Source of the DNA: Acidimicrobiales bacterium
GTDB lineage: Bacteria; Actinomycetota; Acidimicrobiia; Acidimicrobiales; SHLQ01
Length of the DNA stretch: 56,260 nt
NCBI GenBank assembly: GCA_020628865.1
Contig: JAHDEJ010000006.1
Location: 1 to 56,260, forward strand
Reading direction: 5' to 3'
Made by a program: the position numbers and the translations under genes. The notes below the pieces were generated by a model. The model was not told the origin of the DNA, searched no databases, and saw only the letters and a list, made by a program, of their open reading frames with translations. Shown in pieces: positions 1 through 56,260 of this stretch (its first letter is position 1; each line of letters starts with the position of its first letter).

Positions 1-14
1 GATCGGGGAGCACC

Positions 15-45
15 CCACCCCTTCCTCCAACCGAGGAAGGGGTGG
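15..45. terminator. Bidirectional hairpin terminator
   Basis: A perfect 13-bp stem (15-27 with 33-45) with a 5-nt loop lies just beyond the antiporter stop codon. Five T residues at 51-55 follow it on the plus strand. It can end both the minus-strand ion operon and a plus-strand gene left of the window. Confidence 0.75.
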
Positions 46-54
46 ACGTGTTTT

Positions 55-1518
55 TCAGCCGTTCGTGTCGAGCGTTTCGACCCACCGCTCGAGGGCCTCG
101 ATCCCACAGCCTGCCGGAGCGACGATGAGCAGGTGGTCACCGACACGGAGTTCGGTGTCGCCCGATGGTGTGATGTGGTGGTCGTCCCGTTGGATCGTCG
201 CAACGTATGCGCCGCCGGGGAGCGGCACGTCGTTCAGCGCATGGGATGCAACCCGTGAGCCGGCAGCGATCTCGAGCTCGATGAGGTCGGCGCCGTTGCC
301 GTCGATCGGCTTGATCTCCGCTCGCATCGCCGGCAGTTCCTCGGACTCGACGTGGAGCCGCCGGGCAACTGCTCCGATGGTGGGCCCCTGCACCGCCACC
401 GACACGATCACGACGGTGAAGGTCACATCGAAGATGAGCGATCCGTCGGGATGCCCTGCGGTGGACGGGATCGTGGCGAGCACCACCGGTACCGCGCCAC
501 GGAGACCGGCCCAGGAGACGACCGCCATCCGACGCAATGGTGTGCGAGACCAGACGAGCACCAGGCCGACGGCCACGGGACGGGCGAGGAAGACGAGGGC
601 TGCCGCAAGGGCGATCGACGTCGGTGTGTTGTCGAGCAGGTCGCTCGGGAACACGAGAACGCCGAGCAGCAGGAACAGCGCCGCCTGCGCAGTTGCCGCA
701 AGACCCTCGTGGAAGCTGACGACGCTGCGCGAGGTCCGATGCTCTCCCGCCAACATCACGCCCGTGAGGTAGACCGCCAGGAACCCCGAGCCGCCGCTCA
801 CGGCCGCGGCGCCGTACGAAACTGCAGCGAAGGCGAGCGTGAGGACACCCATCGATGCCACCGCCGGGCCGGTGAGTCGCAGGATGAGTGTGTGTGCGGC
901 CACGCCGACGAGCAGACCGACGACGAGCCCGACGCCCAACTGGATGGCGAGGAACTCTGCCCAGTCCCAGACATCGGGCGACCCCCGCCAGACTTCGATG
1001 AGGCCGACCGTCAGCAGAACGGCGAACGGATCGTTGAGCCCCGACTCGAGCTGCAGGATCCGTCGGGTCCGATTGGGAAGTGGTTCGGTCCGCAACGCCG
1101 CGAAGACGGCCGCCGCATCGGTCGACGAGACCACCGCGCCGAGGAGGAAGGCGGTCGTCGGTTCCAGATCCAGGAGAATCCATCCGACGAGCCCCACGAT
1201 GCCGGCGGTGATCGTCACTCCAACGGATGCCAACAGCGCAGCGGTGCTGCCGTCCTGACGAAACGAGCTCGGATCGGTACCGAGACCGCCTTCGAAGAGG
1301 ATCACCACCAACGCAACGGTTGCGATGTTCTGCGCAAGGACCGCATCGTCGAAGCGAACCAGCGCAAGTCCCTCATCGGCGATGAGAATGCCCAGCCCGA
1401 GAAACAACAACAGGCTCGGAATTCGAATGCGAGACGCGATGCTGCTGGCAAGCACGCCGACGAGCAGCAGCGCTCCGGCCACGAGAATCGCCGGATCGAC
1501 GGCGAAGCCGGCGCTCAT
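55..1518 (-). CDS. NhaP/CvrA-type K+(Na+)/H+ antiporter with TrkA-C domain
   Basis: This is a 487-residue membrane protein of the CPA1 cation/proton antiporter family. About twelve hydrophobic segments fill residues 8-390. The family ion-site signatures are visible as VVSSTDAAAVF near residue 130 and ESGLNDPFAV near residue 160. A soluble TrkA-C (RCK_C) domain occupies roughly 400-480 and probably senses a ligand or ion, as in NhaP2/YcgO-type potassium/proton antiporters. The gene is last in a minus-strand operon; its ATG lies 4 nt after the corA stop codon, so the two are probably translated together. K+ versus Na+ specificity cannot be read from the sequence. The role is inferred to be ion and pH homeostasis during osmotic stress, given the MscS and CorA neighbours. 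Confidence 0.88.
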   Translation of the reverse strand: MSAGFAVDPAILVAGALLLVGVLASSIASRIRIPSLLLFLGLGILIADEGLALVRFDDAVLAQNIATVALVVILFEGGLGTDPSSFRQDGSTAALLASVGVTITAGIVGLVGWILLDLEPTTAFLLGAVVSSTDAAAVFAALRTEPLPNRTRRILQLESGLNDPFAVLLTVGLIEVWRGSPDVWDWAEFLAIQLGVGLVVGLLVGVAAHTLILRLTGPAVASMGVLTLAFAAVSYGAAAVSGGSGFLAVYLTGVMLAGEHRTSRSVVSFHEGLAATAQAALFLLLGVLVFPSDLLDNTPTSIALAAALVFLARPVAVGLVLVWSRTPLRRMAVVSWAGLRGAVPVVLATIPSTAGHPDGSLIFDVTFTVVIVSVAVQGPTIGAVARRLHVESEELPAMRAEIKPIDGNGADLIELEIAAGSRVASHALNDVPLPGGAYVATIQRDDHHITPSGDTELRVGDHLLIVAPAGCGIEALERWVETLDTNG

Positions 1519-1522
1519 TGCG

Positions 1523-2635
1523 TCAGCTCGCCGGCTGATCGGTGGGGGACGGGCTCTGTTTGGAGGAGCGCCGCCGCTTCCGCGCTGGGGCCGCCGCCCC
1601 GATCACGGTTGCCGGGGCCCGGAGGGCGTCGACCAGGACGGACGTGACACCGGTGAGACCACGATTCAGGCGATGGAAGCGGAGCCAGCCGAGGCGAACG
1701 AAGACCGCCATCGATCCGACGGCAATGATCGCCATCGCAAGGACGATCCAGCTCAATGCCCGATCCGATCCATCGCCCGGCAGGGGGACGTTCATTCCGA
1801 AAACAGCGGCCACCAGGGCGAGGGGCAGCAGGACCGCGGCGTACACGGTCAGCACCTGGGTGATCTCGGTTGCACGTCGTGCCTCGGCACCCTGGTAGGC
1901 GGCCAGAACCTCGGCCAGGGCAGAGCGCACGCCATCGAGCTCGTGGACCGCACGGCTGGCGGTGTCGTAGGCATCTGCGAACCGGCGTCGCCCCTCGTCG
2001 GTGACGCCGGGCATCGGTTGGCGAAGCTGGTCGAATGCGTCCCGATGCGGGCGCACGAGACCCCGAACCTGCGCCACTTCGCTGCGGAGCGCCGTCAACT
2101 CCTCGAGCAGCAGCGGATGGGCATCGAGCGCCATCTCGGTCAGTGCTTCGATGTTGTCGTCGACCACTCGCTCGATGAGCAGATAGCGGCGAACAGCGGC
2201 TTCGCCGATCGAACCGGCGAGCTCGTCGGGCCCGGCGAGGTCGAACCGTCGGCCGCTGGCGATGTGCCCGTGGATCGCATCGATGACCGGTGATGCCTCG
2301 TGTCGGACCGTGATCAGAAGTTGTGCGGTCAGAAAGCAGGAGATCTCGTGGGTGACGATCCGATCGGCGCTCAGTTCCCGCAGCACGATGAGGAGGTGGT
2401 CGTCGTAATCGTCGACCTTCGGGAGATCGAGGTCGGGGCCAATTGCGTCGTCGAGCGCGAGGCGATCGAGGTCGAGCGGAGCGAGCAGCCGCCGAGCCGC
2501 CTCGCCCTCCCCGGGCCCGTCCAGCAGGATGTCGAGCCAACTCCAGGTGGGCTGTTCCGGATCGAGCACCACGGCGGAGTCCGCCGGTTCGAACCGTCGT
2601 CGCCCCGGGTTGAACGTGTGGGCGGAGATCGTCAT
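1523..2635 (-). CDS. corA: CorA-family divalent cation (Mg2+) transporter
   Basis: A 370-residue CorA homologue. It has a long acidic N-terminal cytoplasmic domain, then helical coiled segments (about 150-270), then the pore signature GMN at about residues 280-282 preceded by the first membrane helix (VLLPLALVAAVF) and followed by a second (ALSWIVLAMAIIAVGSMAVF). Unusually, about 50 residues follow the second helix and end in a basic KRRRSSK stretch; most CorA proteins stop soon after TM2. I chose the ATG at 2635 because it overlaps the stop of the upstream mscS by 4 bp (ATGA) and because residues upstream in the same frame are low-complexity shadow sequence. Family knowledge supports Mg2+/Co2+ uptake; cation specificity is not proven. 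Confidence 0.9.
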   Translation of the reverse strand: MTISAHTFNPGRRRFEPADSAVVLDPEQPTWSWLDILLDGPGEGEAARRLLAPLDLDRLALDDAIGPDLDLPKVDDYDDHLLIVLRELSADRIVTHEISCFLTAQLLITVRHEASPVIDAIHGHIASGRRFDLAGPDELAGSIGEAAVRRYLLIERVVDDNIEALTEMALDAHPLLLEELTALRSEVAQVRGLVRPHRDAFDQLRQPMPGVTDEGRRRFADAYDTASRAVHELDGVRSALAEVLAAYQGAEARRATEITQVLTVYAAVLLPLALVAAVFGMNVPLPGDGSDRALSWIVLAMAIIAVGSMAVFVRLGWLRFHRLNRGLTGVTSVLVDALRAPATVIGAAAPARKRRRSSKQSPSPTDQPAS

Positions 2636-3426
2636 GACGTCGGGTGCCCGGCGGCCGAATCGTCGAGCCACCGGCGTATGATCGCATCCTCGACCGTTCC
2701 GGCCGCCGACGCATGCACCGGGATTCGCACGGTCAGGGTGACGGCGTCGCCCTCGCTGGCGCTGAGGAACACGAGCGGATCGACATTCGCCGGCGTGAGT
2801 GCATGCGTTCGAGCACGTTGCTCCATCTGTCGGCGGGCTGGCTCGACGTACTCTCCCGCACACGCTTCGGCGGCGCTGAGCAACGCGGCCTCGTCCGACC
2901 GCCAACTGCCCCGGTCGGAGGTCACGGCGAACGAGTGAAGCACGTAATCGTGGCCAGCCGTTTCGTTCAGCACCGGGATGGTGAGGGGAAGACTGTTCGG
3001 CATCGTGATCGTCCGCCCCGTGCGGGTGCTGCCCGGGCCGATCTCGATGAGGGTCGTGGTGAGGAGCGAGTGGTCGATCACCTGACCGCGAACCTCCCCG
3101 ACGGCGATCCGATCGCCGATGGTGTACGAGCCACTCGTGGCCCGAACGGCTGCGCCGACGGCCGATTTCACGACGTCCTGCAACGAGATGGCGATGGCCA
3201 CGGCAAACGCGACGAGCGACAGGCCAACGACCCGAAGCTCGTCGGCCCAGATCATGGCAATCAGTACGATCCCGACGAGCAGCGACACATTGCGCAGCAG
3301 CACGATGTGGCCCCGGCGGGCTTCGATGGTCGCCTTCGTGTCTCGCCGAAGGGCGCGGCCGACCAGGATCCGGGTCAGCACGACCAGAATGACGACGATG
3401 CCGCTGCCGACGATTTTCTCGATCAC
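2632..3426 (-). CDS. MscS-family mechanosensitive ion channel
   Basis: A small (about 264 aa) MscS-type channel. Two to three N-terminal membrane helices are followed by the characteristic pore and beta-domain stretch (LQDVVKSAVGAAVRATSG, then GDRIAVGEVRGQVIDHSLLTTTL, then TMPNS). Such channels release solutes on hypo-osmotic shock. I take the GTG at 3426 as the start; a TTG at 3462 would add 12 residues, and neither has a strong ribosome-binding site. The stop codon overlaps the corA ATG, so channel and transporter are translationally coupled. The C-terminal cage domain (about 175-260) is short but present. Confidence 0.85.
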   Translation of the reverse strand: MIEKIVGSGIVVILVVLTRILVGRALRRDTKATIEARRGHIVLLRNVSLLVGIVLIAMIWADELRVVGLSLVAFAVAIAISLQDVVKSAVGAAVRATSGSYTIGDRIAVGEVRGQVIDHSLLTTTLIEIGPGSTRTGRTITMPNSLPLTIPVLNETAGHDYVLHSFAVTSDRGSWRSDEAALLSAAEACAGEYVEPARRQMEQRARTHALTPANVDPLVFLSASEGDAVTLTVRIPVHASAAGTVEDAIIRRWLDDSAAGHPTS

Positions 3427-3483
3427 GCTTCGATCTTGGTCAACGGCGGCGGGGCGATGCAATCCGTGTTCTGCTGTGCCCGT

Positions 3484-3858
3484 TCATTCGGCAACACCGC
3501 AGGTTTCCAGCCGGTTCCCCAGATCCGGTGGTCCGATCTGCCCCCGGGGGCAGTCTGCATCGAGCGCAACCCACCGTTCGCCGTCGACGATGACCGCTCG
3601 ATCTGCGATCGGTTCACCGAGGTCGAGCGGAAACGAGCCGAGGCAATCCGCGCCCTCGATTCGATCGCCCCGAACGTTCGTGATCCGGATCTCGGCCGCC
3701 GACTCCTCGACGTCAGCGCTCACCTGTTGGGCACAGTTCGTGAGGAGCACTGCGTCATCGGCTGAACCCTCGATGCCGAGCGGCTCCGGCTCGTTGGCGC
3801 AGGCGACGAGCATCGCGGCGATGCAGACGAGTGTGGCCGGGAACCTGATCGATCGCAT
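3484..3858 (-). CDS. Small secreted lipoprotein, unknown function
   Basis: A 124-residue protein starting MRSIRFPATLVCIAAMLVAC, which is a signal peptide ending in a lipobox (LVAC) followed by an acidic N-terminus. The mature part has three further cysteines (in NCAQQ, ADCLG and DADCP, plus one near the end at ETCGV), which suggests disulfides outside the cell. I do not recognise a family. It lies upstream of mscS-corA-antiporter on the same strand with a gap of about 57 bp, so it may be the first gene of that operon and belong to an envelope-stress response. A palindromic element lies about 55 bp upstream of its start. Confidence 0.65.
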   Translation of the reverse strand: MRSIRFPATLVCIAAMLVACANEPEPLGIEGSADDAVLLTNCAQQVSADVEESAAEIRITNVRGDRIEGADCLGSFPLDLGEPIADRAVIVDGERWVALDADCPRGQIGPPDLGNRLETCGVAE

Positions 3859-3912
3859 GCGACAACGGTATTCGGCGATCGTGGCAGAGATCCGACAGGT
3901 TGCAGGCGTTGC

Positions 3913-3936
3913 GAAATGACAGGTCCATGTCATTTC
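3913..3936. promoter_or_regulatory. Perfect palindrome (AATGAC-N8-GTCATT operator candidate)
   Basis: GAAATGACA, a 6-bp spacer, then TGTCATTTC: a perfect 9-bp inverted repeat between the divergent lipoprotein (minus) and PRC-barrel (plus) genes. It is one of four sites in the window sharing AATGAC followed 8 bp later by a GYC(A/T)T-type half. It lacks a T-run, so a protein-binding site is more likely than a terminator. Confidence 0.5.
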
Positions 3937-4008
3937 CTCGACGCCATGCGCGGTGAAGCTGTCCTCACTCGAAGAACGTGTCTTCGACCCGATCGCCTTG
4001 GAGCAGCC

Positions 4009-4758
4009 GTGACCACCCTGTCCACCCCGCCGCCGGTCCGGCTGTGGGCGCCCATCGAGGATTCGGCTCCGCCGCAGGCCGTGCCGGTCCTGAGCCCGGA
4101 GACCCCGATCGAGTCTGCCGACCTGGTCGCGATGCGGCTGACCGATGTGGTGGTGGACCCCATCGTTGGCTCGGTGACTCATCTCGTCGTGACCCCGCCC
4201 GGCCCCCACCAGATCCCCCGACTCGTTCCCCGCACACTCGTGCGCTCGACCGCTGAAGGACTTCGGATTTCCCTCGCCGACCGCGGCGTACGATCACTGC
4301 CTCGGGTGCTGCCCATCCAGTTCCTCCGTGGACCGTGCGAGAACATGGCCACCGACATGGACGTGCGGTTCCGAACCGTCCTGCTCCATCCCTACGTGCT
4401 GGACACAGCGCCGGCACGAGCACACGGCACCGTCGGCGGCATCGACGCCCTGGACTGTGAGTTGCGTCGGGGGGACGACGTGGTGACCCGAGACGATCGA
4501 AGCCTCGGGCAGGTGCGAGCGCTACTCGCACGGCAGGGGAGGGTCACTGCGCTCGTGGTGGGCTCCAGGTTTGCCGGCCGAAGCGCGGCTGCAACCGTTC
4601 CGGTCGAACTCGTGGGTCAGCACCTGCCGGGCATGATCATTCTCACGGCCGATCGCGACGACGTGCTCAAGCGAGAATCCGCCCTTCGCTCGGACCTGCG
4701 CCGCGCGGCATCCCCGAATGGGGACGATCGACGCAGACGCCGCTACGACCACACATGA
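4009..4758 (+). CDS. PRC-barrel-like domain protein
   Basis: A 249-residue soluble protein with two PRC-barrel-like stretches. The first is around residues 40-80 (MRLTDVVVDPIVGSVTHLVV), the second around 145-185 (GDDVVTRDDRSLGQVRALL, then VTALVV). The C-terminus is very basic (RRRRYDHT). PRC-barrel proteins in actinobacteria often belong to stress regulons, but no catalytic residues are evident and the specific role is unknown. The GTG at 4009 is preferred because GGAG lies 5 nt upstream; ATG codons at 3916 and 3946 in the same frame would lengthen the protein by up to 31 residues but run across the upstream palindrome. It lies immediately before a LuxR-type regulator on the same strand. Confidence 0.6.
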   Translation: MTTLSTPPPVRLWAPIEDSAPPQAVPVLSPETPIESADLVAMRLTDVVVDPIVGSVTHLVVTPPGPHQIPRLVPRTLVRSTAEGLRISLADRGVRSLPRVLPIQFLRGPCENMATDMDVRFRTVLLHPYVLDTAPARAHGTVGGIDALDCELRRGDDVVTRDDRSLGQVRALLARQGRVTALVVGSRFAGRSAAATVPVELVGQHLPGMIILTADRDDVLKRESALRSDLRRAASPNGDDRRRRRYDHT

Positions 4759-4841
4759 AGGCCGACTTCACGACGGTTTCACGAACCCCGTTTGATCCCC
4801 CAGCCGGGGGACACGGATCTTGGCGGTGTTTCCAGACTGGA

Positions 4842-5504
4842 GTGGTGGACTTCTCCCTACCCGGTCACACGGATCCGGTGAGCCTCGTCGTGATCAACGA
4901 CGTCGACCTCGTCGTCGCCGGCCTGGTGTCGATGCTCGAGCCGCATTCCGATCGCGTCCGTATCGCCGGAACAATCGCGGGGGAGCTGCGGCCGATCGCG
5001 GCTGACGTGGCGCTCGTCGATGCGTTCGGCCACCCGAACGCCGGTGTCGATCGGCTGCGAGCAGTGATGGAGCTGGGCTGTTGCCGACACGTCGTCCTGT
5101 ACACGTGGCGGTTGTCGACCTCCATGGCCGTCGAGGTCGTTGAGCTCGGTGGCGCAGGGATCCTCGCCAAGTCGTCCTCCTCCGAGGAGATCGCGTCGGC
5201 GATCGTGCGCATCGCAGGCGGAGAGCGCGTGATTCACGACTTCCCGCTCACCATGAACTACCCGTCGACCCTTGACACCGGCGGCCTCGACCTGACCGAC
5301 CGGGAGATCGAGCTCCTCGTGCACGTCGCTCGCGGCCACAACAACGCCCGTATTGGTGAGGCGATGTTCCTCGCCGAGTCGACGATCAAGACCTACCTGA
5401 AACGCGTCTACCGCAAGCTGGGAGTGAACTCGCGCGCGCAGGCCGTCATGCGGGCGGTGGAGCTGGGAATCGCTCGGAAGGACAACGTCACCGACCTCCG
5501 GTGA
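4842..5504 (+). CDS. LuxR-family response-regulator-like transcription factor
   Basis: About 220 residues: an N-terminal receiver-like domain and a C-terminal LuxR/NarL helix-turn-helix (LTDREIELLVHVARGHNN, then STIKTYLKRVYRKLGV). The receiver is slightly degenerate. The usual paired acids at the end of strand 1 read IND, while the phospho-acceptor (ALVDAFG) and the conserved lysine (LAKSSS) remain. No histidine kinase is adjacent. The start is uncertain (GTG at 4842 or 4878). It converges on, and overlaps by 17 bp, a clear paralogue on the other strand. A GTTT (4790) followed by GGGGAC (4807) lies upstream but with the wrong spacing for the stress promoter seen elsewhere. Confidence 0.75.
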   Translation: MVDFSLPGHTDPVSLVVINDVDLVVAGLVSMLEPHSDRVRIAGTIAGELRPIAADVALVDAFGHPNAGVDRLRAVMELGCCRHVVLYTWRLSTSMAVEVVELGGAGILAKSSSSEEIASAIVRIAGGERVIHDFPLTMNYPSTLDTGGLDLTDREIELLVHVARGHNNARIGEAMFLAESTIKTYLKRVYRKLGVNSRAQAVMRAVELGIARKDNVTDLR

Positions 5505-6123
5505 CGGCCGACCGGGTCAGCCCGAGCTCGACGATTCTGGCCGCAGCGTGGGCCCGATTCCGGGCCCCGACCTTGTCGAACAGCCGCTGCGCATAGGTCT
5601 TCACGGTCTCCGGCGAGAGGCCCAACGCCTCGGCGATCTCCGGGTTCGTCCGACCGTCGACGAGCAGCATACCGACGTCCATTTCCCGCGGCGACAGGGG
5701 CTCGATCCATCGATCGGCGACCTGTCGTGCTTCGGGGCCGAAGATCTGCACGTCGCTGCCAGCCGCAGCAAATTCGATCGCTTGAACGACCGAGAGGGGC
5801 GATGCCGTCTTCGACAGCACGCCCGCAACTCGAGGGCGGCGGGGCGCTTGTTCCCATGCGCCTCGGGCGTCCCACGCATAGAGCAGGACCCGCTTGGCGA
5901 GGTCGTGGTCGATCAGCTCGTCGATTCGTTCGCGCAGGTCCGTCTGCGTTCCGGTCGCGTCGAGCAATGCGATCTCCACAGCGACGTTGGGCGGCCCACC
6001 GACCGACGTGTCGAGCACGACAACCCGTTCGGAATACGGGGCAAGCATTGCCTCGACGCCGCGGACCACCAGCTCGAAGTCGTTCACGACGCTCACGGTG
6101 ATGGGATTGTTGGTGGCTTCCAT
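5488..6123 (-). CDS. LuxR-family response-regulator-like transcription factor (paralogue)
   Basis: 211 residues with the same plan as its convergent neighbour: receiver-like domain (VVNDFELVVRG, ALLDATG, LSKTAS) and LuxR helix-turn-helix (LSPREMDVGMLLVDGRTN, then ETVKTYAQRLFDKVGA). It has the same Asn-Asp substitution at the acidic pair, so the two genes form a distinctive pair. The ATG at 6123 lies 9 nt after the GGGAAC of a sigma-B-type promoter (6133-6158), with no room for a leader or ribosome-binding site. The mRNA is therefore probably leaderless and stress-sigma dependent. Its target genes are unknown. Confidence 0.78.
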   Translation of the reverse strand: MEATNNPITVSVVNDFELVVRGVEAMLAPYSERVVVLDTSVGGPPNVAVEIALLDATGTQTDLRERIDELIDHDLAKRVLLYAWDARGAWEQAPRRPRVAGVLSKTASPLSVVQAIEFAAAGSDVQIFGPEARQVADRWIEPLSPREMDVGMLLVDGRTNPEIAEALGLSPETVKTYAQRLFDKVGARNRAHAAARIVELGLTRSAVTGGR

Positions 6124-6132
6124 ACACGGGGT

Positions 6133-6158
6133 GTTCCCAGCATGGGGATCGACGAAAC
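6133..6158 (-). promoter_or_regulatory. SigB/SigF-type promoter (leaderless)
   Basis: On the minus strand GTTT (6158-6155), 16 nt, then GGGAAC (6138-6133). The last base is 9 nt from the ATG of the LuxR-type gene. It matches the known SigF/SigB pattern (GTTT, about 15 nt, GGGTA/GGGAA). Confidence 0.8.
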
Positions 6159-6378
6159 GTCCAGATCCCAACCGACGCCTCCACGGGTCGAACATGCTGC
6201 GGCCGACCCGGACTGTTGGTGGCGGGTCGAGGCCGGCCGCAGCGCGCCGCCAGATCGGGGGGTCGCGGCAAGGAGGGGGCAAGCTCGGGCCGCGCCGTCA
6301 GGCGGTGACCTCATGATCGCCACGGTCCCGGATCATTGTCCATCGGGGAGCGCAGAAGTCCACTTCTGGGGATGCGGG

Positions 6379-6404
6379 GTTTCGTCGGCGCTCGCCGTGG
6401 GAAC
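6379..6404 (+). promoter_or_regulatory. SigB/SigF-type promoter
   Basis: GTTT (6379-6382), 16 nt, GGGAAC (6399-6404). It lies 33 nt before the ATG of the Rho_N-like gene, which also has its own Shine-Dalgarno. Confidence 0.8.
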
Positions 6405-6437
6405 GGTTCAGAGGACGGCAACCAAAGGAGCAACACG

Positions 6438-6767
6438 ATGATTGCAATGGTCAACCGCCAGCGGCAGCACGCCACCCGACTGGTCGAGCACCTCAACGGC
6501 ACCGCCCGAAGCGTGCTCGCTCCCGGTGTTCGGTCGACCCGGGCCCTGGCGCGGAGCTTCGGCAGCGCACTGGAGCACCTCGGTGAGGCGATCCGGTCGA
6601 CCGCCGATCCGGGTGCGGTCGAGAGCATCGGTGAGCAGCTTCAGCTGGACGATCTGACGACCGCAGAGCTGTACACCCGGGCGCAGGATCAGGAAATTCG
6701 CGGCCGGTCGAAGATGAACCGCGACGACCTCATCGCTGCCCTTCGCGACCGCAGCTCCGTCCAATGA
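6438..6767 (+). CDS. Small Rho_N/SAP-like domain protein
   Basis: 109 residues. The N-terminal half is basic and helical. The C-terminal 35 residues (LTTAELYTRAQDQEI, then SKMNRDDLIAALR) resemble the Rho N-terminal/SAP-like helical module seen in small actinobacterial stress proteins. The ATG at 6438 is fixed by AAGGAG at 6425-6430 with 7-nt spacing; an in-frame ATG at 6336 would run through the promoter. The upstream GTTT-N16-GGGAAC promoter makes it a likely member of the general stress regulon. Nucleic-acid binding is inferred from the domain only. Confidence 0.7.
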   Translation: MIAMVNRQRQHATRLVEHLNGTARSVLAPGVRSTRALARSFGSALEHLGEAIRSTADPGAVESIGEQLQLDDLTTAELYTRAQDQEIRGRSKMNRDDLIAALRDRSSVQ

Positions 6768-6782
6768 CGTTCGTGTGTCATG
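6763..6782. promoter_or_regulatory. AATGAC-N8-GTCATG palindromic site
   Basis: Second copy of the AATGAC-N8-GYCATT-like motif. It overlaps the stop codon of the Rho_N-like gene and lies about 70 bp before the LAxTG protein. A regulatory role is inferred from recurrence. Confidence 0.4.
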
Positions 6783-6852
6783 TGTCGGATCGATCGGATC
6801 CCGATACTGATTCCAACGGCGCCGCAGGGGTGCCCAACTCGACAGGAAGACA

Positions 6853-7641
6853 ATGACCAAGACCATCCCCACCACTCGGAGCCGCATCGGTGCGGCCGTC
6901 GTGCTGGCCGGAATCGCCACGAGCGCGTTCGGTCTCGCCACGAGCTCCGCTGCCGGAGCGACGATGGGCTGCGGCCAGACGAGTTTCGGTTTCGAGGGCA
7001 CCCGCCTTCTCAACGACGGGATTTCGAACTCGGCGGGACCGTTCTCGATCATTCTTCCCGCCGGAACCTACGACGTCGTGATGCAGTCGTACGACGCCCA
7101 CGACGAGCATCCGGGTCAGGTCGATCAGACCGCAGAGCAGTGGTACGCCGCCCTCGACTCTGGCTGGGTGTCGCCGGTGTCGTCCGATGTCCCCGACGAT
7201 TCGAACACCAGTGTCGATGTCTTCGAGGGGCTCGTCGTGCCCGAGAGCTCGGCGATCACCCTGCACCACCTCGGTGAGGGCAACGTCAACAGCGTCAGCC
7301 CGATCTGCATCGGCTTCACGCCGGTCGCTGGCATCGAACCGCCGGCTGCAGTCGTCGAACCTCCTGCGGTCGAAGTGGCGCCGCCCGTTGCGGAACCGGC
7401 GCTCCCGGCCGAGATGCCGGTGAACGAGCCCGAGATCCAGATCGCCGGCCCGAAGCTCCCCGCCAAGGACGTCGTGGAGCTGCCGGAAGAACCGGCGGTC
7501 GTGGTGGAAGTGGCTGCTGAGGTCGAAGAGCTCGCCTATACCGGGCTCGGCGACCTGACGGCGGTCCTGGCCATCATCGGCACCGGCATGGTCATCCTGG
7601 GCGGGGGACTCACCATGTCGGACCGGCTCCGGCTTCGCTGA
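6853..7641 (+). CDS. Secreted cell-wall protein with LAxTG (class E) sorting signal
   Basis: 262 residues. The signal peptide (about 1-36) ends near SSAAGA. A globular region with two cysteines follows (40-155), then a Pro/Glu/Val-rich spacer with repeated EPPA-like units (160-225), then LAYTG, a hydrophobic helix (AVLAIIGTGMVILGGGL) and a short basic tail. This is the layout of a sortase substrate, and LAxTG is the motif preferred by actinobacterial class E sortases. No sortase is encoded in the window. The ATG is preceded by AGGAAG. A strong hairpin terminator follows the stop codon. The binding partner or adhesive role is unknown. Confidence 0.75.
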   Translation: MTKTIPTTRSRIGAAVVLAGIATSAFGLATSSAAGATMGCGQTSFGFEGTRLLNDGISNSAGPFSIILPAGTYDVVMQSYDAHDEHPGQVDQTAEQWYAALDSGWVSPVSSDVPDDSNTSVDVFEGLVVPESSAITLHHLGEGNVNSVSPICIGFTPVAGIEPPAAVVEPPAVEVAPPVAEPALPAEMPVNEPEIQIAGPKLPAKDVVELPEEPAVVVEVAAEVEELAYTGLGDLTAVLAIIGTGMVILGGGLTMSDRLRLR

Positions 7642-7661
7642 CCCGTCAGGAAGTCGGAGAT

Positions 7662-7689
7662 GTTGCCTCGGGCGCAAGCCCGGGGCAAC
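7662..7689 (+). terminator. Hairpin terminator after LAxTG protein
   Basis: GTTGCC and CGGGC pair with GCCCG and GGCAAC around a GCAA loop (one bulge on each side). GTCGCGTTTT follows. Confidence 0.7.
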
Positions 7690-7701
7690 GTCGCGTTTTG
7701 G

Positions 7702-8004
7702 CTACTCCACGACCAGATGGTCGACGAGTCCGGCGAGCTCGAGGAGGCGGGTGACCGCCTCGCTCACGGGCGAGAGGACCAGCGTGGCCCCGGTGCTCGC
7801 ATACCGTTGATGACCGTCGACGAGCACCCGCAGCCCGGAGGAGTCGATGAAATCGACGGCGCCGAGGTCGAGAACGATCCGTTCCGCATCGGCCACGGCA
7901 GCCAGCGCCTCAGCCAACTGCGGCGCAGTGTGCGCGTCGACCACGCCGCTCACGACGAGGCCGGCATCGACCGTGTCGATGCGAAGCGAAGAGGACGTTG
8001 GCAT
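7702..8004 (-). CDS. STAS-domain anti-anti-sigma factor (RsbV/SpoIIAA-like)
   Basis: 100 residues forming a single STAS domain. The diagnostic phosphorylation loop VDFIDSSGLRVLV carries the candidate phospho-serine at residues 55/56. In partner-switching systems the unphosphorylated form binds an RsbW-type kinase and frees the sigma factor. It starts 9 bp after the stop of the HATPase gene, so both come from one mRNA driven by the stress promoter at 8524-8549. A SpoIIE-type phosphatase is divergently encoded next door and is the obvious candidate to dephosphorylate it. Confidence 0.88.
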   Translation of the reverse strand: MPTSSSLRIDTVDAGLVVSGVVDAHTAPQLAEALAAVADAERIVLDLGAVDFIDSSGLRVLVDGHQRYASTGATLVLSPVSEAVTRLLELAGLVDHLVVE

Positions 8005-8013
8005 GGCGTCAGA

Positions 8014-8484
8014 CTAGCGAGCCAAGGGGAAGCTGATGCGCACGCTGACGACGGGGAGGGGCGAAACGTCGATCCAGCGAACGGTGACGTCGTCGGCGAC
8101 GGCAACGATGATCGCAAGACCCCGACCGTTCGTTGCGGTGGGCGGGGGCAGTTTCCAGTCGGGGACCGGCGGGATGGCTCCCTGCGGTGCCTGGTTGCGC
8201 ACGTCGATCGTCAGCCGGCCCTCAACCTGCGCCATTCGCAGCGTTGGAGCGGTGCCGTGCTCGCAGGCGTTGGACAGGAGTTCGGCGACGGCCAGCTCGA
8301 CGTCGTGCAAGCGTTGCAGGTCCACGCCGAGGCGGCGCGCTGCGACCACGGCCCGTTTTCGCGTGGCCCCGAGGTCGACACAGTCGATGTCGACCCGGGT
8401 GCGTGCTGTTGCAGTCGAATTCTCGTGCGCCACCTCGGTCGGCCCCCACGTCGCGGGAAACACCGGTCTCGACAGACCCGCCAT
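8014..8484 (-). CDS. RsbW-like HATPase serine kinase / anti-sigma factor
   Basis: About 156 residues with a GHKL-type ATP-binding fold: N box VELAVAELLSNACEHG and G box NGRGLAIIVAVADD. This matches the HATPase_c_2 family that includes RsbW/SpoIIAB anti-sigma kinases. The ATG at 8484 is preferred because AAAGGA precedes it at good distance; an in-frame ATG at 8511 would add 9 residues. The gene is co-transcribed with the STAS protein. Whether it controls the SigF-type factor here, or a second one elsewhere, is unknown, since a separate candidate anti-sigma protein is encoded directly upstream of sigF. Confidence 0.82.
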   Translation of the reverse strand: MAGLSRPVFPATWGPTEVAHENSTATARTRVDIDCVDLGATRKRAVVAARRLGVDLQRLHDVELAVAELLSNACEHGTAPTLRMAQVEGRLTIDVRNQAPQGAIPPVPDWKLPPPTATNGRGLAIIVAVADDVTVRWIDVSPLPVVSVRISFPLAR

Positions 8485-8523
8485 GATCGTCCTTTCAGAT
8501 GAATGACTCATGCTGCTCGAGGT

Positions 8524-8549
8524 GTTCCCAAGAACGGAGTGGTCGAAAC
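8524..8549 (-). promoter_or_regulatory. SigB/SigF-type promoter
   Basis: On the minus strand GTTT (8549-8546), 16 nt, GGGAAC (8529-8524), in front of the HATPase-STAS pair. It gives a short leader to the ATG at 8484. Confidence 0.8.
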
Positions 8550-8594
8550 CTGTGGCGACAACATTACTGTTGCAACGATGCAGGTGACGTCTTC

Positions 8595-10370
8595 ATGACG
8601 ACGAACAGTGCTCCTCGGGCCAGCCTCTGGTTCCACGAGTTCGGCTCGTCCATCCATTCGTCCGAAAGCGCAATCCTCGGACTCCGAGACCACGACGTGG
8701 ATGTCGTCGCCGCGTCGGACGCCGGAGCGCTGGCCGATCCACGCCCTGATGCCATCGTCGTCGGCATGTCGGGACTCACCGAAGAGGCGCTCGGTTTCCT
8801 GCGAACGCTTCGCGCCGATCCGATGCGACGCGACATCCCGACGCTCGCCTGGTTCGCTGGCACCGCCACCGGCAGCGATCAGGCCGCCGCCTACGAAGCC
8901 GGTGCAACCTCGGTCGTGGACGAGCCGACATCGCCCGAACTCATCGCTGCGCTCGTCGGTGCGCTCCTCAACTCACGAGATCGCCAACGCGAACTCGAAC
9001 TCGCATTGAGTCGTTCCGGGTCCGGAATCTTCGATTGGGTGATCCCGACCGGTGAGGTCCGGTGGACGCCGTCGCTCGAACGGATGCACGGGATGCAGCC
9101 GGGGGAGTTCGGCGGGACGTTCGAGGACTTCGTCCTGACCCTCCACCCGGACGATGCCGACCGTGTCGGCCGCGAGATCGCCCAGGCGATCGACGAGGGA
9201 GGCGACAAGTTCGAGATTCTCTTCCGGGCGATGCATCGAAGCGGAGAGGTGCTGTGGATCGAAGGGCACGGAAAGATCTTTCGGAACCGCAGCGGGGACC
9301 CGGTCAAACTGCTCGGGCTCGCAATCGATGCAACTGCCCGGGAGGAGAACGTTCGCCAACTGGACCTGCTGGCCCGACTCGCCGCCGACCTCAACGCGTG
9401 CCAGACGACCGAAGCCGTCATCGAGGCGTTGGCAGAGACCCTCCAAGGCTCTGGTATCGACGTGGCCGTCCGAGCGGCCGACGACGCACCTTCCGATGGC
9501 CGAACGAACGTGCTCCGCCGTGAGACCGAGCACTTCGTCGTCGACGTTGCGACCACGGCCCACCCGGCCGACGTCCCGGATCGTCGGCAGATCGCCGTCG
9601 TCGCCGACCTCGCCGAGAACGCACTCCATCGCACCCGGCGATACGAGTCGCAGCGCCATGCCGCCCAAACGCTCCAGCGGGCGCTGTTGCCGGTACGCCT
9701 GCCCTCACCCGATGGATGGGCCGTCTCGGCGCACTACGAGTCAGCCGTCGGCCCCACGGCAATCGGCGGCGACTTCTACGACGCGATCGACGTGAGCGGC
9801 ACGCTCGTGGTGCTGATCGGCGATGTCGAGGGGCATGGGCTCGCTGCAACGGCGCAGGTCGGGTTGATGCGGAATCTGCTCCGCACGCTCGCGGTGCAAT
9901 ACGGAGCTCGTCCCGTCGACATCCTCAGGCGCGCGAGTGAACTGATGCCGGAGCTGTGTGGCGCCGACGCCCCATTCGTGACCACGGGAATCGTGTCGAT
10001 CGAGACGACGACTGGCCGCATCGCCTATGCGTCAGCCGGCCACCTTCCGCCGATCCTCCGTGCGGGCTCCAGCGCACACGAGCTGGCGCGACGGCCCACC
10101 TTCGCCCCACTCGGCAGTCCGTTTGCGTTCTCGGATGGCCGCGCCGTGGAGGCGACGATGCGGGTGGGAGACGCGATCGTCCTCTACACCGACGGGGCCA
10201 TCGAGCGAAGGGAAGAGCCGATCGACCGCTCGATCCGGCGATTGGCCGACGCCACGGTCGACACCGAAGTCGGGGACCTCCGGGCGGCGGAGCGTCTCCT
10301 CGAACGCGTCCAGGATGCTTCGTTGAACGACGACGATCGCGCCATCGTCTGCGTCGAGCGACTCAGGTGA
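8595..10370 (+). CDS. Receiver-like/PAS/SpoIIE phosphatase (RsbU-like)
   Basis: 591 residues. Residues 1-120 form a receiver-like fold lacking both the phospho-acceptor Asp (AIVVGMSG in its place) and the usual Lys-Pro (DEPTSP), so it is probably a non-phosphorylated sensor or docking domain. A PAS domain follows (about 125-245, SGIFDWVIPTGEVRW, LHPDD), then a short GAF-like linker, then a PP2C/SpoIIE phosphatase (about 355-590) with metal-binding motifs IGGDFYDA, IGDVEGHG, YTDGAIERRE and DDRAIV. The likely role is to dephosphorylate the STAS protein in response to a PAS-sensed signal and so switch on the sigma factor. The ATG at 8595 has AGGTGA 7 nt upstream. Confidence 0.88.
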   Translation: MTTNSAPRASLWFHEFGSSIHSSESAILGLRDHDVDVVAASDAGALADPRPDAIVVGMSGLTEEALGFLRTLRADPMRRDIPTLAWFAGTATGSDQAAAYEAGATSVVDEPTSPELIAALVGALLNSRDRQRELELALSRSGSGIFDWVIPTGEVRWTPSLERMHGMQPGEFGGTFEDFVLTLHPDDADRVGREIAQAIDEGGDKFEILFRAMHRSGEVLWIEGHGKIFRNRSGDPVKLLGLAIDATAREENVRQLDLLARLAADLNACQTTEAVIEALAETLQGSGIDVAVRAADDAPSDGRTNVLRRETEHFVVDVATTAHPADVPDRRQIAVVADLAENALHRTRRYESQRHAAQTLQRALLPVRLPSPDGWAVSAHYESAVGPTAIGGDFYDAIDVSGTLVVLIGDVEGHGLAATAQVGLMRNLLRTLAVQYGARPVDILRRASELMPELCGADAPFVTTGIVSIETTTGRIAYASAGHLPPILRAGSSAHELARRPTFAPLGSPFAFSDGRAVEATMRVGDAIVLYTDGAIERREEPIDRSIRRLADATVDTEVGDLRAAERLLERVQDASLNDDDRAIVCVERLR

Positions 10371-10382
10371 GCGTCGTCGGTG

Positions 10383-11129
10383 TCAGCCGCCGGCTTGTGC
10401 CTTCAGCAAGACGAGCGAGCGTCGCAACAGTCGCGAGACGTGCATCTGTGAGATGCCAATCTGTTCGGCGATCTCCGACTGGGTCATCTCGTCGAAGAAG
10501 CGAAGGCGGATGATCTCGGCATCGCGCTCCGGCAGCGACTGGAGCAGCTGATCGACCATCACCCGTTCCACGGCGCGTTCAGGGGTGAGGTCATCGCTCG
10601 TCCCGACACCGCTGGATGCTGCGGGAGCCGTCTGGCCGTCGTGTAGAGGCGTGTCGAGGCTGACCGGCGAGAATGCGGTTGCCGTTGCGGAGGCCTCGAT
10701 CACCTGATCGATCGTGATGTCGAGGTAGGTGGCGATTTCACGAGCGGTGGGCGCCCGCCCCAATTCGGTTCGCAACGCGTCGGTCGCGTGTCGAATGGCC
10801 GTGTGGCGCTCCTTGGTGGAGCGAGGAACACTGACGACCCATGACTTGTCTCGGAAGTATCGCTTGAGCTCACCCTCGATGGTGCGGCCCGCAAAGGTCG
10901 TGAACGCGGTGCCATGATCGGGGTCGAATCGTTCCACCGCCTTGACCAGGGCGAGCAACGCCACCTGACGCAGATCCTCGTCGGCCACTCCCTTGTTGGC
11001 GTACCGGCGGGCGAGGTGGTGGGCGAACCCGGTGTGTTCCTCGACCAACCGGTTGCGGATCGATCGCTTGCGGGAGGCGGCGTAGTCGTGGAAGAGGCGG
11101 TCGATCTCGTCGTGGTTCGCCCTCGTCAT
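10383..11129 (-). CDS. sigF: SigB/SigF/SigG-family RNA polymerase sigma factor
   Basis: 248 residues with the group 3 sigma-70 layout. Region 2 includes LRQVALLALVKAVERFDPDHGTAF and RTIEGELKRYFRD, region 3 includes VSVPRSTKERH, and region 4 ends with SQSEIAEQ-like TQSEIAEQIGISQMHVSRLL. The GELKRYFRD...VPR block is typical of SigB/SigF stress and sporulation factors. Its start overlaps the stop of the anti-sigma candidate by 4 bp. A perfect GTTT-N16-GGGAAC promoter heads the operon, consistent with positive autoregulation. It is the obvious reader of the seven such promoters in this island. The symbol is by family and not proven orthology. Confidence 0.9.
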   Translation of the reverse strand: MTRANHDEIDRLFHDYAASRKRSIRNRLVEEHTGFAHHLARRYANKGVADEDLRQVALLALVKAVERFDPDHGTAFTTFAGRTIEGELKRYFRDKSWVVSVPRSTKERHTAIRHATDALRTELGRAPTAREIATYLDITIDQVIEASATATAFSPVSLDTPLHDGQTAPAASSGVGTSDDLTPERAVERVMVDQLLQSLPERDAEIIRLRFFDEMTQSEIAEQIGISQMHVSRLLRRSLVLLKAQAGG

Positions 11130-11494
11130 GGACGACGCTTGAGCATTCGTGCCCAGCCGTTCCGGAGTTCGAACTCGTCGGCAACGGACGCAAGAATCTG
11201 CTCCGCCAGCGGATCGGGTTCGATGGGGCTGTCGGCTCCGGCATCGTCGACGGTGACGATGAGTTCAATGGCGGTGTCGCCGAGCAGGGTGAAGCGCAGC
11301 GCCACTTCGGTAGCTCCTGCGTCCTCGGCCCGTTCGAGCATGATCGCTGCGACCTCGTTCGCAGCGATACGGAGCTCTTCGAGCGCGTCCACGTCGAAGT
11401 CCAATTCCGCGCCGAGGCTCACAGCGGTCACCCGGGCGAGGGCGACGAAGCGGGTTTCGGGCGGGACGGCGATGCGAATCTGGGAGTCGGCCAC
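11126..11494 (-). CDS. Anti-sigma factor candidate (RsbW-like, degenerate HATPase)
   Basis: 122 residues with an RsbW-like start (IRIAVPPETRFVALARVTAVSLGAE) and N-box-like helix (LEELRIAANEVAAIMLERA). The canonical Asn of the N box and an obvious G box are weak or missing, so ATP binding is doubtful. Position decides the call: it is translationally coupled (ATGA overlap) to the SigF-type gene, where rsbW/usfX normally sits. The start is a GTG at 11494, chosen because it follows the SRPBCC stop and opens the conserved region. It may hold SigF by binding alone and be displaced by a STAS protein. Confidence 0.72.
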   Translation of the reverse strand: MADSQIRIAVPPETRFVALARVTAVSLGAELDFDVDALEELRIAANEVAAIMLERAEDAGATEVALRFTLLGDTAIELIVTVDDAGADSPIEPDPLAEQILASVADEFELRNGWARMLKRRP

Positions 11495-11529
11495 GCGTGA
11501 GATCGTAGTGGGCTGGTGGATCGACAACG

Positions 11530-11997
11530 TCAGGCCGCCAGCGGCTCGGGCAGCGGGGTCGCCTCGACGAGCGCAGCCTGCTCGATCATCGCGGCGACTC
11601 GGAGCAGGTCTCGTTCCACCGCTCGTTCCACGAGCCCGAACCACTTGGCCAGGGTCTCGAGGAGACCTTCGGGTTCGTACCGCATCCAGAAACCGAGGCG
11701 GGTGGTGTGCGGGTCCAGCTCCTGCAGGGTGATCGATCCGTGTTGGATCGGACCGCGGGTCGTTGTCCACGCCAGAAAGTGATCGTCGGCGTGGTCCAGC
11801 ACGATCGTGTCGAATTCTCGCCGGACGCCAGCGATGTTCACGTACCAGGTGGCCTCGTGGTCGTCCCGGCGACGGACGCCTTCCACGTGGTGCAGGTGGT
11901 CCGGCAGCGCGTCGACGCCCGTGAACGTCTCGTAGGCGAGTCGTGCCGGCGCCGAGATGTCGATGGAGTGGAAGATGTCGATGTTTGTGGTGGCCAT
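11530..11997 (-). CDS. SRPBCC-family polyketide-cyclase/coenzyme Q-binding-like protein
   Basis: 155 residues of the START/SRPBCC fold: N-terminal strand IDISAPARLAYETFTGVDALPDHLHHV, central beta sheet (WYVNIAGVRREFDT), and a long C-terminal helix (LAKWFGLVERAVERDLLRVAAMIE). Such proteins bind hydrophobic ligands in a cavity; the ligand is unknown. The ATG at 11997 is supported by GGAGAA 7 nt upstream. It lies between the stress promoter and the anti-sigma/sigF pair and is thus part of the autoregulated operon. Similar coenzyme Q-binding-type proteins occur in other actinobacterial stress regulons. Confidence 0.75.
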   Translation of the reverse strand: MATTNIDIFHSIDISAPARLAYETFTGVDALPDHLHHVEGVRRRDDHEATWYVNIAGVRREFDTIVLDHADDHFLAWTTTRGPIQHGSITLQELDPHTTRLGFWMRYEPEGLLETLAKWFGLVERAVERDLLRVAAMIEQAALVEATPLPEPLAA

Positions 11998-12045
11998 GGT
12001 GGTTCTCCGATTCATGTGGGGGGCGGGAGGTACGTGTGCGGTCGG

Positions 12046-12255
12046 TCAGAACAGCGGTGCGCGCGAACCGGCACCGATGTGGTCGGCTGCGCTGCGGATG
12101 CGGCGCCGAGCACGTCGATGGTGAACGAACGGCTCGGGCCGGCCATGCGACGTCGTTCGGTGGATGCGGAGCCTTCGACGGAGGTCGGTGAGCGCACCCG
12201 AGAGGTGCCGGGCGGCGGAGCGGTGGGGTGGGGTGGGGGTGGTTGGTGTCTTCAT
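12046..12255 (-). CDS. Small arginine-rich ORF, probably leaderless
   Basis: A 69-residue ORF beginning MKTPTTPTPPHRSAARHLSG and very rich in Arg and His. I recognise no family, and the composition alone would not make it convincing. Its ATG, however, lies exactly 9 nt downstream of a GTTT-N16-GGGAAC promoter, the same spacing seen before the LuxR-type and FNT-type genes. It may be a small basic stress protein or a leader at the head of the SRPBCC/anti-sigma/sigF operon. It fills most of the 336-bp gap between the SRPBCC and FNT genes. Confidence 0.4.
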   Translation of the reverse strand: MKTPTTPTPPHRSAARHLSGALTDLRRRLRIHRTTSHGRPEPFVHHRRARRRIRSAADHIGAGSRAPLF

Positions 12256-12264
12256 GTCTGGAGT

Positions 12265-12290
12265 GTTCCCACGGCGGGGACGGAGTAAAC
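12265..12290 (-). promoter_or_regulatory. SigB/SigF-type promoter of the sigF operon
   Basis: On the minus strand GTTT (12290-12287), 16 nt, GGGAAC (12270-12265). It heads small ORF, SRPBCC gene, anti-sigma gene and sigF, so the sigma factor probably drives its own operon. Confidence 0.8.
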
Positions 12291-12333
12291 CTCCCGACAC
12301 ACGACGGCTCGGATTTCGGTCGCCGAGGCTGCG

Positions 12334-13221
12334 TCACTCACCCGCGGCACGGGACCGGAGCCGATGGGCGAGCCGACCGCCGTCCTCGCGTCCGAACTGA
12401 GCGGAGTTCAGCACCGCAACGAAGACGACGCCGCCGACGGTGTTGCCCAACAACACCAGGCCGACGAAGCGCGGAACCGACGTCCACGAGGCGTCGCCGG
12501 TCAGGACGGGATACAGGACCTCCAGGGTTCCGGTCACGACGTGAAACAGGTCGGCGACGCCGATCAGGTACATGAGGGCCCAGACGACGACGATTCGTGC
12601 AATCGTCTCGCGGGCTCCGTGGAGCAGCCACACCATCGAGGCAACGATCCAGCCGGCGATGACGGCCCGAGCGATCACGGTGGAGGATGCTGCCTCGGTG
12701 GCGTGGGCGCCGAGCTCCACCGCAATGACGCGTGACGAGTCGCTCAGCGCATCCGACCACGCCAGGAGTGCCGACATCATGACGGCGCCGACGAGGTTGC
12801 CTGCGAGTACGACACCCCACAGGCGGCCGAGGGATCGAACGCTGGCAAGGCGGGTCAGGACGAGCGCCACCGGGGTGAGCGTGTTTTCGGTGAAGAGTTG
12901 GTAGCGGCCGAGCACGATCAACAGAAACCCGATCGGATAGAGGAGGTTGGCCACGAGGGGCGAACCGCCGTCCACCGGAGTGAAGGTCACCCGAGCCAGG
13001 AACGTGAGCCCGAGCGCGAGACCGGCGGCCACGCCGGACCAGAACAGCAGCGTCGTGGGCCGCTCCAGTTCCTCGTTGCCGGACGCAAGCACCCGACGAA
13101 AGATCTCGGGGAAGGAGAACCAGTCATCCAGGTTCGATCCGGCGGCCGGTGGCCGGTGGATCTCGATGTCGTCCGTTTCCGCTCGGGCGGAGGCGTCCTT
13201 GGGTAGGTCGATCGTGCTCAT
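12334..13221 (-). CDS. Formate/nitrite transporter (FNT) family channel
   Basis: 295 residues. After a hydrophilic 50-residue N-terminus come six membrane segments (about 58-275) with FNT-type blocks: WSGVAAGLALGLTFLARV, FLLIVLGRYQLFTENTLTP, LWGVVLAGNLVGAVMMSALL and FVGLVLLGNTVGGVVFVAVLNS. The GRYQLFTENT stretch is typical of the YfdC-like branch, whose substrate is not settled; weak monocarboxylates or nitrite are possible. The ATG at 13221 is 9 nt after the -10 element of a stress promoter with no ribosome-binding site, which implies a leaderless transcript. It is divergent from a small stress-type gene whose -35 element is the other half of the same palindrome. Confidence 0.82.
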   Translation of the reverse strand: MSTIDLPKDASARAETDDIEIHRPPAAGSNLDDWFSFPEIFRRVLASGNEELERPTTLLFWSGVAAGLALGLTFLARVTFTPVDGGSPLVANLLYPIGFLLIVLGRYQLFTENTLTPVALVLTRLASVRSLGRLWGVVLAGNLVGAVMMSALLAWSDALSDSSRVIAVELGAHATEAASSTVIARAVIAGWIVASMVWLLHGARETIARIVVVWALMYLIGVADLFHVVTGTLEVLYPVLTGDASWTSVPRFVGLVLLGNTVGGVVFVAVLNSAQFGREDGGRLAHRLRSRAAGE

Positions 13222-13230
13222 GGTCAGGGG

Positions 13231-13256
13231 CTTCCCGATTCCTCCAGTTCGCAAAC
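13231..13256 (-). promoter_or_regulatory. SigB/SigF-type promoter (leaderless) for the FNT gene
   Basis: On the minus strand GTTT (13256-13253), 16 nt, GGGAAG (13236-13231), 9 nt before the ATG. The -35 lies in the palindrome GCAAACACTGTTTGC (13251-13265) shared with the divergent promoter. Confidence 0.72.
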
Positions 13257-13259
13257 ACT

Positions 13260-13285
13260 GTTTGCGGCTTGCGTCGGTCGGGTAC
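13260..13285 (+). promoter_or_regulatory. SigB/SigF-type promoter, divergent partner
   Basis: GTTT (13260-13263), 16 nt, GGGTAC (13280-13285), 32 nt before the ATG at 13318. It is back to back with the FNT promoter; the two -35 boxes form an inverted repeat. Confidence 0.75.
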
Positions 13286-13317
13286 GTCACCGTCGTCATC
13301 GAAGAAAGGAACACCAC

Positions 13318-13665
13318 ATGGCCCAGAAAGTCGTCCTCAGCCTCGACGCCGCGACCGAGGTGCACGACCTCATCGAGGATCGTCCCGGAGATGCCGACGA
13401 AGCCGCGCTCGAGGACGCTCGACGATCGCTGCAACGCCCGGTGGCACAGCTGCCCTCGGAAACGCAGGAGCTGGCCGCCGCCGGCAAGGTCGTGGCCATG
13501 GAGATCGATGACGAAGCGAGGGAAGCGATCGACACGCTCATCACCGAGAACACCGAGTCGAAACCCGGCGTGCTACGGCGGCTCGGGCGACGTCTGCAGG
13601 GAAAGCTCGCCTCGGCGCAACACCGCCGCAGCTCTCGGTCACGGAATTCGGAGAAAACGGTGTGA
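13318..13665 (+). CDS. Small stress-regulon protein of unknown function
   Basis: A 115-residue hydrophilic protein. The first 80 residues are acidic and helical; the last 30 are strongly basic (RRLGRRLQGKLASAQHRRSSRSRN). No family is recognised. AAAGGA 8 nt before the ATG and the stress promoter at 13260 support it as a real gene. The charge split suggests nucleic-acid or membrane association, but this is inference. The 265 bp after it hold no further gene that I can support, only the dps terminator. Confidence 0.6.
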   Translation: MAQKVVLSLDAATEVHDLIEDRPGDADEAALEDARRSLQRPVAQLPSETQELAAAGKVVAMEIDDEAREAIDTLITENTESKPGVLRRLGRRLQGKLASAQHRRSSRSRNSEKTV

Positions 13666-13873
13666 GCAGCATCAATTGATCGGAGGCGGAGCGAACTCGG
13701 AGCTCCCCACCCTGCAGCTCGATGCAGATCGGATGACCACAGATCGAGTTCTCACATCGATCCAACGCGAGACCAAGGTCATCGCGAATGAGTGAGCGGC
13801 GAGCGCTCCGTCGAACTCGGTTCGCCCGACGGGCCCGACACCTGATTCGCAGAAATGAATGTGGAAAAGCGAA

Positions 13874-13904
13874 CGATGCCCCCGGCCAATGGCCGGGGGC
13901 ATCG
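13874..13904 (-). terminator. dps terminator
   Basis: A perfect 14-bp stem (13874-13887 with 13891-13904) and AAT loop, 26 bp beyond the dps stop codon. On the minus strand TTCGCTTTTCC follows. Confidence 0.85.
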
Positions 13905-13930
13905 TGGAGTACGACGAGCTGATGAAGGTT

Positions 13931-14482
13931 TTATGCGTTGGCAGCTTCGTACAGCTCGGCTGAAGTCAGCCCGAGTTGTTCTCGGACCGCCGTTGAGGGA
14001 GGGACGTCGATCGTGGAACGGATGAACCACTGCAACAGTTCCAGGTTGGCGGTCTGGCCGATGAGCAGGTCCTCGGTGACCGGATCGCTCGATGACACCC
14101 CGATCGAGGTGCGATGGCCGAGCACCACGTGGGTGTACATCCGATCGAGCGCATGGAGATGGTCGCTCACCGAACCGGCTGCAATGTCGTAGGCGAGCGT
14201 CGTGTCGGTCATGGCGATCGCCTGGGCTGTACCGAGCGGGAATCCTCCGAGCGTCCGGAGCCGCTCGGCGACATCGTCCGACATCGCCCGGACATCGGTG
14301 GCGTGGGTGTCGAGCGCCTCGTGAATCGACTGGAAGTTGGGGCCGACGATGTTCCAGTGCGCCTGCTTCAGCGCGAGCTGGAGGTTGACGAGATCGGCGA
14401 GGCGCATCTGCAATTGTTCGATGAGGACGCGGGCAGTTCCGTCGTCCATGCCGGGAACGGTTCGGAGCGGCTGCGAGGACAT
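13931..14482 (-). CDS. dps: Dps-family ferritin-like DNA-protection protein
   Basis: 183 residues of the Dps/ferritin fold. The dinuclear ferroxidase residues are in the conserved block ALKQAHWNIVGPNFQSIHEALD followed by DVRAMSDDVAERLRTLGGFP. Dps dodecamers oxidise Fe(II) with peroxide and coat DNA in starved or stressed cells. The ATG at 14482 has an AAGGAGAACC ribosome-binding site. A GTTT-N16-GGGTAC promoter lies upstream, so it is a likely SigF-type target, as in other actinobacteria. It is divergent from the BaeRF-like gene, which carries the mirror-image promoter. Confidence 0.93.
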   Translation of the reverse strand: MSSQPLRTVPGMDDGTARVLIEQLQMRLADLVNLQLALKQAHWNIVGPNFQSIHEALDTHATDVRAMSDDVAERLRTLGGFPLGTAQAIAMTDTTLAYDIAAGSVSDHLHALDRMYTHVVLGHRTSIGVSSSDPVTEDLLIGQTANLELLQWFIRSTIDVPPSTAVREQLGLTSAELYEAANA

Positions 14483-14516
14483 GGTTGGTTCTCCTTCATT
14501 GTTGCGTGCCCATGCC

Positions 14517-14542
14517 GTACCCGATCGGCCACCGCCGCAAAC
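14517..14542 (-). promoter_or_regulatory. SigB/SigF-type promoter of dps
   Basis: On the minus strand GTTT (14542-14539), 16 nt, GGGTAC (14522-14517), 34 nt before the dps ATG. Confidence 0.8.
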
Positions 14543-14554
14543 CTCGATCGACAT

Positions 14555-14580
14555 GTTTGGTCGCTGCCCATCTCGGGTAC
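14555..14580 (+). promoter_or_regulatory. SigB/SigF-type promoter of the BaeRF-like gene
   Basis: GTTT (14555-14558), 16 nt, GGGTAC (14575-14580), 57 nt before the ATG at 14638. It is divergent from the dps promoter with 12 bp between the two -35 boxes. Confidence 0.8.
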
Positions 14581-14637
14581 AGGACCTGCAACGGCGAGTA
14601 CCGACTCGACCCCTCGCCCTACCGAAAGGATGATTCG

Positions 14638-15702
14638 ATGTACGCCCACGATCCACGCCTCCCGGATGAGCTCCGACGCCTCCTGGATCGAGCCGGGATG
14701 TTCGTCACCGCCTACTTCGACGTGTCCACACGATCGCCCGAACTCCAATGGGCTGACCAGCGCTCCGCCGTCGAGGAGGCCGGCCTGTCAGACGCCGTGG
14801 CTGCCATCGACGTCGCCGCCGCCACGAAGATCGACGAACACACCGCCGGGTGGGCGGTGATCGCCAGCGAGGACGGCTCCACGCTCGTGGTCGAATCGCC
14901 GGACCCACCCAAGCGCCCGCACGTCAAGGTCGGTGCGCTCCCGTACCTCGCCCCGATCCTCGAGTGGCGACAGAACGATGTACCCCATCTCGTCGTGTCG
15001 CTTGCAGACGCACTTTCGCCGGCCGGTGAGGATGCTGCCGCAGATGTCGAGATCCTGCCGTTCTCGGTCGTAGGACTCGATGATCCGATCGTTGCAACGA
15101 GCGACCAGGCCCTTCATCTCGTCGCCGAACTGGCGGAGGGACGGAACATCCCGCTCGTCATCGTCGTCGGCCCGGAACTCGTCGCCCGATCCTTTGCCAC
15201 GCAGCTGCGCCGACGGGTGCCGATCGAGACGTCGATCCGAACGTTGTCGCATCCGGGCGACGACCTCGATGGATTGGCCGACGACATCGTGCGAGCGGCC
15301 GCCACGGAGCGTGCCGTCGAGACGGTACGCCGAATCCGGGAGTTCCGATTCGAACGCAGTCACGCCAATGTCGCCGAAGGCGCAACGTCCACCATGCGGG
15401 CGGTTGCGTCCGGTTCTCCCCGCATGGTGCTGGTCCACGACGACCCGTCGGACCATCGAACCGTGCTGTCCTCGACCATGGATCAGCCCGTTCGCCTCGT
15501 CGACGCCGTGATCGCAGCCGCGTTGTTCCACGGAATCGACGTGCACATCATGCCGGCCATCGACGACGGCCCCCGCCAGGCGTTGGGAGCGGTACTCTCC
15601 AACGCGTCAGCTCCGGCGGGACAGTTGGCCGAACCACCGGTTCGTATCTGGGCGATGGCCGAGGACGTCCCGCTCACCCAGGGCGACCTCGTCGGTGCGT
15701 GA
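14638..15702 (+). CDS. BaeRF/Rv2629-like protein (Vms1-type release-factor superfamily)
   Basis: A 354-residue soluble protein resembling the actinobacterial Rv2629 family, assigned to the bacterial archaeo-eukaryotic release-factor (BaeRF) superfamily. Visible landmarks are MFVTAYFDVSTRSPE at the start, a central eL30-like stretch (AEGRNIPLVIVVGPELVARSFATQLRR) and a C-terminal helix-strand pair (VRLVDAVIAAALFHGIDVHIMPA). Family members are induced in dormancy or stress, and a role on stalled ribosomes is proposed by superfamily only. GAAAGGA precedes the ATG. The divergent dps/BaeRF promoters make stress co-induction likely. Confidence 0.7.
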   Translation: MYAHDPRLPDELRRLLDRAGMFVTAYFDVSTRSPELQWADQRSAVEEAGLSDAVAAIDVAAATKIDEHTAGWAVIASEDGSTLVVESPDPPKRPHVKVGALPYLAPILEWRQNDVPHLVVSLADALSPAGEDAAADVEILPFSVVGLDDPIVATSDQALHLVAELAEGRNIPLVIVVGPELVARSFATQLRRRVPIETSIRTLSHPGDDLDGLADDIVRAAATERAVETVRRIREFRFERSHANVAEGATSTMRAVASGSPRMVLVHDDPSDHRTVLSSTMDQPVRLVDAVIAAALFHGIDVHIMPAIDDGPRQALGAVLSNASAPAGQLAEPPVRIWAMAEDVPLTQGDLVGA

Positions 15703-15707
15703 GCCGG

Positions 15708-15727
15708 AATGACACGTCTGCGCCATT
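15708..15727. promoter_or_regulatory. AATGAC-N8-GCCATT palindromic site
   Basis: Third copy of the AATGAC-N8-GYCATT-like element, 33 bp before the small lipoprotein ATG. Confidence 0.4.
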
Positions 15728-15759
15728 CGGCTGATCGCGTGCCCCTGCACACTGCACTC

Positions 15760-15993
15760 ATGCGATCCACCGACCTTCAGCGCCGCCCGGCACCCACACG
15801 GATTCCGCTCGTCGTTGCCACGATGGTCGTGCTCAGCGCGTGCGGCCCGCTCGTGACCCGGTCGGCGCCGGAACCGGCCCGAGCACCGGCCGAGACACGC
15901 GTGATCGTGATCGACGTGGACGGGCAGCCCGCGCTCATGGCCGAGGCCCCTCGGGCCGTGTGCGGCGCCGACAGCTGTGAGCTGCTCCCATGA
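15760..15993 (+). CDS. Very small lipoprotein, unknown function
   Basis: 77 residues. The signal peptide ends in lipobox LSAC (PLVVATMVVLSAC), followed by a short Pro/Ala/Glu-rich segment and a compact tail with a Cys pair (AVCGADSCELLP). There is no family match. Its stop overlaps the ATG of the zinc-protease-like gene by 4 bp, so it belongs to the RimK operon. The in-frame ATG at 15709 is disfavoured because it lies inside the palindromic element. Confidence 0.6.
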   Translation: MRSTDLQRRPAPTRIPLVVATMVVLSACGPLVTRSAPEPARAPAETRVIVIDVDGQPALMAEAPRAVCGADSCELLP

Positions 15994-16490
15994 GCCCGGT
16001 CGAGCAACTGCGCCCAACCATTGGCTGGCGCGAGTTCATCGACCTCCCCGAGCTCTGCTCGATCCCGATCGAGGCGAAGATCGACACCGGTGCTCGCACC
16101 TCGGCCCTCCATGCCCACTCGCTCGACATCGTTTCGCTCGACGGGGTGGAGCATGCCTCATTCGAGTTGCACCCATTCGTCGACAGCGAAACGTCCACTC
16201 CATGCGTGATGGTACCCATCGTCGAGCATCGCGTCGTCACGTCGTCGAATGGCGCCCGTGAACTCCGACCCGTGATTCGAGTGGCGATGGAGCTCGCCGG
16301 ACGCAGGCAATCGATCCTGTTGACACTCACCAACCGAGACCAGATGGGCTTCGCCATGCTCGTCGGTCGCAGCGCGCTCGGCCGCAAGTTCCTCATCGAC
16401 CCCTCTCAGAAGCACCTCACTCGGAGCGAACCCATCCATGACCACAACCACCCCGTCCCTCTCGCTCGCAATTCTGTCGCGGGCACCTGA
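15990..16490 (+). CDS. RimK-associated ATP-dependent zinc/aspartyl protease-like protein
   Basis: 166 residues of the retropepsin-like RimB/PF05618 family (putative ATP-dependent Zn protease). The active-site block EAKIDTGARTSALHA (about 30-44) contains the DTGA aspartyl-protease signature. The second half carries the typical VGRSALGRKFLIDPSQKHL end. Family members sit next to RimK and are thought to process or regulate glutamate-tail modification. Here the last 53 bp overlap the rimK-like start, a long and unusual coding overlap. The final 25 residues lie inside that overlap and are probably poorly conserved. Confidence 0.85.
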   Translation: MSPVEQLRPTIGWREFIDLPELCSIPIEAKIDTGARTSALHAHSLDIVSLDGVEHASFELHPFVDSETSTPCVMVPIVEHRVVTSSNGARELRPVIRVAMELAGRRQSILLTLTNRDQMGFAMLVGRSALGRKFLIDPSQKHLTRSEPIHDHNHPVPLARNSVAGT

Positions 16491-17643
16491 CGCCTACTCG
16501 ACCCGTCGCCTCGCACAGGCCGCAGTCGATCGGGGGCACCGCGTCCGGGTGATGGACACGCTTCGCTTCGGGATCGACCTGTCCGAGGACACGCCTGATC
16601 TGCAATACCGGGGTCGGTCGCTGCCCGAATTCGACGCGGTCATTCCGCGCATCGGCACGTCGATCACCTTCTTCGGTCTTGCGGTCGTGCGGCAGTTCGA
16701 GCAGATGGACATCCATACGCTCAACTCGTCGACGGCGATCGCAAATTCGAGGGACAAGCTCCGGGCCAACCAGATCCTCGCCCGGCACAACATCGGGCTT
16801 CCACCGACGACCTTCGTCCGCAACCGCAACGACGTCCTCCCAGCGATCGAGCGGGTCGGCGGTGCACCGGTGGTGATCAAGTTGCTCGAGGGCACGCAGG
16901 GGATCGGCGTGATCCTCGCGCCCGACACCACGGTGGCAGGCGCGGTCATCGAGACCCTCCAGAGCACCCGACAAAACGTGCTCATCCAAAAGTTCATCGC
17001 CGAGAGCAAGGGGCGCGACGTGCGCGCGCTGGTCGTCGGTGACCAGGTGGTCGCGGCGATGCGGCGGGTGGCCAAGGGCGACGAATTCCGCTCGAATGTG
17101 CATCGCGGCGGTTCGACCGAGCTCGTCGAGCTCGACGAGGAGTATCGCAGCGTTGCAGTTCGCGCCGCCCAGATCATGGGCCTCCGGGTGGCCGGCGTGG
17201 ACATGCTCGAGTCGGAGCACGGGCCGCTGGTGATGGAAGTGAACTCGTCGCCCGGACTCGAAGGCATCGAAGGCGCCACCGGCCTCGACATCGCGGGCGC
17301 CATCATCGACCATCTCACCCTCCACGTCGCCTTTCCCGAGATCGACGTGCGTCAACAACTCTCCGTCTCGGCCAACTACGGCGTCGCCGAGCTCACGCTC
17401 AATGCAGGTGCCTCACTGCTGGAGACGACCTCGACCGTCGGCGAGCTGCGGGAGCGCGACATCACGGTCCTCACGCTGCACCGAGGACACACGGTGATCC
17501 CGAACCCGAAGGACTCCCGCGAGCTGCTCGAGGACGACCGTTTGCTGTGTTTCGGCAATCTCCAGGTCATGCGCGATCTGGTTCCCGAGCGTCGGCGTCG
17601 ACGCCGCAGGACGACCGTGCAACCTCTGCAGAGCGCCCGCTAG
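16438..17643 (+). CDS. rimK: RimK-type ATP-grasp ligase fused to a TrkA-C domain
   Basis: 401 residues. Residues 1-295 are a complete RimK-family ATP-grasp alpha-L-glutamate ligase. The N-terminal domain has LSRAPDAYSTRRLAQAA and IPRIGTS, the ATP-grasp core has KLLEGTQGIGV, FIAESKGRDVRALVVG and RRVAKGDEFRSN, and the Mg-binding end is VMEVNSSPGLEGIE. A further 70-residue TrkA-C/RCK_C-like domain (about 315-380, LNAGASLLETTSTVGELRERDITVLTL) is appended and absent from the classic 300-residue RimK, followed by a poly-Arg tail. The classic substrate is the C-terminus of ribosomal protein S6, but the substrate here is unproven. The fused domain may provide ligand control of the ligase. Confidence 0.87.
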   Translation: MTTTTPSLSLAILSRAPDAYSTRRLAQAAVDRGHRVRVMDTLRFGIDLSEDTPDLQYRGRSLPEFDAVIPRIGTSITFFGLAVVRQFEQMDIHTLNSSTAIANSRDKLRANQILARHNIGLPPTTFVRNRNDVLPAIERVGGAPVVIKLLEGTQGIGVILAPDTTVAGAVIETLQSTRQNVLIQKFIAESKGRDVRALVVGDQVVAAMRRVAKGDEFRSNVHRGGSTELVELDEEYRSVAVRAAQIMGLRVAGVDMLESEHGPLVMEVNSSPGLEGIEGATGLDIAGAIIDHLTLHVAFPEIDVRQQLSVSANYGVAELTLNAGASLLETTSTVGELRERDITVLTLHRGHTVIPNPKDSRELLEDDRLLCFGNLQVMRDLVPERRRRRRRTTVQPLQSAR

Positions 17644-17677
17644 CAGCCGCGCGACCGGGGACATCGACCGGACCCCG

Positions 17678-18844
17678 TCACCCCGGAAGCGGGTTCGGGC
17701 CCGGAAGTTCGAACGTCACGGTCGTGCCGCGGCCCGGCTCACTCTGCACATCCCAGTGGCCCGACGCCCGGGCGGCGAGTTCTCGACACGTGGAGAGACC
17801 CATGTGGCCGGCCTTCGAACGACGGACCCGCACGGCGTCGAAGCCGACGCCGTCGTCGACGATCACGGCCCGAACCCCGCCGTTCGAGCCATCCAGTTGC
17901 ACCGTGACCGCCGTCGCGTCCGCATGCTTGGCGACATTCCACAGGGACTCGGTGGAGAGCCGATAGGCGAGTGAGGCCGTGCCGATGGCGAGCTCGTCGT
18001 CGAGTTGATCATCGAGCGTGCACGTGATGCCGAGGGGTTCGAGCAGCTCGTACATCCAGCCGTCGAGCGCCGCCCCGAGGCCCTGATCATCGAGCGTTGG
18101 CGGGTGGAGGTCGATGAGAAGTCGGCGCATCCGTTCGATCGCCCCTGCGACCGACGCCTGCACCTCGGCGAACAGGTCCGCACCGTCGTCGGCCACGTGG
18201 CGTCGAAGCCGCTGCAGCCGGAGACCAACCGCGGTCATGGCCTGGATCGGGTCATCGTGCAGCACACCGGCCAACGTCGATCGTTCCTCGGCAATGAGGC
18301 GTTGGAGCAGCAGCTCGTTGGCGTGGCGTTCCACGGTCAACTGGACGAGGTGCCCATGCTGCCGCAGAAAGGCCAGCTCGGCATCCGTCAACGGATCGGC
18401 CGCACTCAGGAACACCACCAGCGTGCAGACGGTATGGTCATCGTCTCGAATCTGCAGTGCGGCTGCAGCCTTCACCCAACCCGAGGACTCGTTGGCAACC
18501 GACGGCCAGCGTTCTGTCTCGTCGCGCACGTGGAAGACGACCGGCCCGGGTGCCTCGTTCGAGAGCCACCCGGAGGCCTGCGCCACCATCGCTTCGGCGA
18601 TGGCGGTCGGCACTGTCTCGGTAGCCACGACGGATCGTTCGCCGTCGCCGAGATCGAGGAGCACGGCGGCGGCACTCGCCGACCAGACGTCCTCGAGCGC
18701 TGTCACGATGGCCAGCAAGACTTCGTCGACCGGCACGTTGGCGACCAGCATCTCGGCCACTCGGCTCTGCGCATCGATCAGGGTGGCGAGCTCGGGGCGG
18801 GGAAGGTCGACGATCGGCGCAGTGTCTGCATCGAGTTCGGTCAT
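17678..18844 (-). CDS. GAF-type sensor histidine kinase (NarX/DegS class)
   Basis: A 388-residue cytoplasmic kinase. A GAF-like domain (about 20-175) is followed by a HisKA_3 dimerisation helix with phospho-acceptor His196 in STLAGVLHDDPIQAM, and an HATPase (N box ESLWNVAKHADA, G1 VDDGVGFD, then GHMGLSTCRELA). There are no membrane segments, so an intracellular or redox signal is likely. The second of two adjacent ATGs (18844) has GGAGG at proper spacing. It is divergent from the NarL-type regulator, its probable partner, with a palindromic element between them. Confidence 0.87.
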   Translation of the reverse strand: MTELDADTAPIVDLPRPELATLIDAQSRVAEMLVANVPVDEVLLAIVTALEDVWSASAAAVLLDLGDGERSVVATETVPTAIAEAMVAQASGWLSNEAPGPVVFHVRDETERWPSVANESSGWVKAAAALQIRDDDHTVCTLVVFLSAADPLTDAELAFLRQHGHLVQLTVERHANELLLQRLIAEERSTLAGVLHDDPIQAMTAVGLRLQRLRRHVADDGADLFAEVQASVAGAIERMRRLLIDLHPPTLDDQGLGAALDGWMYELLEPLGITCTLDDQLDDELAIGTASLAYRLSTESLWNVAKHADATAVTVQLDGSNGGVRAVIVDDGVGFDAVRVRRSKAGHMGLSTCRELAARASGHWDVQSEPGRGTTVTFELPGPNPLPG

Positions 18845-18908
18845 CATTCCTCCATCCGGCCGACCACTCGACCATGCCACATCCTGGTCGCCGGATGAGG
18901 GGTCGGCG

Positions 18909-18928
18909 AATGACACATCTGTGCCTTG
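18909..18928. promoter_or_regulatory. AATGAC-N8-GCCTTG palindromic site
   Basis: Fourth copy of the motif, between the divergent kinase and response-regulator genes, a typical place for autoregulation by a NarL-type regulator. Confidence 0.4.
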
Positions 18929-18974
18929 AGCTTTGGCTGCCCGGCGCCGAGAATGAACCCAACGAAAGGACGAC

Positions 18975-19637
18975 GTGAGTACCGACCACGACGACGCCAC
19001 CACAATCTCGATCGTATTGGTCGACGACCACGTCGTCGTCGCGCTCGGCCTGAAGGCCCTGATCGAAGACGAGCCCGATCTCGTGGTGGCAGAGGTCGCC
19101 GGCTCGGTTGCCGATGCGCGTTCTGCGATCGAACGGCAACGGCCGGACGTCGTCATCGTGGACTTCCGACTCCCCGACGGGAGTGGGATCGAGTTGATCG
19201 AGAACGTACGCGCAGTACATCCCGATGCGGGAGTGGTGATGATCACCGCAGCCGCCGACCGGCGAATCCTCGCGGCTGCGCTCGATGCCGGCTGCCACGG
19301 CTTCCTCTCGAAGGGGGCGGATCAATCCGACCTGGTCACAGCTGTCCGAGCTGCTGCACGCGGGGAATCCCACTTCACCCCCGACGTCGTGCGGCATCTC
19401 TCGCACCTGCGTCGGTTCGAACAGGTGGACGCGGAGGAACTCAGCCCCCGGGAGTGCGAGGTGCTGCAGTTCTCGGCCGAGGGACTTGCGCCCGAAGAGA
19501 TCGCCGAGCGGCTCTACCTGAGTGTCCACACCGTGCGCAACCACATCCGCAACTCGATGGCCAAGCTCCATGCCCACACCAAGCTCGAAGCCGTGGTGAC
19601 GGCGAGCCGACTACGACTGATCTCTCTCGATGACTGA
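18975..19637 (+). CDS. NarL/FixJ-family response regulator
   Basis: 220 residues. The receiver is canonical: acidic pair VDDH (17-19), phospho-acceptor Asp63 in VIVDFRLPDG, Lys113 in FLSKGAD. The LuxR-type helix-turn-helix covers about 155-210 (LSPRECEVLQFSAEGLAPEE, SVHTVRNHIRNSMAKL). The GTG start has AAAGGA 6 nt upstream. It pairs with the divergent GAF kinase. The downstream single receiver overlaps its 3' end by 8 bp, giving a three-gene phosphorelay-like module. It is the best candidate in the window to bind the recurring AATGAC palindromes, but this is inference. Confidence 0.88.
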   Translation: MSTDHDDATTISIVLVDDHVVVALGLKALIEDEPDLVVAEVAGSVADARSAIERQRPDVVIVDFRLPDGSGIELIENVRAVHPDAGVVMITAAADRRILAAALDAGCHGFLSKGADQSDLVTAVRAAARGESHFTPDVVRHLSHLRRFEQVDAEELSPRECEVLQFSAEGLAPEEIAERLYLSVHTVRNHIRNSMAKLHAHTKLEAVVTASRLRLISLDD

Positions 19638-20019
19638 CCTCCGACCCGCCACCCACTCGACGATCGGCGTGATCGCCGCCGACGATGACCCCGACATCCG
19701 CTACGCCCTGGCCGAACTCCTGGGTGATCACCCGGCCTTCGACCTGCTGGGCACCGCAGCCTCGGGCCGCGACGCCGCCGCTCTGGCCGCGCACACCGAT
19801 CCACAACTCGTGGTCGTCGACGTGCAGATGCCACAGGGCGGTGCGGAAGCCATCGCACTCGTCAACGCAGTGGTGCCGAATGCCATCGTCGCCGTGTTCA
19901 CCGCCAAGCGGGATAGAGCCACCAATCGGGAGATGTTGGCTGCCGGTGCGGCTGCGGTGTTCATCAAGGGCACGACCCTGGACCTCGCATCTGACCTCGC
20001 CGCACTCGTCGATGCGTGA
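19630..20019 (+). CDS. Stand-alone receiver (CheY-like) protein
   Basis: 129 residues, a single receiver domain with no output domain. Acidic cluster ADDDPD (17-22), phospho-acceptor Asp64 in VVVDVQMPQGG, Thr in VFTAKRD and Lys in FIKG are all present, so it should be phosphorylatable. It overlaps the NarL-type regulator by 8 bp and is probably translationally coupled. It could act as a phosphate sink or as a signal to a protein partner. The phosphatase upstream and the GAF kinase are possible partners. Confidence 0.82.
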   Translation: MTDLRPATHSTIGVIAADDDPDIRYALAELLGDHPAFDLLGTAASGRDAAALAAHTDPQLVVVDVQMPQGGAEAIALVNAVVPNAIVAVFTAKRDRATNREMLAAGAAAVFIKGTTLDLASDLAALVDA

Positions 20020-20022
20020 CGT

Positions 20023-20172
20023 TCACGCCTCAGCGAGCCGAGCGTGGAGGTGCTGCCGCAGGTCGGCGTCGTCCACCTCGCGCGACTCCCGCCGCGACCG
20101 CTGCACCGCCGCACCCGCCGCCCCGGCGAAGCCGATCACACCGGCGAGCCCCAGCCACTTCCACCATCGCAT
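20023..20172 (-). CDS. Small single-span membrane protein
   Basis: 49 residues, MRWWKWLGLAGVIGFAGAAG followed by a basic segment and an acidic helix ending DLRQHLHARLAEA. One N-terminal membrane helix and a short cytoplasmic tail. Tiny proteins of this plan are common in actinobacteria but have no assigned role. It converges on the receiver gene with 3 bp between stop codons and is divergent from the YiiX-like gene. Confidence 0.55.
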   Translation of the reverse strand: MRWWKWLGLAGVIGFAGAAGAAVQRSRRESREVDDADLRQHLHARLAEA

Positions 20173-20187
20173 GAGGCGAGCGTAGCG

Positions 20188-20820
20188 GTGGGAGCCGGCC
20201 CGACGCTGACCTTCCGCGACGCAGCCGCCGAGACTCGAACGGGCGACGTCTGGCTCTTTCGCGGTCCGAGTACGGCCGACCGCGCCATCCGTCTCGTGAC
20301 CAACAGCCCGTTCAATCACGTGGGCATGGTGATCGCAATCGATGACCTCCCGCCCCTGCTGTGGCACGCCGAGCTCGGTGCATCGCTCCCGGACGTCTGG
20401 GCCGGCGAGCACCGTCGGGGAGCGCAACTCCATCGCCTCGACGGCGCGGTCGCCACCTGGGTGCATCGGTACGGCCAGGCCGCCTGGTTCCGTCCGATCG
20501 ATCGGGAAGTGGACCGCACTGCGGAGAACGCTGCGCTTCGGGCGGTGGCCGACCTGGGCGGTAGGCCGTTTCCCCGAACCGCCGCATTGGCCCGACGGTG
20601 GCTTCGCGGGCGGGTAGCGGGGCGGTCGGACGTGCAGCTCGAAGACCTCTTCTGTGCGGAGATCGTCGCCCTCACCTACGAACGGATGGGCCTCCTCGGC
20701 GCCGACCGTCCACCGAACTGGTACGACCCGGGTCGGTTTTGGAGTGGTGATCGGCTACAGCTGGTCGGCGCGAGTCTCGGGCCCGAGGTTGCGGTGACCG
20801 ACGTTCCGCCGCTCGATTGA
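20188..20820 (+). CDS. YiiX/YaeF-like permuted papain-fold cysteine peptidase or amidase
   Basis: About 210 residues. The motif order is that of circularly permuted NlpC/P60-like enzymes: TGDVWLFRG near the start, catalytic His in SPFNHVGMVI (about 45), and catalytic Cys in EDLFCAEIVALTYERMGLL (about 157). No signal peptide is visible from the GTG at 20188. The frame is open 48 codons further upstream, but that sequence covers the divergent small membrane gene, so it is treated as shadow. The substrate may be a lipid or a cell-wall amide; this is unknown. Confidence 0.68.
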   Translation: MGAGPTLTFRDAAAETRTGDVWLFRGPSTADRAIRLVTNSPFNHVGMVIAIDDLPPLLWHAELGASLPDVWAGEHRRGAQLHRLDGAVATWVHRYGQAAWFRPIDREVDRTAENAALRAVADLGGRPFPRTAALARRWLRGRVAGRSDVQLEDLFCAEIVALTYERMGLLGADRPPNWYDPGRFWSGDRLQLVGASLGPEVAVTDVPPLD

Positions 20821-21030
20821 CATCGCCGCTTCGGCGACGCCGGTCGACGCAAACATCGGGTCGGGCGTACTCGTGATTGTCGGCCTGAGCACGCTGCTCG
20901 CTGGAGGACCGCTCCACCGGATCGAGCGTCGCGACAACATGAGGGCCTAGCGACGACGGGCAAGCCGCGGCAACGAGCGATCGTCACGGCGGTTATGGAC
21001 CGGCCAACAGGGTCGTCAGTGATCGACCGG

Positions 21031-21036
21031 TAGTCT
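21031..21036 (+). promoter_or_regulatory. Candidate leaderless -10 box for rimO
   Basis: TAGTCT is 7 nt before the GTG of rimO, and no ribosome-binding site fits between them. This suggests a leaderless housekeeping transcript. No convincing -35 was seen. The 223 bp before rimO hold no gene with a credible start. Confidence 0.4.
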
Positions 21037-21043
21037 TAGGGGC

Positions 21044-22309
21044 GTGCCGGAGCGCTACTGGATTGAGACGCTGGGCTGTCCGAAGAACGAGGTCGACTCC
21101 GACAAACTCGTCGGAACGCTCACCACGCAGGGGATGGCGGCAGCGGCGCGCCCCGAAGACGCCGATCTTGTGGTCGTGAACACGTGCGCGTTCATCGAAT
21201 CGGCTCGCCAGGAGTCGATCGACACCGTGCTCGGCCTCACCGAACAGGCCGGCGACGCCAAGGTCGTCGTGACCGGCTGCATGGCGGAACGCTACGGCGA
21301 TGAGCTGGCCGAGGCCCTGCCCGAGGTCGAACGCGTCGCCGGGTTCGGTGTGCCGGTGAGCATCGGTCGCAAGCCGCAGGATCCCGCCGTTCCCAGCTTC
21401 GATCTGTTGAACCTGCCTCGTCCGGCATCGAGCCGGCCGTGGGCGTACGTGAAGATCGCCGAGGGCTGCGATCGGAACTGCGGCTTTTGCGCCATTCCCA
21501 CGTTTCGTGGCCCGCAGCGGTCGCGCACACACGAGTCGATCCTCGCCGAGGTGGACCAGCTCGCCGCCCAGGAGATCGTGCTCGTCGCGCAGGACCTGGC
21601 CTCGTTCGGCCGGGATCAGGGTGTGGGGGAGCGCACGATCGTCGAACTCGTCGACGAGGTGTCGGCTCGGGTCGACCGTGTCCGCCTGCTGTACCTGTAC
21701 CCGTCCGACCTCACCGATTCGCTCATCGAGGCGATCCTGCGTACCGAGGTGCCGTACTTCGATCTGTCGCTCCAGCACGTGAGCCGGCCGCTGATGCGGC
21801 GCATGCGGCGGTGGGGCGATGGCGAGCGGTTCCTCAACCGCATTGCCGACATCCGCGAACGGGCGCCAGATGCCGCATTCCGGTCGAACTTCATCGTCGG
21901 CTACCCGGGCGAAACCGAGGACGACCACGACGCCCTGCTCGATTTCGTGGAGCAGGCCCAACTCGATTGGTGCGGCTTCTTCCCGTATTCGCCCGAGGAA
22001 GGCACGTACGCCTACAACCTCGACGGGGCCGTCGACGATGCGCTCGTTCAGGACCGGCTCCGGGAACTCACGGAGCTCCAGGACTCGATCACGGCGTCGC
22101 GGCGCGACGACCTCATCGGGTCGACGCTCGACGTTCTGGTCGATTCGCCGGGAATCGGACGATCCCACCGCGAAGCGCCCGAGATCGACGGGGTGATCCT
22201 CATCGGCGAAGATCATGAGGTGGGGACGATCGCTCGTGTCGAGATTGCCGGAGCCGTGGGCCCGGATCTGGTCGCGGTCGGTGTGGATCCTGACCGGGCC
22301 GAGCCATGA
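21044..22309 (+). CDS. rimO: Ribosomal protein S12 methylthiotransferase RimO
   Basis: 421 residues with full methylthiotransferase architecture. The N-terminal UPF0004 domain has cysteines C12, C48 and C79, the radical-SAM cluster is C142-x3-C146-x2-C149 (EGCDRNCGFC), and a TRAM-like C-terminal domain starts near 355. RimO adds a beta-methylthio group to a conserved Asp of S12. The motif IETLGCPKNEVDS identifies RimO over MiaB. The stop overlaps the pgsA ATG by 4 bp. Confidence 0.95.
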   Translation: MPERYWIETLGCPKNEVDSDKLVGTLTTQGMAAAARPEDADLVVVNTCAFIESARQESIDTVLGLTEQAGDAKVVVTGCMAERYGDELAEALPEVERVAGFGVPVSIGRKPQDPAVPSFDLLNLPRPASSRPWAYVKIAEGCDRNCGFCAIPTFRGPQRSRTHESILAEVDQLAAQEIVLVAQDLASFGRDQGVGERTIVELVDEVSARVDRVRLLYLYPSDLTDSLIEAILRTEVPYFDLSLQHVSRPLMRRMRRWGDGERFLNRIADIRERAPDAAFRSNFIVGYPGETEDDHDALLDFVEQAQLDWCGFFPYSPEEGTYAYNLDGAVDDALVQDRLRELTELQDSITASRRDDLIGSTLDVLVDSPGIGRSHREAPEIDGVILIGEDHEVGTIARVEIAGAVGPDLVAVGVDPDRAEP

Positions 22310-22908
22310 GCACCCGCGAATCGGTCCTGCACCACGGTGCGCAGTTCGTGATGAACCCGGCGAACATGATCACGGCCGCTCGCATCGCCGCATCGCCGCT
22401 CCTGTTCATTGCAATCGTCTCGAACGAGGAGTCCAACGGCACGTCCTGGTTGGCCTTCGCCCTCTGCTGGATCTTCGGCGCCACCGACTACATCGACGGC
22501 GAACTCGCCCGGCGCTACGACCTCGTCAGCCGCTCCGGAGCCTTCCTCGATCCGTTGGCGGACAAGGTTGTCGTCATCGGATCGATGGTCAGCCTGTTCA
22601 TCGTCGGCCGCTACCACTGGTTCCCGGTCGCCCTCGTCGTGATTCGGGAGATTGGCATCACCGCTTTCCGCAGTTACTGGGTTCGCAAGGGGCGGGTCGT
22701 GCCCGCTCGCACCCTCGGGAAGTGGAAGTCGCTCTTCCAGGGCCTGGCGATCGTGGCGGCCGTGTTCCCCACGTGGAAGGACCAGGATCTCGTCGTCAAC
22801 GGGCTCCTCTGGTTCGCCGTGGCATTCACCCTCTATTCGGGGCTCATGTACCTGCTCGACGGTTCCGCCGCGACCCGGGCGAGTGGCAACCTCAACGAAG
22901 CCCCGTGA
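22306..22908 (+). CDS. pgsA: CDP-diacylglycerol-glycerol-3-phosphate 3-phosphatidyltransferase
   Basis: A 200-residue membrane enzyme making phosphatidylglycerol-phosphate from CDP-diacylglycerol. The CDP-alcohol phosphotransferase signature is complete: DG-ELAR, then 8 residues, G-AFLD-PLAD at about 65-87. It has four to five membrane segments. The operon order rimO-pgsA-cinA is common in actinobacteria, which supports the PgsA assignment over other CDP-alcohol transferases. Confidence 0.92.
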   Translation: MSTRESVLHHGAQFVMNPANMITAARIAASPLLFIAIVSNEESNGTSWLAFALCWIFGATDYIDGELARRYDLVSRSGAFLDPLADKVVVIGSMVSLFIVGRYHWFPVALVVIREIGITAFRSYWVRKGRVVPARTLGKWKSLFQGLAIVAAVFPTWKDQDLVVNGLLWFAVAFTLYSGLMYLLDGSAATRASGNLNEAP

Positions 22909-22932
22909 TCCACGAAGAAAGTGTGGCCAGCA

Positions 22933-24186
22933 ATGCGATGTGAAGTTGTCGCCGTGGGATCCGAGCTGCTGCTCGGGCAGATCAACGACACCAACTCCTC
23001 CTGGATCGGGCAGGAGTTGGCGGCGGTCGGGATCGACTCGCACTACCAGACGAAGGTGGGAGACAACCTCGACCGGATGGTCGAGGTCATCGAGATCGCC
23101 CTCGAACGCAGCGATGCCGTCATCTGCACCGGTGGCCTCGGCCCCACGCAGGACGACATCACCCGTGAGGCGATCGCGAAGGTGATGGGTGTCGAGCTGG
23201 TGACCGACGAAGCCTTGGTGGAGAAGATCCGCCACATGTTCGGCAGTCGGGGCCGCGACATGCCCGAGAGCAACCTGTTGCAGGCCCGAGTTCCCGCCGG
23301 CGCAAGCGCCATCCCCGTGCAGCCGGGCACCGCCCCCGGGCTTGCCGCCGAGTTCGAACGGAATGGCGAGACGAAGCTGATCTATGCGGTTCCCGGCGTG
23401 CCGTGGGAGATGCAGGAGATGATGACCGGGTTCATCGTGCCGGACCTGATGGCCCGGTCCGGAGCGTCCGCGGTGATCCGGTCCCGGGTGTTGCGCACCT
23501 GGGGTACGCAGGAGGCGGCGCTCGGCGAGCAGCTCGCCGAAGAGATCGAACGACTCGATGCCGAGGGAAGCGTCACCATCGCGTTCTTGGCGAGCGGCAT
23601 GGAGGGGCTGAAGGTGCGCCTCACTGCGAAGGGCACCGATGAGGCCGAAGTCGAGGCGTTGCTCGATGCGGAGGACGCACGGGTGCGCGAGATCATCGGC
23701 CCGATCGTGTTCGGCGTCGACGACGAGAACATGGAAGCCGTCGTACTGCGGCTCTGCAAGGAGCAGGGCCTCACGTTGGCGACGGCCGAGTCGATCACCG
23801 GTGGGCTCATCGCACAGCGGCTCACGGCCGTTCCCGGCTCGAGCGCAGCGTTCCGGGGCGGCGTGATCTCGTACGCCACCGATGTGAAGACGGCGGTGCT
23901 CGGGGCGCCCGAGGGGCCGTCCGTGTCTGAGGAGATGGTCGAAGCGATGGCCCTGGGTGCCTGCGCGACCCTCGGCGCCGACGTCGCCGTGGCGACCACC
24001 GGCGTGGCCGGGCCGGACGCCTGGGAGGGCATCCCACCCGGCACCGTCTGGGTGGCGACCTGTGTCGACGGCGAGGTCGAATCGCACATGCTGCGCTTCC
24101 GCACGGACCGGGACCGGTCCCGTCAGTACACCACCATCACCGTGCTCAACTTCCTCCGCAAACGCCTGGTTGCAAGGGCCGACTGA
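22933..24186 (+). CDS. cinA: CinA family protein (NMN amidohydrolase type)
   Basis: 417 residues. The N-terminal MoCF/MogA-like domain starts EVVAVGSELLLGQINDTN and contains TGGLGPTQDD. The C-terminal PncC/CinA amidase domain (about 265-415) contains TAESITGGLIAQRLT, GGVISYATDVK and TTGVAGPD. Known roles are nicotinamide-nucleotide deamidation and pyrophosphatase activity. The ATG at 22933 matches the family N-terminus; a GTG at 22921 is possible. The last nine codons (KRLVARAD and stop) are duplicated 63 bp downstream as part of a tandem repeat. Confidence 0.92.
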   Translation: MRCEVVAVGSELLLGQINDTNSSWIGQELAAVGIDSHYQTKVGDNLDRMVEVIEIALERSDAVICTGGLGPTQDDITREAIAKVMGVELVTDEALVEKIRHMFGSRGRDMPESNLLQARVPAGASAIPVQPGTAPGLAAEFERNGETKLIYAVPGVPWEMQEMMTGFIVPDLMARSGASAVIRSRVLRTWGTQEAALGEQLAEEIERLDAEGSVTIAFLASGMEGLKVRLTAKGTDEAEVEALLDAEDARVREIIGPIVFGVDDENMEAVVLRLCKEQGLTLATAESITGGLIAQRLTAVPGSSAAFRGGVISYATDVKTAVLGAPEGPSVSEEMVEAMALGACATLGADVAVATTGVAGPDAWEGIPPGTVWVATCVDGEVESHMLRFRTDRDRSRQYTTITVLNFLRKRLVARAD

Positions 24187-24341
24187 GGGGCCGAAAGGCG
24201 GTTAGTGAGCGGAGCGAACGGCGCGGAAACGTTTGGTTGCAAGGGCTGACTGAGGGACGGAGCGTTTCGGCCCCTCAGGGCCGAAAGGCGGTTAGTGAGC
24301 GGAGCGAACGGCGCGGTTAGTGAGCGGAGCGAACGGCGCGG
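24160..24341. repeat. Tandem duplication between the cinA and maoC 3' ends
   Basis: A 26-bp unit starting GTTAGTGAGCGGAGCGAACG occurs at 24201, 24291 and 24316. The last copy is the 3' end of the maoC gene on the minus strand (encoding RAVRSAH and stop). The second copy is preceded at 24228 by a near copy of the last codons of cinA (AAACGTTTGGTTGCAAGG). The region is thus a duplicated gene junction of about 90-bp period, with GGCCCCTCAGGGCC hairpin sequence inside. Confidence 0.85.
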
Positions 24342-24790
24342 AGCATCATTGCCGCGCGGATGGCGGAGCAGACCAGGACGTCGTGTTGGTTGAACGCACG
24401 GTGCTCGAAGGTGGCGATGCCACGGTCGGGCTTCGAGCTCGAGGGCCGCAGTGAGAGCACCTCGGTCTCCACGTGGATCGTGTCGCCGTGGAACAGGGGA
24501 GCGGGGAAGGTGACCTTCTCGAAGCCGAGGTTGGCGGCCGTGGTTCCGTGGGTCATCTCGTGTACCGAGATTCCGACCACGATGCCGAGGGTGAGCAGCG
24601 AGTTGACGAGTGGCTGGCCCCAGTCGGTCGATGCGGCGTAGTCGGCGTCGAGGTGGAGGGGCGCAGGGTTCATCGTCTGCGTTGAGAAGCCGACGTTGTC
24701 GGCCTCGGTGATCGTGCGGGTCAACGGGTGTCGATGGACGGCGCCGACCTCGAGCTCCTCGAACCACTTCCCAGTCGGAATCACATGCAT
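24317..24790 (-). CDS. MaoC-family (R)-specific hot-dog hydratase
   Basis: 157 residues of one hot-dog fold. [23 protein letters not shown] and the [13 protein letters not shown] catalytic helix region match MaoC/mesaconyl-CoA hydratase-like proteins; [24 protein letters not shown] follows. It would hydrate an enoyl-CoA; the exact acyl group is unknown. The start could be 24790 or 24811, and neither has a clear ribosome-binding site. The C-terminal RAVRSAH is encoded by the repeated unit, so the tail may be repeat-derived. Confidence 0.83.
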
Positions 24791-24850
24791 GGACAGAGTC
24801 TGGACGCCCACTGCGGACTGGACAAGCCGGCTCGTGGCCCCAGTTCCTGG

Positions 24851-25324
24851 CTAGACGTTGGTCCGGAGCGCGAAGAACTCGAAGTCCTGCAGGTCCGCCT
24901 CGGCGACCGTGTCCCAGGGATAGGAGCTCCGGCGGCCCCAGGCAGCGCTCTGGAGCGCGTGAGCGGCCGTGTGCTGCAGCCGGCGCATGTCGGCCGGACG
25001 GAGCGGTTGGAGGGTCACACCGGCCTCGAGAGCGAGGGAGACGGCGCAGGCCTCGAGATGGTTCTCGGTTGGCGAGCTGCCGGGTTCCTCCAGCGCAGAC
25101 CGCAGATGCGCAGGAAGCTGATCGCCGAAGACGTCGAGCGATTCCGTGAACGACCACGGCACGTCGAAGGGTTGGCCGATCGGCTCCATCGCGTCGAGCA
25201 GTCGATGCGCCGCTCCGACCACGCACCCGCCGGGCGTGAGCACCCGGGTGTGGGCCAGCAGGGCATCGACGGTCGTGCCGACAAATTCCATGGAGTGGAC
25301 CATAGACGAGGTCTCGGCACGCAT
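24851..25324 (-). CDS. Hypothetical protein
   Basis: 157 residues, soluble, Leu/Ala-rich, with no motif that I recognise. It contains stretches such as VDALLAHTRVLTPGGCVVGAAHRLLDAM and a C-terminal WDTVAEADLQDFEFFALRTNV. It lies between the maoC and msrB genes on the same strand with intact frame and typical third-position GC. The start may be 25303 instead (ATG, MVHSMEF), and no strong ribosome-binding site supports either. Confidence 0.55.
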   Translation of the reverse strand: MRAETSSMVHSMEFVGTTVDALLAHTRVLTPGGCVVGAAHRLLDAMEPIGQPFDVPWSFTESLDVFGDQLPAHLRSALEEPGSSPTENHLEACAVSLALEAGVTLQPLRPADMRRLQHTAAHALQSAAWGRRSSYPWDTVAEADLQDFEFFALRTNV

Positions 25325-25365
25325 GCTGGCGCGCTGTAGGAACCCGGGATGATCAGCCCATTCGG

Positions 25366-25788
25366 TCAGTCTTCGGTGGACGCGTCCTCGTCGGGGGCAG
25401 CGTCCTCATCGAGGCGGAGCGACGCCGAGTTCATGCAGTAACGCAGGCCGTTCGCGCCGGGGCCGTCCGGGAAGACATGGCCGAGGTGGGCGCCGCATTT
25501 GCCGCACACCGACTCGGTCCGGACCATGCCATGGCTGATGTCCCGGTGCTCTTCGACGACGTCGTCGTCCATGGGCGCTGTGAAGCTCGGCCAGCCCGAT
25601 CCGCTGTCGTACTTGGTGTCGCTGCTGAAGAGGGCCTCATCGCACACTCGGCACCGATACGTGCCCGGCGTCTTGGTGTCCCAGTATTCGCCGGTGAAGG
25701 CTCGTTCCGTGCCGGCTTCCTGGGTGACGTGGAACTGTTCGGGCGTGAGCCGCTCGCGGAGTTCCTGGAGTTCTGGGGAGTCAGTCAT
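25366..25788 (-). CDS. msrB: Peptide-methionine (R)-S-oxide reductase MsrB
   Basis: 140 residues. MsrB repairs R-methionine sulfoxide in proteins. Zinc-binding CxxC pairs (CRVC at about 52-55 and CGKC at about 100-103), [28 protein letters not shown] and the catalytic RYCMNSASL are all present. The ATG at 25788 follows AAGGG at proper distance. The short acidic tail ([14 protein letters not shown]) is unusual but harmless. Confidence 0.95.
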
Positions 25789-25948
25789 TCGTCTGCCCTT
25801 TCGGAAGAGTCGCATACCGGCACCGTACCGGGTCGCTTCTCCTCGTGGTGTCTGCAACGACGGGCGTTCCGAATTTGTTTCCCGGTGGGGCAGGGAATGG
25901 GCCGGAGGGTCCCTCAAGGCGGAGCGGCTCTGCGTCGAATCCCAGTGA

Positions 25949-26302
25949 ATGTTCCGCCGCCGCTCGACCACCACCCCGGAGAGGTACACCCGGCTCTGCG
26001 CCGACGACCTCCAGGTGATCGCCGCATTGGAGTCGCACGGAGCTGATCTGGACGAACCCCGACACGTGTTGCACTACGTGCAGGTGGCCAGCCGCGAGGT
26101 CGCCGATCGGGCCGCACGACTCGGTGGCCGGTGGCTCACGACGATCACCGACCCGGGCGCGCCGGGGGAGGGCTGGTTCGTGATCTACGAGCGTCACGAC
26201 CGCGTCCTCACGCCGGTCAACATCATGGCCGACCGCAGCCTGTTCGAGAACATGGCAGAAGTCCACCAAGGCATCTACGACGGCTGGGAAGTCAGCATTT
26301 AG
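25949..26302 (+). CDS. RraB-like (RNase E inhibitor family) protein
   Basis: 117 residues. The fold pattern is that of the RraB/ribonuclease E inhibitor family: [23 protein letters not shown], then [12 protein letters not shown], then [14 protein letters not shown]. In proteobacteria RraB binds RNase E. In actinobacteria the partner is unknown, so only the family is claimed. It is divergent from msrB and convergent with an ABC ATPase. An inverted repeat of CTGGGAA and TTCCCAG spans its stop codon (about 26283-26309) and may serve as a weak terminator. Confidence 0.7.
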
Positions 26303-26325
26303 GTTCCCAGCCGGGTGTGTGCCTT

Positions 26326-27501
26326 CTAACGGATGGCGAGACCGGTTTCGATGTCGAAGAAGTGCAGGCGGCTGGTGTCGACCGTCAGGGAGATCGAATC
26401 GCCGTTGCTGACGCTCGATCGCGGGCTGACCCGGGCGACGAACACTGCGGTGTTGTCCTCGTCGGAGCCGAGGCCCTTCTCGGCGTCGTCCTCGATCGCA
26501 TCGGCGACCACGTACTGCTCGGCTTCGAGCGGGAAGTGCACGATGATCTCGGATCCGAGCGACTCGACGAGGCGTGCGGAGGTGGAGAGCGTGCGGTCGG
26601 CAGCGCCGGGGGTGAGGGCGGCGTCTTCCATGTCTTCGGGGCGAATGCCCATGACGACCTTCTTGCCCATGAAGCCGGTGAGCGGTGAGCCGTCGGCGAT
26701 GGGATCGAGTCCGAGCGACACACTGCCCATTTCGAGCACGGGCGCTGCGGCGGTGCCGCCGAGCGTGGCCTCGATGAGGTTCATGGACGGCGAGCCGATG
26801 AAGCCGGCAACGAACACGTTGGCGGGCTCTTCGTAGAGTTCCTGCGGCGAGGCGACCTGCATGAGGTAGCCCTTGTTGAGCACGGCGACGCGGTCGCCCA
26901 TGGTCATGGCCTCGACCTGGTCGTGCGTGACGTAGACGGTGGTGACTCCGAGGTTGCGCTGGAGTGCGGCGATCTCGGCGCGCATGGCCACGCGCAGCTT
27001 CGCATCGAGGTTGGACAGCGGCTCATCCATGAGGAAGGCGCTCGGCTGGCGGACGATGGCGCGGCCCATGGCAACACGCTGGCGCTGACCGCCGGACAGC
27101 TGCCCGGGCTTGCGGTCCAGCTGCTCGGTGAGGTCGAGAATGGCCGCAGCCTTGCGGACCCGCTCCTCGATCTCGCCCTTCGAGACCTTCGCCAACTTGA
27201 GCGCGAAGCCGATGTTGTCCGCAACGGTCATGTGCGGGTAGAGCGCATAGTTCTGGAACACCATCGCGATGTCCCGGTCCTTCGGCTCGACGTCGTTCAC
27301 GACCCGGTCGCCGATCTTGAGCGTTCCGGAGCTGATGTCTTCCAGACCCGCGATCATTCGAAGCGCCGTCGACTTGCCACAGCCAGACGGCCCGACCAGC
27401 ACGAGGAACTCGCCGTCGGCGACGTCGATGCTGAGGTCGTAGGTGGCTTGGAACCCGTTTGGGTACACCTTGTTGATGTTGTCGAGCGTCAGTCCTGCCA
27501 T
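26326..27501 (-). CDS. CUT1 sugar ABC importer ATPase (UgpC/MsmK type)
   Basis: 391 residues: Walker [10 protein letters not shown] (38-46), Q-loop [12 protein letters not shown], signature LSGGQRQR, Walker [14 protein letters not shown]-loop VTHDQVEAM, then a C-terminal OB-fold (MOP-like) regulatory domain from about 240. Such ATPases energise several CUT1 oligosaccharide importers. A GGGGAGAAC ribosome-binding site precedes the ATG. It is the last gene of the minus-strand block binding protein-permeases-LacI-ATPase, with 144 bp and an inverted repeat separating it from lacI. Confidence 0.93.
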
Positions 27502-27609
27502 TGGTTCTCCCCTTCCAAGGCCCCGCCGCCGAAAGCACCGATCGGCAGGCCAGCTGAAGACCCGATGGTAGTGCACCTCCCGGGTGACTGCCCAGACAGA
27601 TCGACGACA

Positions 27610-27635
27610 CAGATCGTTCGCAATCAAACGATCTG
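27610..27635. promoter_or_regulatory. 9-bp inverted repeat between lacI-type gene and ATPase gene
   Basis: CAGATCGTT, 8 nt, AACGATCTG, 10 bp past the LacI-type stop. No T-run follows, so it may be an operator or an mRNA hairpin and not an efficient terminator. Confidence 0.45.
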
Positions 27636-27645
27636 AAGACGAAAG

Positions 27646-28641
27646 TCAGGGCTCGGACGACACCCGTGGCTGTGTGGAGGATCGGATCGTCATCGAGACG
27701 TCGAGGAGCCGACGTTGGCGGGGAAGATCCGGGTTCTTGATCCGATCGAGCAGCACCTCGAAGGCGGCGTGCCCGAGCTGGCCGACCGGCAGATGCACGG
27801 TGGTCAGCGACGGGCTGATGCGGGCCGCGAGGTCGATGTCGTCGAACCCGATCACCGAGAGATCGCCGGGCACCGACACCCCGGCGTCCCGGTAGATCTG
27901 CAGCAGGCCGATCGCCTGGATGTCGTTGGCGGTGACCACACAGTCGACCTCGTGGGCGAGGATGTCCTGGCGGACCGGTTCCGGGATGTTCGTCGAGTAG
28001 TCGAGCGAGTATTCCCACACCACATGTGCGTCCGGCGGGAGGGTCTCGAGCAGACCGGCACGACGGACCCGGCCGGTTTCGGACCATTCGGGACCGGAGA
28101 TCAACCCGATTCGTCGGTGGCCCTGCGCGGCGATGAGTTCGGCCTGCAACTCCCCGCCCCGACGTACGTCGGCATTGACGGAGTCGAACTCGGGCAGTTC
28201 GCAATCGAAGGTGACGACCGGGAAGGGAAGGGGCGTCGGGCGGCTGTCGAGGACGTCGTCGGCGACCGGAACCCAGATGAGGCCCTCGGGGACGCGGTCG
28301 GTCAACATCTGCAGGCCCTCGAGTTCGTGATCGGGACAGCCCTGTGCGTCCATCAGGAAGACGCTGAAGCCGTTCTCGGCGGCCGCCCGGTGGACACCGC
28401 GGGCGAACTCCGGGAAGAACGGGTTCGTGAGATCGGCGAGCGCCAGACCGATGGTGCGGGAGCGCCCGGTGCGGTGGGCCACGGCCAGGGAGTTGGCGCG
28501 GTAGCCCAGCTGCTCGACGCAGTCCCGGACCCGTTGGGCGGTCTCGGGCGAAACCGAGCCGGTTCCGTTCAGGACGTAGGAGACGGTGGCGGTGGAGACG
28601 CCTGCTCGTTCGGCGACGTCTCGAATCGTGGCGCGACGCAT
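27646..28641 (-). CDS. LacI-family transcriptional regulator
   Basis: 331 residues. The N-terminal LacI helix-turn-helix and hinge (TIRDVAERAGVSTATVSYVLNG, residues 5-26) is followed by a periplasmic-binding-like effector domain (NPFFPEFARGVHRAAAENGF, GLISGP, VVTANDIQAIGLLQ, VIGFDDIDLAARISPSLTTV). It probably senses a galactoside or oligosaccharide and represses the transporter block. A matching operator (TTAACCGTTTAA, 32000-32011) sits inside the promoter of the binding-protein gene. It lies in the same operon as the importer it is presumed to control. Confidence 0.92.
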   Translation of the reverse strand: MRRATIRDVAERAGVSTATVSYVLNGTGSVSPETAQRVRDCVEQLGYRANSLAVAHRTGRSRTIGLALADLTNPFFPEFARGVHRAAAENGFSVFLMDAQGCPDHELEGLQMLTDRVPEGLIWVPVADDVLDSRPTPLPFPVVTFDCELPEFDSVNADVRRGGELQAELIAAQGHRRIGLISGPEWSETGRVRRAGLLETLPPDAHVVWEYSLDYSTNIPEPVRQDILAHEVDCVVTANDIQAIGLLQIYRDAGVSVPGDLSVIGFDDIDLAARISPSLTTVHLPVGQLGHAAFEVLLDRIKNPDLPRQRRLLDVSMTIRSSTQPRVSSEP

Positions 28642-28662
28642 GAAGAGGATCGGCTGGGCCGG

Positions 28663-29535
28663 TCAGCCCTTGCTTGCTCCGACGCTCAGGCCGGAAATGA
28701 ACTGCCGCCGCAGCGCGAGATAGATGAGGATCGTCGGAATCACGACGATCAGTGAACCAGCTGCCACCAGGTTGTCGTCGGTGAAGAACTCACCGCTGAG
28801 ATTTCGCAGCGATGACGTGATCGGAAGATCGTTGCCCTTCTGGACGAGCACGACCGCCCAGAAGTAGTCGTTGTAGATCCAGGCGAACTCGAGGGTGGCG
28901 AGCGCTCCCAGGGCCGGACGGGTGAGCGGCATGACGATCTGCCAGTACTGGCGCCAGAGGCTGGCACCGTCGACCATCGCCGCCTCGTTGAGTTCCTTCG
29001 GCAGGGTCTTCATGTAATTGCTGAGCACGAAGGTGCAGAACCCACTCTGGAACGCCACGTGAATGAGGATCAACCCGATCAGCGAGCCGCGGAGCTCGCC
29101 GCTGTTCGAATAGGGAGCGAACTCGGGGAGCGGGATCCGGTTGTAGATCTGGAACAACGGCTGGATGATCGACTGCGGCGGGAGCAGGTTGCCGGCGGTG
29201 AACAGCATCAGCAGGGCGATGTTGAACTTCCAGCTGTACCGGCTGACGGCGAAGGCGACCATGCTCGAGAAGAACAAGACGAGGATCACGGCCGGAATCA
29301 CCACGAGGAACGTGACGAACCAGTGGCGGGGCATGTTGCCGCGGGCCCACGCATTGCGGAAGTTGTCGAGCGTGAGCGTGTCGGGCCACGAGAAGAAGCC
29401 GTTGGGGTCGGTGGACGTCTCTGCGTACGGGCGGAACGACGAGATGATCATGCCCAGGATCGGCAACATCCACAGGACGGCCATCGCGAACAGGAAGACC
29501 TGGGCGATGATCTGGTTGCGGCGGCTGGAGATCAT
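28663..29535 (-). CDS. CUT1 ABC permease, MalG type (importer 1)
   Basis: 290 residues with six membrane segments. The MalG/EAA loop is visible as LPKELNEAAMVDGASLWRQYWQIVMPLTRPAL (about 190-221), which docks to the ATPase. The start overlaps the stop of the MalF-type gene by 4 bp, so the pair is translationally coupled. The partner proteins are the upstream permease and the Tat-type binding protein. Confidence 0.92.
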   Translation of the reverse strand: MISSRRNQIIAQVFLFAMAVLWMLPILGMIISSFRPYAETSTDPNGFFSWPDTLTLDNFRNAWARGNMPRHWFVTFLVVIPAVILVLFFSSMVAFAVSRYSWKFNIALLMLFTAGNLLPPQSIIQPLFQIYNRIPLPEFAPYSNSGELRGSLIGLILIHVAFQSGFCTFVLSNYMKTLPKELNEAAMVDGASLWRQYWQIVMPLTRPALGALATLEFAWIYNDYFWAVVLVQKGNDLPITSSLRNLSGEFFTDDNLVAAGSLIVVIPTILIYLALRRQFISGLSVGASKG

Positions 29536-30551
29536 GCGTCATCCTCCCGGAACGTGCTGCGGAGATACCAGACGACGAAGCCGAAGCAGAGCATGAGCAA
29601 CATCACGCCGTAGGCGGAGCCGCGGCCCACGTTGCTCGACTCGCCGAGAATGCTCTCGGTCACGAGGATCGAGAGCACGTCGGTGCCGATGGGGTTGTTG
29701 AGCACGTCGATGATGTCGAAGACCCGAAGGGCTTCGATGACCGTGATCACGAGGATCACGATGTTCACCGGCTTGAGCGACGGGAACACCACGTTCTTGA
29801 AGCTCTGCCACTCGTTGGATCCGTCGATGGCAGCGGCCTCACGTAGCGACGGGTCGACCGCCTTCAGCCCGGCGAGGTACAGCACCATGATGTAGCCGAC
29901 GTGGCGCCAGATCATGGGGGCGATGATGGCGAGGAAGTTCTTGCTCAGGCCGTAGTCCGACACGAGCGTGATCACCTGGTCGGAGTCGCCGAGCCAGCTG
30001 ATCTGGTTGCCCTCTTCCGTTCGGTTGAGCAAAACGTTGAGGACGCCCTGACGGGGGGAGTAGATCACGCTCTTCCAGATGAACCCGACGACGGCCAGCG
30101 AAAGGACGACGGGGAAGTAGAAGACGCTCTGGTAGACGGCGGTGCCGCGGAGATTCTTGTCGAGGATGTAGGCGACGAGAATGCCAAGCGGGGTGGCGAT
30201 CACGAAGAGGAAGATCAGCACCCAGGCGTTGTTCAGCAGGGCCTCGTACAGGTCCTTCTCGAAGACGGTGAACAACTGTTTGTAGTTGCGGAGTCCGACG
30301 AACTCCATGTTGTCGAAGCGAAAGCCGTTCCAGTTCGTGAACGAGAGGAGGAACGTGCAGATCGCCGGGACCCAGATGAGTGAGACATGCAGGAAGGTCG
30401 GCACCCCGACCATCGCCTGCAGCACACGTCGATCGTTGCCCGTGAGCAGCGAATACCGCCGCCGCCCCTTGCGGGGCGACGACGGATCCGCTTCGCTCAC
30501 GGTCGCGTCAGATGAGGAAGCTGCATCGGAAGGGTGCTGCAACGACGTCAT
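29532..30551 (-). CDS. CUT1 ABC permease, MalF type (importer 1)
   Basis: 339 residues with a cytoplasmic N-terminal extension (about 45 residues, charged) and six membrane segments. The EAA loop is seen as LREAAAIDGSNEWQSFKNVVFPSLKP. It starts 9 bp after the binding-protein stop. Together with the MalG-type partner it forms the channel of importer 1. Confidence 0.92.
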   Translation of the reverse strand: MTSLQHPSDAASSSDATVSEADPSSPRKGRRRYSLLTGNDRRVLQAMVGVPTFLHVSLIWVPAICTFLLSFTNWNGFRFDNMEFVGLRNYKQLFTVFEKDLYEALLNNAWVLIFLFVIATPLGILVAYILDKNLRGTAVYQSVFYFPVVLSLAVVGFIWKSVIYSPRQGVLNVLLNRTEEGNQISWLGDSDQVITLVSDYGLSKNFLAIIAPMIWRHVGYIMVLYLAGLKAVDPSLREAAAIDGSNEWQSFKNVVFPSLKPVNIVILVITVIEALRVFDIIDVLNNPIGTDVLSILVTESILGESSNVGRGSAYGVMLLMLCFGFVVWYLRSTFREDDA

Positions 30552-30560
30552 CTGACTGAC

Positions 30561-31886
30561 TCAGCCGGCGTTGAAGTCGGCGAAGATGGCAACCTTCTTC
30601 TCTTCGAGATCGGCGAGCATGCCGTCGACCCCACCCGGGTTCTCGATGAACTCGGCGAACATGTCGCCACACGCTCCAGCGAAGTCCGGGATGGTGTCCC
30701 GGTCGAGGAACTGCGAGATGCCGGTGGCGGCGCTGGCGAGTTCCGAGGACTTCTTCTGCAGGTCGTTGTACACCGAGGTGTTTGCGCCCGAGTTGGAAGC
30801 GACGACCGAGGGATCCTCGGACAGGTAGGCGTCCTGAGCCAGCGGCGTGGACATGTGCAGCAGCATTTCCTTGGCTGCGGCCTCGTTGGTGGGCTCCGAC
30901 ACCATCTGGAAGCCGTCGATCGGGGCATCGAGTGCGCCGGCACCGATGGCCGAGTCGAACTCCGGCACGTTGAAGAAGTCCATGTCGGCGGCGAAGGCCT
31001 CCGAGTTCGACGCAGCGAAGGTTCCGAGCAGGTACATGCCGGCGCGGCCTTCCTCGACGTCGGTGGCGGCTTCCTGCCACGTGCGGCCGTTGGCGCCTTC
31101 CTGGTGGAAGGGCAGCAGGCTCTCCCAGGTCGTGAAGACGTTGCGCACCCGGTCATCGGTCCAGGACCCGTTGCCGCCCATGAGGTCGACATGGAAGTCG
31201 TAGCCGTTGAGACGGAGGTTCAGCGCATCGAACGTGCCCATGATCGGCCACTTGCCGTCGTTGGCGAAGGCAAACGGGGTCACACCATCGCTCATCATCT
31301 GCTCGGCGAGCCCGATCAGCTCGTCGGAGGTCGTCGGCTCGGTGTAGCCGTTCTCGCCCCAGAGCTTCTTCGAGTAGTTGATCGCCCAGGTGTAGAAGGA
31401 CGTCGGCACGAAGTACTGGTTGCCATCGGAAGCGGTCGATGCGGCCTTGAAGCCCTCGCCGAGACCGGTGATGTTCTCCCACACGTCGGAGATGTCGCCG
31501 ACGAGGCCCTGGTCCGCAAAGAACTTGTTGCGGAAACCAGCGAACCAGGCGAGGACGTCGTCGTCCTGTGCCTGGAGGATCGTGGTGATGTTCTCCTGGT
31601 AGGTGTTGTGGTCCAGCGTGTTGATGACCACGTCGACGTCGGCGTTCGGGAACGCGTTCACGACGGCCTGCAGGCCAGCCTGCGGTGCCGGGTCGGACGC
31701 GTTCGAGCCGATGTTCAGCGTGCCCGAGGCACTGCCGATCTCACCGGAGAACGTGTCGCCACCACCACATGCGGCCAGGACGCTGCCGCCCACGGCGAAC
31801 GCACCGACGGCGGCGCCGCCCTTGATGACGCTGCGACGGGCGACGTAGGCATCCCACGCACCCGGCTGCGGGTAAGAGTTTGACAT
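30561..31886 (-). CDS. Tat-exported sugar-binding lipoprotein (importer 1)
   Basis: 441 residues. A twin-arginine signal (ARRSVIKGGAAVGAFAVGG) ends in a lipobox (LAAC, Cys about 40), so the folded protein is exported by Tat and anchored by lipid. The rest is a family 1 extracellular solute-binding protein (INTLDHNTYQENITTIL, DVLAWFAGF, WEAAT-like WQEAATDVEEGRAGMYLLG). AGGAGG precedes the ATG. It is the first gene of the LacI-controlled block. The ligand is inferred to be a galactoside or oligosaccharide because lacZ is divergently transcribed. Confidence 0.92.
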   Translation of the reverse strand: MSNSYPQPGAWDAYVARRSVIKGGAAVGAFAVGGSVLAACGGGDTFSGEIGSASGTLNIGSNASDPAPQAGLQAVVNAFPNADVDVVINTLDHNTYQENITTILQAQDDDVLAWFAGFRNKFFADQGLVGDISDVWENITGLGEGFKAASTASDGNQYFVPTSFYTWAINYSKKLWGENGYTEPTTSDELIGLAEQMMSDGVTPFAFANDGKWPIMGTFDALNLRLNGYDFHVDLMGGNGSWTDDRVRNVFTTWESLLPFHQEGANGRTWQEAATDVEEGRAGMYLLGTFAASNSEAFAADMDFFNVPEFDSAIGAGALDAPIDGFQMVSEPTNEAAAKEMLLHMSTPLAQDAYLSEDPSVVASNSGANTSVYNDLQKKSSELASAATGISQFLDRDTIPDFAGACGDMFAEFIENPGGVDGMLADLEEKKVAIFADFNAG

Positions 31887-31990
31887 TTTCGGATTCCCCT
31901 CCTGTTGTGTGCCCGTCCGGACTGACGGGCACGCACGTGTCACGTGCATCTTCGCACAGCGACTCGTCCCACGGGCCGCTGCGTGGCAGC

Positions 31991-32019
31991 ATCGTAGGCT
32001 TAACCGTTTAACCCGGCAA
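31991..32019 (-). promoter_or_regulatory. Promoter of importer 1 with embedded LacI-type operator
   Basis: On the minus strand TTGCCG (32019-32014), 17 nt, TACGAT (31996-31991). The spacer contains TTAACCGTTTAA (32000-32011), a near-perfect palindrome centred on CG as in LacI-family operators. Confidence 0.65.
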
Positions 32020-32053
32020 GCATCCGGCGCTCCGAGCGCCGGGAGCCTGGTGG

Positions 32054-32082
32054 TGGACCCCCATGGCTGCGGGTTCTAGGTT
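32054..32082 (+). promoter_or_regulatory. Candidate promoter of the ATPase 2/lacZ transcript
   Basis: TGGACC (32054-32059), 17 nt, TAGGTT (32077-32082). It is 27 nt before the ATG, which has its own GGGGGAG ribosome-binding site. Confidence 0.45.
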
Positions 32083-32109
32083 GGGACTCGTTCCACGAGG
32101 GGGAGAGAC

Positions 32110-36257
<4,148 letters not shown>

Positions 36258-36269
36258 CCGTGCGGCCGA

Positions 36270-38387
36270 TCAGTCGGCCGACAGGTGAATCACGATCGCG
36301 GACTCGGGGTCGAGGGCGGGCGGCTGGATGCCGATTGCCTCGAGCATTGCCCCGGAGATGTCGGTGAGGCCGGACCGGGTCCACTCGGGTTGGGCGATCG
36401 CCAACCCGACACGGGAGTCGCCGAGCAACTGCATCTCGATCCGGTAGCGAACGTCCGGCACGAGCCCCGGCAGACGAATGGGTGAGGGCACCGCATATCG
36501 GGCGATCTCCAGCTGGGCGATCGAGAGAAGCGCTTCGGTCCGGTCGGCAGACACGAACAGCAGCGCCTGTTGTGCCGGATCGGCGACGTCGGGCTGCCAG
36601 ACGGTCCCGGTGTGGATGAGGTTCCGGTGCCGTTTGTGGACCTCGATGATCTCGGCCAGCTGGCGGCGTTCCTCATCCGTGGCGTCGAGCAGGTTCCATT
36701 CGATGCCGAAGGACGCAAACATCGCCGTGGTCGCCCGGAATCCGAGGCCGTGTCGGCGGCCGGACGTGTGGCTCTGCCCCGGGCCGACGTGTGCGCCCAT
36801 CAGCTCGGGCGGGAAGACCCGCAGGAATCCGCTCTGGATGCGCTGCCGCTCGAGGGCGTCGTTGCTGTCGCTGGTCCATACCCGGTCGGTGCGCTCGAGG
36901 ATGCCGAAGTCGGCTCGGCCGCCGCCGGACGAGCACGACTCGATCGTTACCGTTGGATGGCGAACTCGAAGTTCATCGATCAGCCGCCAGTTCGCGATCG
37001 TCTGCGCCCGAGCGGCGGCTCGGGCACCCGACCCGGCCTGTGTGAGGTCGCGGTTCATGTCCCACTTCACGTACGAGACGTCGTGGTCGGCGAGGAGGCG
37101 ATCGAGATGGCCGAGGATCCGGTCGAAGACCTCGGGCCGCGTGAGATCGAGGACGAGCTGGTTGCGGCCGGTGATCGGATCGTGGCCGGGGTCCTGCATG
37201 GCCCACTCGGGATGCTCACGAAACAGGTCGGAATCGGGATTGACCATCTCGGGTTCGACCCAGATGCCGAATTCGAGCCCGAGGCCCGTCACGTGGTCGA
37301 TGAGCGGGGTCAGGCCATTGGGCCAGACCGTCTCGTCGACCCACCAGTCTCCGAGGCCGGCACGATCGTGGCGGCGCCCGTGGAACCACCCGTCGTCGAG
37401 CACATAGCGTTCGGCGCCGACCTCGGCGGCACGATCCGCAAGTGCTTTGAGCGTCTCGAGGTCGTGGTCGAAGTACACGGCCTCCCACGTGTTGAGGTGG
37501 ATCGGCCGTGAGCCGGACGGGGGAGTGTGGCCCGGCCGCGCCCGAAGGTGGCGATGGAACGCCTGGCTGACGCCGTCGACTCCGGCGTCGCTGGCGGCGA
37601 TGTAGAGCCAGGGCGTCGTCAGATCCGTCGCCGGTGCAATGCGCCCCTCGTCACCCTGAAACAGCTCGCCGAGCTGCATGACGCGACGGCCGTCGGTGAG
37701 CACCTCCGCTCGGGTGGCGGCGTTGCCCGACCAGCCCAGGTGCAGCCCCCAGACCTCTCCGGTCTGGTTGGTGAATCCGTTGGTACCCGCAAAGAGCGTC
37801 GGTGGACGATCGTGCGAGGTCCGTCCCCGACGGTTTGCGATTTCGGTTGCGCCCACGCGCAAGGGGATGTCGACGTGGTGGAACTCATGCACCCACCGGC
37901 CTTCGGGCACACGAAGGGTGCCGAAGCGGTGGGGAACGGGGACGGTCAGGGCGATGCGTTCGGCCACCCAGTCTCGTTCGCCCTCGTTGAGGATCGAGGC
38001 TCGGCAGCGCAGCACGCCATACGGATCGAGCTCGATCTCCGTGGTGAGGAGCAGCCCGGCGACGGCATCACGGGCCCGGACGACCAGACGGTTGTCGATG
38101 CGTTCCTCATCGAGGAACGTGACCCGCGGCGACCAGCCGGAACCGTCGTCGGCCCGGCCGGTGAGGCCCGGAAGGCCGGGCCAGCCCTCTCCCTCTTCCG
38201 GAAGGAGCGTGGCCGGCGCCTCGACGTCCAGCGCGGCGTTCGGCACGGAGCGTTCCCGCAACGCCTCGAGGCCGCCGGCGCCGCCGGCGAAGGCGCGTCC
38301 GAAGTGGACGATCTCGGGTGCGCCGGTGCGCGTTTCGACGATGAGAAGACGCGACGCGTCTTCCGTCATCAGCTCATGCAGGGTCAT
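36270..38387 (-). CDS. GH36 alpha-galactosidase
   Basis: 705 residues of the GH36/GH-D clan: N-terminal beta-supersandwich (1-290), catalytic TIM barrel (about 300-620), C-terminal beta domain. The nucleophile Asp is in YVKWDMNRDL, and the acid/base Asp in the SDSNDALERQRIQ segment (DxxR type). FGIWVEPEMVNPDSDLF and ESCSSGGGRADFG are diagnostic. It is cytoplasmic (no signal peptide) and hydrolyses alpha-galactosides such as melibiose or raffinose. It is the last gene of the binding protein 2-FG-GAP-GH36 operon, 6 bp after the FG-GAP stop. Confidence 0.95.
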   Translation of the reverse strand: MTLHELMTEDASRLLIVETRTGAPEIVHFGRAFAGGAGGLEALRERSVPNAALDVEAPATLLPEEGEGWPGLPGLTGRADDGSGWSPRVTFLDEERIDNRLVVRARDAVAGLLLTTEIELDPYGVLRCRASILNEGERDWVAERIALTVPVPHRFGTLRVPEGRWVHEFHHVDIPLRVGATEIANRRGRTSHDRPPTLFAGTNGFTNQTGEVWGLHLGWSGNAATRAEVLTDGRRVMQLGELFQGDEGRIAPATDLTTPWLYIAASDAGVDGVSQAFHRHLRARPGHTPPSGSRPIHLNTWEAVYFDHDLETLKALADRAAEVGAERYVLDDGWFHGRRHDRAGLGDWWVDETVWPNGLTPLIDHVTGLGLEFGIWVEPEMVNPDSDLFREHPEWAMQDPGHDPITGRNQLVLDLTRPEVFDRILGHLDRLLADHDVSYVKWDMNRDLTQAGSGARAAARAQTIANWRLIDELRVRHPTVTIESCSSGGGRADFGILERTDRVWTSDSNDALERQRIQSGFLRVFPPELMGAHVGPGQSHTSGRRHGLGFRATTAMFASFGIEWNLLDATDEERRQLAEIIEVHKRHRNLIHTGTVWQPDVADPAQQALLFVSADRTEALLSIAQLEIARYAVPSPIRLPGLVPDVRYRIEMQLLGDSRVGLAIAQPEWTRSGLTDISGAMLEAIGIQPPALDPESAIVIHLSAD

Positions 38388-38393
38388 TGCAGC

Positions 38394-40049
38394 TCATTTC
38401 TCGCCGGTACGGGTCACCACGACGTGATGTGCGGTTGGTTGGTCATCGATTGTCGTCACTCGGCCGTCCGGCCAGGTGATGGTGAGGTCGACGGTGGTCA
38501 CCGATCCGAGGCCGACGTGGGCCTCCGAAGGATCGGACGACAGATAGCCCCGGCTTGAGGTGATGGCGCGACGCCGGGTGACGTCGTCGACGGTCGCGTC
38601 GATCGTGGAGCCGAGTGCGGTCGGGTTGCCGGTCCCTTGCCACACGAGGGCAACGGTGAGGGAGACGCCGCCACACAACCGGTTCTCGAACAACCGCGAG
38701 GGCTCGTCGAGGTTGTTGACGACGACATCGAGGTCGCCATCGGCATCCAGATCGGCGAAGGCGACGCCGCGTCCGCCCGCCGGATCGTCCAGCCCCCATT
38801 CGGGGATCGGCGAGAACCCGGAACCGCCGCGGAATGCGCGGTTCTCCTCGACCAGGCGGGCGTCGGGGAGGAAGTCGAAGAGCTGGTCGCTGCGCATCCC
38901 GGTGGCCACGTACAGATCCTGGGCACCGTCGTTGTCGAGGTCGCCGAACAACCCGGACCAGGACCAGCCCGTGGCGTCCACCCCGAACCCCGGGGCCATG
39001 TTCTCCCAGCCATCGTCGGAGGCGGAGAGAAGAACGTTCTCCGGGGTCTGGATGTCGTCGACCACCGGTGCGGCGGCAAGGTCGGCTTCGACCTCCCGAT
39101 AGCGGTCGTCGGGAGCAGCGGGCTTCATGTCGGTCGAGAAGATCTCGGTGGTGCCGTCGTTGTCGATGTCGGCGGCGTCGAGCGACATGGTGCTGTACGA
39201 CGTCGTGGTGAACGGTTCGGACCGTTCGAAGCCGTCGTCGGTGGCCAGCCAGATCTGATCGGGCGTCGCGAGATCGTTGCCCACCATGATGTCGGTCCGG
39301 CCGTCGCCGTTGAGGTCGGGGGTGATGAGCGCAAGGGCCTGCGCAGACTCGGCGAGTCGGTCGACGCGGAATGTGTCGTCGTCCTGACGCTCGTGGAGCA
39401 CCACGCCGGTGTTGCTCCCGAGCACCGGGCTGTTCCGAAGGAGTGTCAGTTCGGCGTTGTACGACCCGGTGACGAGGTCGAGGTCGCCGTCTCCACCAAG
39501 GTCCGACCATGCCATCGAATACGTGGCGGCATCCACCCCGTCGAGCCGTGTGCGCTCGAAGCCGTCGAGCTCGCCGGTTCCCGGGTTCGTGAACACGACC
39601 GGAGGACCGATGCCGGTGGTCAGGACGACATCCGTCCAGCCGTCGCCGTCGGTGTCGACGGTGGCCACGCCACGAAATCGGCCGACCTGGAACGGCCGGG
39701 CCACGAAAGAGAGTTCACCGGTGTTCTCGAGAATGTTGGAGTCACCCGAGAGGTTGGGGAGCACCAGGTCGAGGTCGCCGTCGGCATCGAGATCCGCAAC
39801 GCCGACCCCGGCCCCGGTGCCGTCGAACGTGGAGGCGGTGTTCCCGGGGCCCGACGTGAGGTGGGGCAGATCGTGCGCAACGAAGTCGCCGGTGCAGACG
39901 CCGGTGGCGTGGGGCGTGGAAGAAACGTCGGCGGCGATCGTCGAGGCGGCGGAACCACACGCCGCCGCCGTGATGGCGAGCAGCGCCATCATCGCCAAAA
40001 CGCGGAACGGGTCCCGCCTCCATCGAACGATGGAGGCGAGACCCGTCAT
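38394..40049 (-). CDS. Secreted FG-GAP/VCBS-repeat lipoprotein with ASPIC/UnbV-like C-terminus
   Basis: 551 residues. The signal peptide ends in ITAAAC (lipobox; Cys about 31). Six to seven FG-GAP/VCBS repeats follow, each with a DxDxDGxxD-type calcium loop (VADLDADGDLDLV, VDTDGDGWTDVV, TPDLNGDGRTDIM, ADIDNDGTTEIF, FGDLDNDGAQDLY, FADLDADGDLDVV), forming a beta-propeller. The C-terminal 90 residues resemble the ASPIC/UnbV domain of CRTAC1-like proteins. Its place between binding protein and GH36 in a galactoside operon suggests glycan binding at the surface. The function is otherwise unknown. Codons 2-15 can form a strong hairpin. Confidence 0.85.
   Translation of the reverse strand: MTGLASIVRWRRDPFRVLAMMALLAITAAACGSAASTIAADVSSTPHATGVCTGDFVAHDLPHLTSGPGNTASTFDGTGAGVGVADLDADGDLDLVLPNLSGDSNILENTGELSFVARPFQVGRFRGVATVDTDGDGWTDVVLTTGIGPPVVFTNPGTGELDGFERTRLDGVDAATYSMAWSDLGGDGDLDLVTGSYNAELTLLRNSPVLGSNTGVVLHERQDDDTFRVDRLAESAQALALITPDLNGDGRTDIMVGNDLATPDQIWLATDDGFERSEPFTTTSYSTMSLDAADIDNDGTTEIFSTDMKPAAPDDRYREVEADLAAAPVVDDIQTPENVLLSASDDGWENMAPGFGVDATGWSWSGLFGDLDNDGAQDLYVATGMRSDQLFDFLPDARLVEENRAFRGGSGFSPIPEWGLDDPAGGRGVAFADLDADGDLDVVVNNLDEPSRLFENRLCGGVSLTVALVWQGTGNPTALGSTIDATVDDVTRRRAITSSRGYLSSDPSEAHVGLGSVTTVDLTITWPDGRVTTIDDQPTAHHVVVTRTGEK
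40007..40046 (-). terminator. Strong hairpin after binding-protein 2, inside the next gene's start
   Basis: About 17 bp of stem with one mismatch and a 4-nt loop (CATCGAACGATG at the tip), beginning 25 nt past the binding-protein stop. GTTTTGG follows on the minus strand. It could limit read-through or protect the upstream mRNA. Confidence 0.45.
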
Positions 40050-40070
40050 GTCGCGTGAGTGTCTCTCAGA

Positions 40071-41483
40071 TCAGCCGGCGAGTGCAGCGTTGACCTCTTC
40101 GGCCGCAGCCGGAAGGAGGTCAGCAGCCTTGCCCTCACCACGGAGCACCTGCTCCATGACCGGGCCGACGGCATCTTCGATGCGCGAGCCGGAGTCGGTG
40201 ATCGGGAAGAGGAACGTGGTGTTGTTGTCCACGTGGGTGGTGAAGGCCGACACGTCCACGCCGTTGGCCGCGTGGGCCTCCTGCGCAACTGCGGTGGCCG
40301 ACGGGATCGCCGGGAACACGACGGCGCCGCCGCCGACAACTTCCTGGCAGGCCGGGGAGGCCATGTACTTGACCCATTCCCAAGCGGCGTCGGGGTTCTC
40401 GGCGGACTGCGTGATCGAGTCAGCAAGACCGTTGAACATCGAGGCGCGGTCGCCGGACGGGCCGACGGGGGTCGGGGCGTACACGACGGGGACCTCGGTG
40501 GCGTCACCCGACAGGGTCGAGATCATCCAGGAACCGTTGGTCTGGGACGCGGCCTGGCCGGTCTGGAACATCGTGGTGCCACCGAGGGACTGAACGTCTT
40601 CGATGGGCGTGATGTAGCCGGCTTCGATCCAGTCGGCGAACCACTGGATGGTCTCGGCGAGTGCCGGGTCGTCGTAGTTGGCCGAGTCGGCCCACACGCC
40701 GTCGACGGCGGTCCAGCCGTTGGAGGCGGCGAAGGCGGAGAAGGTCGTCTGACCGAAGGCACCGAAGTTGCCCTCGAGGCCGAAGCCGTACACGGCGACG
40801 TTCGAGCCGTCGAAGCCGTCCTCGTTGCCGCGGACGCCGTTGGCGTCGACGGTCATGGCCTGGATGAGCTCACCGAAGGTGCCGCCGTCCTGGGGGTTCC
40901 AGGTGGCGTTGTTGAAGTCGTCGATCGAGAGACCGGCGTCGGTCATCATGTCCTCGTTGAGGACCACGGCAATGGTGTCCCAGTCCTTCGGGAGGCCGAA
41001 GCGCTCACCGTCGGGGGAGGTCCACAGTTCGGCGAGACCCGGGAAGTAGTTGCCCACGTCCACGCCGTCGCGCTCGACGAAGTCGTTGAGGGAGACGAGC
41101 ACGCCGCTCTCCACGAACTCCGGGTAGCGGGCGAGGTGATCGGTGAAGACGTCAGGAGCGGTGTCCGAAGCGAACGCAGCGGTGAGGCCGTCCCAGTAGT
41201 CGCCCCAGCCGAACTGGCTGATGGTCACGGTGATGTTCGGGTTCTCGGCCGTGAAGGCCGTGGCGCACTCTTCGTAGAACGGCTGCTGGTTGCCGTCCCA
41301 GAGCCAGTAGTCGAGGGCAACGGCTTCGCCGCTGTCCTCCATCGCGTCACCGTCACCGGAATCGGTGGACTCGGCCGCGTCGCCGGAGTCGCTCGCTGTG
41401 TCGTCGGAATCGCTGCCGCAAGCTGCGGCAACCAGACCGAATACCAGCAGGAGAGCCAAAAGGCTTCGCCAGGATTTCATCAT
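40071..41483 (-). CDS. Sugar-binding lipoprotein (importer 2)
   Basis: 470 residues. A Sec signal peptide (MMKSWRSLLALLLVFGLVAAACG) ends in a lipobox (AAAC), followed by a long Asp/Ser/Glu-rich linker (25-55) and a family 1 solute-binding fold (WLWDGNQQPFYEECATAFTAENP, DVFTDHLARYPEF, AWEWVKYMASPACQE). GGAGGGG precedes the ATG pair at 41483/41480. It heads the operon with the FG-GAP protein and GH36, so an alpha-galactoside ligand is likely. In contrast to binding protein 1 it uses Sec and not Tat. Confidence 0.92.
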   Translation of the reverse strand: MMKSWRSLLALLLVFGLVAAACGSDSDDTASDSGDAAESTDSGDGDAMEDSGEAVALDYWLWDGNQQPFYEECATAFTAENPNITVTISQFGWGDYWDGLTAAFASDTAPDVFTDHLARYPEFVESGVLVSLNDFVERDGVDVGNYFPGLAELWTSPDGERFGLPKDWDTIAVVLNEDMMTDAGLSIDDFNNATWNPQDGGTFGELIQAMTVDANGVRGNEDGFDGSNVAVYGFGLEGNFGAFGQTTFSAFAASNGWTAVDGVWADSANYDDPALAETIQWFADWIEAGYITPIEDVQSLGGTTMFQTGQAASQTNGSWMISTLSGDATEVPVVYAPTPVGPSGDRASMFNGLADSITQSAENPDAAWEWVKYMASPACQEVVGGGAVVFPAIPSATAVAQEAHAANGVDVSAFTTHVDNNTTFLFPITDSGSRIEDAVGPVMEQVLRGEGKAADLLPAAAEEVNAALAG

Positions 41484-41554
41484 TGGATTTCCCCTCCAAG
41501 GGTTGTCAGACGTACGGGCACAGCAGTGCCAGAAAGCGTTGGTATCAGCATAGA

Positions 41555-41570
41555 CACACAAAGCCGAACG
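41555..41570 (-). promoter_or_regulatory. DeoR-type operator candidate, copy 1
   Basis: CACACAAAGCCGAACG, upstream of binding protein 2. The same 16-mer with one change recurs at 44440-44455 before the importer 2 permeases. Confidence 0.55.
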
Positions 41571-41605
41571 TTTAGTGTCAGTGGCGGCGGAATTAATGTG
41601 CGAAT

Positions 41606-41653
41606 TTGACAGCTATTTGGTCGATGATGTTATCTTTGTCGGGAGTTCGACAA
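41606..41653 (+). promoter_or_regulatory. deoR-type gene promoter with overlapping operator
   Basis: TTGACA (41606-41611), 18 nt, TTATCT (41630-41635), then at the expected start point the inverted repeat TTGTCG, 6 nt, CGACAA (41636-41653). The arrangement fits autorepression. Confidence 0.55.
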
Positions 41654-41666
41654 GATTCGGGGTGCT

Positions 41667-42512
41667 GTGGGAGAAAATCGATCGACCGGGAGAATGCTTG
41701 CCGCCCGACGCCAGGAACTGATCCTTCGCCAGGTCGAGCGTCAGGGCAGCGCCCGAGTGCGGGAGCTGAGCGAGCTCCTCGGTGTCTCCCCGATGACGAT
41801 TCGGCGCGACATCGACGCGCTGGCCGACGACGGCCGGCTCGCCCGTGTGCACGGCGGCGCCGCCGCAACCCGCGAACCGCTCGAGGCAGCCAGCGCCGAC
41901 GAGCCGGGATTCGCCATCAAGTCCCGCCGGCAGTTCGTGGAGAAGGTGGGCATCGCCCGACGGGCCGCGGCCATGATCAAACCGGGTTCTGCCGTGGGAA
42001 TCACGGCAGGAACGACCACTGCGCAGCTCGCCGGTGAACTCGCCGACATCGCGGACCTGCTCGTGGTCACGAACTCGCTTGCAGCCACGTCGATCCTGCA
42101 CCAGTCCCGCCGCAACGACCTGACCGTCCTGGTCACCGGCGGCACGCCGACGCCCTCCGAGGCGTTGGTCGGGCCGATGGCAGAAGCTGCGCTGGCCACC
42201 CTGCACCTCGACCAACTCTTCATGGGCGTCCATGGCATGGGGGAGCGGGCGGGCTTCAGCTCCCCGAACATGCTCGAAGCACAGACGCTGCGTGCGTTCG
42301 TGCATTCGGCCGAGGAGGTCGTGGTCCTCGCCGACCACACGAAGTGGGGAATGACCGGGCTCTCCAGCATCGGAGAGTTGAGCGCCGCCGACATCGTCAT
42401 CACCGACGACGGCATCTCCGACGCTGCACTCACGGCGCTCGAGAGCGAGGTCGAAACCGTCATCGTGGCCGAGCAGGGCGTTGGCGCCCCGCTCGACGGG
42501 TCGACTACTTGA
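41667..42512 (+). CDS. DeoR-family transcriptional regulator
   Basis: 281 residues. The DeoR winged helix-turn-helix is at about 14-65 (LAARRQELILRQVERQGSARV, LLGVSPMTIRRDIDALADDGRLARVHGGA). The sugar-phosphate effector domain follows (GITAGTTTAQLA, VVTNSLAA, TGGTPTPSEALVGPMAE, VHGMGERAGFSSPNMLEAQ, LADHTKWG). It starts at a GTG. It is divergent from binding protein 2 and convergent (8-bp overlap) with the importer 2 permeases, both of which carry the shared CACACAAAG-type site. It is therefore the likely repressor of importer 2, released by a phosphorylated galactose derivative. Confidence 0.92.
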   Translation: MGENRSTGRMLAARRQELILRQVERQGSARVRELSELLGVSPMTIRRDIDALADDGRLARVHGGAAATREPLEAASADEPGFAIKSRRQFVEKVGIARRAAAMIKPGSAVGITAGTTTAQLAGELADIADLLVVTNSLAATSILHQSRRNDLTVLVTGGTPTPSEALVGPMAEAALATLHLDQLFMGVHGMGERAGFSSPNMLEAQTLRAFVHSAEEVVVLADHTKWGMTGLSSIGELSAADIVITDDGISDAALTALESEVETVIVAEQGVGAPLDGSTT

Positions 42513-43431
42513 TGCCGCTGAAGCGGATGCTGTCGACGATCCGCTTGCCGAAGAAGAGGTAGATGATGATCACGGGCAGCGCCGCCATGAGCGTTCCCGT
42601 CATCAGGCCCGACCAATCCGGCGAACTTCCCGGCTGCTGGGTGGTGAACACGCCGAGTGCGACCGTGAGCGGCTGTACGTCCGGATCGCGGGCAATCACC
42701 AACGGCCAGAGGAACTCGTTCCAGGCCGTGACGTAGGTGAGGATCCCGAGCGTGATCATCTGGGGCGACGCAATCGGGAGAATGACCGATCGGAAGATGC
42801 GGAAGTGGCTCGCGCCGTCGATCAGTGCAGCCTCTTCGAGCGACCGGTTGATGCTGAGGAAGAACTGTCGGAGGAAGAAGACGGCGAATGGGGTCATGAG
42901 CGCAAACGGCGCGACCACGCCCTGGAAGGTGTTGATCCAGCCGAGGTCGCGCATCAGGATCAGGTTGGGGATCAGGATGAAGATCGGCGGAATCATCAGC
43001 CCGCTCAGGTAGACGAAGAAGATCTTGTCCCGGCCGGCGAACCGGAGGCGGGCGAAGGCGTACGCCGCCATCGCACTGAAGAAGACCTGGCCGACGGCGA
43101 TGGTCGTGGCGATGATCACGCTGTTGCGAAGCGCCAGGAGGTAGTCGAACGATGCCGAGTTCTGGCGGCCGGAGGCGGCCTGGATCTCGGCCTCGGACGC
43201 CAGCCCCAGGATTCGCTTGAAGTTCACGCCGGTGAATTCCGGCGGGAGCAGGCCCTGGCTGCCCGAGAACAACGCCGGGTTGGTCGAGAGCGCAGTTCGG
43301 ATCGTCCAGTAGAACGGGAAGAGCGTGGCGATGAGCAGGAGCGCAATGAGGCTCCACGCCGTGGCCTTGCCCATTCGGGCACGTGGGGTCATGTTCGAAC
43401 GACCCGCCATGTCGGAAAGCTGTGTGGTCAT
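42505..43431 (-). CDS. CUT1 ABC permease, MalG type (importer 2)
   Basis: 308 residues, six membrane segments. The EAA loop is INRSLEEAALIDGASHFRIFRSVILPIASPQM (about 195-226). The ATG at 43431 overlaps the stop of the MalF-type gene (ATGA). Its 3' end overlaps that of deoR by 8 bp on the opposite strand. It forms the channel of importer 2 with the upstream permease. Confidence 0.92.
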   Translation of the reverse strand: MTTQLSDMAGRSNMTPRARMGKATAWSLIALLLIATLFPFYWTIRTALSTNPALFSGSQGLLPPEFTGVNFKRILGLASEAEIQAASGRQNSASFDYLLALRNSVIIATTIAVGQVFFSAMAAYAFARLRFAGRDKIFFVYLSGLMIPPIFILIPNLILMRDLGWINTFQGVVAPFALMTPFAVFFLRQFFLSINRSLEEAALIDGASHFRIFRSVILPIASPQMITLGILTYVTAWNEFLWPLVIARDPDVQPLTVALGVFTTQQPGSSPDWSGLMTGTLMAALPVIIIYLFFGKRIVDSIRFSGIK

Positions 43432-44360
43432 GATGCGAGGTCCGATTCTCCGGCCCGCAGCAGGCGAAGCTGCACGGCGGTGGTGAGCATGAGGATGACG
43501 AAGAGCACGACGGCGATGGCCGCCGCATAGCCGGTGTCGTTGAACCGGAACATGTTCTCGTAGATGTAGAGGTAGATCACGCGGCTCGAGTTGACCGGGC
43601 CGCCGGGCTGGCCGCCGAAGCCGCCGGTTGCGACCTGGACGGTGTCGAACACCTGGAAGGACCCGATGACGGTGACGACGAGGACCAGAGCGAGGACCGG
43701 CCGCATGAGGGGAATCGTGATCTTGCGGAGCATCTGCATTTCGGTTGCGCCGTCGAGGGCCGCAGCTTCGTAGAGGGTCTTCGGGATGGTCTGGAGGCCG
43801 GCGAAGATCAGCAGCGCCGTGTAGCCCATGTGGCGCCAGGTGTTGATGCCGGCGATGGTCGGGATCACCGAGCCGGTTCCGACGAGAAAGTCCGACTCGA
43901 GGCCGAACCAGCCGAGGAAGGTGTTCAACACCCCGAGGTTGGGATCGAGCAGCCAGACGAACACGAGGGCGACCACCACGTTCGGGATGAGCCAGGGGAG
44001 GAGTACGACGCCTCGGATGAAGGCGGACTTGGTGACCCGGTCCATCATCACGGCGATCAGGATGGCGAGAATCGTCTGGCTCACGATGTTGAGGAAGACG
44101 TACCACCCGGTGATTCGCATCGAATCCCAGAACTGATCGTCGCTGATGAGGGTTCGGTAGTTCTCGGCGCCGATGTACTCGCCCTCGTTGGCGAGCAGGT
44201 TCCAGTCGGTGAAGCTGATCCAGATACCGCGGAACATGGGGAAGAGGTAGAAGACGACGAAGCCGATGGCGCTCGGCAGCAGGAACCAGAAGGCGACCTT
44301 CCAGCCGCCGTATTGGTTCAGTGATCGTCGGCTCTGGATTGCTCCGGCCGTGTCTGACAC
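43428..44360 (-). CDS. CUT1 ABC permease, MalF type (importer 2)
   Basis: 310 residues, six membrane segments. The EAA loop is PKTLYEAAALDGATEMQMLRKITIPLMRPVL. It is the first gene of the importer 2 permease pair; its own control region (44361-44610) carries the second CACACAAAG-type site and diverges from the FtsX-type exporter gene. The binding protein is encoded separately on the other side of deoR, so importer 2 is split into two co-regulated transcripts. Confidence 0.92.
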   Translation of the reverse strand: MSDTAGAIQSRRSLNQYGGWKVAFWFLLPSAIGFVVFYLFPMFRGIWISFTDWNLLANEGEYIGAENYRTLISDDQFWDSMRITGWYVFLNIVSQTILAILIAVMMDRVTKSAFIRGVVLLPWLIPNVVVALVFVWLLDPNLGVLNTFLGWFGLESDFLVGTGSVIPTIAGINTWRHMGYTALLIFAGLQTIPKTLYEAAALDGATEMQMLRKITIPLMRPVLALVLVVTVIGSFQVFDTVQVATGGFGGQPGGPVNSSRVIYLYIYENMFRFNDTGYAAAIAVVLFVILMLTTAVQLRLLRAGESDLAS

Positions 44361-44439
44361 CGCTTCCTCCCCCGGTCTGCGCCTTTTCCCGCGCTGTGCT
44401 CCGACGTTCCCATCCCAGATCGGATGCTGTCAAACAGAC

Positions 44440-44455
44440 CACACAAAGACGAACG
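44440..44455 (-). promoter_or_regulatory. DeoR-type operator candidate, copy 2
   Basis: CACACAAAGACGAACG, one base different from the copy before binding protein 2. TTGACA on the minus strand (44433-44428) is close by. A related GTTTCTGTTCGTC lies at about 44474. Confidence 0.55.
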
Positions 44456-44610
44456 GCCATCGGTCCATGAATGAGCGTTTCTGTTCGTCAACCGGGCGAA
44501 TACGGGAGAGTTTCCGCTCATCGATGGCCAGAGCGGCCACAGTGTGCGGAACTTCGAACAGGAAAATTTCGATGTGCGAAGACCGGGATTCGGTGTCCTA
44601 CCATCGCGTC

Positions 44611-47286
44611 ATGCCCGGGCCCAATCTCGCACTCCTCGGCCTTGGGATGCGCAACCTTCGATCTCAGGCGGGCCTGGTCGGCGCAACCGTCGCAATTGCG
44701 GCACTCATCGTTGCCCTCACGGCTGCGGTGCCGTTGTTCGCCCGGGCGGTGTCGGGAGACCTGTTCGCCGTGAGCACGGCCGGCGCCGATCGGGCGGAGG
44801 TCCGGATCGCATGGAATGGCAGCGTGCACGGGCCGACCTCGTGGACCGAGCTCTCGGCCGTCGATGACGACCTTCGGGCCCGAGCTGGCCGCGGGCTCGT
44901 GCTTCCCGATGGGCGAATCCGCTCGCTCGTCGACTCGGTGCGGTTCCAAGTCCGGGTGCCGGATGCAGGACCGGAAGCAGTCGGGTCGACCTCGTTGAGT
45001 TGGCACGACGACCTTCGCGAGCTGGCGCGCATCACGGATGGCACGTTTCCGGACGCCTCGTTTGCGCCGGGCGGGCGAATCGAGGTGGCGGTCGAGGCCC
45101 AGACCGCCGCGCTCCAGGGAATCGGCGTGGGTACCGACCTCACGCTGGCGCTGCGGTCCACCGAGGTCTCGATCCCTGCGACGGTGGTCGGGCTGTGGGT
45201 CGCCGACGACCCCGACGGCTGGGTGACCGCCCCCGACCTGCTCGCCGATCGGTATTTCACGGACCGGGCGGCGCTCGAACGCATCTTCGGCATCGGCGGG
45301 AACGGCCAGGAGCCTGATGCGGTGCGAAGCGCACGCTGGCTGGTCTCGAGCTCGGCCGCTGACCTGACCGCAGCCGAGGCACCCGCAGTGCGGTCGGAGG
45401 CCGCCGGTCTCGTGCGTGCAGCGACCGACCTCGTGCCCGAGCTCGAATCCGACACGCGCCTCGCCACGCAGCTCGATCGGTTCCTCGAGGACACCGTCTC
45501 GATGCGCCGACAGATGGTGGTGGTGATGGCACCGGTACTGGCGGCCCTCGCGTTCTTCACACTGCTGCTCGGCCGACAGCGCGCCGCCACCCGACGCCGC
45601 GAATTCGACCTCTGGCGATTGCGCGGTGCAGCCGAACGGCAGGTGACGACCGTCGTCATGGTCGAAGCCGTCGCCATGGCGCTGCTGGCAACCGTGATCG
45701 GGCTGCTGGCCGCGCCGCTTCTCGCCCGTCTTCTGGGCTCCTTCGACGGCTTCCTCGACCCATCCGCGCGGATCGGGCGGACCGTGTGGTTCACACGTCC
45801 TGCAGCTGCGGTGGGCGTGGCCACCGGACTCGTCGTGCTCGTTGCCCTCCTCGCCGCCAGTGTCCGCATGCAACGCGAAGTCGTGACGTCATTGACGGTG
45901 CTCGGTGCGGCCGTCGTTGCCCTCCTGGCCGTCGTCCTGGCAACGGCGCCGACCGAGGTCGACGGGTTCCGCGATCCGGCGCCGTTCGTCGTTCCCGTCC
46001 TCGTCGCGGCCCTCGCTGTGGGTGTCGGCGCGCTCGGCCTCGTCAACGCCGGTCGGTTCGTTCGGCCCCGCATGGTCGACGCAACCACCGGCGCCGCATC
46101 CATCGGACTTGCGGTGCGACGGTTGGGGACTTCGCGCTGGATGGCGGGGCCCGCAGCCTTGCTCGCCGTCGGCGTGGCGGTCGCACTCACGTCGGCCGCC
46201 GTCGGCCGATCGACCGACCAACACCTCGAGGAGACGGTGCGCCACGACGTGGGAGCCGACTGGGTCATTCAGGAATCGCTCGCCGTGCGTCTGCTCGGCG
46301 CCGGTGACGGCGGCCTTCGAGCCGACCCCATGACGAGTGCACAATGGCGAGAGGTCGACGGCGTGGAGGCTGCGACCCGCGTGGGAGAGTGGACCGGGTC
46401 CGTCGGACCGCCCGGGCGCGCCGCAACCGACATGACGCTCCTCGCCATCGACCCGGACACGTTCTCCTCGGTTGCCTGGTGGCGCGACGACTATGCCGAC
46501 GAACCGCTGGCCACGCTCATGGACCGACTCCGCGACGGCGGCGTCCTCGCCTCACCGGGGGCCGGCCTCACCGTTGGCGCCACCGCCGAGGTACGCGTCT
46601 TCACCGGGACCGATTCGAGGGTGTTCGAGGCGCCGGTCGTGGGCCGCCTGACGGCGGCGCCGACCTGGTCGAGCGACGCGTCGCCGGCGGTGATCGTCGC
46701 ACCATTCGACACCATTGCGTCGCTGGTCGGAGATGCCCGGGGTTTCGAGACGTGGCTGTCGGCCGGTGATGGCTTCGAACGTTCGGCGCGTGAGGCCACG
46801 TTCGTTGCCGCGGTCGAATCGGCGGGCGAACGGATCGACGCGATCCGCCAGGACCCGGTCCGACGAGGCGTTCACGGGGTCCTCTCGTTCGCTGCGGTCC
46901 TCCTGTTGGGCCTCGGCCTGCTCGGCGGGGTGGTCGCCGTGCTGTTTGCGGACCGTGCTCGCGCCGGCGAACGCTCGCTGCTTCGAGCCATCGGCTTTCC
47001 GCCACGTCGCCTCGGCGCGGCGGCGGTCCTCGAGGCGTCGCTCGTTCTCGTTCCTGCGATGCTTGGCGGAGCGCTCATCGGTCTGGCCGTCACGGCGACG
47101 TTGCTCGGCGGGCTGATCGGCGTCGGAACCGGAACGCCTGGGCTGCGGTTGGTGTCGGATCTCCGTTTGCTCCCCGTTCTGGCGGTTGGCGCGCTGGCCG
47201 CCGGCCTGGTCAGCCACGTCGTGGTGGCCCGACGCGCCGCAGCGCCCCTCGACCTGCACAGCTTCGCCAACGAGGGGGAGTCATGA
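44611..47286 (+). CDS. FtsX-like ABC exporter permease (MacB/LolC superfamily)
   Basis: 891 residues. The N-terminal helix (SQAGLVGATVAIAALIVALTAAVPLF) and a large extracellular domain (40-290) are followed by FtsX-type four-helix blocks at about 295-480 and 770-880, with further helices near 500-560. The overall plan is that of double-FtsX actinobacterial exporters. A TACCAT box is 6 nt before the ATG at 44611, consistent with a leaderless transcript; longer in-frame starts back to 44266 would run through the divergent permease promoter. The stop overlaps the ATPase ATG by 4 bp. Substrate unknown; antimicrobial peptide or lipoprotein transport is possible. Confidence 0.8.
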   Translation: MPGPNLALLGLGMRNLRSQAGLVGATVAIAALIVALTAAVPLFARAVSGDLFAVSTAGADRAEVRIAWNGSVHGPTSWTELSAVDDDLRARAGRGLVLPDGRIRSLVDSVRFQVRVPDAGPEAVGSTSLSWHDDLRELARITDGTFPDASFAPGGRIEVAVEAQTAALQGIGVGTDLTLALRSTEVSIPATVVGLWVADDPDGWVTAPDLLADRYFTDRAALERIFGIGGNGQEPDAVRSARWLVSSSAADLTAAEAPAVRSEAAGLVRAATDLVPELESDTRLATQLDRFLEDTVSMRRQMVVVMAPVLAALAFFTLLLGRQRAATRRREFDLWRLRGAAERQVTTVVMVEAVAMALLATVIGLLAAPLLARLLGSFDGFLDPSARIGRTVWFTRPAAAVGVATGLVVLVALLAASVRMQREVVTSLTVLGAAVVALLAVVLATAPTEVDGFRDPAPFVVPVLVAALAVGVGALGLVNAGRFVRPRMVDATTGAASIGLAVRRLGTSRWMAGPAALLAVGVAVALTSAAVGRSTDQHLEETVRHDVGADWVIQESLAVRLLGAGDGGLRADPMTSAQWREVDGVEAATRVGEWTGSVGPPGRAATDMTLLAIDPDTFSSVAWWRDDYADEPLATLMDRLRDGGVLASPGAGLTVGATAEVRVFTGTDSRVFEAPVVGRLTAAPTWSSDASPAVIVAPFDTIASLVGDARGFETWLSAGDGFERSAREATFVAAVESAGERIDAIRQDPVRRGVHGVLSFAAVLLLGLGLLGGVVAVLFADRARAGERSLLRAIGFPPRRLGAAAVLEASLVLVPAMLGGALIGLAVTATLLGGLIGVGTGTPGLRLVSDLRLLPVLAVGALAAGLVSHVVVARRAAAPLDLHSFANEGES

Positions 47287-48116
47287 GCTCGGCTGCGCTC
47301 GTGGAGGTGCGCGATCTGGTGAAGGTCTACGCCGGCGAGCCTCCGACCACGGTGCTGCGTGGGTTGGACCTGGATGTCGATGCTGCCGAAGTCGTCGGCC
47401 TCATCGGACCGAGTGGATGCGGCAAGAGCACGCTGCTTCGGATACTGGCTGGACGCGAGTCGGCGACAGCGGGATCCGTTCACATCGGTGGGACCCGGGT
47501 CGACGGAGACGACGACGCGGCAGGTGTCCGTCTCCGACGGCACACGGTCGGCATCGTCCGTCAGGGCGCCGACCTCAACCTGGTCTCGCACCTCGACGCC
47601 CTGGCCAATGTGGCCCTGGGGGCCGACTTCGTCGGCACGAATCGGCGCCGGTCAACGGAGCGAGCCGCGCACCTGCTCGATCTCGTCGGGCTCGCCGATC
47701 GGACGACCGCCAAGCCGGCCGAGCTCTCCGGTGGACAGCAACAACGCGTGGCCATTGCAGCGGCGCTCATCAACGAGCCGGCGGTGGTGTTGGCCGACGA
47801 ACCGACGAGCGCGCTCGACCGACGCTCGTCCGATCAGGTGTGGGGCCTTTTCGACCACATCCGAGGCCAACTCGGAACGACCGTGCTTGTGGTGAGCCAC
47901 GAGATGGCGCTCGCCGACCACGTGGATCGCGTGCTGCAGATGGCGGACGGCGCGATAGCCGGTGAACATTCGGCGGCGAATCTCGACGGGTCCACGGTCG
48001 TGGATCAGCGCGGACGAATCCGCCTTCCCGCCGACTGGCTGGCTGATCGAGGAACACCCGAGAGCGTCCGAATCGACCGCGACGGCGACGATCTCATCAT
48101 CCGGGGCGACGGATGA
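47283..48116 (+). CDS. LolD/MacB-type ABC ATPase with AbrB-like C-terminal domain
   Basis: 277 residues. The ATPase core (1-220) has Walker [21 protein letters not shown] (a variant Q-loop), LSGGQQQR, VVLADEPTSALD and VVSHEMALAD. The last 45 residues (TVVDQRGRIRLPADWLADRG, then SVRIDRDGDDLIIRG) read like an AbrB/MazE-type swapped-hairpin domain, usually a DNA-binding or dimerisation module. It is translationally coupled to the FtsX-like permease. I recall similar tails on actinobacterial exporters, but their role is unclear. Confidence 0.82.
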   Translation: MSSAALVEVRDLVKVYAGEPPTTVLRGLDLDVDAAEVVGLIGPSGCGKSTLLRILAGRESATAGSVHIGGTRVDGDDDAAGVRLRRHTVGIVRQGADLNLVSHLDALANVALGADFVGTNRRRSTERAAHLLDLVGLADRTTAKPAELSGGQQQRVAIAAALINEPAVVLADEPTSALDRRSSDQVWGLFDHIRGQLGTTVLVVSHEMALADHVDRVLQMADGAIAGEHSAANLDGSTVVDQRGRIRLPADWLADRGTPESVRIDRDGDDLIIRGDG

Positions 48117-48127
48117 TGAGGCGCACC

Positions 48128-49501
48128 TCAGGCCTTGAGCCGGTGGCCGGCCTCGAATGCCGGGATGAAGTCGCCATGGGCGTCGATCAGCTCGTCGACG
48201 AGCGACCAGATCTGCTCGAGGTCGAGCTCGCTGCTGGTGTGCGGATCCACCATGGCGGCGTGGTACACGTGATCGCGGTTGCCGGTGAGCGCGGCCTCGA
48301 CCGTGAGCTCCTGCACGTTGATGTTGGTCTGCATCAGTGCGGCCAACTGCGGCGGGAGCTGCCCGACCTTGGTCGGCTGCACCCCGTTGCCGTCCACCAG
48401 ACAGGGCACCTCGACACAGGCGGTGCCGGGGAGGTTGTCGATGAGGCCGTCGTTGGCCACGTTGCCGTAGACGACCCGCGGAGTGCCCGTTTCGATGCTG
48501 TGGATGATGCCGGCGCCGTACTCCACGCTGGGCTCGACCGGAAGCTCGGTGTTCGGGTCCTCGAGCTCGGCCCGCATGACCTCCCACGCAGCGATCTGTC
48601 GTTCGCAGCGCCGCGGGTATTCATCGATCGGGATGCCGAAGTCGTCGAGCAGGTCGCTGCGTCCCTCCTTGATGAAGTACGGGACGTATTCGCTGAAGTG
48701 CTCGGAGGACTCGGTCACGAAGTAGCCGAGCCGCTCGAACATCTCGTACCGGACGGCATCGCTGAGTCCGGAGATGCCTCCGTCGGAACGCTCTGCGTCG
48801 CCGCGCAACGGTGCTTCGGAGGTGCGGGCGAACTCGGCGATCCTCGGGTACAGATCGACGACACCGTCCGGGGTTCGCTGGCCGAACTCCAGGTAGAAGG
48901 CCATGTGGTTGATGCCGGCGCATCGATACTCGAGCACAGCCGGGTCGACGCCGAGGTCGCCGGCGAGCTGCTCGGCCGTGTGCTGCACGCTGTGGCACAG
49001 GCCGACGGTCGCGATCGTGCTGTGGCGGTTGATGGCGGTGCAGTTCATGGCCATCGGGTTGACGTATTGGAGGAGCGTGGCGTCGCCACACAACTCCTCC
49101 ATGTTGTCCGTGAGGTCGAGCAGCACGGGGATCGTGCGAAGACCGCGCATGATGCCGCCGATGCCCAGGGTGTCGGCGATGGTCTGGGTGAGCCCGTACT
49201 TCTTCGGAATCTCGAAGTCGGTGACGGTGGCCGGTTCGTAGCCGCCGACCTGGAACATGGTGATGACGTGATCGGCGCCGTCGATCGCCGTCCGCTGGTC
49301 GGTACTCGTCTCGATGGTCGGATTGACGCCGAGGGTCGCAGCGACCTTCTCGGCGACGACGGCACTGGTGCGCAGGCGGCCCTCGTCGATGTCGTGGAGC
49401 CGAAGCGTCGCATCGGCGAGTTCCGGGAACGACAGGATGTCGCCCATCAAATTCTTGGCGAAGACGGTGCTGCCGGCACCGATGAACGAGATAGTGGTCA
49501 T
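48128..49501 (-). CDS. GH4 alpha-galactosidase/alpha-glucosidase (MelA-like)
   Basis: 457 residues. GH4 enzymes use NAD+ and Mn2+ in an oxidative mechanism. The NAD-binding start is TISFIGAGSTVFAKNLMGD. Metal-site landmarks are GLCHSVQHT and AGINHMAFYLE. The stretches MFQVGGYEPA and GIGGIMRGLRTIPVL point to the alpha-galactosidase (MelA) branch. A TACACT box lies 8 nt before the ATG on the minus strand and there is no ribosome-binding site, suggesting a leaderless mRNA. It is divergent from galK with only 15 bp between start codons. Confidence 0.92.
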   Translation of the reverse strand: MTTISFIGAGSTVFAKNLMGDILSFPELADATLRLHDIDEGRLRTSAVVAEKVAATLGVNPTIETSTDQRTAIDGADHVITMFQVGGYEPATVTDFEIPKKYGLTQTIADTLGIGGIMRGLRTIPVLLDLTDNMEELCGDATLLQYVNPMAMNCTAINRHSTIATVGLCHSVQHTAEQLAGDLGVDPAVLEYRCAGINHMAFYLEFGQRTPDGVVDLYPRIAEFARTSEAPLRGDAERSDGGISGLSDAVRYEMFERLGYFVTESSEHFSEYVPYFIKEGRSDLLDDFGIPIDEYPRRCERQIAAWEVMRAELEDPNTELPVEPSVEYGAGIIHSIETGTPRVVYGNVANDGLIDNLPGTACVEVPCLVDGNGVQPTKVGQLPPQLAALMQTNINVQELTVEAALTGNRDHVYHAAMVDPHTSSELDLEQIWSLVDELIDAHGDFIPAFEAGHRLKA

Positions 49502-49516
49502 GGCAATGGAGTGTAA

Positions 49517-50623
49517 ATGAATCTGAACAGTGGAGCGGAGCGTCGTGCGGTGACCGCACGGGCGCCCGGACGAGTCAATCTCATCGGTGAACACACGGAC
49601 TACAACGACGGGTTCGTGCTCCCGATGGGGCTGCCCTTCGATACGACGATCTCGATGGAACGGCGCGATGACCGGACGGTCACGATTTCGTCGGTCGGTT
49701 GGGGCGAGACCAGCTTCTCGCTCGACGACGACCCGGGTTCCGTCGAGTCGTGGGCCCGCTACGTGGCTGCCATGGCGCACTTCCTGGCCGACGAGGGCCT
49801 CCCGGTGCCGGGCGTCGACATCTCGATGCGATCGACGATCCCGGGCGGTGCCAGCCTGTCGTCTTCGGCGGCGCTCGAAGTCGCCGCCGGCTTCGGCTTC
49901 ACCGCCATCTGCGGCGCCGAACCGGACCCGGTGCACATGGCGAAGCTCGGCCAGCGTGTCGAGAACGAGGTCATCGGCATTCAAAGCGGAATCATGGACC
50001 AGCTCATCTCGGCCACCGCCCGTGAAGGGAGCGCCAGTCTCATCGACTGCCGGTCGCTCGAGAGCACGCCAGTCAACCTGCCTGACGGCACTCGGGTGCT
50101 GATCATGGACACCATGACCCGTCGGGAACTCGCCGACAGCGAATACGACCTGCGTCGCCAGGCGTGTGAACGAGCGGCAGCCGCCATCGGTGTGCCCGCA
50201 CTCCGGGACGCCACCGCCGACCAGCTCGACGCCGTGACCGCTCCACTGGACCGGCGGCGAGCCGGGCACGTGATCGCCGAGAACGATCGGGTTCTGGCCA
50301 CCGTCGAGGCGATGGAGCATGGCGATCTGGCCGCGATCGGGGCGCTCATGAACGAGAGCCATCGCAGCCTGTCCGAGGACTACGAGGTCTCATCGGAGGC
50401 GCTCGATCAGATTGCTGCGATTGCACGCGAGCACGACGGCACGATCGGCGCCCGGATGACGGGCGGCGGTTTTGGCGGCGCCGCCGTGGCGCTCGTGCAC
50501 GACGAACACGCCGACGCTGTCGCCACCCACGTGGTCGAACGGTACGAGGCCGAGACCGGCCGGCGCAGCGATCTCTGGAGCGTCGTCCCCTCCGAGGGCG
50601 CCTCCATCGTGTCGATCGCCTGA
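49517..50623 (+). CDS. galK: Galactokinase
   Basis: 368 residues of the GHMP kinase family. The galactose signature is RAPGRVNLIGEHTDYNDGFVLP (about 17-38), the ATP-binding loop is IPGGASLSSSAALEVA (about 110-125), and motif 3 is RMTGGGFGGAAV (about 315). It phosphorylates galactose released by LacZ and the alpha-galactosidases. GGAG at 49508 with 5-nt spacing supports the ATG at 49517; GATAGT (49490-49495) may be its -10. galT and galE are absent from the window. Confidence 0.95.
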   Translation: MNLNSGAERRAVTARAPGRVNLIGEHTDYNDGFVLPMGLPFDTTISMERRDDRTVTISSVGWGETSFSLDDDPGSVESWARYVAAMAHFLADEGLPVPGVDISMRSTIPGGASLSSSAALEVAAGFGFTAICGAEPDPVHMAKLGQRVENEVIGIQSGIMDQLISATAREGSASLIDCRSLESTPVNLPDGTRVLIMDTMTRRELADSEYDLRRQACERAAAAIGVPALRDATADQLDAVTAPLDRRRAGHVIAENDRVLATVEAMEHGDLAAIGALMNESHRSLSEDYEVSSEALDQIAAIAREHDGTIGARMTGGGFGGAAVALVHDEHADAVATHVVERYEAETGRRSDLWSVVPSEGASIVSIA

Positions 50624-50630
50624 CGACGGC

Positions 50631-52412
50631 TCAGAAGTAGCTTCGGGCGAGCGCCAGCGCGTCTTCTCCGACGCGCTGTCCGATCCGGCGTCCCTCGTGG
50701 TCGTCCGCCGCAATGTGGATGCCGCCGTAGAGCCGCGAGCGGCCGGCTTCGTCCGCTGCGTCGGCGTAGGTGCCCCACTGGAGCACGATGTCGGTGGTCG
50801 GCCCTTCGTCGAACCGGAGCGACCCGGCGGGCGCGGTGAACGTGCCGAGTCCGTCGGGGAAGAACGCAGATCCGGTCAGCCCTTCGAGGACGACGGCGCC
50901 GGCCCGACTGAACGTGCTGTGGCCGCTCACATAGCCGGGGAAGGACGGCGTCACGAACGTGTCGAGCTGGTAGGGGACCCAGGTGCGCCCGTCGATCCAC
51001 CGGACGTCGTCGGCCGAGTCGTGGAGGGTCGGGTGGCCGGCCCACCCCAGAACGGCGATCGTGCCGGCCGACAGCCCGTCGTGGCGATCGCCCGTTTCGT
51101 CGGTGACCAGCTCGACGAGGCCGTCGACCAGTGGCAGGCCATCGGGATGGAACGACGCTGCGTCGGGGTCGCTGCTCTGGCCGAGAGCGGCACGATGGCG
51201 GATGAGCGAGATCGGGCGGGCCGAGTCATACGAGCGCTTGGCGCCCCACGCGGCGATGGCTGCATCGTGCATTGCGCCGTTCAGCGCCAGGTAGAGACGC
51301 AGATCCCACTGCAGGCGGGTGAGTTCGACGCCGTCGGAGGACTGCAACGGGGTGGGTAGGGCGTCGCTCACCTCGTTGGCGAGCACGTTCCAGTGCCCGG
51401 GTGGCGTTTCCGAGCGGGGTCCATCCGCCCAGTACTCGGCCACGACCCTTCCGTAGTCGGCGGAGGAGACCATCGCCGGTTCGTAGGGATCGCCGGTGAT
51501 CGGATTCACGGTGTGGCCGGTGCCATCGTCGGTGCCGAGCGTGCTGTTGCCCCGAGCTCCGGGGCTGATGTCGATCGGCGCGCCCAAGCGTTCGTCGAGG
51601 CCGCTCTGCAGCTCGATCACCTCGATGAGCTCGGCGTCGATGGTGGCACGATCCTCGGCCCGATCGAGGCGGGGTGGCGGTCCGGGGTCGATCGGGAGAC
51701 CGTCGGCCGCCCGTTCCATGGCGAAGGGTTCGACGGAGCCCCAGTGCGGGCCGATGTAGCTCTGCAGCCCGACGAGCTGTGACTGGTCGTTCTGGGTGAT
51801 CGACTCGTTCAGTTGCAGCGGCTGCCACGAGTCGGGCGCCTCGACCGGCACGCCGACCTCGGCCACCCGGAGCGGCTCGTTCGACGGGAAGTAGGCGAGG
51901 TCGAGGTAGCCGTCGAGTTCGAGCGACCCGTCGTCGATGAAGGAGTCCAGGATCTCCGTGGCAATCAAGCGACCGTCGGCGGCTGGGCCGTCCCCATCGG
52001 CGTCGGCAGCGTCGAGGCACAAGGCAGCGAGCGTTCGATCGAAGGCCTCGAGGGACTGCGCGCCGCCGACCGAGTTCCGATACCGGGCCGACAGCAGCTC
52101 GTGGGCGGCGTGGCTCATCGCGACCAGGGCGGCATCCGGGTCGGTCGACCGGTCGAGCTCGACGAACACCGCCCGGCCCTCGCCCGTGTAGGCCACCGAT
52201 GCGTCCCACATGGCGGCCGACGTGTGGAACAGGTTTCGGGCATGGACGGTGGGTGCCGGCGTGTCGGCTCGCACCGCTTCGAGCAGTACCTCGTTCCACA
52301 CCCGGGCGACGCTCCGGCCATCCTCCGGTGCACAGACGGCCCGTACTCCATCGCCGCAGGCCGAGGCGACCAGGGCCGCGAACACGACTGTGGCGCCCAC
52401 TCTCCAACGCAT
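50631..52412 (-). CDS. Vanadium haloperoxidase/PAP2-like lipoprotein
   Basis: 593 residues. The signal peptide ends with a VASAC lipobox. The C-terminal two thirds match vanadium-dependent haloperoxidase-like proteins: KRSYDSARPIS (first phosphate/vanadate segment), PGYVSGHSTFSRAGAVV (second) and SRLYGGIHIAADDHEGRRIG (third, with the His that would bind vanadate). A vanadate-type site is plausible, but oxidase versus phosphatase activity cannot be decided here. It converges on galK with 7 bp between stop codons. Confidence 0.82.
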   Translation of the reverse strand: MRWRVGATVVFAALVASACGDGVRAVCAPEDGRSVARVWNEVLLEAVRADTPAPTVHARNLFHTSAAMWDASVAYTGEGRAVFVELDRSTDPDAALVAMSHAAHELLSARYRNSVGGAQSLEAFDRTLAALCLDAADADGDGPAADGRLIATEILDSFIDDGSLELDGYLDLAYFPSNEPLRVAEVGVPVEAPDSWQPLQLNESITQNDQSQLVGLQSYIGPHWGSVEPFAMERAADGLPIDPGPPPRLDRAEDRATIDAELIEVIELQSGLDERLGAPIDISPGARGNSTLGTDDGTGHTVNPITGDPYEPAMVSSADYGRVVAEYWADGPRSETPPGHWNVLANEVSDALPTPLQSSDGVELTRLQWDLRLYLALNGAMHDAAIAAWGAKRSYDSARPISLIRHRAALGQSSDPDAASFHPDGLPLVDGLVELVTDETGDRHDGLSAGTIAVLGWAGHPTLHDSADDVRWIDGRTWVPYQLDTFVTPSFPGYVSGHSTFSRAGAVVLEGLTGSAFFPDGLGTFTAPAGSLRFDEGPTTDIVLQWGTYADAADEAGRSRLYGGIHIAADDHEGRRIGQRVGEDALALARSYF

Positions 52413-52501
52413 CGCACAGACCGTATCGCCGCCAACGACACATCCGGGCGGCGGGCGAGCTTCGTCATGGCGACGGTTCGGCCACCGCCTGGAACGCGAA
52501 A

Positions 52502-52534
52502 CGGCATCCCCCTCGTGCCACGAGAGGGATGCCG
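52502..52534 (-). terminator. Hairpin terminator of the LAxTG protein gene
   Basis: CGGCATCCC pairs with GGGATGCCG, with an inner CTCG/CGAG stem. GTTTCGCGTT follows on the minus strand. Confidence 0.7.
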
Positions 52535-52567
52535 GTATCGACGGGTGTTGAAGTCAGCCCAGCATGA

Positions 52568-53257
52568 CTAGGCGCGCACCCCATGCAGACGGCGAGCCTG
52601 ACCGAGAATCAGTGCACCACCGAGGACCGCGGCTCCACCCATGACGGCAAGCAGGATGCTGCTCGCACCTGTGACCGCAAGCTCTGCGACCGCAGCGCAC
52701 GTGAACGTGAGTTCGAATGCGTTGCCGGTGACCTGTTCCCAGCCTTCTCCGATTTCGACCACCATCGTGGTGTCCGAGTCGATGCGCAACGACGCCGACA
52801 CGTTGTCGCTCGTCGCGCCCGTGACACCGTGTGGCTCAGAGAACGTCAGGTAGTAGCGGTCGAAATCGCCCGCCGGGTAGGTGTTGAACACCTGTGACCA
52901 GAACGGATCATCCATCTCCGGGAGGATCACCTGGGAGATGCCGTCGGCCTCGATGTCGATGCTGAACAAGCCGCTGACCGGACCGAACGGGGTGTCGGGC
53001 TGCGCAAGCGCCGTGGGGAACTCGACCGATCCGAACGCAAGCGTTGCCGTTTCGTCGAACAAGGCGTCGTCTTCAAGGCCGAACACGGCGGGGTACGAAA
53101 TCTCTGGTTCGCCCCCGGATTCCAGGGTGTTGTGCATCAGGATGCTTGCACCCTCGGGCAGGGCACAGCCGGCCTGCGCTGCCGCTGGGCTGGCAGTCAT
53201 GAACAGCGCAGCAAGCAGCCCCGTCAGGGTGGCCAGGATGGTCATCAGTCTCTTCAT
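52568..53257 (-). CDS. Secreted cell-wall protein with LAxTG sorting signal (second)
   Basis: 229 residues. The signal peptide (1-27) ends ASPAAAQA. The extracellular domain (28-190) has two cysteines (CALPEG, FTCAAV) and a beta-rich pattern. The C-terminus is LAVTG, a hydrophobic helix (SILLAVMGGAAVLGGALIL) and GQARRLHGVRA, the standard sortase layout with the class E motif. It matches the plan of the protein at 6853, though the body differs. The substrate-processing sortase must be elsewhere. Confidence 0.75.
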   Translation of the reverse strand: MKRLMTILATLTGLLAALFMTASPAAAQAGCALPEGASILMHNTLESGGEPEISYPAVFGLEDDALFDETATLAFGSVEFPTALAQPDTPFGPVSGLFSIDIEADGISQVILPEMDDPFWSQVFNTYPAGDFDRYYLTFSEPHGVTGATSDNVSASLRIDSDTTMVVEIGEGWEQVTGNAFELTFTCAAVAELAVTGASSILLAVMGGAAVLGGALILGQARRLHGVRA

Positions 53258-53394
53258 TTGTGTCTCCTACCAAGACGAAGTGGCGTCCAGAGCTCGTTGC
53301 CGAGGACCGTGAAAACGGTAGTGAGCACGTTGTTGAAGATCGTGAGAGCATTTGGTCTACCACTGGTCGAAACCTGACAACTTGGCTCGCGGCG

Positions 53395-54057
53395 TCAGGT
53401 GGGGAGGGCCCGGTGGATCGCATCGATCATCGCGGACGGTTCGACGTCGATGCCGGTGGCAAGCGCATCGAGTTCGATGCCGATTTGCGGGCGTTCCGCA
53501 TCGTGTACCGCGAGGAGATCGGCGTGCGCGGCCCCATCCCAGCGGCGGAGGACCGCGACCTGGAACCGGGCGTGCGTGCGGGTTCGGCGCTGGGAGATGC
53601 CGACGAGCTTCCGGCCGTCGGTCGTGAGTTCTCCTGCCCCGAGTCCGGCGAAGCAGATACTGGGGGAGTGGACGGTGGTCAGGTGACGGCCGGTGTGCAT
53701 GTGGGTTTCGATGCCGAACTCCCGGAGCGCTGCGGCGCAGGCAACGCCCACCCATTCGAATGCCCGGCCCACGTCGTCGGCCCACAGCGGGTCGTCCCGG
53801 CCGATGATCAGATCGAACCAGACGAGATCGTCGACGGAGACGAGGACGGCACCCCCGCCCGTTCGGCGGCGGGCGACCTCGACGCCGCGCTCGGCGCATC
53901 GGGCCAGGTCGACCGTGGATGCGTCCTGGGAACTGCCGAGCACGAGGGTCCGCCGGTCGTCGAGTGCGGGTATCCACAGTTCGCGACGGTCGGGTTCGAA
54001 GGAGCGGTGGTGGAACGCTTCGACGGATTCGACGAAACGACGACGGCGAAAGCTCAC
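53395..54057 (-). CDS. LplA/BPL-fold lipoate-protein ligase-like protein
   Basis: 220 residues of the biotin/lipoate ligase fold: RRTGGGAVLVSVDDLVWFDLI (substrate loop), SICFAGLGAGELTTDGRKLVGISQRR (with the conserved Lys contacting lipoyl-AMP) and a C-terminal strand-helix. It is shorter than classic LplA (about 340) and lacks its accessory domain, like LipL/LplJ-type or LipM-type proteins. It may transfer lipoyl or octanoyl groups; the acceptor is unknown. Upstream lie 366 bp of control region shared with mraZ. Confidence 0.83.
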   Translation of the reverse strand: MSFRRRRFVESVEAFHHRSFEPDRRELWIPALDDRRTLVLGSSQDASTVDLARCAERGVEVARRRTGGGAVLVSVDDLVWFDLIIGRDDPLWADDVGRAFEWVGVACAAALREFGIETHMHTGRHLTTVHSPSICFAGLGAGELTTDGRKLVGISQRRTRTHARFQVAVLRRWDGAAHADLLAVHDAERPQIGIELDALATGIDVEPSAMIDAIHRALPT

Positions 54058-54121
54058 GCCGTCACGCTACCGCTCCGATCGCCGGCCGACCGGAGGCTGC
54101 GGCCCGGTTCTGGGACACGGC

Positions 54122-54160
54122 CCCACCACGCCCCACCGCGTCTCCCACCACGCCCCACCG
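54122..54160. repeat. 17-bp direct repeat with clustered TGGGG motifs
   Basis: CCCACCACGCCCCACCG occurs at 54122-54138 and 54144-54160. On the minus strand this gives four TGGG-type motifs, similar to MraZ boxes, between the lplA-like gene and mraZ. The rest of the 366-bp gap (54058-54423) holds an SOS-like box and mraZ promoter elements but no gene that I can support. Confidence 0.5.
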
Positions 54161-54261
54161 GCGTGGCCGGCCTCGCGGCGATGCCAGTGCAGAGGCGCCG
54201 AAACCACCGAGAAATCAACGATTTCGGAGCGATCGAGCGAGAAGTTCCCCCGCGGGCGTTT

Positions 54262-54277
54262 GGGAACGAACGTTCGA
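54262..54277. promoter_or_regulatory. LexA/SOS-box-like palindrome
   Basis: GGGAACGAACGTTCGA matches the actinobacterial/Bacillus LexA box core GAAC-N4-GTTC (right half GTTCGA perfect). It lies 147 bp before mraZ. Confidence 0.4.
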
Positions 54278-54312
54278 TCCTAGCGCAGTGTTCGTGGCTT
54301 CGGGGGGTGAAA

Positions 54313-54338
54313 TGGGGGATTTTTGGGGTAATGTGGCA
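54313..54338 (+). promoter_or_regulatory. MraZ operator candidate
   Basis: TGGGG (54313), TGGGG (54324) and TGGCA (54334), spaced 10-11 bp, as in the TGGGN repeats bound by MraZ in other bacteria. The set is 85-110 bp before the mraZ GTG. Confidence 0.5.
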
Positions 54339-54423
54339 TGAAATGCTTGTCATGTGTGGCGAAGTGTCATAACGTGTCACGTCATGGAGTACGTCGCACA
54401 CGCCGGAACCGGAGAGGAGAGCA

Positions 54424-54849
54424 GTGTTCGTCAACCACTACGAGCATTCGCTGGACTCGAAGAACCGCGTGGTGCTGCCGGCCAAGTTCCGGAATTCGCT
54501 CGGCGATCGGGTGTACCTCGCCCCGCAGGACAATTCCCTGGCCGTGTACTCCGAAGCGGAGTTCCAGAGGGTCACCGAGCGGTTGCTCGCCCTGGTGCAC
54601 TCGGGGGAACTCGATCCGATGACACGACGGGGCTTCGCCGCCAACACGGTGGAGGTCGAACTGGACACGGCCGGGCGGATCACCATTCCCGCCCGATTGC
54701 GCGAGTTCGCCCAGCTGGAGAACGACGTCGTCATCAACGGTGCGCTGACCTACATCGAGATCTGGAGTCGCCCCGCCTTCGAGGCGATGGAGCAGGAACT
54801 CACGGCAGTCGTGCAGGAACAGTTCCGAGCCGGGGGGAAGATCAACTAG
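54424..54849 (+). CDS. mraZ: Transcriptional regulator MraZ
   Basis: 141 residues, two AbrB-like MraZ motifs: HSLDSKNRVVLPAKFRNSLG near the start and ELDTAGRITIPARLREFAQL near 75-95. MraZ rings bind tandem TGGGN repeats and control the division/cell-wall (dcw) cluster. The GTG start is supported by GGAGAGGAGAG just upstream. It is the first gene of the dcw cluster, followed by rsmH and ftsL. Confidence 0.95.
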   Translation: MFVNHYEHSLDSKNRVVLPAKFRNSLGDRVYLAPQDNSLAVYSEAEFQRVTERLLALVHSGELDPMTRRGFAANTVEVELDTAGRITIPARLREFAQLENDVVINGALTYIEIWSRPAFEAMEQELTAVVQEQFRAGGKIN

Positions 54850-54913
54850 ATCGGGCCGGCTCCACGTCACCGACGTTTCGGAGGGCTGGCTGAACCACGA
54901 CGCACGAGCACGG

Positions 54914-55037
54914 CTCGTTCATTGACAGTCTCCCGGTTGGCAGATGGAAGGCCCCTACTCCGCCCGCTTGCCATCAGCTCGATCGGGGGAGAAATCCCGA
55001 CGTGCGCCCGCTGACCGGGGGACTGTCAATGACCGAG
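54914..55037 (+). ncRNA. Structured leader between mraZ and rsmH (mraW-motif-like)
   Basis: A 24-bp inverted repeat (54914-54937 with 55014-55037; 22 Watson-Crick pairs, one G-U, one mismatch, extendable by four weaker pairs) encloses about 76 nt. Inside are TGGCA/TGCCA and CGGGG/TCCCG hairpins. The right arm contains the GGGGG ribosome-binding site and AUG of a 22-codon ORF, which would be hidden in the stem. An RNA element called the mraW motif is known upstream of mraW/rsmH in actinobacteria; whether this is a member I cannot test. Confidence 0.65.
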
Positions 55038-55097
55038 ACGACCTGCGAACAGCTGCTCGACCGTCGTTTCCTGCCCGCCACACGTGAACGGTGCTGA
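55029..55097 (+). CDS. 22-residue leader peptide overlapping the rsmH start
   Basis: ORF MTETTCEQLLDRRFLPATRE ends with two further residues and TGA at 55095-55097. Its ATG is preceded by GGGGG with 7-nt spacing. It overlaps the rsmH GTG (55091) in another frame, the classic layout for translational coupling. rsmH itself lacks a good ribosome-binding site. Confidence 0.5.
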   Translation: MTETTCEQLLDRRFLPATRERC

Positions 55098-56035
55098 CCT
55101 TGGCTGACCCTGACCTCGACTTTTTTCATGTCCCGGTCATGCGCGACGAGGTGCTCGACGCATTCGACGAGGCGCCCGCTGGGGCGATCGTGGACGCAAC
55201 GCTCGGCGGCGCCGGGCATGCGCTTGCGCTGCTCGAGCACCGCAGCGACATCGTGCTGCACGGCATCGACCAGGACGCCGTCGCCATGGCCGTCGCCCGC
55301 GAGCGCCTGACCGCGCACGCCGATCGGGTGCACACCCATCCGGTCCGGTTCGACGCCGCTGCGGACGCGCTGGACGATGCCGGTGTCTCCGAGATCTCCG
55401 GATTCCTCATGGATCTGGGCGTCTCCTCGCCGCAGCTCGACCACGCGGACCGTGGATTCAGCTATCGCAACGATGGCCCCCTCGACATGCGCATGGATCG
55501 GACTCGGGCACTCACCGCCGCCGATGTGGTGAATGGCTACGACCTCGGTGAGCTCATCGACGTGCTGCGTTCGTACGGCGATGAGCGCCATGCGCCACGG
55601 ATCGCCCGAGCGATCCTGGCCCACCGGCCGATCTCGGGCACCGCCCAGCTCGCCGACGTGATCCGAGACGCCGTGCCCGCGGCCGCACGCCGGGCGCCCG
55701 GACATCCGGCGAAGCGGAGCTTTCAGGCCATCCGCATCGAAGTCAACGCCGAGCTGTCGATCCTGTCGTCCTCGATCGATGCACTCATCGCCCGACTCGC
55801 CGTTGGTGGCATCGGGCTCGTGCTGACCTACCACAGCGGCGAGGACCGGATCATCAAGGACCGGATGCGGGACGCAATCGACGGAAACGCTCCGGCCGGG
55901 CTCCCGGTCACCACCGACTTCGAGTGGCTCTGGCGCGGTGCGCACACCCCAACCGAGGAAGAGATCGAGCGCAACCCCCGGGCCAAGAGCGCCCGTCTTC
56001 GTGCCATTCGGCGAACGCGGAGGGCCGATGGCTGA
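55091..56035 (+). CDS. rsmH: 16S rRNA (cytosine1402-N4)-methyltransferase RsmH
   Basis: 314 residues. RsmH (MraW) uses SAM to methylate C1402 in 16S rRNA. Motifs: HVPVMRDEVLDAF, SAM loop VDATLGGAGHALALL, GIDQDAVA, GFLMDLGVSSPQLD, RGFSYRNDGPLDMRMD, and KRSFQAIRIEVNAEL near the end. The GTG at 55091 (or the in-frame TTG at 55100) has only a weak ribosome-binding site, consistent with coupling to the leader ORF. The stop overlaps the ftsL start by 8 bp. Confidence 0.95.
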   Translation: MLTLADPDLDFFHVPVMRDEVLDAFDEAPAGAIVDATLGGAGHALALLEHRSDIVLHGIDQDAVAMAVARERLTAHADRVHTHPVRFDAAADALDDAGVSEISGFLMDLGVSSPQLDHADRGFSYRNDGPLDMRMDRTRALTAADVVNGYDLGELIDVLRSYGDERHAPRIARAILAHRPISGTAQLADVIRDAVPAAARRAPGHPAKRSFQAIRIEVNAELSILSSSIDALIARLAVGGIGLVLTYHSGEDRIIKDRMRDAIDGNAPAGLPVTTDFEWLWRGAHTPTEEEIERNPRAKSARLRAIRRTRRADG

Positions 56036-56260
56036 CTCCGGAACCCGCTCACTGCGTGCCACGCTCGGCAGCGCAGCCGCAGACGTCCGCGACAAGTTCC
56101 CTGCGGTGAAGTCCGGCGAGCTCTCCTTCGCAGCGGTCGCGCTGGTCGTCGTGTTCGGATCCCTGCTCGGCATCGTCGTGCTCCAGACCTTCATCGTGCA
56201 GAACCGGGTGCAGCTCGACGCGGTGAATCGACAGCTCGACGACGCGCGGGACGAGAACCG
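56028..56260 (+). CDS. ftsL: FtsL-like division protein, 5' part
   Basis: Seventy-seven codons are present before the window ends. A basic cytoplasmic N-terminus (about 35 residues) leads to one membrane helix (FAAVALVVVFGSLLGIVVLQTF) and the start of a periplasmic coiled coil (QLDAVNRQLDDARDEN). This is the FtsL/DivIC layout. The position after rsmH in the dcw cluster supports FtsL. It is truncated by the window edge. Confidence 0.8.
   Translation, partial: MADSGTRSLRATLGSAAADVRDKFPAVKSGELSFAAVALVVVFGSLLGIVVLQTFIVQNRVQLDAVNRQLDDARDEN

What the first reader, a model, noticed from the sequence alone, without database searches (positions are those of the whole stretch)
54914..55097. Long stem that hides the start of a leader peptide coupled to rsmH: a candidate RNA switch of the division cluster
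The sequence shows a 24-bp near-perfect inverted repeat (54914-54937 and 55014-55037). Its right arm contains GGGGG and the ATG of a 22-codon ORF whose end overlaps the rsmH GTG, and rsmH lacks a good ribosome-binding site. So opening of the stem would be needed to translate the leader and then rsmH and ftsL. Internal hairpins could hold a ligand or protein site. An mraW RNA motif is known from actinobacteria upstream of this gene; the hidden, coupled leader ORF may be a new mechanistic detail. Direction of control is inference.
Basis: partly seen in the sequence, partly recalled or inferred. Interest (0 to 1): 0.85.

Follow-up and report, generated by a model that had tools for sequence, protein, structure and literature searches.

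The report
Acidimicrobiia rsmH leader RNA
Just before the first enzyme gene of the cell-division cluster lies a folded RNA, kept across almost the whole bacterial class Acidimicrobiia and absent from the RNA-family catalogue, that in many of these species buries the gene's ribosome-binding site and so probably controls when the gene is translated.

Summary
The inverted repeat is real: 24 of 27 positions complementary, against at most 19 in shuffles. It is the closing stem of a structured RNA that sits between mraZ and rsmH throughout Acidimicrobiia. A covariance model built here finds it in 241 of 296 genomes of the class and in no phylum genome outside it. All 140 loci checked have rsmH downstream. 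In a 96-sequence alignment 46 of 47 pairs show two-sided changes, and G-U versus A-C counts (84:15) put the RNA on the + strand. The element is a long stem P1 with an apical hairpin whose loop (CCCCUACUCCGCCCG) is nearly invariant, plus an optional third hairpin. Rfam has no match, including its mraW family. In 42 of 100 members the start codon buried in P1 is rsmH's own start, behind a buried Shine-Dalgarno. The leader peptide is not conserved: in the window it looks like a decayed rsmH N-terminus. Coupling to rsmH is plausible in the window, not general. Best reading: a cis-acting leader that gates rsmH translation, with a trans factor on the loop. That factor may be RsmH itself, since the loop core matches its 16S target around C1402 at 9 of 10 positions; this match is weak (shuffle p 0.05-0.08).

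The parts
54424..54849 (+). mraZ
   Evidence: Pfam MraZ PF02381, E 6e-31
54914..55037 (+). the structured leader RNA (P1-P2-P3, three-way junction)
   Evidence: model R1 hit 54914-55039, 128 bits; fold z -6.7; covariation
54914..54941 (+). P1 5' arm
   Evidence: pairs with 55010-55037; all 28 pairs of P1 show two-sided changes in 96 sequences
54943..54975 (+). P2 apical hairpin GAUGGAAG-loop-CUU-G-CCAUC
   Evidence: 7 of 8 pairs with two-sided changes
54951..54966 (+). near-invariant loop GCCCCUACUCCGCCCG; core ACUCCGCCCG 54957-54966
   Evidence: core positions 93-100% conserved in 100 members except the first A (83%); 18-mer scan of 84,980 genomes: 108 of 119 stretches have rsmH downstream
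54977..55005 (+). P3 hairpin (optional; absent in several families)
   Evidence: 11 of 11 pairs with two-sided changes where present; missing in ~92-101-nt members
55010..55037 (+). P1 3' arm, carrying the buried Shine-Dalgarno and start codon
   Evidence: sequence
55017..55021 (+). buried Shine-Dalgarno-like GGGGG
   Evidence: anti-SD duplex <= -5 kcal/mol in 97 of 100 members
55029..55097 (+). 22-codon ORF from the buried ATG; probably a decayed rsmH N-terminus, not a conserved leader peptide
55091..56035 (+). rsmH (mraW), 16S rRNA C1402 N4-methyltransferase; GTG 55091 or TTG 55100 start
   Evidence: Pfam Methyltransf_5 PF01795, E 1e-95

Best explanation
It is a cis-acting leader RNA of rsmH, a new family confined (as far as searched) to Acidimicrobiia. 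Shown: the mraZ-rsmH stretch folds, as RNA on the coding strand, into a long stem P1 capped by a hairpin P2 with a nearly invariant C-rich loop and often a second hairpin P3. Shown: in about half of members P1's 3' arm contains the Shine-Dalgarno and start codon of rsmH itself. Inferred: the folded form blocks 30S binding and keeps rsmH translation low, and a trans-acting factor recognising the invariant loop sets the balance between folded and open. Inferred for the window: rsmH drifted out of frame with the buried ATG, so initiation there now makes a 22-codon ORF whose end overlaps the rsmH start and can feed it by coupling, or rsmH is started weakly by itself. The likeliest single factor is RsmH (autogenous repression by mimicry of 16S helix 44), but that step is only suggestive.
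For: Covariation: 46 of 47 pairs with two-sided changes, 90% of cells paired against 72% in shuffles (0/500) and 36-48% when slid. RNA strand: 84 G-U against 15 A-C cells in P1. Distribution: 241/296 genomes of the class, one place each in those read, none outside it among 246 phylum genomes. Synteny: 40/40 between mraZ and rsmH and 100/100 with rsmH homology downstream. Buried start at a fixed offset: 42/100 are direct rsmH starts, with 5 more in frame with a long extension. Stem SD <= -5 kcal/mol in 97/100. Loop invariance and its linkage to rsmH in an unbiased scan of named genomes, 108/119. No terminator-like site.
Against: In 37 of 100 members (19 of 48 GTDB families by majority) P1 has no start codon at that place, and rsmH mostly has its own downstream SD (median 37 nt past the element, 78% <= -5 kcal/mol). 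There burial of the RBS cannot be the direct mechanism, yet stem and loop persist. About a fifth of class genomes lack a hit. No expression data. P1 is so stable that a default-off state would need an active opener or a kinetic window.
Confidence: 0.65

Rival explanations
(This is the specific form of the best explanation.)
For: 9/10 match, exactly over the unpaired invariant loop. Sliding the core along the rRNA locus of a relative, the C1402 site is the single best place, and 16S windows over that site score highest. The element always precedes rsmH, and rRNA methylase autoregulation has precedents (ErmC, KsgA; own knowledge).
Against: Shuffling the C-rich loop gives an equal match in 5-8% of cases. 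A highly constrained U of the loop (99%) departs from 16S, and the G is sometimes A. The human orthologue METTL15 binds the RNA backbone without sequence specificity (PMC10828496). RsmH is held to act on 30S subunits rather than naked RNA (own knowledge).
Confidence: 0.25
2. RNase III-type processing or mRNA-stability element: the long P1 is cut to separate mraZ from the rsmH-division transcript, and the loop is an accessory protein site.
For: P1 is a 28-bp, mostly complete duplex in all members, including those with no start codon in it.
Against: RNase III needs no invariant apical loop, nor a start codon at one fixed offset in the arm.
Confidence: 0.2
3. One reading: a conserved leader peptide whose translation, hidden in the stem, switches rsmH by coupling.
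For: In the window the ORF stop overlaps the rsmH GTG; overlaps also occur in L003, L009 (ATGA) and L066.
Against: The ORF is missing, in frame with rsmH, or of unrelated length and sequence in congeners. L005, sister of L066, has a premature stop 23-32 nt before the rsmH start candidates.
Confidence: 0.08
4. DNA-level element: dyad for a DNA-binding protein such as MraZ, an internal promoter, or a mobile inverted repeat.
For: The reverse complement of the loop has two NGGGN blocks ten bases apart in the window, as in MraZ boxes (sequence; box form from own knowledge).
Against: G-U pairs favour RNA on one strand. The block spacing becomes 11 in several families (e.g. CCCCUUACUCCGCCC), and the leading T of TGGG is absent. 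One place per genome in those read, always rsmH-linked.
Confidence: 0.05

Closest known systems
mraW RNA motif (Rfam RF01746; Weinberg et al. 2010, PMC2864571)
   Same: Lies upstream of mraW/rsmH in Actinobacteria; long GC-rich stem; C-rich apical loop beginning ACU (ACUUCCCCG against ACUCCGCCCG); GGGGAC in the 3' arm.
   Different: No match at Rfam's cut-off or at E <= 10 in the window, nor at E <= 1 in nine relatives. Its hits here are in other classes (9 of 149 phylum genomes, none in Acidimicrobiia). Single unbranched stem in its model. In the examples read it ends well before the rsmH start.
Autogenous translational repressor leaders (e.g. ribosomal-protein leaders; ErmC, KsgA; own knowledge)
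   Same: cis leader of an RNA-binding protein's gene, structure over the ribosome-binding site, possible imitation of the rRNA target.
   Different: No binding shown; rRNA likeness is limited to ten loop bases.
Leader-peptide attenuators
   Same: In the window a short ORF starts in the stem and ends at the next gene's start.
   Different: ORF not conserved, no terminator.

Membership tests
mraW RNA (RF01746) | scores above Rfam gathering threshold (50 bits) | tested here: not met
   no match in the window at gathering or at E <= 10; none in nine relatives at E <= 1
mraW RNA (RF01746) | located upstream of mraW/rsmH in Actinobacteria | tested here: met
   140 of 140 loci examined
mraW RNA (RF01746) | apical loop ACUUCCCC on one unbranched stem | tested here: not met
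   loop is ACUCCGCCCG; most members have a three-way junction
mraW RNA (RF01746) | common ancestry with RF01746 | tested here: inconclusive
   R1 scores RF01746 loci at 20-23 bits, but an unrelated hairpin in the same loci scores 27.7
RBS-occluding translational leader | target gene's SD and start codon inside a conserved helix | tested here: met
   met in 42-47 of 100 members; in the window only the decayed start is inside
RBS-occluding translational leader | opening the helix changes translation | not testable with these tools
   needs reporter assays
Autogenous leader of RsmH | binding of RsmH to the leader | not testable with these tools
   needs binding assays
Autogenous leader of RsmH | leader imitates the protein's rRNA site | tested here: inconclusive
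   9/10 at C1402, best place in the rRNA locus scanned; shuffle p 0.05-0.08
Leader-peptide switch | conserved short ORF | tested here: not met
Riboswitch | small-molecule binding pocket | not testable with these tools
   conservation is concentrated in one single-stranded loop, which suggests protein or RNA rather than a pocket (inference)

The most novel reading that the evidence does not exclude
RsmH, the near-universal 16S C1402 methyltransferase at the head of the division cluster, represses its own translation by binding a leader hairpin that imitates its 16S helix 44 target, which would tie ribosome maturation to expression of the division operon across a whole bacterial class.
Probability: 0.22. 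Interest if true: 0.85.

Novelty: new variant of a known kind. Interest (0 to 1): 0.6.

Why it matters
rsmH is nearly universal and heads the division and cell-wall cluster, but how its expression is set is poorly known; the function of the known mraW RNA was still described as unknown in 2017 (PMC5640933). A class-wide leader with a near-invariant loop, and in about half the species rsmH's own start codon locked in its stem, gives a concrete target. It also reframes the mraW motif as perhaps one branch of a wider set of rsmH leaders.

Tried and rejected
RF01746 membership: not met. Testing common descent with RF01746 by scoring its loci with R1: uninformative, because any long hairpin scores. 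Similar loops upstream of rsmH in other classes: the CCGCCCG heptamer appears only in class members and in one other actinobacterium (L185), where it is not in such a structure. Pairing of the loop with 16S rRNA: only 7-mers, expected by chance. A P3-loop/P2-loop contact (GGAG with CUCC) was considered, but P3 is absent from several families. MraZ DNA box in the loop: spacing not kept. The genome's own 16S is missing from the assembly, so 16S came from relatives. Papers on this element: none found.

Full report
OBSERVATION. The inverted repeat is present at the stated coordinates and extends to 27 nt at 89%. With G-U pairs the stem runs 54914-54941 / 55010-55037. Shuffled sequence reached at most 19 of 27 matches against 24 observed, and the fold has z = -6.7. 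The flanking genes are mraZ and rsmH by Pfam.

A CLASS-WIDE RNA FAMILY. I searched relatives by RsmH and read the mraZ-rsmH gaps. The same element appeared in nearly all, with diverged stems and one nearly constant loop. An alignment of 33 with a 47-pair structure gave 37 pairs with two-sided changes, above all 500 shuffles and far above slid partners. A covariance model found it in 241 of 296 genomes of the class (168 of 210 good-quality ones); where a genome shows a second match, those listed are the mirror hit on the other strand or a cut-off contig end. In 246 phylum genomes only class members matched. Re-aligning 96 members gave 46 of 47 pairs with two-sided changes, 90.4% of cells paired (72.4% shuffled) and a covariation score of 0.491 (0.196 shuffled). 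That alignment was fitted to the model and so leans towards it, but one search was made on a MAFFT alignment blind to structure. In P1, 84 cells are G-U and 15 A-C, which places the RNA on the + strand.

CONTEXT. All 40 loci checked sit between mraZ and rsmH, and all 100 elements examined later have RsmH homology downstream; some loci are in both sets. Several of the other 11 are cut off by the stretch's edge and the rest are in unrelated taxa. Record titles of carriers include Ilumatobacteraceae, Microthrixaceae, Candidatus Microthrix, Acidimicrobiaceae and the Sva0996 group. The nearest relative of the window, G008, has the contig length of CALBVR010000054.1 (uncultured Acidimicrobiales, L2_Bin_Bin_149_1).

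ANATOMY. P1 is about 28 bp. P2 carries the loop GCCCCUACUCCGCCCG, with the core ACUCCGCCCG 93-100% conserved at every position but the first A (83%) across 100 members that otherwise differ widely. P3 is common but absent from families with roughly 92-101-nt elements. No terminator-like site was found, so transcription attenuation by an intrinsic terminator is unlikely.

THE BURIED START. At a fixed place in P1's 3' arm, 63 of 100 members have ATG, GTG or TTG. In 42 this is the rsmH start, in frame and at most 15 codons before the homology, and in 5 more it is in frame with a longer extension. An SD-like run precedes it in 97 of 100 (duplex <= -5 kcal/mol). In 37 members there is no start codon there, and rsmH usually has its own SD further down (median 37 nt past the element). 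So burial of the ribosome-binding site is shown for about half the family and cannot be the whole story for the rest.

THE LEADER ORF. In the window's own family the ORF is not conserved. It is lost in L007, L008 and L024, in frame with rsmH in L004, L010, L011 and L012, and of unrelated length elsewhere. The 98%-identical relative L003 has a 1-nt deletion that moves its stop. In the window the stop overlaps the rsmH GTG, so local coupling is plausible. The simplest reading is that the ORF is the old rsmH start, kept because its bases pair in P1, now out of frame with the gene (inference).

RELATION TO mraW RNA. RF01746 does not match here, and its members in this sample lie in other classes. 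Its loop ACUUCCCCG and 3' arm GGGGAC resemble ours, so common origin is possible, but the CM test could not decide. I file it as a new variant of the same kind (actinobacterial rsmH leaders), not as a member of RF01746. One caution from RF01746: in C. glutamicum the mapped rsmH 5' UTR starts at 2,266,932, inside the motif hit 2,267,021-2,266,916 (PMC3890552).

WHAT BINDS IT. Because rsmH is always the next gene, I compared the loop with RsmH's own substrate. ACUCCGCCCG matches 16S ACACCGCCCG (1396-1405, with C1402 in it) at 9 of 10, the best single place in the rRNA locus of a relative. Composition-preserving shuffles of the loop do as well in 5-8% of cases, and the human orthologue binds RNA without base specificity (PMC10828496). 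Autoregulation by mimicry is therefore an open, testable idea at about one in four.

STATUS OF EACH STEP. Shown by computation: structure, strand, distribution, gene linkage, loop invariance, buried rsmH start in about half, absence from Rfam, leader peptide not conserved. Inferred: translational control, direction of control, a trans factor, and its identity.

Noticed in passing
window 54122-54157 (- strand) and about 54308-54335 (+ strand): MraZ-box-like TGGG repeats with 10-base period between the lipoate-ligase-like gene and mraZ (two exact copies of TGGGGCGTGGTGGG), and a TGGGGG..TTGGGG..GTGG series just upstream of mraZ.
   Followed up: partly
L230, L260, L262, L298: Records titled Bifidobacterium breve carry the Acidimicrobiia leader with rsmH downstream; the titles look wrong.
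   Followed up: no
L016, L060, L062, L065: Some class members have lost the element; in L016 rsmH follows mraZ almost directly, so loss goes with a closed gap there.
   Followed up: partly
window 53395-54057 (- strand): Lipoate/biotin protein ligase family gene divergent from mraZ (Pfam LplA-B_cat).
   Followed up: no
L105: Most divergent member: the P1 arms look shifted and lack the usual CAG/CUG, in an AT-richer element.
   Followed up: no
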